A stretch of DNA of 34,941 nt from an uncultured Pseudomonadales bacterium (GTDB lineage Bacteria > Pseudomonadota > Gammaproteobacteria > Pseudomonadales > UBA7434). Position numbers and translations under genes: made by a program. The DNA lies in assembly GCA_905478995.1 (NCBI GenBank), contig CAJQKT010000009.1, positions 1 to 34,941 of the forward strand. Direction: 5' to 3'. Below the pieces are notes generated by a model that was given only the letters and a program-made list of their open reading frames with translations, had not been told where the DNA came from and made no database searches. Below are positions 1 through 34,941 of this stretch, piece after piece; positions within the stretch are counted from its first letter, which is position 1, and every line of letters starts with the position of its first letter.

Positions 1-156
1 CCGCCGCATAATTATTATGGCATGATCTATGACAGCATGTTAAGCTACCAAGCCTTAGCTGCGTAGCTTCGAGCATTCGCCCTATCACAATGGTCCACGA
101 TCCATGCTCCACAATCACGTCTATCAAACGCTTTCATCGACCCTTGGGACACTTAC

Positions 157-801
157 ATGATTACACTTTATGGGGCATCAGCCTCGCCCTTCGTTCGCAA
201 GGTCCTCGCGGTGTTGGCGATTAAGCAGCTGCCTTTTGAGCACATTCAGCAAATGCCGTTTGCCAACGATGCCGAATTCAAAAAAATTAGTCCTCTGGGG
301 AAGATTCCCGCGCTTAAAGATGGCGACATCACTGTCTGCGACTCAACGGTGATTTGCGAATTCCTCGAAGACAGCTACCCCAACCCTGCCGTATATCCAA
401 TTGACCCTGCCGATAAAGCCCGTGCGCGCTGGCTGGAAGACCTAGGCGATACCAAAGTAGCCGAGTTGGCTTCAGGTATTTTCTTTCAGCGATTTATGCG
501 ACCAATGGTACTGCAACAAGCCACAGACGAGGCGTTAGTGGAAAAGATTATTACGCAGCAACTGCCTCCTTGCTTAGATTATATCGAAACCCAAGTACCC
601 GCCGAAGGTTTTATTTTTGAAGATTTTGGTGCAGCGGATATCGGTCTAATTAGTTCATTCATCAATGCAAGTTATGCCGGCTATGAGGTTGACGCTGCGC
701 GCTGGCCGCTGCTAGCGAGCTTTATTCAGCGGGTTAAATCTCATCCTGCTATCAGTCCGCTGCTAACCACTGAAGCGCAAATGCTCGGACTTGCTCAATA
801 A
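157..801 (+). CDS. Glutathione S-transferase family protein
   Basis: Soluble cytosolic GST of 214 residues, the usual length. The N-terminal thioredoxin-like half (about 1-77) has SASPFVRKV, with Ser10 as a likely thiol-activating residue. It also has GKIPAL with the cis-Pro51 and CDSTVICEFLE with the Asp62-Ser63 pair that holds the gamma-glutamyl group. The all-helical C-terminal domain follows from about residue 85. ATG at 157 is the first good start; only a weak purine stretch (GGGAC) precedes it. It lies 89 bp before a LinB-like dehalogenase, so a role in conjugating or dehalogenating electrophiles is plausible, but the substrate is not visible. GST class cannot be set without alignment. 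Confidence 0.9.
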   Translation: MITLYGASASPFVRKVLAVLAIKQLPFEHIQQMPFANDAEFKKISPLGKIPALKDGDITVCDSTVICEFLEDSYPNPAVYPIDPADKARARWLEDLGDTKVAELASGIFFQRFMRPMVLQQATDEALVEKIITQQLPPCLDYIETQVPAEGFIFEDFGAADIGLISSFINASYAGYEVDAARWPLLASFIQRVKSHPAISPLLTTEAQMLGLAQ

Positions 802-890
802 AACCTTGAGCACGCCACTGAAAATATAACCAAGCTTGGCGTACGCACAGGTGGCAACTGAAAAAAATTCCATCCATTAAAGGAACCCCC

Positions 891-1775
891 ATGATCAGCG
901 CTGATATGCCTTACACAAAAAAAACCTGCCTCGTTGATGGAAAAAAGATTGCTTACATTGAAGAAGGTGAAGGCGACCCTATTGTGTTATTGCATGGCAA
1001 TCCTACTTCATCGTATCTGTGGCGCAATGTCATCCCTGAGCTCAGTGGCAAGGGACGCATCATTGCTCCCGACCTGATTGGCCATGGCGACTCGGAAAAA
1101 CTGCCAGCTAATGAAGGCCCTAAGCGCTACTCGTTTTTAAGCACTTATCGTTATTTGGCGGGGCTGCTGCAGGAACTCGGCGTTGAAAAAAATGTGAACC
1201 TTGTGATTCACGATTGGGGCAGCGCGCTGGGCTTTTACTGGGCCGAGCAGCATCCAGAGTCAGTTCGCAGCATTGCCTATATGGAAGGTATTGTCTGCCC
1301 GCTAAGCTGGGATAACTGGCCAGAAAGCGCACGCGGCATTTTTAAGGGCTTTCGATCAGAAAAAGGGGAGGAGCTCATATTACAACGCAATTTGTTTATT
1401 GAAGCCGTACTGCCCAGTTCAGTGATGCGCAGCTTAAGCGACACAGAAATGCAGCATTATCGCGCCCCTTTCTCGTCGGCAGATGATCGCCAACCGACGC
1501 TCAATTGGCCACGCCAAATCCCCCTTGATGGCGAACCTGCCAATATGGTTGATTTGGTTTCAAGCTATGGACAATGGCTAAGCAATAATGAAAAATTGCC
1601 CAAGCTATTTATTAATGCCGAGCCAGGCTCTATTTTGGTTGGGGCCGCCCGCGAATTTTGCCGAGGCTGGCCAAATCAAAGCGAAATTACAGTAAAAGGC
1701 AGCCATTTTATTCAAGAAGATTCACCCGCAGAAATTGGCCAGGCCATTGCGACTTGGCTCGATACGATCAACTAA
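891..1775 (+). CDS. Haloalkane dehalogenase, HLD-II (LinB/DhaA-like)
   Basis: Alpha/beta-hydrolase that should cleave carbon-halogen bonds hydrolytically, giving an alcohol, halide and a proton. Length (294 aa) and catalytic spacing match LinB closely: nucleophile Asp108 in HDWGSALGF, Glu132 as catalytic acid in YMEG, and His272 in KGSHFIQED. The halide-binding pair is present as Asn37 (LHGNPTSSYLWRN) and Trp109. The Asp in place of Ser at the nucleophile elbow, followed by Trp, separates it from esterases and epoxide hydrolases. A clear AAAGGAA ribosome site precedes ATG 891. It is followed 49 bp later by a DUF1330 gene and then an SDR that could oxidise the alcohol product (inference). Halide specificity cannot be read from sequence. 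Confidence 0.93.
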   Translation: MISADMPYTKKTCLVDGKKIAYIEEGEGDPIVLLHGNPTSSYLWRNVIPELSGKGRIIAPDLIGHGDSEKLPANEGPKRYSFLSTYRYLAGLLQELGVEKNVNLVIHDWGSALGFYWAEQHPESVRSIAYMEGIVCPLSWDNWPESARGIFKGFRSEKGEELILQRNLFIEAVLPSSVMRSLSDTEMQHYRAPFSSADDRQPTLNWPRQIPLDGEPANMVDLVSSYGQWLSNNEKLPKLFINAEPGSILVGAAREFCRGWPNQSEITVKGSHFIQEDSPAEIGQAIATWLDTIN

Positions 1776-1824
1776 CTAAACAGTATTTCAACTGTTATTT
1801 AAATTATTCTCCGAGGAAATAGTA

Positions 1825-2139
1825 ATGGCCGATACACCCGTTTACATCGTCGTCAATCTGGCTGTCACAGATGCACCAGAATACCGTATTTATGAAAAAG
1901 GCTTTTTTGGATTATTAAAAAAGCACGGTGGTAGTTTCATCACCTTTGATGACAATCCTATTACTTTAGAAGGCGAGACACCGCGTGAAAATCGCATGAT
2001 TATCTTCAGCTTCCCGTCAGAGAGTATCGCTAATGCTTGGTATGCTGACCCTGAATATCAAGCGCTATCGGAACACCGCCGAGCCGGGACCAAGCTTGAT
2101 TTTTTAACCATGGTTCATGGTCTGCCACCGCGTGATTAA
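1825..2139 (+). CDS. DUF1330 domain protein
   Basis: A 104-residue protein that fits the DUF1330 family of small dimeric alpha-beta-barrel proteins. Visible family features are the opening strand VYIVVNLAVTD, the EYRIYEKGFFGLLKKHGG helix, a central RMIIFSFPS strand and the AWYADPEYQALSEHRRAG helix. A strong GAGGAA ribosome site lies before ATG 1825. The family has no settled biochemical role. The position between a haloalkane dehalogenase and an SDR suggests an accessory role in the same pathway, which is inference only. No signal peptide or membrane segment is present. Confidence 0.85.
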   Translation: MADTPVYIVVNLAVTDAPEYRIYEKGFFGLLKKHGGSFITFDDNPITLEGETPRENRMIIFSFPSESIANAWYADPEYQALSEHRRAGTKLDFLTMVHGLPPRD

Positions 2140-2203
2140 ATGTCATAAACTAATGGCCTTTAATGACACAGCGAATAGCGAGCGCAACCGTGAGTAATTG
2201 AAG

Positions 2204-2947
2204 ATGAGTCATCGTGGTAAAACGGCACTGATTATTGGTGCGGGAGATTATATTGGCTCTGCCATTGCGAGGCGGTTTGCCCGCGAGGGCTATATTGTTC
2301 ATGCTGGACGACGCAACGGTGAAAAGCTGCAACCGCTGGCTGAAGAGATAGCACTGGAAGGCGGTATTTGCCGAGCCAAGACCCTCGATGCTCGTCAAGA
2401 ACAAGGCATTGCCGATTTCTTTGCCGAGGCTGAAGCCGAAGCCCCCATCGAAGTTGTAGTTTTTAATATAGGGGGCAATGTCTATTACCCTATTTTGGAG
2501 ACGACCGAGCGAGTCTTTAGAAAAGTTTGGGAACTCTCATGCTACTCAGGCTTTTTAGCTGGGCGTGAAGCCGCGCGTTACATGCTACCGCGCGAGCAAG
2601 GCAGCATCTTTTTTACTGGCGCCACGGCAAGCGTAAGAGGTAGTAACGGCTACAGCGCATTTGCCGCAGCTAAGCACGGTTTGCGCGGCCATGCTCAAGC
2701 AATGGCTCGCGAGCTAGGACCAAAAAATATTCATGTAGCGCACCTGATTATTGACGCCGCGGTCGACACCACCTGGGTACGTGAAAGGATTCGCGGCGCC
2801 AAAGGTGACGACGCAGTGAATAACCTACCGCCCGACGGCCTAATGAACCCAGACTCAATCGCTTCAACCTATTGGTATTTACACACGCAACCGCGTGACG
2901 CGTGGACCTTTGAGTTGGATGTTAGGCCCTATATCGAAAAGTGGTAG
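2204..2947 (+). CDS. SDR family protein with Phe at the catalytic Tyr position
   Basis: Rossmann-fold short-chain dehydrogenase/reductase-like protein of 247 aa. The cofactor motif is IIGAGDYIGSAIA near residues 10-22, and NIGG replaces the usual NNAG. The active-site stretch reads GYSAFAAAKHG, so the residue four before the catalytic Lys157 is Phe153, not Tyr. A Ser is kept in GATASVRG (Ser143). I recall an SDR subgroup with FxxxK in this context, so this may be a natural subfamily rather than decay. ATG 2204 is preferred to an in-frame TTG at 2198 because GTGAG sits at a good distance. The gene ends 31 bp from the convergent reverse operon with no obvious terminator between. Confidence 0.87.
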   Translation: MSHRGKTALIIGAGDYIGSAIARRFAREGYIVHAGRRNGEKLQPLAEEIALEGGICRAKTLDARQEQGIADFFAEAEAEAPIEVVVFNIGGNVYYPILETTERVFRKVWELSCYSGFLAGREAARYMLPREQGSIFFTGATASVRGSNGYSAFAAAKHGLRGHAQAMARELGPKNIHVAHLIIDAAVDTTWVRERIRGAKGDDAVNNLPPDGLMNPDSIASTYWYLHTQPRDAWTFELDVRPYIEKW

Positions 2948-2978
2948 GTCACCCGTATCGGCCCGTACAAGCAGCGCG

Positions 2979-3611
2979 TTAATCTAAGTCGATTTTGACC
3001 GGCCCCTGAAATGAATGCCCGCTAAAGAAAAAACTGACCCTAGCAGGGTTGGGTATTTCTAGATACAGATCGTGCTTGAGCGTCACCTTGTTAATAGACC
3101 AACCATCGGGCAAAACGCGCTCGTTTTGTCGAGTCATACCGGGCAAACCCACAACATCGCTAACTTGCGGCACATACGCCATGCCATCACCGCAATCTAA
3201 AATTTCAATTGTCCGCCCTGCAGCAAACATCACACTATGATGCTTATCTACCGCAAGCACTAAAACTTCGCTGAAGCCTGGCTCCATTTCACCCGGAATA
3301 GCCACCTGAGCAAAGGTTCTTCCATCAACAACCATTGTGGCAAGCTGGCCGTTTTCTGTCGCACCGGGTGCGCGACGAAAAAAAGCTGCATCATGCTCCG
3401 CTTTACCCAAGCCTGATTTAATAAACCCTGTAGGAACTTGTAGTGCTTCGTACTCTTCGGGCGTTACTGCTTGCTGGCATAACCATATTTTTAGCGTAGC
3501 AAGCTCCATAATTTCACCATAGACGGAACGCCCGTCTAATGTCCAGTTCGACGTCCACTGTCTATTGCCTAGCACAGCCAGCGCTCGCTCTTGAATCGAT
3601 GGTAAACTCAT
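2979..3611 (-). CDS. Protein of unknown function coupled to a haloalkane dehalogenase
   Basis: A 210-residue soluble protein that I do not recognise. It has no signal peptide, membrane segment, CxxC or nucleotide-binding motif. It contains a GFIKSGLGKAEHDAAFFRR stretch and a beta-rich second half with many alternating hydrophobic residues (VLVLAVDKHHSVMFAAG and KVTLKHDLYLEIPNPARV). Its ATG overlaps the TGA of the upstream dehalogenase gene as ATGA (3608-3611), which implies translational coupling. It is the last gene of the five-gene reverse operon. A role tied to the dehalogenase, such as product handling or stabilisation, is only inferred from that coupling. Confidence 0.85.
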   Translation of the reverse strand: MSLPSIQERALAVLGNRQWTSNWTLDGRSVYGEIMELATLKIWLCQQAVTPEEYEALQVPTGFIKSGLGKAEHDAAFFRRAPGATENGQLATMVVDGRTFAQVAIPGEMEPGFSEVLVLAVDKHHSVMFAAGRTIEILDCGDGMAYVPQVSDVVGLPGMTRQNERVLPDGWSINKVTLKHDLYLEIPNPARVSFFFSGHSFQGPVKIDLD

Positions 3612-4519
3612 ATGCTAACCTCCAAAAACGGTATGATTGCCTCAACCAACTCTTCAGGTTTATCTTCCTGAATGAAGTGCCCCGCTCCGGCAATAATTTT
3701 GTGCTTTTGGCCTTTAGCCCCCGGCACAAATTTCTTAAAAATCTTTTCGCCACGATAAGAAATTGGGTCTTTATCGCCAAAAAGAGTTAAAAATGGCTTA
3801 TCAAACGTTTTTAATTTCTCCCAAATAATCTTGTTGAGCGGCACACCTGGATTGCCAGGCAATATTGCGATCAATTGCGGAAATTGGCGTATGCCTGCCT
3901 GGTACTTTCTTTGTGGGAATGGTGCTTTTTTATAAGCAAAATATTCCGCGTCACTAAATTGTGGACGCAACACCGAATTTTTAAATCCAAGATCGAAAGG
4001 GAATGAAGGTAGTATTTTCATAATTCTTAACCACCAACGCAGCCACTTGTTGCCGCCCTCACCCGCCGGTATTCCTGTATTAGACGCGATAACGCGATCA
4101 AAGCGCTCTGGAAACTCCGACACAAGATACAAACCGATTGTGCCACCCCAGTCTTGACAAAAAAGCGTAATATTGCTGAGCTCGTTTGCCAGCAACCACT
4201 TTGACATCCACTCATAGTGCCTGGCTAGCGTGTAATATTTTCTCTTGGCGGGCTTATCACTGCGACCGCAACCTACTAAGTCCACCGCAATAACCCTTCG
4301 ACCGGTTGCCAATAGCGCCGGGATCATATGTCGGTATAAATAGGCCCAAGAAGGGTTGCCGTGCATGAGCAAGATAGGCTCGGCATCTCTTGGCCCTTCA
4401 TCAATACTGTGAATACGTATTTCACTCCCATCGCTATCGGTAATAGTGGTGTAGTGCGGTTCAAAGTTATAGCCGGGCAAATTGTCAAAACAGCTATCGG
4501 GTGTGCGCAATATTTTCAT
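3608..4519 (-). CDS. Haloalkane dehalogenase, HLD-I-like (DhlA class)
   Basis: Second alpha/beta-hydrolase of haloalkane dehalogenase type, 303 aa. It begins with the N-terminal signature RTPDSCFDNLPGYNFEPHY seen in this subfamily. The nucleophile is Asp123 in CQDWGGTIGL, with Trp124 as one halide ligand; His281 (GAGHFIQED) is the base. The acid is probably Asp251 in LFGDKDPI after strand 7, as in DhlA, instead of the Glu used by the LinB class. The second halide-binding Trp may be among Trp159, Trp162 and Trp163, unproven. HGNPSWAY forms the oxyanion region. ATG 4519 is preceded only by a weak TTGGAA. The gene lies 66 bp after an SDR gene and overlaps the next gene by four bases. Confidence 0.9.
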   Translation of the reverse strand: MKILRTPDSCFDNLPGYNFEPHYTTITDSDGSEIRIHSIDEGPRDAEPILLMHGNPSWAYLYRHMIPALLATGRRVIAVDLVGCGRSDKPAKRKYYTLARHYEWMSKWLLANELSNITLFCQDWGGTIGLYLVSEFPERFDRVIASNTGIPAGEGGNKWLRWWLRIMKILPSFPFDLGFKNSVLRPQFSDAEYFAYKKAPFPQRKYQAGIRQFPQLIAILPGNPGVPLNKIIWEKLKTFDKPFLTLFGDKDPISYRGEKIFKKFVPGAKGQKHKIIAGAGHFIQEDKPEELVEAIIPFLEVSI

Positions 4520-4585
4520 TGATCTATTCCAAGCATTTACTTAAGCAAAAAGGCCTAACAAAAGTTTTTAGAGCCTATTAAAATT

Positions 4586-5404
4586 CTATTTACCGGGCTT
4601 TTTTTTAGCGGTTTGCCGAGAGTAAAACCATTGATACATATCGGGCGATAAACGCTTCAGCCACCACTGTAACCGTGTTGCTTTATGAGGTAACAACATA
4701 AATTTATTGACCAGCACTGCATCATAAATAGCGCCGGCAATATCATCGGCGCTCAGTTTTGATTTCGCCATCTCTTTCTTAACCATGGCTTGCTGCACGC
4801 CGCCTGACACTTGAATTGATTCGGTTAAATTAGTCGGAAATAATGCTGGGCACACAACCGTTACACCCATGTTTTTATCTTTCAACTCCCAACGAAGTGT
4901 TTCAGATAAAGCAATGACGGCCGCCTTGGCCGCATTATAGCTTGCAAGCATTGGCGTCGATGTGATCCCAGCAATAGACGCGATATTAACAATATGACCG
5001 CTGCCACGTTTTTTCATAGGGCCGGAAAAAACGTGACATCCTCGTACCACCCCCATCAAATTAATATCGATAATGCGCTGCCACTCCTCCATGCTGACAT
5101 GATCGATGGGACCGATACTTGATGCAATGCCTGCGTTATTCACCAGCACATCGACACCACCCCAGCGCTGCTCACAAGCCTCATGCAAGGCTTGAATATC
5201 TTCGAGCTTCGCCACATCGCATCGCTGAAAAAATGCCGTGCCACCCAACAAAGTAATTTCATCAACCGTTACTTCGCCACGCTTCTGATTTAAATCGGCC
5301 ACGGCTATAGACCATCCTGCGCGAGCAAAGCGCAGAGCAGTGGCTTTACCCAAACCGCTACCAGCACCAGTAATAACGATACTTTGGTTATTGAAATCCC
5401 TCAC
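4586..5404 (-). CDS. Classical short-chain dehydrogenase/reductase
   Basis: NAD(P)-dependent SDR of 272 aa with a full motif set: TGAGSGLG (12-19) for the cofactor, NNAG (89-92), Ser143, Tyr156 and Lys160 (SYNAAK). Asp37 after the second strand (AVADLN) favours NAD(H) over NADP(H), a family rule not proven here. A basic, aromatic C-terminal tail (RLQWWLKRLSPDMYQWFYSRQ) resembles SDRs that associate with membranes or act on lipid-like substrates. The start is GTG 5404, supported by GCGGAGG about nine bases upstream. It lies between a long GST and the HLD-I gene, so oxidation of the dehalogenation alcohol is an attractive but unproven role. Confidence 0.92.
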   Translation of the reverse strand: MRDFNNQSIVITGAGSGLGKATALRFARAGWSIAVADLNQKRGEVTVDEITLLGGTAFFQRCDVAKLEDIQALHEACEQRWGGVDVLVNNAGIASSIGPIDHVSMEEWQRIIDINLMGVVRGCHVFSGPMKKRGSGHIVNIASIAGITSTPMLASYNAAKAAVIALSETLRWELKDKNMGVTVVCPALFPTNLTESIQVSGGVQQAMVKKEMAKSKLSADDIAGAIYDAVLVNKFMLLPHKATRLQWWLKRLSPDMYQWFYSRQTAKKKPGK

Positions 5405-5460
5405 CGATCAAAAGCCTCCGCAAAACGATTTTTCAATCAATAAACGATAAAAAAGTCGAA

Positions 5461-6639
5461 CTAAGAATTACCAACACTTTCACCCCAAACTTCAATATGA
5501 CCTGCACGCTCAACCCTTCGCTGGGCTTTCATTGTCAACAATTCAGCCAAACCCAAACTATCAAAAAATTCGGTTAGCTCTTTTTGCACATCGGCTGGGA
5601 GCTCGGCAAATGTATCCGTAATACGCTGCAACATATACAACCGGTAAGGCATAACCATACCGGTCATGGTGACACCGCGAAAAGAATAGTCCATTGGCAT
5701 TAAGCTCTTTATGCGCGGTTTAGCCGTCACGCAACTGCCCGCTTCTACCTGCGGATTTTGCGCAAGCCATGTATCAATACTCGACAGGGTCTGACGTATT
5801 TCAGGCATATAATCGCGGCCTATCAGCGCCAAAATAGCGTGTAAGCTACTCGGTATTTCATCGTCAGGAAAGTAAGCTGCTTCATAGTTGCCATACTCAG
5901 GTGTATCAGCATTTGCGGCGTTCATTCGCTCGGTCCAACGATAAACACGCTGCGCGCTTTGCTTCATAAGCATACCGGGATGCGGGTCACGCGATAAATG
6001 GGCATACAGTGGCGCAAAAAAACCATAGTCAGCAACGCTAGGCAGACCGCCCAACAAATAAGGGTGCTCAGAAAAGTGGGCATTGAGCAGCGATAGCAAC
6101 TCAAGATACTGGGCTTCTATCGCGGGTATTGTGTCTGAATTAATGCCTAGCAATGGCAAATAAGCCTGCATGGGTCCCATGACTTTTTCAGCAACGTGGG
6201 CAACCATGTCCGGTTTAGCTCCGGGAACTGCATGGTCACCAAACTCATAACGAATAAAGTCTTCGTTAACATCAAGATAATTCCAACGATAGTGCATGGC
6301 AACTTTAAACAGGCCCTCACTGCCAAAGAGGTCGAGTATGAGTGCAGCAAGGCGCTGTTTAGGCTCGCATGGATAGACCGAAAATTTACCCAAGTTATGA
6401 TTTTCAAAGTGATCAATAATATCGACGGTATCTTGGACTAATTGACCGTCGGCGTGCTCTAAAACCGGCACAATACCGCGCTTGACTTGCGGATAGATTT
6501 TCTCGCGAAAACGCAGATCACCGGGCATGACTTCTTGAAAGGCTATGCAGTGCTTGCGTAAATACGCACGCACCTTGCCCGAATACATTGACATGGGCGC
6601 GCCATATAATGTGACGTCGGGAGTCGTTGAATTCGTCAT
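5461..6639 (-). CDS. Long glutathione S-transferase-like protein with C-terminal extension
   Basis: A 392-residue GST-like protein, much longer than the usual 200-220. Residues about 8-90 form the thioredoxin-like domain: VTLYGAPMSMYSGKVRAYLR, IVPVLE with the cis-Pro, and QDTVDIIDHFE. A helical domain follows with the marker MHYRWN. An extra 110-130 residues begin near DDEIPSSLHAIL. The protein encoded at 15285-16340 has the same HYRW marker and an IPSTLRGILNELGR counterpart, so the two are paralogues. Its ATG shares one base with the TGA of the upstream reductase (TGATG at 6637-6641), so the two are coupled. Catalysis by the family member is plausible; the extension has no function I recognise. 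Confidence 0.88.
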   Translation of the reverse strand: MTNSTTPDVTLYGAPMSMYSGKVRAYLRKHCIAFQEVMPGDLRFREKIYPQVKRGIVPVLEHADGQLVQDTVDIIDHFENHNLGKFSVYPCEPKQRLAALILDLFGSEGLFKVAMHYRWNYLDVNEDFIRYEFGDHAVPGAKPDMVAHVAEKVMGPMQAYLPLLGINSDTIPAIEAQYLELLSLLNAHFSEHPYLLGGLPSVADYGFFAPLYAHLSRDPHPGMLMKQSAQRVYRWTERMNAANADTPEYGNYEAAYFPDDEIPSSLHAILALIGRDYMPEIRQTLSSIDTWLAQNPQVEAGSCVTAKPRIKSLMPMDYSFRGVTMTGMVMPYRLYMLQRITDTFAELPADVQKELTEFFDSLGLAELLTMKAQRRVERAGHIEVWGESVGNS

Positions 6640-7658
6640 CAGGCCTCTGGCTCGCTAATCAATTGCAGCATTAATTTACCCTGGTTTTCTCCCTGAAAAA
6701 TCATCTCAACAGCGCGAGGAAACTGATCAATGCCATTAATAATGTGCTCCCGGAACTCTATTTTCCCTTCATTCTGCCAAGTCAGTAAATCAACAAAAGC
6801 CTCGGGTATACGATGCATATAATCACGCATGGTAAAACCCTGCATACGTCCACTTTGGGCAATCAACTGAAAATAGTTTCCTGGACCTTCAGGCTTTATG
6901 AGGTTTTCATATTGTGAAATGGCACCGCAAAGAACGATGCGTGCAAGACGATTAATTTGCATCAGTACCGCATCAAGCATGTCGCCTCCCACGCCGTCAA
7001 AATAAACATCAATGCCGTTTGGCGCAGCCTTTTTAAGAGCGCTGGCTATTTCTTCGTGACGATAATCGATCACCGCATCGACACCTAAGTCTTCACTCAA
7101 GTAACGGCATTTTTCTGGCCCACCCGCAATGGCCACCACACGACAGCCCTTGAGCTTTGCGATTTGACACACAATATGACCGACCGCTCCTGCAGCCGAT
7201 GACACCACTACAGTCTCGCCCGCCTGTGGCTGACCCACGTCTAGTAAACCAAAATAGGCCGTAAAACCAGGCATACCTAAACCACCCATTAAGCTGCTTA
7301 GTGGCGCTAAACTCGCGTCGACTTTGCGTAAATGGCGGCTATTAAAAGTGCCATGAGTTTGTATACCGGTAAAACCTGTGCAAAAGTCGCCAACCTGATA
7401 GTAATCCGATCGTGAAGCCGTCACTTCAGCCACGCCAAAGCCCCGCATTACTTCGCCAATTTTAACCGGTCGAATGTAACTCCGCTTGTTGGTGATCCAA
7501 CCCTTCATGGCAGGATCTACGGAAAGAAAATGCATCTTCACCGATATCTCGCCCTCTTCTGGTGGCGGTATCGGATCGTGGGTAAACTGCCAATTTTCAG
7601 CGTTAGGTATACCGTCTGCCTCTTGCGCAAAGCGCACTTGCGTAACGGGCTCGCTCAT
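6639..7658 (-). CDS. NADP-dependent zinc-less MDR oxidoreductase (CurA/leukotriene B4 dehydrogenase-like)
   Basis: A 339-residue medium-chain reductase. The family hallmark SVDPAMKGWI is near the N-terminus. The nucleotide-binding loop is VVSSAAGAVGHIVCQIAKLKG, and FDGVGGDMLDAVL is also typical of the 2-alkenal/15-oxo-prostaglandin reductase branch. No structural or catalytic zinc ligands are seen. Family members reduce carbon-carbon double bonds of enones or enals with NADPH. It is the first gene of the reverse operon, with a strong GGTGAGGAGAA ribosome site before ATG 7658. A near-consensus promoter begins about 70 bp upstream. It could reduce reactive unsaturated aldehydes or ketones arising from the pathway (inference). 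Confidence 0.92.
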   Translation of the reverse strand: MSEPVTQVRFAQEADGIPNAENWQFTHDPIPPPEEGEISVKMHFLSVDPAMKGWITNKRSYIRPVKIGEVMRGFGVAEVTASRSDYYQVGDFCTGFTGIQTHGTFNSRHLRKVDASLAPLSSLMGGLGMPGFTAYFGLLDVGQPQAGETVVVSSAAGAVGHIVCQIAKLKGCRVVAIAGGPEKCRYLSEDLGVDAVIDYRHEEIASALKKAAPNGIDVYFDGVGGDMLDAVLMQINRLARIVLCGAISQYENLIKPEGPGNYFQLIAQSGRMQGFTMRDYMHRIPEAFVDLLTWQNEGKIEFREHIINGIDQFPRAVEMIFQGENQGKLMLQLISEPEA

Positions 7659-7729
7659 TTATTCTCCTCACCTAGGTACCGGCTACTATTCATCTAATGG
7701 ACCAAGGCATTAAGCCCTGAAGCCTCATC

Positions 7730-7759
7730 ATTATCAACTCTTGGCACAATATATGTCAA
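7730..7759 (-). promoter_or_regulatory. Sigma-70-type promoter of the reverse dehalogenase operon
   Basis: On the reverse strand TTGACA (7759-7754, exact -35 consensus) is followed after 18 bases by GATAAT (7735-7730, five of six matches to the -10). Transcription would start near 7723, giving a leader of about 65 nt before ATG 7658. The -35 hexamer sits in the middle of a palindrome. A weaker forward pair, TTGGCA (7741-7746) and TGTAAG (7763-7768) with 16-bp spacing, may serve the MoxR operon from the same region. Confidence 0.7.
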
Positions 7760-7765
7760 TATTGT
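7746..7765. promoter_or_regulatory. Palindromic operator candidate, ACAATAT-N6-ATATTGT
   Basis: Perfect 7-bp inverted arms with a six-base spacer, 20 bp in all, centred on the -35 box of the reverse operon and within the divergent intergenic region. Size and placement fit a dimeric HTH repressor of TetR or similar type; the regulator family is inference. No regulator gene lies within this window, so it would act in trans. Confidence 0.6.
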
Positions 7766-7852
7766 AAGAGCGATTACTGATCACCTGCGTACTCGTGTAA
7801 ACTGGCATCTCAAATCACAGATCCTGTTCATATTCTAACGGCGAACATTTAA

Positions 7853-8788
7853 ATGCACGAAGCCTCCCCTTTGATGACCTCCATAGAAGACATTCAGCGT
7901 GGCTTTGACGCGCAGGGGTATATCTGTAATACACAAATCGCTACGGCCATATATTTAGCCTGGCATTTACATAAGCCAATATTAGTTGAAGGGCCACCCG
8001 GTGTGGGTAAAACAGAACTGGCCAAAACCGTCGCGCACTATTTGAGCCTGCCGCTAATTCGCTTGCAATGTTACGAAGGGCTAGATGAAAGCAAGGCATT
8101 ATATGAGTGGAAATACGGCAAACAATTGCTCTATACCCAAGTACTAAAAGAAAAGTTGGGCGATATTCTTAACGGAGCTCAGGGTTTAAAAGAGTCGATG
8201 TCCCGGCTACACAATTTTGGCGACGTATTCTACTCACCCGAGTTTATCGAACCCAGGCCACTGCTCAAAGCTATGCAAGAACCTAACGGCTCGGTATTGT
8301 TGATTGATGAGCTTGACAAAGCCGATTATGAATTTGAATCACTGCTCTTAGAAATCTTGTCGGACTACCAAATTTCAGTACCCGAAATTGGCACGATAGT
8401 CGCGCAAGAAAAACCGATCGTCATACTCACCAGTAACAATACGCGAGAGATTAGTGATGCACTCAAACGTCGCTGCCTGCATTTATATATTCCGTTCCCA
8501 GATGCAGCACTTGAGCAGCGTATTATCGAGTCGCGCGTACCGGAACTGGGAATCCAACTGCGTGAACAACTGGTCGATTTTATTCAGCAGATTCGACAGC
8601 GCGACCTTAAAAAGCTGCCCGCTGTGAGTGAAACGATCGACTGGGCTCGCACCTTATTGTTGTTGCATGCTGACACACTCGATCGAGATATTGTTCGTAA
8701 CACGCTCAATGTCATTCTTAAATTTCAAGATGACATAGAAAATATCGAAGCTGAACTGCCTGCTCTAATGGCAAAAAAGCGCTCATGA
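7853..8788 (+). CDS. MoxR-family AAA+ ATPase
   Basis: AAA+ ATPase of 311 aa, the usual size. Walker A is GPPGVGKT (47-54) and Walker B is VLLIDELD (148-155). The sensor-1 Asn lies in LTSNNTREISDALKRRC, which also carries the arginine-finger candidates Arg206-Arg207. MoxR proteins pair with VWA-domain partners and act as chaperones in metal-cofactor insertion or complex assembly. The next gene encodes exactly such a VWA protein, as in the CoxD-CoxE pair. The ATG at 7853 has no clear ribosome site; an in-frame ATG at 7874 (MTSIEDIQ) is an alternative. No hydrogenase, CO dehydrogenase or methanol dehydrogenase gene lies nearby, so the client is unknown. Confidence 0.93.
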   Translation: MHEASPLMTSIEDIQRGFDAQGYICNTQIATAIYLAWHLHKPILVEGPPGVGKTELAKTVAHYLSLPLIRLQCYEGLDESKALYEWKYGKQLLYTQVLKEKLGDILNGAQGLKESMSRLHNFGDVFYSPEFIEPRPLLKAMQEPNGSVLLIDELDKADYEFESLLLEILSDYQISVPEIGTIVAQEKPIVILTSNNTREISDALKRRCLHLYIPFPDAALEQRIIESRVPELGIQLREQLVDFIQQIRQRDLKKLPAVSETIDWARTLLLLHADTLDRDIVRNTLNVILKFQDDIENIEAELPALMAKKRS

Positions 8789-8817
8789 ATATTCTCTCTG
8801 AATGCTAGTTGATTGCT

Positions 8818-10257
8818 ATGGATAGAAAGCTTGTCGACTTTATACGTGTTCTGCGCAATGCCGATGTACGAGTTTCTACCTCTGAAAGTATTGACGCTAT
8901 GCACGCCGCCGCGCTCCTTGGCTATCACAACCGTGAACTGCTCAAACAAGCTTTAAGTAGTACTTTGGCAAAATCAGAAGCTGAAAAGGAAAGTTTTAAT
9001 TATTGCTTTGAGCATTTTTTTAGCGCGGACACCCCAAGCTTATCGCAAGACTCTGTGGAGCAGTGGCCGGCAGCTAATAAAAACGATCTGTCAGCATCAG
9101 ACGACATGCCAAGTGACACTATTATTGATAACACAACCTCGTTTGAGCCAGACATATCGCTACAATCGGATACCTCCGAGCACGGCTCACCAGTAGAAGC
9201 TTCGTTGGCAAACCTACTAATGGCCAATAATTCCAATGACATTGCTATTGCTATGGCTCAAGCAGGCGAAGCCATCAAAGTAAACAATATGCAGGTATTC
9301 ACGCAAAAAGGACCCTATAGTTGGCGCATGCTAAAGCAAATGGGAATGGACGAACTACAAGAGACTATTCGCGCACTAGAGCAAAATAGAGATCCAGCTC
9401 AGCATAGAATTGCACATGAATTGACTGAACGACTTAATTGGCTACGTGAGCAGGTCCGTGACTTCGTTGAAAAAAAATATTTATTATTTGCCAGCCAATC
9501 AAGGCAAAAACTTCGCGAAGAGGTATTAAAAAAAGCACGTCTTTCCAGCCTTGATCGCCTTTACCATCGTGACATGCAGTTACTGGTTAAAAAGATGGCC
9601 AAGAAACTGGCCAGCCAGCACGCCCGACGCAAACGTGTATTTAAAAAAGGCCAGCTCAACGCCGGCAAAACTATCGCTCGAAACATCTCGAACGACGGCA
9701 TTATGTTTGACACACACTGGAAATCAAAACGCCGCGATCGACCTAAGGTTTTTGCTATTTGTGACGTCAGTGGATCGGTTGCATTGTATTCGCGATTTTT
9801 ATTGATGCTGCTTTATAGCTTACATGAAGTGCTGCCTAAAGTACGCGCCTTTGCATTTTCAAACACGCTGGGTGAGGTGAGTAATGTTTTTGCGCAATAT
9901 TCAATTGAAAAGGCTATCGAATTAGTCAACGCACAGTGGAGCATGGGTTCCACCGATTATGGCCAGGCCTTCGAAGACTTTTCAAGCCTGTGCCTAGACA
10001 GCATTGATAACCATTCAACCATTATTATCTTAGGCGACGCGCGTAATAATTACGGCGATGCCAAGGCTCAATTACTCAAAACGTTGTATGAACGTAGCCA
10101 GCGCGTTATATGGATTAACCCCGAATCCAAATCAATGTGGGGCGGCGGCGATTCAGAAATGCCTCGCTATGCCGCCTATTGCCACGATGCCAGTTCATGC
10201 AATACGCTGGGACAGTTAGAAAATATTGTTGAGCGACTACTGCGCCAAACCAGCTAA
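8818..10257 (+). CDS. CoxE-like VWA domain protein
   Basis: A 479-residue partner of the upstream MoxR ATPase. A variable acidic linker occupies about 70-150. A charged helical region (about 170-290) rich in Arg and Lys leads into the C-terminal VWA domain. The MIDAS motif DVSGSV starts at Asp316, with the later Thr in GSTDYGQAF and Asp in ILGDARNN completing the metal site. The order matches CoxE-type proteins, which deliver a metal-dependent contact to the client of the ATPase. ATG 8818 is preferred over the in-frame TTG at 8809, since the conserved reading MDRKLVDFIRVLR begins there. No convincing Shine-Dalgarno is present, so coupling to the MoxR gene 29 bp upstream is likely. Confidence 0.9.
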   Translation: MDRKLVDFIRVLRNADVRVSTSESIDAMHAAALLGYHNRELLKQALSSTLAKSEAEKESFNYCFEHFFSADTPSLSQDSVEQWPAANKNDLSASDDMPSDTIIDNTTSFEPDISLQSDTSEHGSPVEASLANLLMANNSNDIAIAMAQAGEAIKVNNMQVFTQKGPYSWRMLKQMGMDELQETIRALEQNRDPAQHRIAHELTERLNWLREQVRDFVEKKYLLFASQSRQKLREEVLKKARLSSLDRLYHRDMQLLVKKMAKKLASQHARRKRVFKKGQLNAGKTIARNISNDGIMFDTHWKSKRRDRPKVFAICDVSGSVALYSRFLLMLLYSLHEVLPKVRAFAFSNTLGEVSNVFAQYSIEKAIELVNAQWSMGSTDYGQAFEDFSSLCLDSIDNHSTIIILGDARNNYGDAKAQLLKTLYERSQRVIWINPESKSMWGGGDSEMPRYAAYCHDASSCNTLGQLENIVERLLRQTS

Positions 10258-10274
10258 TTCAAAGGAAGAAAACA

Positions 10275-11258
10275 ATGACCGATGCGATTAATCTAATGGT
10301 TAAAATCGTAGTGTATGCAGGTATAGCCGCAGTACTAACCCATGCGCTGAGAACTTACTTAGCCAGAAAAATATGGCGCGCACAGCCTGGCGAAGTGTTC
10401 AATGGCGATTTATTTCAGGTTGGAGAGCATCTCATTTGCTGCCCCGATCGATCGCATTTGCCTGAAGATGCCATAAATCAAACTACGATTGTTTGCTTTC
10501 CTGGTTTTCTTGAAGACATACGCTACTTTATTGCCTTGTATCGCGATGTACCGGCACGCATCATCATTTTGAACAACGGCAATTATCAGAACCCCTTCAC
10601 CGACGACACGGCGGTGACCAAGCCTGCGTGGGTAGCCTCCAACCCCTATCCGCTTGGCACCATTGCACACGATGCTTATTGCCTCAATCTGGTGCTCGAA
10701 AATATGACCAGCAAAGAACGCGTAGTTTTACACGGGCATTCTAGAGGCGGCTCGGTAGTGCTTGAGGCGGGCCACCAAAAGCCTGATCGTGCTAGCAACA
10801 CAGAAGCACTGTTAGAAGCTGCTGTCGTGCCACAGGGGCGCCTCGTGAATAAAGGTGAAAGCCTGTTACAGCCAGTAGGGTTTTATTTAATGCCGCTGAT
10901 ACTATCGTTACTGCGCATTCTGCCTGAGTCGATGAGACTTAAATCACCCATGATGTGGGTCACTAATGCGGCCAAAAATAAACATGTCGCGGCGATTCCT
11001 TTTACACCTAAACAATATGCCACTGCGCAAATCAACCTTGCTGATATCCTCCGATTTCATAGCGAAGCGAGTTGCGATTATTACGCTAATTTTAAAGGCA
11101 CAACTTTGTTCGTAGGTGAGCGCGATAGCGTGTTATCTCGCTCCGGAATGCTCGAAAGTGCCAAGCAATCATCGGCAGTTGACGTGATTGAAACACAGGG
11201 CACTGATCACTTTATTAGCTTAGAACGGCCCGATATTATTCGAGCCTTTTTCTCGTAA
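10275..11258 (+). CDS. Membrane-anchored alpha/beta hydrolase
   Basis: A 327-residue hydrolase with an N-terminal hydrophobic helix (about 8-24) followed by basic residues, suggesting an anchor with the catalytic domain on the cytoplasmic side. The nucleophile elbow is GHSRGG with Ser156; Asp284 (VGERDSVL) and His312 (GTDHFISL) complete the triad. CFPGFLEDIRYF lies where the oxyanion loop is expected. A good AAAGGAAG ribosome site precedes ATG 10275, 17 bp after the VWA gene, so it belongs to the MoxR-VWA operon. The substrate is not apparent; an ester or lipid is a reasonable guess. Confidence 0.85.
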   Translation: MTDAINLMVKIVVYAGIAAVLTHALRTYLARKIWRAQPGEVFNGDLFQVGEHLICCPDRSHLPEDAINQTTIVCFPGFLEDIRYFIALYRDVPARIIILNNGNYQNPFTDDTAVTKPAWVASNPYPLGTIAHDAYCLNLVLENMTSKERVVLHGHSRGGSVVLEAGHQKPDRASNTEALLEAAVVPQGRLVNKGESLLQPVGFYLMPLILSLLRILPESMRLKSPMMWVTNAAKNKHVAAIPFTPKQYATAQINLADILRFHSEASCDYYANFKGTTLFVGERDSVLSRSGMLESAKQSSAVDVIETQGTDHFISLERPDIIRAFFS

Positions 11259-11320
11259 GCCCATCCGCAGTTGCTAGTAGCCGAGGCGCGAGTATTGAGG
11301 TAGAACTTCCTTTATGTTTA

Positions 11321-11343
11321 AATTGTCAGTATTACTGCCAATT
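11321..11343. promoter_or_regulatory. Imperfect palindrome abutting the start of the tandem DsbA-like gene
   Basis: Arms AATTGTCAGTA (11321-11331) and TACTGCCAATT (11333-11343) pair at ten of eleven positions around a single T. The element ends two bases before ATG 11346 and occupies the place of the ribosome-binding site, which is otherwise absent. It could be an operator or, as RNA, a hairpin that hides the start codon. Both readings are inference. Confidence 0.45.
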
Positions 11344-11345
11344 CA

Positions 11346-12773
11346 ATGAGCGTCAATATGACCCAGCAATTTCAAGACCAAGGCGGCCCTGCTTCCATGA
11401 GCCCCACACCTCTTTTGCGCTGGCTTCAATCAAAGGTGATGACCCACCTAATGCGCCCAAAGCAATTACAAAAGCAACGCAACGACGTCGAGCATCGGCG
11501 CATTAAGGATAAGCAGCCTCATGTGGTTGAATATTTTCATCAAATAGACGATGGCTATAGCCACTTAGCCGTGCAACTATTAAAACCCCTAGCCGCACGC
11601 TATGCGATTGATTTACGCTGCCATTTAGTGACCGGCCCCACCGGCAATAATTCGGTAGAACCCGAGCTATTACTGCAGCTGTCGCGCACCGACGCCGCTC
11701 AAATAGCGCCCTTTTACGGGCTCAATTTCCCCTCGCAAGCCGCTTCAGCTCCGCACGCCGAACTTGTTCAACTGGCATCATCTATTTTAGCCGCGCAAGA
11801 CACCCAACAATGGCCTGAGTGTGCTGCAGAGGTTAGTCTCAGCCTATGGGCCAATGATGAAACCCGATTACAAGCACTTGCTCAGAGCCATGGCTGTGCG
11901 TCGGCGAGCCAGCTATCCGCATGCATTGCAAGCGGCAACGCGCGACGCGACCAACTTAAACACTATTCGGGTGCTATGTTTTACTACGGTAAAGAATGGT
12001 ACTGGGGCGTAGACCGCCTTTATCATTTAGAAAAGCGGTTGGCGCAGCTCGGCGTTTGCCAAGAAGCATCTAATGGCAGTCATAGCAACACAGAACAACT
12101 GTTAGCCCCGCGACCACTGCTCAACCTGGGCACCCTAAAAGATAATGGCAGCCTTACGCTTGAAATCTACCCCTCCCTGCGCAGCCCCTATACCGCCATA
12201 AGCTTCGATCGCGCCGTCAAACTCGCCGAGGATACCGGCGTTAAGTTAGTTGTGCGGCCTGTTTTACCTATGGTCATGCGTGGTGTGCCCGCCACGCGGC
12301 AAAAGGGCATGTATATTTTTTCAGATACCGCCCGCGAAGCGCGAGAAGCCCACGTACCGTATGGTGATTTTTATGATCCAATTGGCGAGCCCGTGCGGCG
12401 CTGCTATTCGCTTTATCCATGGGCCTGCGAACAAGGCAAAGGTAATGAGTTACTGTCGAGCTTTTTACGCGCCGCTTTTGTCGAAGGCATTAACACCAAC
12501 AATGACAAAGGCTTAAAAAAAGTTGTCACCCATGCCGGGCTTGACTGGAGCCTAGCCAAAGAGCACCTTGGCCAGCCTGATTGGCAAACGCTGGTGGAGA
12601 ACAATCGGCTTGCTATGTACAACGCCGGTCTTTGGGGTGTTCCCAGCCTTCGCCTGCTCGATGAAAATGGTCATCAAGTACTCGCTCTGTGGGGGCAAGA
12701 TCGACTGTGGCTGTTTGCGTTTGAAATTCAACGCCTGCTTGCCGCCCGCAAGGAAAACACTCAATCCACGTAA
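11346..12773 (+). CDS. Tandem DsbA/HCCA-isomerase (kappa-GST-like) domain protein
   Basis: A 475-residue protein that appears to contain two thioredoxin-fold DsbA-like units of the 2-hydroxychromene-2-carboxylate isomerase/kappa-GST type. Unit one starts near HVVEYFHQIDDGYSH (about 58-240). Unit two starts near LTLEIYPSLRSPYTAISF (about 275-470) and ends with the typical WGVPSLRLLDENGHQVL and WGQDRLWLFAFEI. The cis-Pro loop is VPS. No CxxC is at the redox position; SPY replaces it in the second unit, as in glutathione-dependent isomerases. There is no signal peptide, so the protein is cytosolic. A canonical GST gene follows 16 bp later, so joint glutathione-dependent chemistry is likely. Confidence 0.8.
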   Translation: MSVNMTQQFQDQGGPASMSPTPLLRWLQSKVMTHLMRPKQLQKQRNDVEHRRIKDKQPHVVEYFHQIDDGYSHLAVQLLKPLAARYAIDLRCHLVTGPTGNNSVEPELLLQLSRTDAAQIAPFYGLNFPSQAASAPHAELVQLASSILAAQDTQQWPECAAEVSLSLWANDETRLQALAQSHGCASASQLSACIASGNARRDQLKHYSGAMFYYGKEWYWGVDRLYHLEKRLAQLGVCQEASNGSHSNTEQLLAPRPLLNLGTLKDNGSLTLEIYPSLRSPYTAISFDRAVKLAEDTGVKLVVRPVLPMVMRGVPATRQKGMYIFSDTAREAREAHVPYGDFYDPIGEPVRRCYSLYPWACEQGKGNELLSSFLRAAFVEGINTNNDKGLKKVVTHAGLDWSLAKEHLGQPDWQTLVENNRLAMYNAGLWGVPSLRLLDENGHQVLALWGQDRLWLFAFEIQRLLAARKENTQST

Positions 12774-12789
12774 CAATCAAGGTTTGACA

Positions 12790-13398
12790 ATGAAACTATA
12801 TCAATCACCTAGTCCTAATGCGCGACGCGTACATATTTTTATGGCTGAAAAAGGCATCGACTGTGAACGTATCAATATCGACATTCGCAGCGGCGAAAAC
12901 ATTAGCGCGCCGTATTTAGCTAAAAACCCAGGCGGCGGTGTACCTATGCTAGAACTAGACGATGGCACTTGTATTGGCGAGTCTGTTGCTATTTGTCGCT
13001 ACCTAGAGGGCATCCACCCCGAACCTAATCTGTTAGGCAGTACCGCACTGAGCAGCGCCCAAATAGAAATGTGGCAGCGTCGGGCTGAGCAGAAGTTTTT
13101 TTTCGAGGTGGCAGGTGCCTTTCGCAATATCACCGGATTTTTTAAGGACCGCGAAACGTGCGTTAAAGAATGGGGCCAGGTTTGCGCAAAAAAAGCAACG
13201 GCTTCATTAGCTATGTTCGAAAAGCAATTGGCCAGTCATAGCTACTTAGCTGGCGACACATTCAGCATAGCCGATATCACTTTGGTGGCAGCGCTCGACT
13301 TTGCCAAGCAAATTAAAGTGGTTGAAATCCCTAAGCTTGATCATATTGAACGTTGGTATGGTGAAGTTAACGAACGACCGAGTATGAGTGCCACCTAA
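12790..13398 (+). CDS. Glutathione S-transferase
   Basis: Compact GST of 202 aa. The N-terminal domain has MKLYQSPSPNARRVHIFMAE, GGGVPMLE with cis-Pro52, and GESVAICRYLE with Glu64-Ser65 for glutathione. The C-terminal domain holds GDTFSIADITLVAALDFAK, the N-capping motif common to GSTs. The true start is ATG 12790, where AAGG sits seven bases upstream; an open frame extends further 5' but overlaps the previous gene and lacks family character. The C-terminus ends soon after NERPSM, slightly short of typical members. A strong hairpin follows directly. Confidence 0.92.
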   Translation: MKLYQSPSPNARRVHIFMAEKGIDCERINIDIRSGENISAPYLAKNPGGGVPMLELDDGTCIGESVAICRYLEGIHPEPNLLGSTALSSAQIEMWQRRAEQKFFFEVAGAFRNITGFFKDRETCVKEWGQVCAKKATASLAMFEKQLASHSYLAGDTFSIADITLVAALDFAKQIKVVEIPKLDHIERWYGEVNERPSMSAT

Positions 13399-13409
13399 GC
13401 CTTTATAGC

Positions 13410-13434
13410 CACGCGCGCTCACTCAGCGCGCGTG
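13410..13434. terminator. GC-rich hairpin between convergent genes
   Basis: Arms CACGCGCGCT (13410-13419) and AGCGCGCGTG (13425-13434) are perfectly complementary over ten bases with loop CACTC. It lies 12 bp after the GST stop and 17 bp from the end of the convergent esterase gene, so it could serve both. There is no long T-run on either side (ATTTAATGATT follows on the forward strand), so efficient intrinsic termination is not certain. Confidence 0.7.
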
Positions 13435-13450
13435 ATTTAATGATTAGCTC

Positions 13451-14395
13451 TTAAGCTAGCGTGAGCACTTCGCGTAAAAATAGCGCGAAGTCAGCTCGAA
13501 ACTTGCGTGCCACCGCTGTGCGTGGCGCCACGGCTTCAAACCCATGAGGCGCCATCGGCACACTCACCAGTTGGCAAGACACCCCCGCCTGTTGCAAACG
13601 CGCTGCATACTCGCAGTTTTCTGGATAAAATAAATCGATCTCGCCCACACCGATCCATGCAGTCGGTAAATCTGTTAAATCGATCTGTCGTGCTGCTGAG
13701 GAATAAGCTGGAAGATCAGCCGCACCGGGCGCCTGGCCGAGATACCATGACCAGCCAGCCCGATTGCAACGGTTATTCCACATCGGATGCTTTAAAGCAT
13801 CTAACTCTTGCCGCGCCGCTGTTCGATCATCGAGCATGGGGTACACCAACGCTTGTGCCGCTGGCTGTATGCCGCCCTCAGCTGCTAGTTGCTGCACCAG
13901 GCTGGCAGCTAGGCCACCCCCCGCACTTTGTCCCGAGACCGCAATACGTTCGGGGTCAACGCCTAACGTTAGCGCTGAGGCCTGAAACCAATACCAAGCC
14001 GAAACACAATCATCCAGCGCACTAGGAAAACGATGCCTAGGCGCTAAGCGATAATCAACTGACACAACCACTAAATTTAAATCTCGTGCATAGAGCGAAC
14101 AATCACGATCGTTCATATCGACACTACCTGCAATCAAGCCGCCGCCATGAATCCACAATAGACCGGCACCCGATAATTCGCCACATGGACGATAAATACG
14201 CACAGACGCCGAACCAATTACTTGATTGGTAATGGTCACGCCATCTACAGGTTTTGGGCTTTTAATCACGTATTTTGCCAAACGATTAAACAACCCGAGA
14301 AATAAACGGTTATGCATTGGTAGATTAGGCATATGCCTATACACATCGCGCAGTTCTGGATGAATTTTTTCTAGATCAATTTGGTCTGTACTCAT
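13451..14395 (-). CDS. HSL-family alpha/beta hydrolase (esterase/lipase)
   Basis: A 314-residue carboxylesterase of the hormone-sensitive lipase (family IV) type. The oxyanion motif HGGG is at 83-86, followed by DYRLAP and the HRFPSALDD stretch. The nucleophile is Ser157 in GQSAGGGLAASL, where Gln replaces the more usual Asp of GDSAGG. Asp254 (GEIDLFYPE) and His284 (MAPHGFE) complete the triad. There is no signal peptide. The ATG at 14395 lacks a clear ribosome site, and the gene starts 60 bp after a membrane-anchored DUF1330-like gene on the same strand. Short- or medium-chain esters are the usual substrates of the family. Confidence 0.93.
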   Translation of the reverse strand: MSTDQIDLEKIHPELRDVYRHMPNLPMHNRLFLGLFNRLAKYVIKSPKPVDGVTITNQVIGSASVRIYRPCGELSGAGLLWIHGGGLIAGSVDMNDRDCSLYARDLNLVVVSVDYRLAPRHRFPSALDDCVSAWYWFQASALTLGVDPERIAVSGQSAGGGLAASLVQQLAAEGGIQPAAQALVYPMLDDRTAARQELDALKHPMWNNRCNRAGWSWYLGQAPGAADLPAYSSAARQIDLTDLPTAWIGVGEIDLFYPENCEYAARLQQAGVSCQLVSVPMAPHGFEAVAPRTAVARKFRADFALFLREVLTLA

Positions 14396-14455
14396 GAATA
14401 CTAAGCCGCTGTTAATACGCTATTTGAGATGGGCAACCCGTCAGCCGTTCGCCCA

Positions 14456-15046
14456 TCAGACAATTATGCATTGCACCACGGCCGCAACTAGAGCAGTTGC
14501 TAATGCCATAACAATGCGCGGGCCACCAAATATGAACCAAGGAGCGGCCGGAAAGGCGAACGTTTTATCAAGCGATGCTAGTTTTAGTGCATGATGTTCG
14601 CTACCAAAAGTCTCTGGTAGGATTTCTAAAAGATCGCGCCGACTGCGGTAGCGAACCATCCCTGCCGCACTCCAATCATCGGCATGTTCGCAGGCAACAT
14701 TTTCTATATTACCGCTTGCAGCTGTAGCGACAAATACTGGGTGACCCGCCTTACGCAGCAGCGCCCCTAAAAAAACTTTTTGGTAGGCCGCAAGTTTTTT
14801 GCTCGACTCACGACGAGGCTTCGCCAGATCGAGCAAATTGACCATCACAAAGTCTTTGCCGTCGTCATTGGAGAAAAATTTTTGTAAGCTCATCTTACGC
14901 TTTTCACTCATGCTGTCATGGCTGTTGAAAAAAACCATAATCTCATCAACCTCTTCCGCGGTTATTTTTTTTCGAAATCCCACGTACCAACACCAAAAAC
15001 AGGCATAAAATAACAATGCGAAGCCCCAAATAATCAATATTTCCAC
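14456..15046 (-). CDS. Membrane-anchored DUF1330-like protein
   Basis: A 196-residue protein with a hydrophobic helix at each end (about 3-23, and near 175-196) and a soluble middle. The core resembles the DUF1330 fold: FVMVNLLDLAK, a helix with AYQKVFLGALLRKAGHPVFVA, DDWSAAGMVRYRSRRDLLEIL and FGSEHHALKLASLDKTFAFP. The similarity is judged by eye. The start is GTG 15046, with GGGAGA eight bases upstream. Function is unknown; a small DUF1330 protein also sits beside the LinB-like gene at 1825-2139. The neighbouring esterase gene downstream is probably cotranscribed. Confidence 0.75.
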   Translation of the reverse strand: MEILIIWGFALLFYACFWCWYVGFRKKITAEEVDEIMVFFNSHDSMSEKRKMSLQKFFSNDDGKDFVMVNLLDLAKPRRESSKKLAAYQKVFLGALLRKAGHPVFVATAASGNIENVACEHADDWSAAGMVRYRSRRDLLEILPETFGSEHHALKLASLDKTFAFPAAPWFIFGGPRIVMALATALVAAVVQCIIV

Positions 15047-15125
15047 TGCCCGTCTCCCTAAAATTTTTGTCGTACTAAAAAATCAAAACCAACTCGTTTC
15101 ATGTCGGCTGCACTTATTTTAAAGC

Positions 15126-15138
15126 GTCATATAATGAC
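15126..15138. promoter_or_regulatory. Palindrome GTCAT-ATA-ATGAC containing a -10 box
   Basis: Perfect 5-bp arms around ATA, with an exact TATAAT at 15130-15135 on the forward strand. It lies in the 238-bp divergent gap between the DUF1330-like gene and the long GST gene, about 150 bp before ATG 15285. No good -35 box is found 16-18 bp upstream, which may mean an activator-dependent promoter. Not proven. Confidence 0.4.
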
Positions 15139-15284
15139 ACCCATTATGCCAATATGGTAGCATGCGCAGCAAGCAAAATCGTCAGATACAAAGTTACCAA
15201 AGCCAACGGCCCTTCAGCGCGCCCGAACCTTGAAATAGCCACTAACTCTGACCGCTCATGAAAGATCGAAAAAGGAGATAAAAC

Positions 15285-16340
15285 ATGGCCCAATCCGAAC
15301 GTATTCATCTATTAGGTGCAACCGCTTCCCCTTATACGCGAAAAATGGTCGCGCTCTTGCGCTACCGACATATACCCTACACCGTCAATTGGAGCCCCAT
15401 GCCGGGTAACGATTTAGATGCGATGAACATAGAGCAGCCCAAACCTTTGCTACTGCCGATTTTTTTATTGAATAATAAAAACGAACAGCTTGAAGCCGTT
15501 TGTGACTCTACTCCGATTATTCGTCGCCTAGAAACTATGCACCCACAACGCTCTGTACTACCCTCTAACCCAGTTGTGGCATTTATTGATTATTTGCTCG
15601 AAGATTTTGCTGATGAATGGTGCACTAAATATATGTTCCACTATCGCTGGCATCCCGCTGAAGATGCCGACAATGCCGGCACACTTTTACCATTTGGCGG
15701 CAGTGTTAGCTTGCCTGAAGACCAACATCAGCACTTTAAAACTTTTTTTTCCAAACGCCAAATCGACCGACTTTATGTCGTTGGCTCTAACGACACTACC
15801 GCACCCATCATTGACGCTAGTTACCGTCGTTTTCTAAAGGCTCTAGACACTCATTTAGCTCAACAACCCTTTCTTTTGGGCAAGCGTCCGGCTGCCGCCG
15901 ACTTCGCGCTCTATGGTCAACTGACACAGTTAGTTGGCGTTGATCCGACACCGCGCGCTATTACGCATGAACTCTCTCCACGCACCGTGGCTTGGGTGGC
16001 GTTAATGGAAGATCAAAGTGGCTGCGAAGCCGATGATAGTCACTGGAACACCTCGGATCAGATACCCAGCACATTGCGAGGTATCCTAAACGAGCTGGGT
16101 CGGGTTTATGCGCCCGCGCTGTTAGCTAATGCCCGCGCCGTGGAGGCTGGTGAAACAATGTGGGAAGCCCAAATCGATGGGGCAACCTGGACACAGCAAA
16201 CCTTTCCTTATCAGGCCAAGTGCTTAAGATGGATTAACGAACAATACCAAGCCTTGAGCAGCCCAAACCGCGAAAAAGTCGATAAACTATTGGCCGGCAC
16301 TGGCTGTGAGGCAATTATCACTCCCTCAAAAGCAAGCTGA
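15285..16340 (+). CDS. Long glutathione S-transferase-like protein (second paralogue)
   Basis: A 351-residue GST-like protein. The thioredoxin-like half starts IHLLGATASPYTRKMVALLR and has CDSTPIIRRLE for glutathione contacts. The cis-Pro position lies in LLLPIFLL, which is atypically extended. The helical half has KYMFHYRWH and GKRPAAADFALYGQL. The C-terminal extension begins IPSTLRGILNELGRVYAP and resembles that of the protein at 5461-6639. An excellent AAAGGAGAT ribosome site precedes ATG 15285. An SDR gene follows 36 bp later on the same strand, repeating the long-GST plus SDR pairing seen in the reverse operon. Substrate unknown. Confidence 0.88.
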   Translation: MAQSERIHLLGATASPYTRKMVALLRYRHIPYTVNWSPMPGNDLDAMNIEQPKPLLLPIFLLNNKNEQLEAVCDSTPIIRRLETMHPQRSVLPSNPVVAFIDYLLEDFADEWCTKYMFHYRWHPAEDADNAGTLLPFGGSVSLPEDQHQHFKTFFSKRQIDRLYVVGSNDTTAPIIDASYRRFLKALDTHLAQQPFLLGKRPAAADFALYGQLTQLVGVDPTPRAITHELSPRTVAWVALMEDQSGCEADDSHWNTSDQIPSTLRGILNELGRVYAPALLANARAVEAGETMWEAQIDGATWTQQTFPYQAKCLRWINEQYQALSSPNREKVDKLLAGTGCEAIITPSKAS

Positions 16341-16376
16341 CCACCTCAAATCAACGGCTTACTGAGCATCTAAACT

Positions 16377-17168
16377 ATGGACCTGCAGCTAGGTGGAAAA
16401 ACCGCACTCATTACCGGCAGCAACCGAGGTACCGGCGAAATCATTGCTCGCACGCTTGCCGATGAAGGTGTGCAGGTCATCATTCACAGCAATGAAGAAG
16501 GCGCTAGCGAGGCCACCGCTAAAGGCATAGCCAACAGTGCGTGGGTGTGGGGCAATTTGGCCACGAGCGAGGGGGCTCAGCAAACGCTGCAACAAGTTAC
16601 GCGCGTGACCGAGAATGTTGATGTACTCGTTAATAACTACGGCACCGCGGGTCGTGGCAGCTGGGATCACTCTAGCGCCGATGACTGGATTGATATGTAC
16701 CAAAAAAATGTCTTGTCAGCCATGCTATTAATTCAGGGGCTTGCGCCTGTAATGAAAGCTCGACGTTGGGGGAGAATTGTTCAGCTAGGCACCATTGGCA
16801 GCCATCAACCTAATGCCATCATGCCACACTATTATGCAGCCAAAGGCGCACTTGCAACCATGAGTGCAAGCCTAACTAAGGAGCTCAGTGGCACAGGCAT
16901 CACGGTTAATACGGTATCACCCGGTTACATAAAAACCGCTGAGCTTGAAGAAGGCTTTAAACAGCGGGCTCGCAAAGAAGGGCGCGACGAAAGCTGGCCA
17001 GCTATTGAGGCTCATATCGTCAAGCATGAATTTCCCAACCCATGCGGGCGTATCGCCGAACGTGAAGAAGTAGCCGACTTAGTGGCTTTTTTGTGCAGCG
17101 AGCGTGCCGCTTTTATCAATGGACAAAATATACGCATTGATGGTGGGTTTGTAGGCACCACCTACTAA
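16377..17168 (+). CDS. SDR, 3-oxoacyl-ACP reductase-like
   Basis: Rossmann-fold SDR of 263 aa with TGSNRGTG (13-20), NNYG in place of NNAG, and catalytic Tyr152 and Lys156 (YYAAK). The catalytic Ser position, 13 residues before Tyr, reads Thr139 in LGTIGS, with Ser142 nearby. The C-terminal INGQNIRIDGGFVG is the usual FabG-like ending and supports a tetrameric reductase. Asn17 and Arg18 in the glycine loop, together with HSNEEGA after strand 2, leave the cofactor preference open. No strong ribosome site is present at ATG 16377, so coupling to the long GST gene 36 bp upstream is likely. Confidence 0.9.
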   Translation: MDLQLGGKTALITGSNRGTGEIIARTLADEGVQVIIHSNEEGASEATAKGIANSAWVWGNLATSEGAQQTLQQVTRVTENVDVLVNNYGTAGRGSWDHSSADDWIDMYQKNVLSAMLLIQGLAPVMKARRWGRIVQLGTIGSHQPNAIMPHYYAAKGALATMSASLTKELSGTGITVNTVSPGYIKTAELEEGFKQRARKEGRDESWPAIEAHIVKHEFPNPCGRIAEREEVADLVAFLCSERAAFINGQNIRIDGGFVGTTY

Positions 17169-17244
17169 GCCTGCGACCCAACCCTACCATGTGCAAGCAA
17201 CCGCGGCCCAAACACCTTTAATTCAGCGAAATTCCGAGCAAAAT

Positions 17245-17273
17245 AAATGGTGGCGCACCTCGCACCGCCATTT
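17245..17273. terminator. Putative hairpin between convergent genes
   Basis: AAATGGTGG (17245-17253) pairs with CCGCCATTT (17265-17273) over nine positions, including one G-T wobble. It lies between the SDR stop (17168) and the end of the reverse small exported protein gene (17286). It has no flanking T-run, so a terminator role is tentative. Confidence 0.4.
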
Positions 17274-17285
17274 ACTGACGCGGCT

Positions 17286-17624
17286 TCAAAATATTGCCGA
17301 AATACGATAATCAATTAACGATAAAGTCGCATTAAGCCTTTCGGTAAGCTCTCGAGTGAGCGAATCTTGCAGCAAATCAACGAGACTTGGATCGTAAGCA
17401 AATAACCGATCTATTTTGGGATATTGGATATCTAAATAGATAGCCGCTCCGCTCCGGCTGGCTGCGACATAGCCGCCATCGGTGGCCCACTGCGTATCGC
17501 TCTTCAATCCCACACTGTGGGCCTGCCCTTCAAGGCTGGTATCAGCCGAGCTGCCCGAAGACAGTAGTGACAAAAAGAGTGCGACGGGCACAAGCAGTTG
17601 CTTGATGCAATGGGCGGTGTTCAT
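17286..17624 (-). CDS. Small exported protein of unknown function
   Basis: A 112-residue protein with a clear Sec signal peptide: basic start MNTAHCIKQ, hydrophobic LLVPVALFLSLLSSG and likely cleavage after SSA. The mature part is about 85 residues and contains YVAASRSGAAIYLDIQYPKIDRLFAYDP. The start is ATG 17624, because AGAGGAT lies at the right distance; a longer frame to 17684 would bury the signal peptide. I do not recognise the family. It is alone on its strand, with a palindrome-bearing upstream region. Confidence 0.75.
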   Translation of the reverse strand: MNTAHCIKQLLVPVALFLSLLSSGSSADTSLEGQAHSVGLKSDTQWATDGGYVAASRSGAAIYLDIQYPKIDRLFAYDPSLVDLLQDSLTRELTERLNATLSLIDYRISAIF

Positions 17625-17696
17625 GGGTAAATCCTCTGATGAAATTGGGCGACTGTATTGGCACTTAAGCGTTGCACCGAGCATTCGTGCCGATGC

Positions 17697-17711
17697 GTTA
17701 CTTTAAGTAAC
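17697..17711. promoter_or_regulatory. Palindrome GTTACTT-T-AAGTAAC upstream of the small exported protein
   Basis: Perfect seven-base arms around a single base, about 75 bp upstream of ATG 17624. TATATT-like sequence (17714-17719 region) lies beside it on the reverse strand and may be the -10. Another GTTACTT (17873-17879) and a GGTAACA (17894-17900) recur in the same gap. An operator is the simplest reading. Confidence 0.45.
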
Positions 17712-17919
17712 AATATATACGTAGCGTAGCAGACATGGATCGCTAAATCCCTCGATAAACAGAGGAAAACACTTGGTAAGACTTGGCAAAAAATAACTTA
17801 TACGCTTTAAGCCATTGTTTTTATTGTACTTAGTGGGTTTTATGCTTGATGGGTGTTTTTTTGTTATTAATTGTTACTTGCATAGCGCAAAAAGGTAACA
17901 CTTTTAGAGTTTCAAAGGG

Positions 17920-18082
17920 ACGGAGGTCTTGAAGTGCAGCTCGCCCTACTGATGGCGCCACTTGTAATAAAGCACCGGGGGCACGACAAGTGCAACCCCC
18001 CTCAGTCAAAGCTCCGTAGAACGCCTTGGGAGGCGCTCACTGCCAGGAGATAGTAATCAATGAGAGGCCTTGATTGACTATC
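17920..18082. other. Non-coding interval rich in nested inverted repeats
   Basis: Part of the 490-bp gene-free gap 17625-18114, which otherwise holds AT-rich promoter-like DNA. Visible pairings are ACGGAG (17920-17925) with CTCCGT (18012-18017), CGCC (17942-17945) with GGCG (17954-17957), and CACTTGT (17959-17965) with ACAAGTG (17986-17992). A competing strong hairpin is GGGGGCAC (17977-17984) with GTGC-AA-CCCC (17990-17999). CGCCT-TGGG-AGGCG follows at 18022-18035. Last is GATAGTAATCAA (18049-18060) with TTGATTGACTATC (18070-18082), twelve pairs and one bulge. No ORF fills the interval and no riboswitch family is recognised. The last hairpin may end the sterol desaturase transcript. Confidence 0.45.
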
Positions 18083-18114
18083 ACATCATGCAGGCTGGCA
18101 AAAGAAAGAAAATA

Positions 18115-19383
18115 TTAACTAGCGCTCGCCCCCACTTCGTAACGACACATAAACAGAAGATAAGCCAAGTTAATTAACGCATAGATAAACAAACCCGTTG
18201 CAAGACTCTGCGCAAGACCGGCTTGATAGGCATAAGCCACTAAAAAAATGCAACCACTTAGCCGAATAATCTCCATCACGAAACCTGTTTTGCCATCGAG
18301 CCAAAGCGAAGTACAGTACATAGTAAAAGCCATCATCCCAACAATTATGCAAAGCTGAACATAAGTAAACAATGCGCCCTCCAGCAGCATGAATCCAAGC
18401 CACGTCAGTACCAACAACTGCGCAAAAGCATAGCCGCCTTTTATCAGTGATATTTGAGGATTAAATTTAGTGAACGTAGCAGGATTAAATTTTTCTTTGA
18501 CTAACTGAGACGACACACTTTGTGGTTGCCAGCTTGTTCTAGCAAATGGTGCGTAAAACTTTTCTTTCCAGTCTTTTGCCGCGATTATTTCTTTTAAAAT
18601 TTTCACATAAATATGCAGATTGGCCCAAATAGGATTAAACGTTTTAAGAGGCCCCCGAATGCCATAAACACAGGGGATTTCATTTTCCTCCTCTTTATAG
18701 GTGCCAAACAGTCTATCCCAGAGTATAAACACGCCTCCGTAGTTCTTATCCATATACTCATCGTTCTGAGCATGATGGACCCTATGATTAGAAGCCGTCA
18801 CAAAAAAAACCTCAACCCATCCCAACTTCGGAATATGCTCACTATGAACCCAAAACTGATAAATTAAATTGAGTGAGGCAACACTCACGATAACGGTGGA
18901 CGGCACACCAATCCAAAAAAGAGGCATGAAGAACACCCAAGTAATCAAAGCGCCCGTGCCGGTCTGGCGCAACGCAGTACTCAAGTTGTAGTCTTCGCTT
19001 TGATGATGAGCTACGTGCGCCGCCCAGAATATTTGCCGCTCATGGCTGATGCGATGAAACCAGTAATAACAAAAGTCATAAGCAATAAACGCAAAAACCC
19101 AAGTAACCCATGAATTAATATCCATTCGCCACAAGGCATAATGCGTCTCAATAGCTGCAAATACATAACCACCAAAACCAATCACGACCAGCTTATTTAA
19201 GGTGCGCAAAGAACCCATAAACAAACTGCTAACAGCATCATTGAGGCGATAAGTATTATTATTTTTAAAAATCCCATAGCTAATCTCTAACACAATAGCT
19301 ACAAGAAAGAAGGGAACCGCGTAAACTACATAATCCATCGGTGGCAAGCTACATTGATCCGCATCACTGAGAATTAAAACCAT
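18115..19383 (-). CDS. Sterol desaturase/fatty acid hydroxylase family membrane protein
   Basis: Integral membrane di-iron oxygenase of 422 aa. The histidine clusters expected for two irons are present: HRISHE (His110, His114), HVAHHQ (His123, His126, His127), HSEH (His180, His183) and HRVHHAQN (His200, His203, His204). Several transmembrane helices flank them. An extra C-terminal membrane region of about 100 residues (from about 315) goes beyond the minimal domain. Members hydroxylate or desaturate lipids or sterols, or act on alkyl ethers. ATG 19383 overlaps the end of the diguanylate cyclase gene by 20 bp; ATG 19338 is an alternative. Neither has a good ribosome site, so coupling is likely. 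Confidence 0.9.
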   Translation of the reverse strand: MVLILSDADQCSLPPMDYVVYAVPFFLVAIVLEISYGIFKNNNTYRLNDAVSSLFMGSLRTLNKLVVIGFGGYVFAAIETHYALWRMDINSWVTWVFAFIAYDFCYYWFHRISHERQIFWAAHVAHHQSEDYNLSTALRQTGTGALITWVFFMPLFWIGVPSTVIVSVASLNLIYQFWVHSEHIPKLGWVEVFFVTASNHRVHHAQNDEYMDKNYGGVFILWDRLFGTYKEEENEIPCVYGIRGPLKTFNPIWANLHIYVKILKEIIAAKDWKEKFYAPFARTSWQPQSVSSQLVKEKFNPATFTKFNPQISLIKGGYAFAQLLVLTWLGFMLLEGALFTYVQLCIIVGMMAFTMYCTSLWLDGKTGFVMEIIRLSGCIFLVAYAYQAGLAQSLATGLFIYALINLAYLLFMCRYEVGASAS

Positions 19384-21220
19384 GCGTCGGATGATTTACA
19401 CGTGGCGAATCACTGCCGCCATGCAACACCACTTTGTTACGGCCGGTTTCTTTACCGCGGTACATTGCCGCATCAGCTTGGGCAACACAGGCATCAAAAC
19501 TATCACCCTTACGGTAAGCAGACACACCGAATGTTAAGGCAATGGCAAGGCGTTTATCTTCATATTCAAAATAATTCTCCGAAACAGCTACTCGAAGCTT
19601 CTCGGCAAGAGCTCCCGCAGCCGCCTCATCGGTTTCAGGCAATAAAAGAATAAACTCCTCGCCTCCCCAGCGAGCAATTCGGTCGATATCTCGAATCCGC
19701 TCACGCAGCATGGCGGTAACTCGCACCAAGATATGATCGCCGCCGGCATGACCGTAAGAGTCGTTAAACCGCTTAAAGTGATCAATATCCATCAGCACGA
19801 GACTAAATGGCTTACTACCTCTAAAAACGCGCTGAATCTCATTCTGAGCCGCATCAGCAAAGCCACGCCGATTTAAGATGTGGGTTAAAGGATCCATGCG
19901 CGCTACCGCCTCAAGACGCTCATTAGCGGCACTCAATTCAAATGTGCGCTCAGCAACCTCCCTCTCTAATTGACTAAGGCTGGCGGTGAACTTGTTAGCC
20001 AAAGATACCCCCATAGAAATCATAATCGCGAAAAACCCAAACGGCATAAGGCGTCGCGTATCGACTTGAGCAAAATCGATGAGGAGATCGTTGACACAGG
20101 TGGCTGCGAAAATTAGCAGTCCAAAAAATACTGTTTTAGCCTCTTTATTTCCCTCACGCACCTTGCGAAACTCTAGCGCTGCCACCAGCACCATCAGAGG
20201 TAATATCAACAGCTGGAAAACACCTAAAGTGGCGACATGGATATCCAACCCAGGAATACTCACTACAAGTGCCGCCAATAACAGAAAAATAACTTGATAG
20301 CCTTTCAACCAACGCTCAATTTTAGTATCTAACAAGCCCCACAGCATTTGTATGACCACAGCCGGAAAAACATAGAGACTACCGAATTCTATTTTCTTTA
20401 AAGTAATGAATGAAAAATCAAACGCATACTTCCACTGAGTAAGCATGAATCCATAAACAGCGACATTAATCGCCATAATGCCAAACCAGAGGCAATTGTT
20501 CAGCTGAGGATTACGTCGATAAAGATAAAGATGATAAAAGCCGAAGCCAATAAAAAGGACGCAAATTAGAAGCCCCGGCACCTGTTTCACCACTAGCCCA
20601 GACAACATCAAATCCTCATGCCCGCCCAGTACAAAGCTGCTTTGATACGGACCGGCGCCCCAGGCTTTGACGAGTGTCAAATCGCCACCCCAAACGCGCA
20701 ACGCCAGCACGAGTCGGCCATCAGGCGTGACAGCCGACTCCGGAATTTGAAAAACTTGTATGCGGTCGTAGTCACTTTCGGCCAAAGGTGGCAACTTGCC
20801 AGCGCCGCCAAGCAGGTAGCCGCCAGCATAGGCTTCGAAAGCACTGGTTATCTTGCCCGCAAGCAGGGCCAGATGCGAATCATCCAGTGGCCCAAAACCA
20901 CCGTCAGCCAACAATTTAACCGTCAGACGATACCAGCCAACCTGCCCAGACTCAGGGTAACCACCCGCAGGCCAGCGCCCCGGAATAGGCTTACTGTCCC
21001 AGAGGCTATCGTCAAAGTCTGGTGCTGCCCAGGCCGGGTTATCTCCAGCCTTAAAGCGCCAGGTACCCGATAGAGAAAACTGCTTCTGTAGGTCCGATAT
21101 ACTCGCCCTGGGCTCGTGCGATGCCTGTGCATGTGCCGCTTGGTGAAATCCCATGCTGGCTATAATTATCAGTGCGCCAAAGACCCACACAAAAGCGCCA
21201 CGTAAGCGCGGAGCAGTCAC
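19364..21220 (-). CDS. 7TM-sensor diguanylate cyclase (GGDEF)
   Basis: A 618-residue inner-membrane enzyme predicted to make cyclic di-GMP. It has a signal peptide (cleavage near AHAQAS) and a periplasmic jelly-roll-like sensor region (about 45-210, with LSGTWRFKAGDNPAWAAPDFDD and VGWYRLTV). Seven hydrophobic segments follow (about 213-415), then a short coiled linker and a GGDEF domain from about 445. The active site is GGEEF (519-523), a functional variant. RDID five residues before it matches the inhibitory I-site RxxD, so product feedback is expected. The layout matches 7TMR-DISM cyclases. The downstream desaturase gene overlaps it by 20 bp. Confidence 0.93.
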   Translation of the reverse strand: MTAPRLRGAFVWVFGALIIIASMGFHQAAHAQASHEPRASISDLQKQFSLSGTWRFKAGDNPAWAAPDFDDSLWDSKPIPGRWPAGGYPESGQVGWYRLTVKLLADGGFGPLDDSHLALLAGKITSAFEAYAGGYLLGGAGKLPPLAESDYDRIQVFQIPESAVTPDGRLVLALRVWGGDLTLVKAWGAGPYQSSFVLGGHEDLMLSGLVVKQVPGLLICVLFIGFGFYHLYLYRRNPQLNNCLWFGIMAINVAVYGFMLTQWKYAFDFSFITLKKIEFGSLYVFPAVVIQMLWGLLDTKIERWLKGYQVIFLLLAALVVSIPGLDIHVATLGVFQLLILPLMVLVAALEFRKVREGNKEAKTVFFGLLIFAATCVNDLLIDFAQVDTRRLMPFGFFAIMISMGVSLANKFTASLSQLEREVAERTFELSAANERLEAVARMDPLTHILNRRGFADAAQNEIQRVFRGSKPFSLVLMDIDHFKRFNDSYGHAGGDHILVRVTAMLRERIRDIDRIARWGGEEFILLLPETDEAAAGALAEKLRVAVSENYFEYEDKRLAIALTFGVSAYRKGDSFDACVAQADAAMYRGKETGRNKVVLHGGSDSPRVNHPTHGFNSQ

Positions 21221-21608
21221 AATTGACGCTGCATGGTATCGAGAGATGGTTCGACTCCTGGATCTAAGGCAAGATTGGCCAACGGATTAAATAAAACCAT
21301 GTTTAACAAGGCGTTGCTAGCATAAAAAATTTTATTCAGTACTAAACTATAGCTTCAACTGGTGCAAATTGCCCGCCTCATCTGCTTTTCTTTGTACCAA
21401 TATAAGACGCTCATTATCAACTGAAAAGCAGGCGCCTAGTGCAAGCCGGCCGCATTGTAGTAACAAGTGAGAATACCGTGTATCCGTATAAGCACCTAAG
21501 GGCAGCTACCTAATCTGCGACTGCGCGACTCACAACTTTTTAGTTGTTTTTGTTTGCAGCGAGCCGTTGAGGCGAGTCAAAAAGCGCATCAGCGAACCAG
21601 AAAAAGCA
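21221..21608. other. Intergenic region, 388 bp
   Basis: Lies upstream of the diguanylate cyclase gene and downstream of the reverse hydrolase gene, so it must hold the cyclase promoter, which I cannot place with confidence. A small direct repeat GCATCAGCGA occurs twice near 21586-21616. A weak hairpin CAACT-TTTT-AGTTG with a following T-run lies at 21533-21551 on the forward strand, but no forward gene precedes it. No coding sequence is supported. Confidence 0.5.
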
Positions 21609-22565
21609 TCAGCGAGGCAATTGAGAAAGAAAGCCCTTCAACATGGCCACTGTGCCAATAGGGTCTTCTTCGTGGGGTACATGACCAAGCTTATCAAAAA
21701 GAACCACTTGGCTATTTGTAATATCGTGCTCAAAGCGGCTCGCCAGCGCAGGAGGAATCAGACGATCCTGCTCGCCCCATAAAATGAGCGTAGGAATATC
21801 TATTTCTTGCAACCGCGTAGCCATCGCACCTGGCTGGGTTTGTTTAAAGCGCTCGGCAAGAGCCAAACGGTTGCCGGCGCGTGTGGTGAGTGCGAAATAA
21901 CGATCAACTAACTCAGCGGTAACCAGCGACGGATCACCAAACACATTTTCAACGCTCTGCTGTATGACAAATCGAGGTAAAACGCCTTTCATCAATTCTT
22001 TTAAAATCGGCGTCTGAGCGATTTTAAAGCCCAAAGGAATCGACTGCGATTCAAACGGGAGGCCACTGGGGTCCACCAACACTAATTGCTTAACACGCTC
22101 GGGATAAAGCACAGCCGTTGCCCAGGCCACATAACCGCCCAATGAGTTACCGCCAAGCAAGCACTCTTCAATACCTAGCTCATCCAAAACAGCTATCACC
22201 GTTTTTGCATACCTTTCTACGCTGTAAACACTGTCTGGCGCAGGTCCCGTTAAGCCAAAACCCGGCATATCGTAGCGAATGACACGATGCTGGGCTTTAA
22301 GTTCATCGACCCAACCATCCCAAGTGTGTAAAGAGGCGCTCGTGCCGTGCAATAACACCATCGGCATTGGGTCATCGCGCGAGCCTTCGTCTCTTAGATG
22401 CAGTTGCATCCCCTCAATGTCCACAAATTGTGAGGCAGCATTCGTCCAACGCAGCTTTAGCTCATCAACAGGACGATCAGGCACCGTATAGGCTACAAGC
22501 AAGCCTGCCAAGGCTAAGCAAATTAGCAGGATAGCTGCAACAAAGAATTTTAAGATACGAAACAT
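21609..22565 (-). CDS. Membrane-anchored alpha/beta hydrolase
   Basis: A 318-residue hydrolase with an N-terminal hydrophobic helix (about 5-26) that could be an uncleaved anchor. The catalytic residues are Ser141 in GGNSLGGYVAW, Asp267 in LWGEQDRLIPP and His295 in KLGHVPHEEDP. LLHGTSASLHTWDGW provides the oxyanion hole. The layout matches bacterial C-C hydrolase, epoxide-hydrolase and esterase families, but Ser as nucleophile excludes a dehalogenase. The gene stands alone between two long gaps. The anchor and the nearby exported proteins suggest an envelope-facing role (inference). Confidence 0.9.
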   Translation of the reverse strand: MFRILKFFVAAILLICLALAGLLVAYTVPDRPVDELKLRWTNAASQFVDIEGMQLHLRDEGSRDDPMPMVLLHGTSASLHTWDGWVDELKAQHRVIRYDMPGFGLTGPAPDSVYSVERYAKTVIAVLDELGIEECLLGGNSLGGYVAWATAVLYPERVKQLVLVDPSGLPFESQSIPLGFKIAQTPILKELMKGVLPRFVIQQSVENVFGDPSLVTAELVDRYFALTTRAGNRLALAERFKQTQPGAMATRLQEIDIPTLILWGEQDRLIPPALASRFEHDITNSQVVLFDKLGHVPHEEDPIGTVAMLKGFLSQLPR

Positions 22566-22772
22566 TAGGCTCTTCTCATGTAATAAACTTTCTCAGCCAG
22601 TGAGCTTAACTCAACAACTCGCAGCTAGCTCTATAAAACTACGCAAGCCGCAGGCAATCATGTGGGCTGCAACTGTGTGCGCAGCGCTTACTTTTAATGG
22701 CTTAACTACAAACCACTAAAAAATTACGGCTGATCTGTTACTTTTTTATCATGTCTAAAGATTGCTACCTAA

Positions 22773-23480
22773 TTAGAACCCATTCACTTTTTTGATAACT
22801 ATATCATCGGTTCGATGGGTAAATTTAAGATAGGTGGGCGTATCAAAAACATCGGCATCAATACTTACCGTTATTTTTTTTGCGCCAAGCCGAATACTCC
22901 CTCTGGGCGATCCATTGACCCGAACACGAAAACTGTACTCGCCACCCGCAACCCAATTTTCTGCCTGCGGCTGTATTGAAACAATCTTATATTCGGTGCC
23001 TTTATTATCAACAATGTTAAAGCCATCAAGCTGACTGAGGTTGCCTGTTAGTTCCGCATTATTGACTGGGACTTTCACATCAAAGTAAAAAACGGTTTGT
23101 GTATCATACCGAATACGCTTGCCCGCAGTCGCCTTGTACTCCTCGGTGACTACTTGTTGCAGCTGTATATCTAGCTTTTTCTCAATTGATGCGTTAACCG
23201 ACACTTGCGCACCATTTACTTGAATAGCTTTCGCTGGCATCTGCGTATTTTGAACAAACTCCCAATCACCATCAGCCTTAATAAGCACACGTCTGCCATC
23301 TTCACTAGTTGCTAAGCGATCATTACTAATGTATTCCCAGCTGCCATTATCTTTGAGCATAATTTTACGACCATCATCACCGAGGGCCTTAATATCGGCA
23401 TTACCAATTAATGGCAGCAACGCAGCCGCAGCAAAACCTACATGAGATAAAAATTTTTGCACAATCACACCATCCATCAA
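22773..23480 (-). CDS. Exported protein with duplicated DGR...NGSWE motif
   Basis: A 235-residue protein with an N-terminal signal-like segment (about 8-28, VGFAAAALLPLIGNA). Two short tandem units follow: DDGRKIMLKDNGSWEYI and EDGRRVLIKADGDWEFV. The remaining 150 residues are beta-rich and end KFTHRTDDIVIKKVNGF. The repeated unit resembles the N-terminus of the DUF3157-type proteins I know from Vibrio, but I cannot confirm this. Periplasmic or surface location is likely; function unknown. Two consecutive ATGs open the frame and no strong ribosome site is present. Confidence 0.8.
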   Translation of the reverse strand: MMDGVIVQKFLSHVGFAAAALLPLIGNADIKALGDDGRKIMLKDNGSWEYISNDRLATSEDGRRVLIKADGDWEFVQNTQMPAKAIQVNGAQVSVNASIEKKLDIQLQQVVTEEYKATAGKRIRYDTQTVFYFDVKVPVNNAELTGNLSQLDGFNIVDNKGTEYKIVSIQPQAENWVAGGEYSFRVRVNGSPRGSIRLGAKKITVSIDADVFDTPTYLKFTHRTDDIVIKKVNGF

Positions 23481-23612
23481 TGAACTGATTACTTAAGATC
23501 ATCACCGAGCTTAACAAGTGATCGATTTGTGCCGCGCAGGATACAGGATACTGCGGGCTTTAAAAACGGGGGAATGTTAGAAGAGGATAACGAGGGATAT
23601 TTAAACGAGCGA

Positions 23613-24041
23613 TCAGCCAACCTCAGCTAGCGCAAGGTGCAACTGCTGCGCCAATTCAGGCAGCCGATCTACCAACAAAAAAAGCCTACCTTGTTGCTCT
23701 GACTGGCTCGCAATGCCCGGCAAAAACGCCAACTCAGAGGCCTGCAAATCGCCAAACCCCATTTTCCAATCGGGGAACAGGCGAACCTGAGTGCTAACGT
23801 CCTCGTGAATATAAAATTCCTCGTGCCGTGTATCGGCTTGCAGCCGATTAAGAAGCTCTGCAACGGCCGCTCTCGGGCCTTCAATTAATTGTAAAAAGCG
23901 GCCTTTGTCATGGAGTAACACGCCTGTAATGTCATCAATCTCATTATAGCTGCGAGCATCGTGCAACAGAGTGAGCAGAGCCTGCCGATCCATTTCGAGT
24001 GCTGAAGCACTGGTGTATGTGATGCGTCGTAGCTCATTCAT
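23613..24041 (-). CDS. Short BLUF-domain blue-light photoreceptor
   Basis: A 142-residue protein made almost entirely of a BLUF flavin domain. The key photocycle residues are all in place: Tyr9 (RITYTSAS), Asn33 (YNEIDDITG), Gln51 (GRFLQLIEGP), and Trp92 and Met94 in DWKMGF. FAD binding and the Tyr-Gln hydrogen-bond switch are family knowledge. About 45 residues follow without an effector domain, as in PixD/Slr1694-like proteins, so output must go through a partner protein. The gene stands alone. A diguanylate cyclase gene lies 2.4 kb further along on the same strand; any link is inference. Confidence 0.93.
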   Translation of the reverse strand: MNELRRITYTSASALEMDRQALLTLLHDARSYNEIDDITGVLLHDKGRFLQLIEGPRAAVAELLNRLQADTRHEEFYIHEDVSTQVRLFPDWKMGFGDLQASELAFLPGIASQSEQQGRLFLLVDRLPELAQQLHLALAEVG

Positions 24042-24446
24042 TCAAATATCACCACTTCGGTTGTCAAATACAGGGATAAAAACATATCCTGCTCTTGCAA
24101 AGGTTTTGAGTCAATTTTTATTACAGCCTTTTTTATGAACATGCCTGATTATTAGCATAGCATTGCGGTCCAGGAGGTCAAATAACAGCCAGCCTATACA
24201 CTCCTACCACTAGGCTCGCGCCGGTGCGTTTCAAGTATATTTCATAGAAAAATACTTTCAACTCGTTAAAAAAACCGGGCTGCAGCAAAACCAATACGCC
24301 CCATCAACGCTCTACCGTGTCTAACCAATCAACCAAGCACTCCCCCCCTCTTTAACCTTTTCTAATTTTTAACATGCCAGCACCAACCAATTATGCAAGA
24401 ATAAAAACAAGTTCAAGAAAGCATACCTAAAAAAATGGAGTAGCCC
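24042..24446. other. Divergent intergenic region, 405 bp
   Basis: Lies between the BLUF gene (reverse) and the TauD-like gene (forward) and should hold both promoters. No ORF with coding character, no strong hairpin and no convincing promoter pair is seen. TTGACA occurs on the reverse strand at 24067-24062, but only 20 bp from the BLUF start. Confidence 0.5.
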
Positions 24447-25277
24447 ATGAAAATAACGCCGTTCAGTGCTAATTGTGGAGCAACTGTCGAAGATTTTCAG
24501 TTGGCCTCAATGACAGACGATGAGTTGGCCAATTTGCGTCAGGCTTTTACCCAGCATGGCTTACTTTTTTTTCGCAACCAAGAACTCTCCCCCGAGGAGC
24601 ACCTGCATTTTGCAAGGCGCTTTGGCAGCATTGTGGTCAACAAATTTTTTAAAACCACCAAAGAACACCCAGAAATTGCCGAGGTTCGCAAAGAAAAAAC
24701 ACAGCAAACCAATATTGGTGGTGGCTGGCACGCCGATCACTCATACGATGATGAGCCCGCTATGGGATCCATTTTAGTAGCGCGAGTACTTCCCAAAACA
24801 GGCGGTAATACCCACTTCGCCAATCTCTACGCAGCCTATGAGGCACTACCGAGCAGCATGCAAGAGCGTCTTGCCGCTATGCGCGCCATTCATTCCAACA
24901 AGCATCTCTATGGCGAAAATGGCCTCTACCGCCTGACCGATCTAGCCGACCAATTAGGCGGCATGGACCGAGTCGGTGACGCAACCCACCCTGTCGTCAT
25001 CACCCATCCAGAAAGTGGTCGCAAGGCGCTATATGTGAACCCTGGCCATACGGTGCAATTTGAGGATTGGGGCTTTGACGAAAGCCGAGAACTCCTCGAG
25101 GAGCTCTATGCTCACGTTACGCAACCTGAATTCACCTGCAGTTTTAATTGGCTGCCCGGGTCGGTGACCTTTTGGGACAACCGCTGTAGCTGGCACATAG
25201 CGGACAATGACTACCAGGGGCAAATGCGCTTAATGCACCGTATTACTCTTGCCGGAAGCGCACTTAACGCAGCCTAG
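24447..25277 (+). CDS. TauD/TfdA-family Fe(II)/2-oxoglutarate dioxygenase
   Basis: A 276-residue cytosolic dioxygenase. The iron triad is His95 and Asp97 in GGWHADHSY plus the distal His250 in CSWHIADND. The 2-oxoglutarate-binding Arg is Arg265 in HRITLAG, with Thr122 of GGNTHF as an expected contact. The N-terminus (ITPFSANCGATVEDFQLA) matches the usual start of the family, which oxidises taurine, 2,4-D, alkyl sulfates and related compounds. The substrate here cannot be read. A clear TGGAG ribosome site precedes ATG 24447. It is followed by a 296-bp gap and then acyl-CoA dehydrogenases, so it may initiate degradation of an acid or ether that enters beta-oxidation (inference). Confidence 0.92.
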   Translation: MKITPFSANCGATVEDFQLASMTDDELANLRQAFTQHGLLFFRNQELSPEEHLHFARRFGSIVVNKFFKTTKEHPEIAEVRKEKTQQTNIGGGWHADHSYDDEPAMGSILVARVLPKTGGNTHFANLYAAYEALPSSMQERLAAMRAIHSNKHLYGENGLYRLTDLADQLGGMDRVGDATHPVVITHPESGRKALYVNPGHTVQFEDWGFDESRELLEELYAHVTQPEFTCSFNWLPGSVTFWDNRCSWHIADNDYQGQMRLMHRITLAGSALNAA

Positions 25278-25365
25278 CCTGAGGCCTCATTGCAACTGAG
25301 CTTAAAGCCGCGCGTATGTGTGTTCACCTGCTAAGCTTCTTCAGCAAGCGAACATGACGGCAAAG

Positions 25366-25398
25366 CCTCACGATCAATGATCTCGACAGATCGTGAGG
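25366..25398. repeat. Perfect 10-bp inverted repeat in the gap before the acyl-CoA dehydrogenase operon
   Basis: CCTCACGATC (25366-25375) and GATCGTGAGG (25389-25398) are exact complements separated by 13 bases. The element lies 88 bp after the dioxygenase stop and about 105 bp before the promoter of the dehydrogenase operon. It has no T-run, so it may be an operator or a transcript-end hairpin. Confidence 0.5.
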
Positions 25399-25502
25399 TC
25401 GTAAAGAGCACAGTAGGCATTGCGCATGGGTGTAGTCGCCGCGTATGTTCAGGTAACAAGCCTTTCGACCGCCCCGCTAACAGGCAAAATAACGCAAGCT
25501 CT

Positions 25503-25530
25503 TTCAACTTGAGCAATATATTGGCATAAT
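25503..25530 (+). promoter_or_regulatory. Candidate promoter of the acyl-CoA dehydrogenase operon
   Basis: CATAAT (25525-25530) matches the -10 box at five of six positions. TTCAAC (25503-25508) is a weak -35 at 16-bp spacing. Between them the palindrome CAATATATTG (25514-25523) occupies the spacer. Transcription would start about 35 bp before ATG 25574. Confidence 0.45.
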
Positions 25531-25573
25531 GTGTGCGAGTTTTTTAGCACGTGAAAAAAGAGGATAATCGAAC

Positions 25574-26785
25574 ATGAATATAGATTTTTCGGCAGATGAG
25601 CTGGCCTTTCAGCAGGAAGTCAGCACGTTTCTAGCGGAGGAATTTCCTGAGGAAATCCGTAACAAAACAGCCAACAGCATTGAACTGGGCAAAGATGACT
25701 ACGTAAACTGGCAGAAAATTCTAGCCAAAAAGGGCTGGGCTGCGACCAACTGGCCCGTGGAACACGGCGGCACAGGTTGGACGCCGACCCAAAAATATAT
25801 CTTTGGCAACGAGTGCGCTAAAGCGGGCGCCCCTGAAGTGATGGCCTTTGGATTGAAAATGGTCGCACCGGTTATTTACATCTACGGCAATGAAGAGCAA
25901 AAACAACGCTTCCTACCCGATATTTTGGCCAGCAACGTATGGTGGTGTCAGGGTTACTCTGAACCCAATGCAGGGTCTGACTTAGCTTCATTAAAAACCA
26001 CGGCAGTTCGCGAAGGCGATGAATACGTGGTTAATGGTACAAAAACTTGGACCACATTAGGCCAACACGCCGATTGGATTTTTTGCTTGGTTCGCACCGG
26101 CGCCGCCGATGTGAAAAATCAAAATGCTATTTCATTTTTATTGATTGATATGAAAACGCCGGGCATTAACGTCTCACCCATTTATCTGCTAGACGGCTCG
26201 CCCGAGGTCAACGAAGTGCATTTTGATAATGTGCGAGTGCCTGCAGAAAACTTAATCGGTGAAGAGGGTAAAGGCTGGACTTACGCTAAAGTATTGCTCA
26301 CCCACGAGCGCACGAATATAGCCGGCGTTACTGACAGCAAAAATCGCCTGAAAGATCTCAAAGAAAAAGCAGCCAAAACCAGCGACGGTATGCCCGGTAG
26401 CCATTCTATGCTGAGTGATAACCACGCATGGCAACAAAAAGTAGCTGAGTTAGAAATAGAACTGCTGGCGCTGGAGTACACCGAACTTAAAACGTTAGCT
26501 GCGGTGAGCACTGGCAAAGCGCCAGGACCAGAATCATCTATTTTGAAAATCAAAGGCACTGAAATACAGCAGACGATCGATATTCTTAATGTAGAGATGG
26601 CTGGTTATTACGGCCTGCCTTTTGTACGCGATCAGTTTATGGATGGCTTTGATGGAGTCCCAATTGGTCCAGACCAAGCCGCTGCAAGTGCACCCATTTA
26701 TTTCAACAACCGCAAAGCAACTATTTATGGCGGTAGTAACGAAATTCAAACCAATATTATCTGCAAAGCCGTACTCGGCCTGTAA
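25574..26785 (+). CDS. Acyl-CoA dehydrogenase (FadE-like), probable catalytic subunit
   Basis: FAD-dependent acyl-CoA dehydrogenase of 403 aa, catalysing alpha-beta desaturation of an acyl-CoA. The middle domain shows WCQGYSEPNAGSDLASL and NGTKTWTT. The C-terminal domain ends IYGGSNEIQTNIICKAVLG. The residue matching the MCAD base (the Glu of YEG) is Gly here. Instead Glu245 in LLTHERTNIAG sits where isovaleryl-CoA dehydrogenase and the FadE28/FadE29 type carry the base. It is followed 13 bp later by a second, degenerate dehydrogenase gene, the layout of heteromeric ACADs of steroid and bile-acid breakdown. AGAGGA precedes ATG 25574. Confidence 0.93.
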   Translation: MNIDFSADELAFQQEVSTFLAEEFPEEIRNKTANSIELGKDDYVNWQKILAKKGWAATNWPVEHGGTGWTPTQKYIFGNECAKAGAPEVMAFGLKMVAPVIYIYGNEEQKQRFLPDILASNVWWCQGYSEPNAGSDLASLKTTAVREGDEYVVNGTKTWTTLGQHADWIFCLVRTGAADVKNQNAISFLLIDMKTPGINVSPIYLLDGSPEVNEVHFDNVRVPAENLIGEEGKGWTYAKVLLTHERTNIAGVTDSKNRLKDLKEKAAKTSDGMPGSHSMLSDNHAWQQKVAELEIELLALEYTELKTLAAVSTGKAPGPESSILKIKGTEIQQTIDILNVEMAGYYGLPFVRDQFMDGFDGVPIGPDQAAASAPIYFNNRKATIYGGSNEIQTNIICKAVLGL

Positions 26786-26798
26786 GCGGGGAAAGACA

Positions 26799-27926
26799 AT
26801 GGATTTTTCATACAGTGAAGAGCAGCAAATGCTGCAAGATAGCGTTAGCAAATTTATTAGCACAGAGTACGACTGGGATAGCCGCCAAGCTATTGCAAAA
26901 AGTGAGACGGGATTCAGCGCAGATCATTGGCAGTTATTTGCCGAGCTGGGTTGGCTGACCGTACCGTTTAAAGAAGATGATGGCGGCTTTGGTGGCAGCG
27001 CAGTTGACTTGATCGTAACAATGGAAGAGTTTGGTAAAGGCCTGCTAGTTGAACCGTTTTTAGCCAACACCATACTGGCTGGCACGTTAATCGCCGAAGC
27101 TGGCAGTTCCGAACAAAAAACCGAACTTCTCACGCCCCTCATGGAAGGCAATGTGCAACTAGCCTTTGCCTACGCAGAGCCACAAAGCCGTTATGAGCTG
27201 GCCAACATACAGTGTAACGCTGTTATTAATGGCGATGAAATTGTGCTTAACGGGCATAAAGCGGTTGTATTAAATGGCGCCGCAGCTGAAAAAATCTTAG
27301 TTTCGGTGCGCACATCAGGTGACGCCTGTGATCGTGAAGGCGTCAGCTTACTTTGGGTTGATGCTAATTCTGCAGGCATTCGACGTGAGTCTTACGCGAG
27401 CGTTGATGGTCAACGTGCTGCCGACATATGGTTTGATAACGTAACACTCCCCACAAGTAACCTGTTAGGCGATGTTGGCGAAGCAATAGACGTTATTGAA
27501 ATGACTATCGACAGAGCGGCTTTAGCCATTTGCGCAGAGGCCGTTGGCGCCATGCAAATGTCTTTGTTCAAAACCGTCGAATACAGCAAAATTCGCAAAC
27601 AATTCAATACAACGCTTTCAACGTTCCAGGCTCTGCAACACCGCATGGCGAATATGTTCATAGAGGTTGAGCAGGCTAAGTCGATATTGCTTATGGCTGC
27701 CATGGAAATGGATCGCTTAGATGGCAAAGCGCCTAAGGCACTCTCCGCCGCAAAAAGCCGCATTGGCAAAGCAGCTCGCCTAGTCGGAGAAGAGTCTATT
27801 CAAATTCACGGTGGCATTGGCGTCACCGATGAGTTAGACGTAGGCCATTACTTCAAACGCTTAACTGCCATTCAATTTTCATTTGGCAGCACCGATTACC
27901 ACACCGCTCGTTTTGCCGCTAGCTAA
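26799..27926 (+). CDS. Acyl-CoA dehydrogenase-like protein, probable non-catalytic partner
   Basis: A 375-residue acyl-CoA dehydrogenase fold beginning MDFSYSEEQQMLQDSV at ATG 26799, with GGGGAAAG upstream. An open frame reaches further 5' but only overlaps the first dehydrogenase gene. The usual TEPxxGSD stretch is altered to YAEPQSRYELAN. The alternative base position reads Asp238 (TIDRAALAI) instead of Glu, and the MCAD position is Gly (FGSTDYH). HGGIGVTDELDVGHYFKR is kept and can contribute to FAD binding at the subunit interface. These changes suggest a partner of the 25574-26785 product in an alpha2beta2 enzyme; this is inference, since Asp could retain activity. Confidence 0.9.
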   Translation: MDFSYSEEQQMLQDSVSKFISTEYDWDSRQAIAKSETGFSADHWQLFAELGWLTVPFKEDDGGFGGSAVDLIVTMEEFGKGLLVEPFLANTILAGTLIAEAGSSEQKTELLTPLMEGNVQLAFAYAEPQSRYELANIQCNAVINGDEIVLNGHKAVVLNGAAAEKILVSVRTSGDACDREGVSLLWVDANSAGIRRESYASVDGQRAADIWFDNVTLPTSNLLGDVGEAIDVIEMTIDRAALAICAEAVGAMQMSLFKTVEYSKIRKQFNTTLSTFQALQHRMANMFIEVEQAKSILLMAAMEMDRLDGKAPKALSAAKSRIGKAARLVGEESIQIHGGIGVTDELDVGHYFKRLTAIQFSFGSTDYHTARFAAS

Positions 27927-27941
27927 GCCAGATTGAACGAA

Positions 27942-27980
27942 GCGCTTATTGAACGGCTGCAATAGTCTTTCAATAAGCGC
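27942..27980 (+). terminator. Hairpin after the acyl-CoA dehydrogenase pair
   Basis: GCGCTTATTGAA (27942-27953) and TTCAATAAGCGC (27969-27980) are perfect twelve-base complements with a 15-base loop, starting 16 bp after the stop codon. Three further pairs (GAA with TTC) extend the stem beyond a one-base bulge. No strong T-run follows, so it may end or stabilise the transcript. Confidence 0.65.
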
Positions 27981-28097
27981 CTTCTGCGTTGGGTCGATTT
28001 TTGGCGTATTATGCGGATTGTGTTTGTGTCTATCGCAACAATTACCTGGCATATTTAGGCCACATCATTCATATCCCATTGCAACGGAATATTTAGC

Positions 28098-28997
28098 TTG
28101 GCTGATTTCTACATCGCTCACGAATATTGGTTTGCCGCTATCCAGCTTATATTGGCTATGTTCGGTGTCGGTGCCACGTTGACCGGCAACGACTTTCGCG
28201 ATGTTGCCCGAGAACCCAAATCAGTCACCATTGGCACATTGGTACAACTGGTCGTTATTCCGCTATCGGCTCTATTATTTATCACAACGCTAGGTTTGAT
28301 GGGCGCTATTGTTGTGTCTATCGCCCTGCTTGCGGCTATTCCTGGTGGCGCGAGCTCTAACTTTTTTACTTATTTTGCGCGCGGCAATTTCCCACTATCT
28401 ATTTGCATCACTGCCATTACGACCTTGGCCTGCCTTTTTTCTACGCCTGTTATTCTCGAATTATTAGTGGGCGACTACATGCCGGCCAATTTCGTCATGC
28501 CCAGGCTGCTGATTATGCGCGAGATAGCACTCACTCTGCTCATTCCTTTGTCGCTAGGTATGCTCTATCTGCATTTTTTTCCAAAAAGTGCCGTACCTGT
28601 ATCTAAGTGGAGTATTCGCGGCTCGCTGCTAGGCATTGGATTAATCGTAGTGGGTTCCGGTAGCGCAGGCCGATTAGACATCGCCGCTTTTGGCTTAGAC
28701 AACGCATTGATTATTGTTTTCCTGACGCTGCTCTTTGCTATTATTGGCTGGGGTAGCGGGCGCCTGACCGGACTCAAGCGAGCCGATTGCTCAGCCATTG
28801 AAATGGAAGTGGTGGTGCGCAATGTGAATTTAGGTATTCTCATCAAAGCCACACTGTTTCCCGCTGCGGCCGTGGCAACAGCTGCGCTAGGCGATACCGT
28901 TCTGTTCGCATTACTACTTTATGGCACATTGCAAATGCTGCTTGCCGCGCTGCTCATTGCATTAGGTCGCCGCTCCGCCGCCAAGCATCCCGCATAA
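28098..28997 (+). CDS. BASS-type (bile acid:sodium symporter family) transporter
   Basis: Inner-membrane protein of 299 aa with about nine or ten hydrophobic helices. It resembles the bile acid:sodium symporter (BASS) family: the opening AIQLILAMFGVGATLTGNDF, the PGGASSNFFTYFARGN crossover stretch and EMEVVVRNVNLGILI in the second half, which fit the two sodium-site regions. The start codon is TTG 28098, because a stop lies in frame at 28056 and no ATG intervenes; GGA is nine bases upstream. The next ATG would remove the first helix. It likely imports an organic acid for the adjacent dehydrogenases. The substrate could be a bile-acid-like, keto or sulfonated acid, and cannot be told from sequence. 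Confidence 0.85.
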   Translation: MADFYIAHEYWFAAIQLILAMFGVGATLTGNDFRDVAREPKSVTIGTLVQLVVIPLSALLFITTLGLMGAIVVSIALLAAIPGGASSNFFTYFARGNFPLSICITAITTLACLFSTPVILELLVGDYMPANFVMPRLLIMREIALTLLIPLSLGMLYLHFFPKSAVPVSKWSIRGSLLGIGLIVVGSGSAGRLDIAAFGLDNALIIVFLTLLFAIIGWGSGRLTGLKRADCSAIEMEVVVRNVNLGILIKATLFPAAAVATAALGDTVLFALLLYGTLQMLLAALLIALGRRSAAKHPA

Positions 28998-29121
28998 AAA
29001 CTTTTTAGGCCGGCATATCCCCATTCAATGTTTTCATTAATGCCCGGTCAATTGGGCTAGTCACGGATCAGTGCTTAGCCAATTCCTGATGCGCTTATAC
29101 ATATCTTTCAATAAAATCCTC

Positions 29122-29487
29122 TTATATAAAAAAAGGCAAACCATAGGCGGCAACAAAGCCAAGCATCCAGATTCCCACTGACACCCAAATAAAGCGTCGA
29201 TTCCAAACGTCTGCGCGCTCGCACGCTGCTGCTAATTCAGTATCGACTGGGCAACTTCTACCCGAACGGTGAACCACCCACGCGGCCAGTGCAATCAGCA
29301 GACCTGAGGCTAAAAACATCCACCCTTTAAATTGGCTTAAGGTAATCAGCCACGGCGCAGACGACGCCATGGTTGCGACGGTCGCCCCCAGTCCCAACGT
29401 GACTAACGTTATAGGCATCGCGCAACACAATAGCGTGCCAGAGGTGGTAAACAGGAGCAACCAACTCCATGAGCGCGGTTTATTCAT
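29122..29487 (-). CDS. MerT-like small membrane metal transporter
   Basis: A 121-residue inner-membrane protein with about three helices. TSGTLLCCAMPITLVTLGLG places a Cys pair in the first helix, as in MerT. A later SCPVDTELAAACERADVWNRRF gives the second Cys pair, followed by a last helix ending YGLPFFI, also MerT-like. The start is ATG 29487 with GAGGTC upstream; the open frame begins at 29517. With the MerP-like protein encoded 0.8-1.1 kb upstream it suggests uptake or relay of a soft metal such as mercury or copper. No mercuric reductase or MerR gene is present here. Confidence 0.75.
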   Translation of the reverse strand: MNKPRSWSWLLLFTTSGTLLCCAMPITLVTLGLGATVATMASSAPWLITLSQFKGWMFLASGLLIALAAWVVHRSGRSCPVDTELAAACERADVWNRRFIWVSVGIWMLGFVAAYGLPFFI

Positions 29488-29601
29488 GCAGACCTCACTA
29501 TCATTTAAATTTCGCAATCACTTGAGTCAGCGCTCATCAATCAGCTCACTCGATGCTTGAGAAAAACAAACATCCTCGCCGCAGTAGACGCTTTTAACCC
29601 A

Positions 29602-30258
29602 TTAATAAACAATACCAATGCCGGCACTTATAAAATCACCATCCCATTCGTTATCGTTATCAAGCAAAGGCATTTTATATTCGAATCGCACTACAACATT
29701 GCGTTTAAAATACATTAGTACGGGGCCGGTTAATATCCGCTGCCCAGATGCTGAGTCTACGGCGGTAACGTCCCACAAGGTAAACAATGAAGATCCGTTT
29801 CCGTCTGCATAAACAGGACCTATGTTGACATCCAACCCCGTTTTGTCACCCAGCGTATAAACATCATAAAGCTGAAAGAGAGAAGCAGTCTCCGCACTGT
29901 AACTAAGGCTTAAGCCCGCGTCCCAATCGCTGCCACCGCCAGTGGGCATCGCCACTGAAGGGGTAAGCCCCCAACTGGAAGTAAAACCCCCGGCGTTTTT
30001 ATAGTGCTTAATAGGCACGGCAACAATCGCATCACCGAACTCACCGTCGGCATAGGGAAGTTTAAACGTCATACGCACCGAAGGCTTAAATGTATAAACA
30101 CCCTCAAGCCACTGCGTTGTGGTTGAGTTAGCGTGCTCAGTACGTGTTTGAATACCGTACCCATTGTTCCAGCGTGGCGCCATATCCATAACCGGCTGAT
30201 GCGCAAGCGCCGTGTTACAAGCGCCCACCAGTAAAAGCAGATATAACACGCCTTTCAT
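29602..30258 (-). CDS. Exported beta-barrel-like protein
   Basis: A 218-residue protein with a clear signal peptide (MKGVLYLLLLVGACNTALA, cleavage before HQP). The mature part alternates hydrophobic and polar residues with aromatic girdles, such as GGFTSSWGLTPSVAMPTGGG and VVRFEYKMPLLDNDNEWDG. It ends with a C-terminal strand GDFISAGIGIVY, terminal Tyr, typical of outer-membrane barrels. A size of about 199 mature residues suits an 8- to 10-strand barrel. The start overlaps the upstream HMA gene by ATGA (30255-30258) and has GGAGGTGA. It may carry metal or small molecules across the outer membrane; function unproven. Confidence 0.75.
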   Translation of the reverse strand: MKGVLYLLLLVGACNTALAHQPVMDMAPRWNNGYGIQTRTEHANSTTTQWLEGVYTFKPSVRMTFKLPYADGEFGDAIVAVPIKHYKNAGGFTSSWGLTPSVAMPTGGGSDWDAGLSLSYSAETASLFQLYDVYTLGDKTGLDVNIGPVYADGNGSSLFTLWDVTAVDSASGQRILTGPVLMYFKRNVVVRFEYKMPLLDNDNEWDGDFISAGIGIVY

Positions 30259-30590
30259 TGGCTCACCTCCAGCTTTTTACCAGCCGAATCAATTGCCCAA
30301 ATCTCAATGGGTTGATAGCCACCGGCTTCAATCGCATCAAATAAAACAGTTTTGTCGAGCGCCGCATCCTCACGAACTGCCAGATAAACCAATTGATTGT
30401 TTATATCAACTTTAATGCCTTTGTCGTAATTTGAGGGATCAATAAAAGAGAGTTTTCGCAATTTTTTTGCCACGCCCAATGAGCAGAGCTCACAGACGAT
30501 GCCATGCACACTTACGACATAATTTTGTGCCGATAAAGAACCAGAAAACATAGCGCATAAAAGCGCAAGAAAAGTAATTTTTCGCAACAT
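30255..30590 (-). CDS. Periplasmic heavy-metal-associated (HMA/MerP-like) protein
   Basis: A 111-residue protein with a signal peptide (LRKITFLALLCAMFSGSLSA, cleavage near AQN). A ferredoxin-like HMA domain follows. The metal site is GIVCELCSLGVAKKLRKL, where CxxC fits the GMTCxxC consensus loosely. The rest (VDINNQLVYLAVREDAALD and AIEAGGYQP) keeps the family fold. It likely binds a soft metal in the periplasm and hands it to the MerT-like protein two genes downstream. AAAGGTAGC precedes ATG 30590; a hairpin separates it from the Cys-rich gene upstream. Confidence 0.8.
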   Translation of the reverse strand: MLRKITFLALLCAMFSGSLSAQNYVVSVHGIVCELCSLGVAKKLRKLSFIDPSNYDKGIKVDINNQLVYLAVREDAALDKTVLFDAIEAGGYQPIEIWAIDSAGKKLEVSQ

Positions 30591-30622
30591 GATGCTACCT
30601 TTTGAATAAAAAAATAAGACAC

Positions 30623-30636
30623 AGCCCGCTTGGGCT
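30623..30636 (-). terminator. Hairpin with downstream T-run between the Cys-rich and HMA genes
   Basis: AGCCC (30623-30627) and GGGCT (30632-30636) pair around GCTT. Reading the reverse strand, GTGTCTTA then TTTTTTT follows, making a weak intrinsic terminator or attenuator inside the reverse cluster. The forward side has CATTTTT as well. Only five pairs, so strength is modest. Confidence 0.5.
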
Positions 30637-30643
30637 CATTTTT

Positions 30644-31036
30644 CTAAACTAGGTGCAAGATGGGAGGCCTAAAGGGTGGGGTAATATTACTGGCCGTCAA
30701 CATTAATGGCATGATAGAAAAGTCAACATCGGTAACTTTTTCAACACGTTTGACGGTTTGGGTGCAGGCTTGCATCATCGTACATGCAGAACAGCATGTA
30801 TCGGGCGTGCCACCGTGTTGATCACTCGACTGGTCAACGCCGCCTGTTTCAAAAAAACTGCTAGGGCCTTCATCGCTCGAGTCATGGCAAGGCGCTTGCT
30901 CCTCGCTCAAATCACTGTTCACAGCTGCGCAGCAAGCCCCAAAAACGAAACTGGCGTTTATGGTAAACATCAACAACAGAACTTTTAGCAGCAGGCTCCC
31001 TGAGCCAATCAAGTCTCTCATCAGTATAGTGAACAT
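30644..31036 (-). CDS. Cys/His-rich exported or membrane-anchored protein
   Basis: A 130-residue protein with a hydrophobic N-terminal segment (about 10-33, GSLLLKVLLLMFTINASFVFGA), then ACCAAVNSD, an acidic stretch with HDSSDEG, and TCCSACTMMQACTQ. The last part ends TPPFRPPILHL; a terminal P-x-RPP pattern is common in small copper-associated exported proteins of the DUF2946 type, which is the nearest match I can suggest. GGGA is close to ATG 31036; ATG 31021 (MRDLIG) is an alternative start. It heads the metal cluster and probably binds a soft metal. Confidence 0.7.
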   Translation of the reverse strand: MFTILMRDLIGSGSLLLKVLLLMFTINASFVFGACCAAVNSDLSEEQAPCHDSSDEGPSSFFETGGVDQSSDQHGGTPDTCCSACTMMQACTQTVKRVEKVTDVDFSIMPLMLTASNITPPFRPPILHLV

Positions 31037-31174
31037 CTTTCCCAGCTAAAGTTCAAGCTAATTCGGCCTGCTCAATGATCCATCCGTTACCGTATTTCCT
31101 ATAGAATAAAACTTTCGCGTAGCTACATAGGCGCAGCTAGTGATGCTCTTTTTTTATCAACTATTTGTAACCAA

Positions 31175-32512
31175 ATGGCAATCATTGCCCATCAAATAGC
31201 GCCTACTGGTGGAGTATACTTTGGCAACTATGCGAAAATTGACCACCGTTATAAACCCTCAGGCCGCACTGTGATCGGGCCCATCGTGCAACACTCGGCT
31301 TTTTTCGTCTGCGCTGCGCTGCCTCGATATAGCGTGGCCTGGGTTGCCCTGTCTATTGGGGCGGCCATGACTACACTACCTAACCACAGTCTTGCATCAA
31401 GCAACATTGAGTTTACCCTCAACGCTCAGTGCCCACCGAGCTACAGATTGGCTGCCGACAATCGATGCTCGCTCCGCCATCGCTATCAATTATATGAATC
31501 GCTCCAAGACCGCGGTGTAGGCGGGCTCAAAACGGCGCTGCCTGAGGCACGCGATGGTTTCAGCCCACAACAAATTGATTTAGGGCGACTACTGTTTTTT
31601 GATCCGATTTTATCAGCAAACCACAGTCTGTCTTGCGCTACCTGCCACAATCCCGCCCAAGGATTCAGCGATGGTATGGGGCGTGGCCGCGGCATCAATG
31701 GCAGCATACAACAGCGCTCTGCGCCCACTTTATGGAACAGCGGCTTTCTGTCTTTATTTTTTTGGGACGCGAGGGCCACAAGCTTAGAACAACAAGCAAA
31801 AAGCCCGCTCTTTAGCGTAAATGAAATGGGCAACACGCCTGCCAAATTGTTAGCCAGCATGCAGCAAAGCCCTGCCTACAAGAAACTTTTCGCGCAGGCT
31901 TTTCCTGAACATCCCCAAGCCGTGAGCATCGAGCATATTCTTACCGCATTGAGTGCTTTTCAAAGCTCTTTGATATCGCTCAATAGCCGCTACGACCAAT
32001 ATGCACATGGGTACCATCAAGCGCTCAACGAGCAAGAATTAGAGGGGCTCAATATTTTTCGCTCGTTTGTTGCGCGCTGCTCTCAATGCCACACCCCACC
32101 GCTCTTCACCAACCAACAAATTGCGGTCATTGGCACTCCCGAGCCCAGTGATTTGCCGCGCGATATAGGGGCAGAAAAAACCTTTAATGCCAGCGTTTTG
32201 CGCGGCGGCTTCAAAGTCCCTACACTACGCAACATTGCTAACACTGCTCCCTATATGCACTCGGGTAGATTCAACACCCTGCGCGAGGCCACTGAGTTTT
32301 ACAATAAAGGGCGCGGACATGCGGTCGATAACGAAGAACAACTGCTCCTGCACTGGCACATTTCAGAGCCCAACTTAACCGCTCAAGAAATTGATCGCTT
32401 AGTAGATTTTATGCATACGTTGACCGATGAAAGCCTTATACCCAACACTCCAGCACACGTGCCTTCAGGGCTGCCGCTGATGCACCAGGAGAACCACTAT
32501 GAACAACAGTAA
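31175..32512 (+). CDS. Di-heme cytochrome c peroxidase/MauG-family protein
   Basis: A 445-residue periplasmic di-heme protein as drawn. Two c-type heme sites are present: SCATCHNPAQGFSDG (Cys154, Cys157, His158) and RCSQCHTPPLF (Cys302, Cys305, His306). Family signatures DLGRLLFFDPILSANHSLSC, VPTLRNIANTAPYMHSGRF and EFYNKGRGH are clear. The export signal is around SAFFVCAALPRYSVAWVALSIGAA, deep in the frame, so the true start may be GTG 31271 rather than ATG 31175, which has no ribosome site. Family members reduce peroxide or oxidise partner proteins. The gene overlaps the next by 14 bp, and that next product is a likely partner. Confidence 0.9.
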   Translation: MAIIAHQIAPTGGVYFGNYAKIDHRYKPSGRTVIGPIVQHSAFFVCAALPRYSVAWVALSIGAAMTTLPNHSLASSNIEFTLNAQCPPSYRLAADNRCSLRHRYQLYESLQDRGVGGLKTALPEARDGFSPQQIDLGRLLFFDPILSANHSLSCATCHNPAQGFSDGMGRGRGINGSIQQRSAPTLWNSGFLSLFFWDARATSLEQQAKSPLFSVNEMGNTPAKLLASMQQSPAYKKLFAQAFPEHPQAVSIEHILTALSAFQSSLISLNSRYDQYAHGYHQALNEQELEGLNIFRSFVARCSQCHTPPLFTNQQIAVIGTPEPSDLPRDIGAEKTFNASVLRGGFKVPTLRNIANTAPYMHSGRFNTLREATEFYNKGRGHAVDNEEQLLLHWHISEPNLTAQEIDRLVDFMHTLTDESLIPNTPAHVPSGLPLMHQENHYEQQ

Positions 32513-34031
32513 ACGTTCAGGCCTGACCATTGCGCTACTTGTGTTTTTTGCGCTATCTGTATTTGTAGCTGGCTGGTACGTTGGCCAGAATAAACATCAG
32601 CCACCCACCATCACATCGAGCCTGGGCGGTGCGAGTTACAGTGGCGGCTATCGTCCAAGCAATGAGGTCGTCCCGCATGGTAACAGCGCGGTAAAAACTC
32701 GCAGTAAAACCGGCAACGTACATGTTGTTGAGCCCGGCGGTTCCATTCAAAAAATGGTAGAGCGCGCGCAGCCTGGCGACACCATTCAAGTAATGCCTGG
32801 CACCTATTCCGAAACGGTCTACATCGATAAAGACGACATTCATTTAGTGGGCGTAATTTTGGCTGGTGAGCGCGCGACGCTCAATGGCCTAGGCAAACTC
32901 AACGATGCTATTCTTTACTCAGGCAATAACATCATTATTGAAAATTTTAAAATCACTGCCTACAAAGGCAACGGCATTATGAGTCAGGCCGGCAACAATT
33001 TTGAAATTCGCAACAACATTATTATTGACACCGGCATCTACGGCATTTTTCCTCAGCTGGGCAAGAATGGGCTAATTGAGCATAACGTGGTATCGGGCAT
33101 CGCCGATGCGGCAATTTATGTGGGCATGAGTGACAACATACACGTGGCCTACAACGAAGTGTTTGATAGCGTAGCGGGCATTGAAATAGAAAATAGCCGC
33201 CATGCGATTGTTGAGCACAATCACACGCATCACAACACTGGTGGGATTTTGGCATTTATTACGCCAGGTTTGCCGGTCAAAGATACCTACGACGTCATCA
33301 TTCGCAACAACTTTATTCTCGACAACAACACCGCAAATTTTGGCGCACCGGGATCCACGGTAGCGGGAATTCCTGCGGGCACCGGCATTTTGGTCATGGC
33401 CGCTGACGACGTCATTATTGAAGGCAACATTATTAGCAACAATAAAACTGCGGGCATTTTAATTACCGACCATGCCAATGCGGAAAATCTCACCCTCGAC
33501 CTTGATTCGGATCCGAATGCTGATAGAGCGATGATTTTAGACAATGTAATGATCAACAATGGCTACGATACCATTGATGTTATAAGGGCCTTCGCGCTGA
33601 CTGAGTTGCACACCGGCAATATTGATATTTTTCAAATCGGGCCCAGCCAAGACAGCTGCATTATTAATCGACATCGCTATCATGCTGTAGGCATCGGTGA
33701 CTTTTCTGAATGCACATTCAACAATACTGACAATATCGACAATTACTTAATCGCCGGAGGTGCCGAGCCCCGCGTAATCGCTCCATCCGAGCGTGGCGAA
33801 ATTGCCTATCTGGGCATCTGTACAGGCTGCCATAGCTATACAGGCCGACTCATTGGCCCACCGGTGCAGCTCATTCAAGCTATGTATAAAGACAACCCCG
33901 AAGGGCTAGCTGCCTACATTAATGCGCCCATTAAAAGACAGCCCAACTACCCCCCTATGCCGGCACAAAATTATCTCGACCCAGAAACACAATTAGCCGT
34001 GGCCCATTATATTTTGCAGGTTGGCCCCTAG
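32499..34031 (+). CDS. Membrane-anchored parallel beta-helix protein fused to a C-terminal cytochrome c domain
   Basis: A 510-residue envelope protein. A single N-terminal helix (about 8-28, GLTIALLVFFALSVFVAGW) anchors it with the bulk in the periplasm. Residues about 80-360 form a right-handed parallel beta-helix of NosD/pectate-lyase type, seen as repeated N-x-I-I and G-I units (IIIENFKITAY, FEIRNNIIIDTGIYGI, IRNNFILDN, VIIEGNIISNN). A cytochrome c domain closes the protein: CTGCH (Cys441, Cys444, His445) and YPPMPAQ with Met487 as likely sixth ligand. AGGAGAA precedes ATG 32499, inside the end of the di-heme gene. The fusion suggests electron exchange with that protein and a substrate bound on the helix. 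Confidence 0.88.
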   Translation: MNNSKRSGLTIALLVFFALSVFVAGWYVGQNKHQPPTITSSLGGASYSGGYRPSNEVVPHGNSAVKTRSKTGNVHVVEPGGSIQKMVERAQPGDTIQVMPGTYSETVYIDKDDIHLVGVILAGERATLNGLGKLNDAILYSGNNIIIENFKITAYKGNGIMSQAGNNFEIRNNIIIDTGIYGIFPQLGKNGLIEHNVVSGIADAAIYVGMSDNIHVAYNEVFDSVAGIEIENSRHAIVEHNHTHHNTGGILAFITPGLPVKDTYDVIIRNNFILDNNTANFGAPGSTVAGIPAGTGILVMAADDVIIEGNIISNNKTAGILITDHANAENLTLDLDSDPNADRAMILDNVMINNGYDTIDVIRAFALTELHTGNIDIFQIGPSQDSCIINRHRYHAVGIGDFSECTFNNTDNIDNYLIAGGAEPRVIAPSERGEIAYLGICTGCHSYTGRLIGPPVQLIQAMYKDNPEGLAAYINAPIKRQPNYPPMPAQNYLDPETQLAVAHYILQVGP

Positions 34032-34100
34032 CGCCTTTTAAACCCGCGAGCCTCAAGTTTTAGAGGCCTCTAATCACCGACTCTTCTCATTTGGCACTCT

Positions 34101-34895
34101 ATGAACTCATCAACATTCAGCGACATCATTAACAGCACTTCGCAAAACGCCGACCACACATTTACCACCGACATACCCACCAACTGGATGCAAGGCCGTA
34201 CCACTTATGGTGGTTTATCAGCGGCGCTATGCCTTGAGGCTGTGCAGCGCACCTACCCTGAGCTACCGCCACTTCGGTCTGCACACGTCAGCTTTGCTGG
34301 CCCTGTTGGTGGCACAGTTAGCATCAGTACAAAGCTCATGCGCCAAGGCGGCTCGGTCTGCTTTATTAGCGCCGAGTTACAAGGTGAAAAAGGCCTCGCT
34401 ACCCATGTTGTTTTTTGTTTTGGCAGCAGTAGGCCATCACGCATAGACCAAGACTTCATGTCATTTCCTGACTTGCCTTCGCCACAGGAGTCTGAAGATT
34501 TTTTTACCTCGGCACAAAGACCGCCCTTTACTCACCAATTCGACTGCCTGCTAGCCGAAGGCGATCGACCCATTACTGGGTCCAAGCAATCAACGGTGTC
34601 TTTGTGGGTGAGGCATAAAGATAAAGCCGCCAATAATTTGGTCGGCTTACTTAGCTTGGCAGACATGCCTCCGCCTGCGCTGCTACCCATGTTTGAAGAG
34701 TTTAAGCCGGTCAGCTCAATGACTTGGTCAATGAATTTTTTAACCGAAAATATCGACACGCAAGACGGATGGTGGTTGTTAAAAAGTATCGCTGAGCATG
34801 GCCGCGACGGCTATTCTAGTCAAAATATGGAAGTGTGGAACAGCCATGGGCAACTCGTGATAGCGGGCCGTCAAAATGTCGCCATGTTTTACTAA
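34101..34895 (+). CDS. TesB-like acyl-CoA thioesterase (double hotdog)
   Basis: A 264-residue protein with two hotdog-type halves. The first contains TTYGGLSAALCLEAVQRTYPELPPLRSAHVSFAGPV, the N-terminal thioesterase signature. The second ends with GWWLLKSIAEHGRDGYSSQNMEVWNSHGQLVIAGRQNVAMFY, the usual C-terminal hotdog with the catalytic-side Asp (near DGYSSQ). Family members hydrolyse acyl-CoA to the free acid. It starts at ATG 34101, 69 bp after the beta-helix cytochrome gene, with no strong ribosome site. It is complete within the window. Role could be CoA recycling in lipid or acid degradation. Confidence 0.88.
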   Translation: MNSSTFSDIINSTSQNADHTFTTDIPTNWMQGRTTYGGLSAALCLEAVQRTYPELPPLRSAHVSFAGPVGGTVSISTKLMRQGGSVCFISAELQGEKGLATHVVFCFGSSRPSRIDQDFMSFPDLPSPQESEDFFTSAQRPPFTHQFDCLLAEGDRPITGSKQSTVSLWVRHKDKAANNLVGLLSLADMPPPALLPMFEEFKPVSSMTWSMNFLTENIDTQDGWWLLKSIAEHGRDGYSSQNMEVWNSHGQLVIAGRQNVAMFY

Positions 34896-34941
34896 ACCCG
34901 CCATTCAGGTCCATAGGTCTAACGGAGCTTGATGCACCAAA

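Follow-up and report, generated by a model that had tools for sequence, protein, structure and literature searches.

A MauG-type di-heme protein and a beta-helix/cytochrome c fusion protein as a possible periplasmic oxidation couple in gammaproteobacteria

Introduction

MauG acts on tryptophans of methylamine dehydrogenase, and MauG relatives have been studied for long-range radical chemistry. To our knowledge, few of these relatives have known partners. A comparable case is MbnH (SACCP; TIGR04039) with MbnP/MopE (TIGR04052), which are presented in the available text of one source as a conserved pair extending beyond methanobactin producers (PMC3621798). Genes similar to mauG also adjoin methanethiol oxidase (MTO/SBP56), according to the accessible part of another report; the gene there stands in an operon with its presumed client, in the order mtoX-SCO1-mauG (PMC5739008). 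BthA, a Burkholderia protein with a conserved Tyr ligand, is described in the available portion of its source as a diheme peroxidase, and high-valent peroxide-driven chemistry is attributed there to both BthA and MauG (PMC6405878).

Here we describe a MauG-type gene paired with a gene for a beta-helix/cytochrome c fusion protein, found in a stretch of 34,941 nucleotides from an uncultured Pseudomonadales bacterium (the window). A literature search of titles and abstract openings, mostly in the open literature, returned no description of such a pair. A MauG relative with a near-obligate partner in named strains makes the function of the pair open to test. The recurrent pairing of beta-helix and di-heme proteins also provides a handle on the SO2930 family.

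Results and Discussion

Organization of the gene pair

The open reading frames of the two genes, 31175-32512 (+) and 32499-34031 (+), overlap by 14 bp, as the earlier note on this DNA had reported from the sequence alone. That note had also assigned the first frame to a di-heme MauG type starting at 31175; the type stands, while the start has to be moved. Compared with its closest relative, a gene 90% identical to the MauG-type gene of the window (L005), codons 1-53 of the longest frame show 11, 7 and 10 differences at the three codon positions, with 18 non-synonymous and 5 synonymous codons. Because this segment varies evenly over codon positions, unlike coding DNA, translation probably starts at GTG 31334, and the MauG/MbnH-type di-heme enzyme would be encoded at 31334..32512 (+). 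The fusion protein of 510 aa is encoded at 32499..34031 (+), with a Shine-Dalgarno-like AGGAG located 5' of its ATG.

Distribution of the pair

The pair was followed through genomes of the order and class and through a collection of named genomes, from which 80 loci were kept out of 384 relatives found. The fusion is present in 42 of 293 order genomes, counted from rows reaching the cytochrome domain. A profile search of the order, with six candidates at most scored per genome, gave a MauG subfamily score of 577 bits or more for 41 genomes, each of which is among the 42 fusion genomes. The next-best score was 249.7 bits, and no other order genome exceeded 250 bits. The remaining fusion genome (G045) gave no MauG subfamily match, and its contig ends inside the fusion gene. 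Among the named loci, the MauG gene is located directly upstream of the fusion gene in 79 of 80, commonly with a start/stop overlap; the last one (L079) has 129 bases upstream only, at a contig edge. Among 369 genomes of the class, four, the window's own included, carry the MauG subfamily, and the fusion occurs in exactly these four. The association is far beyond chance, and the pairing is near-obligate, the two genes forming one conserved unit. A check for co-occurrence of the fusion with MauG proteins, which the earlier note had proposed, is therefore answered in favor of the pair.

Many marine gammaproteobacteria carry the pair, and the named strains include members of Colwellia, Thalassotalea, Paraglaciecola, Shewanella and Steroidobacter. 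The distribution is patchy, since within the window's own genus the pair was found in two members (G000 and G012) and is absent from ten other listed members. One genome (G411) encodes a second MauG-like protein (L153:4717-6027; 449 bits, 47% identical), and no beta-helix of this kind was found in its 11-kb surroundings, which indicates that an enzyme of this kind can work by itself or with a different partner. The other MauG-family protein of the window genome (L159:968-2359) lies beside an Asp-rich repeat protein that appears calcium-binding-like by eye.

The MauG-type di-heme protein

The first protein matches PF03150 (CCP_MauG; 176.1 bits against a cut-off of 25.6, E 9e-52) and possesses two CXXCH motifs, which places it in the CCP_MauG superfamily. 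Its best NCBIfam models are TIGR04039 (MbnH; 223.4 bits, cut-off 362.85), followed by TIGR03791 (MauG; 188 bits, cut-off 443.85), both falling far under cut-off. TIGR04039 was matched by all 26 aligned family members, with a best E of 9e-70 versus 3.8e-66 for the window protein, and a further member (L034) scored 225.8 bits on it.

Conservation was read from an alignment of 79 rows, composed of 78 named loci and the window. The first heme site CATCH (residues 154-158; 31634..31648, +) is kept in 78/78 gap-free rows, and the second, CSQCH (residues 302-306; 32078..32092, +), retains C302, C305 and H306 in 79/79. Tyr376 (32300..32302, +), the MauG-type axial Tyr replacing the peroxidase Met, is Tyr in every row; its aligned counterparts are Tyr in MbnH and Met in a cytochrome c peroxidase. 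His362 is invariant as well, W197 and Q207 are invariant in 78/78 gap-free rows, E217 in 77/77 readable rows, and P211 is found in 76/78. Judged by spacing and alignment, W197, Q207, P211, E217 and Y376 correspond to W93, Q103, P107, E113 and Y294 of MauG, the latter numbering being that of structure and reference titles. The family hence displays the axial Tyr, the Trp between the hemes and the distal Gln/Pro/Glu set of MauG. It differs from MauG at the position matching Trp199, which we take to be the exit residue and which is Ala in 78 of 79 rows and Gly in one.

The model of the protein, built without hemes, is weak (pLDDT 66.8). Its best structure match is MbnH (6e1c, Z 24.0); the top-scoring peroxidases reach 22-23 and MauG about 20. 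MbnH resembles the protein in its Tyr ligand and in having a gene dedicated to a partner, but the partner here is a beta-helix/cytochrome protein. BthA shares the Tyr ligand and the peroxide chemistry proposed here, but is only about 28% identical to the MauG-type protein by structural alignment, and the available part of its source mentions no beta-helix partner. An intact distal pocket combined with a Tyr ligand suggests high-valent chemistry driven by peroxide, similar to that of MauG and BthA.

The beta-helix/cytochrome c fusion protein

The second protein matches the parallel beta-helix model TIGR03805 (179.8 bits, cut-off 141.5) and also the Pfam NosD and Beta_helix families, whereas TIGR04247 (NosD) reaches 56.3 bits against a cut-off of 300. 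PF00034 (cytochrome c) covers residues 431-508 with 23.2 bits over a cut-off of 21.3, including CXXCH and the distal Met. A putative N-terminal membrane anchor or uncleaved signal at about residues 9-31 (32523..32591, +) is indicated by a predicted helix (6-31) and the hydrophobic sequence, from which the topology is predicted. The right-handed parallel beta-helix domain spans about residues 74-380 (32718..33638, +) according to the profile match and the model, and the C-terminal monoheme cytochrome c domain, delimited by PF00034 and conservation, comprises residues 430-510 (33786..34028, +). The alignment of the fusion has 79 rows, made up of the window and 77 named loci, of which one contributes two pieces. 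Its heme motif CTGCH (residues 441-445; 33819-33833, +), scored on Cys, Cys and His, is kept in 77/77 gap-free rows, and Met487 (33957-33959, +) in 76/76. The composition that the earlier note had proposed, an anchor, a NosD-like beta-helix and a C-terminal CTGCH/Met cytochrome, agrees with these profile matches and the helix prediction. Pfam and NCBIfam profile matches revealed no cofactor domain other than heme in the beta-helix protein. A ThuA-glucose/sorbosone dehydrogenase protein (L145:2627-5155) ends in a cytochrome domain that resembles the one in the fusion.

The fusion model (mean pLDDT 83.4) is closest in fold to mannuronan C5-epimerases, with Z 31 and an rmsd of 2.1-2.3 over 280 residues at 15% identity. 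Tailspikes, polysaccharide lyases, polygalacturonases and NosD come next at Z 25-29. An epimerase-like active site was rejected, given that other beta-helices are close in Z and that AlgE4 aligns weakly at the profile level, in an ambiguous repeat register. For this reason catalytic residues were not carried over from AlgE4.

Tyr103, Tyr155, Tyr181 and Tyr207 of the fusion are invariant in 78/78 gap-free rows, and Asp203, Glu229 and Glu231 are invariant where aligned among the 79 rows. The tyrosines, the MauG-type ligand set and the dedicated partner gene are what would be expected if the beta-helix protein were the substrate and the MauG-type enzyme converted its tyrosines into a protein-derived cofactor or cross-link, and MauG-partner pairs are a known theme in the available texts of PMC3621798 and PMC5739008. 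We nevertheless regard such maturation as rather unlikely. No Trp column is conserved in the 79-row alignment of the fusion, so maturation of Trp, by TTQ or kynurenine formation, is disfavored; in this the locus departs from both methylamine dehydrogenase and MbnP, as there is no conserved Trp to convert. The Ala or Gly at the Trp199 position also argues against it. Moreover, beta-helices with an SO2930-family partner keep Tyr181 and Tyr207 just as invariantly, and that family showed no resemblance to this MauG outside a heme motif in a profile comparison.

Neighboring genes

In 45 of the 80 named loci, a di-heme cytochrome c4-type gene with two PF00034 domains lies upstream at a distance of 1.5 kb or less, as it does in 14 of 17 loci when the 16 long ones and the window are considered. 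The window and most SAR92/Porticoccaceae loci lack it next to the pair; two c4-like di-heme genes occur at other places in the window genome. The frequent presence of this gene is consistent with peroxide respiration or detoxification, where a cytochrome c peroxidase would be supplied by cytochrome c4 together with the monoheme domain, and the beta-helix would be an anchor or spacer. The distal Gln and Glu of peroxidases are retained, and BthA, also with a conserved Tyr, counts as a diheme peroxidase in the accessible part of PMC6405878. We consider this explanation unlikely, since Tyr instead of Met departs from classical peroxidases, and an invariant Tyr/Asp/Glu face, retained at 25-33% identity and with different di-heme partners, is unexpected for a spacer.

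TonB receptors and AraC-type regulators form clusters that are each represented in 29 named loci, 22 of which have both, with family identity checked on five TonB receptor and two AraC-type members. CoA-transferase and thioesterase genes often adjoin the pair in Porticoccaceae. A pathway was sought in these neighbors and abandoned: CoA-transferase, thioesterase, AMP-ligase, aldehyde dehydrogenase and TonB receptor genes vary between clades, and for this reason no substrate is named. Elsewhere in the window, adjacent acyl-CoA dehydrogenase genes at 25574-27926 (+) resemble the large and small subunits of pimeloyl-CoA dehydrogenase, under both cut-offs. Two genes, at 891-1775 (+) and 3608-4519 (-), match haloalkane dehalogenase models over cut-off (403 vs 241 and 379 vs 265 bits).

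A divergent four-gene cluster at 29122-31036 (-) encodes a small membrane protein, an outer-membrane-like protein, a weakly MerP/CopZ-like protein and a Cys-rich protein. The small membrane protein is MerT-like by eye, without a family match, and the outer-membrane-like protein was likewise assigned by eye. The earlier note had taken this cluster to strengthen a metal or cofactor link. When the four proteins were searched in 145 loci, the only locus other than the window to have the cluster genes next to the pair was L050, with a fusion protein that shares 98% identity with that of the window; L005 is the same relative, with a flank too short to show the cluster. The metal link drawn from the cluster was rejected on this distribution. 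Maturation of copper or another metal, like that by NosD or MbnH/MbnP, could also draw on the weak MerP/CopZ-like protein, on MbnH as nearest structure to the MauG-type model, and on NosD, which shares the right-handed beta-helix, the Pfam match and a fold similarity of Z 27.0 (7o0y). However, NosD is one among many beta-helices of similar Z, it has no fused heme domain of the kind seen here, and family-wide conserved metal ligands are lacking: no His, Cys or Met is invariant on the face common to TIGR03805 beta-helices. The MbnP partner (TIGR04052) was found in none of 20 genomes carrying the cassette, in a search whose control matched 11 of 274 class genomes, 10 of them over cut-off. The methanethiol oxidase operon differs from the pair in its client, SBP56, and in containing a copper chaperone, as far as its available description goes. 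Metal maturation, as the earlier note had envisaged it, is very improbable.

Beta-helices paired with SO2930-type proteins

Fifteen other beta-helix loci were hand-picked from further matches in the order. All 15 contain an SO2930-type (TIGR03806) di-heme partner, in eight loci encoded after the beta-helix gene as an adjacent gene, and in seven fused with the beta-helix in one protein of 790-1019 aa. TIGR03805 was matched over cut-off by all 14 beta-helices scanned (those of every locus but L136), and TIGR03806 by five of five scanned adjacent partners and five of seven fused proteins, L142 and L143 being under it. A search of MauG loci (L034-L129, L155, L156) found no gene of the SO2930 type. 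The idea that the MauG and SO2930 families share an origin was tried and rejected, because hhalign returned a 17-column heme-motif match only, with a probability of 23%. SO_2931, an outer-membrane multiheme cytochrome in the available portion of the Shewanella literature, is of no direct use here.

Although the di-heme families differ, Y181, D203, Y207, E229 and E231 are invariant in 19 beta-helices across three architectures. In the predicted helix most of these residues share a single sheet, with D203 standing just before its strand. This sheet is more conserved than the other two (mean 0.784 vs 0.659 and 0.531; 0/10000 permutations), in a test with strands assigned from the model and non-independent positions. 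Seven scanned separate SO2930-paired beta-helices score 410-435 bits on TIGR03805 versus 179.8 for the window's fusion, which makes the fusion a distant branch, and a function common to both is uncertain. Since the residues persist with two di-heme partners between which no likeness was found outside the heme motif, the beta-helix is probably the functional center and the hemes its redox supply.

Gene pairing, domain composition, ligands and the conserved sheet are the observations to be explained. Our best reading, held with less than even confidence, is that of a periplasmic oxidation couple in which both proteins are dedicated to each other. Peroxide would react at the five-coordinate heme of the MauG-type enzyme, giving a high-valent di-heme state, and the enzyme would then draw electrons through, or at, the beta-helix of its partner, presumably in a direct complex. 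The Tyr/Asp/Glu sheet may bind a substrate, probably small or polymeric, hydroxylated or anionic, while the fused monoheme domain and the cytochrome c4-type protein would exchange electrons with the respiratory chain. The conserved sheet could instead be a structural element or a docking face. Of the undescribed periplasmic system for oxidation or peptide/metal maturation that the earlier note had suggested, the oxidation part conforms to this reading.

A broader and more doubtful proposal is that TIGR03805 beta-helices constitute a new class of heme-powered periplasmic enzymes with the Tyr/Asp/Glu sheet as active site. At least two di-heme oxidants unrelated to each other, those of the MauG and SO2930 types, would serve them. 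Three architectures would be used for this: a separate oxidant with a monoheme fusion, an adjacent one, and one fully fused to the beta-helix. A further set of beta-helices, for example in G190, G006 and G160, occurs in open frames of 500-610 aa that match mostly query residues ~90-345.
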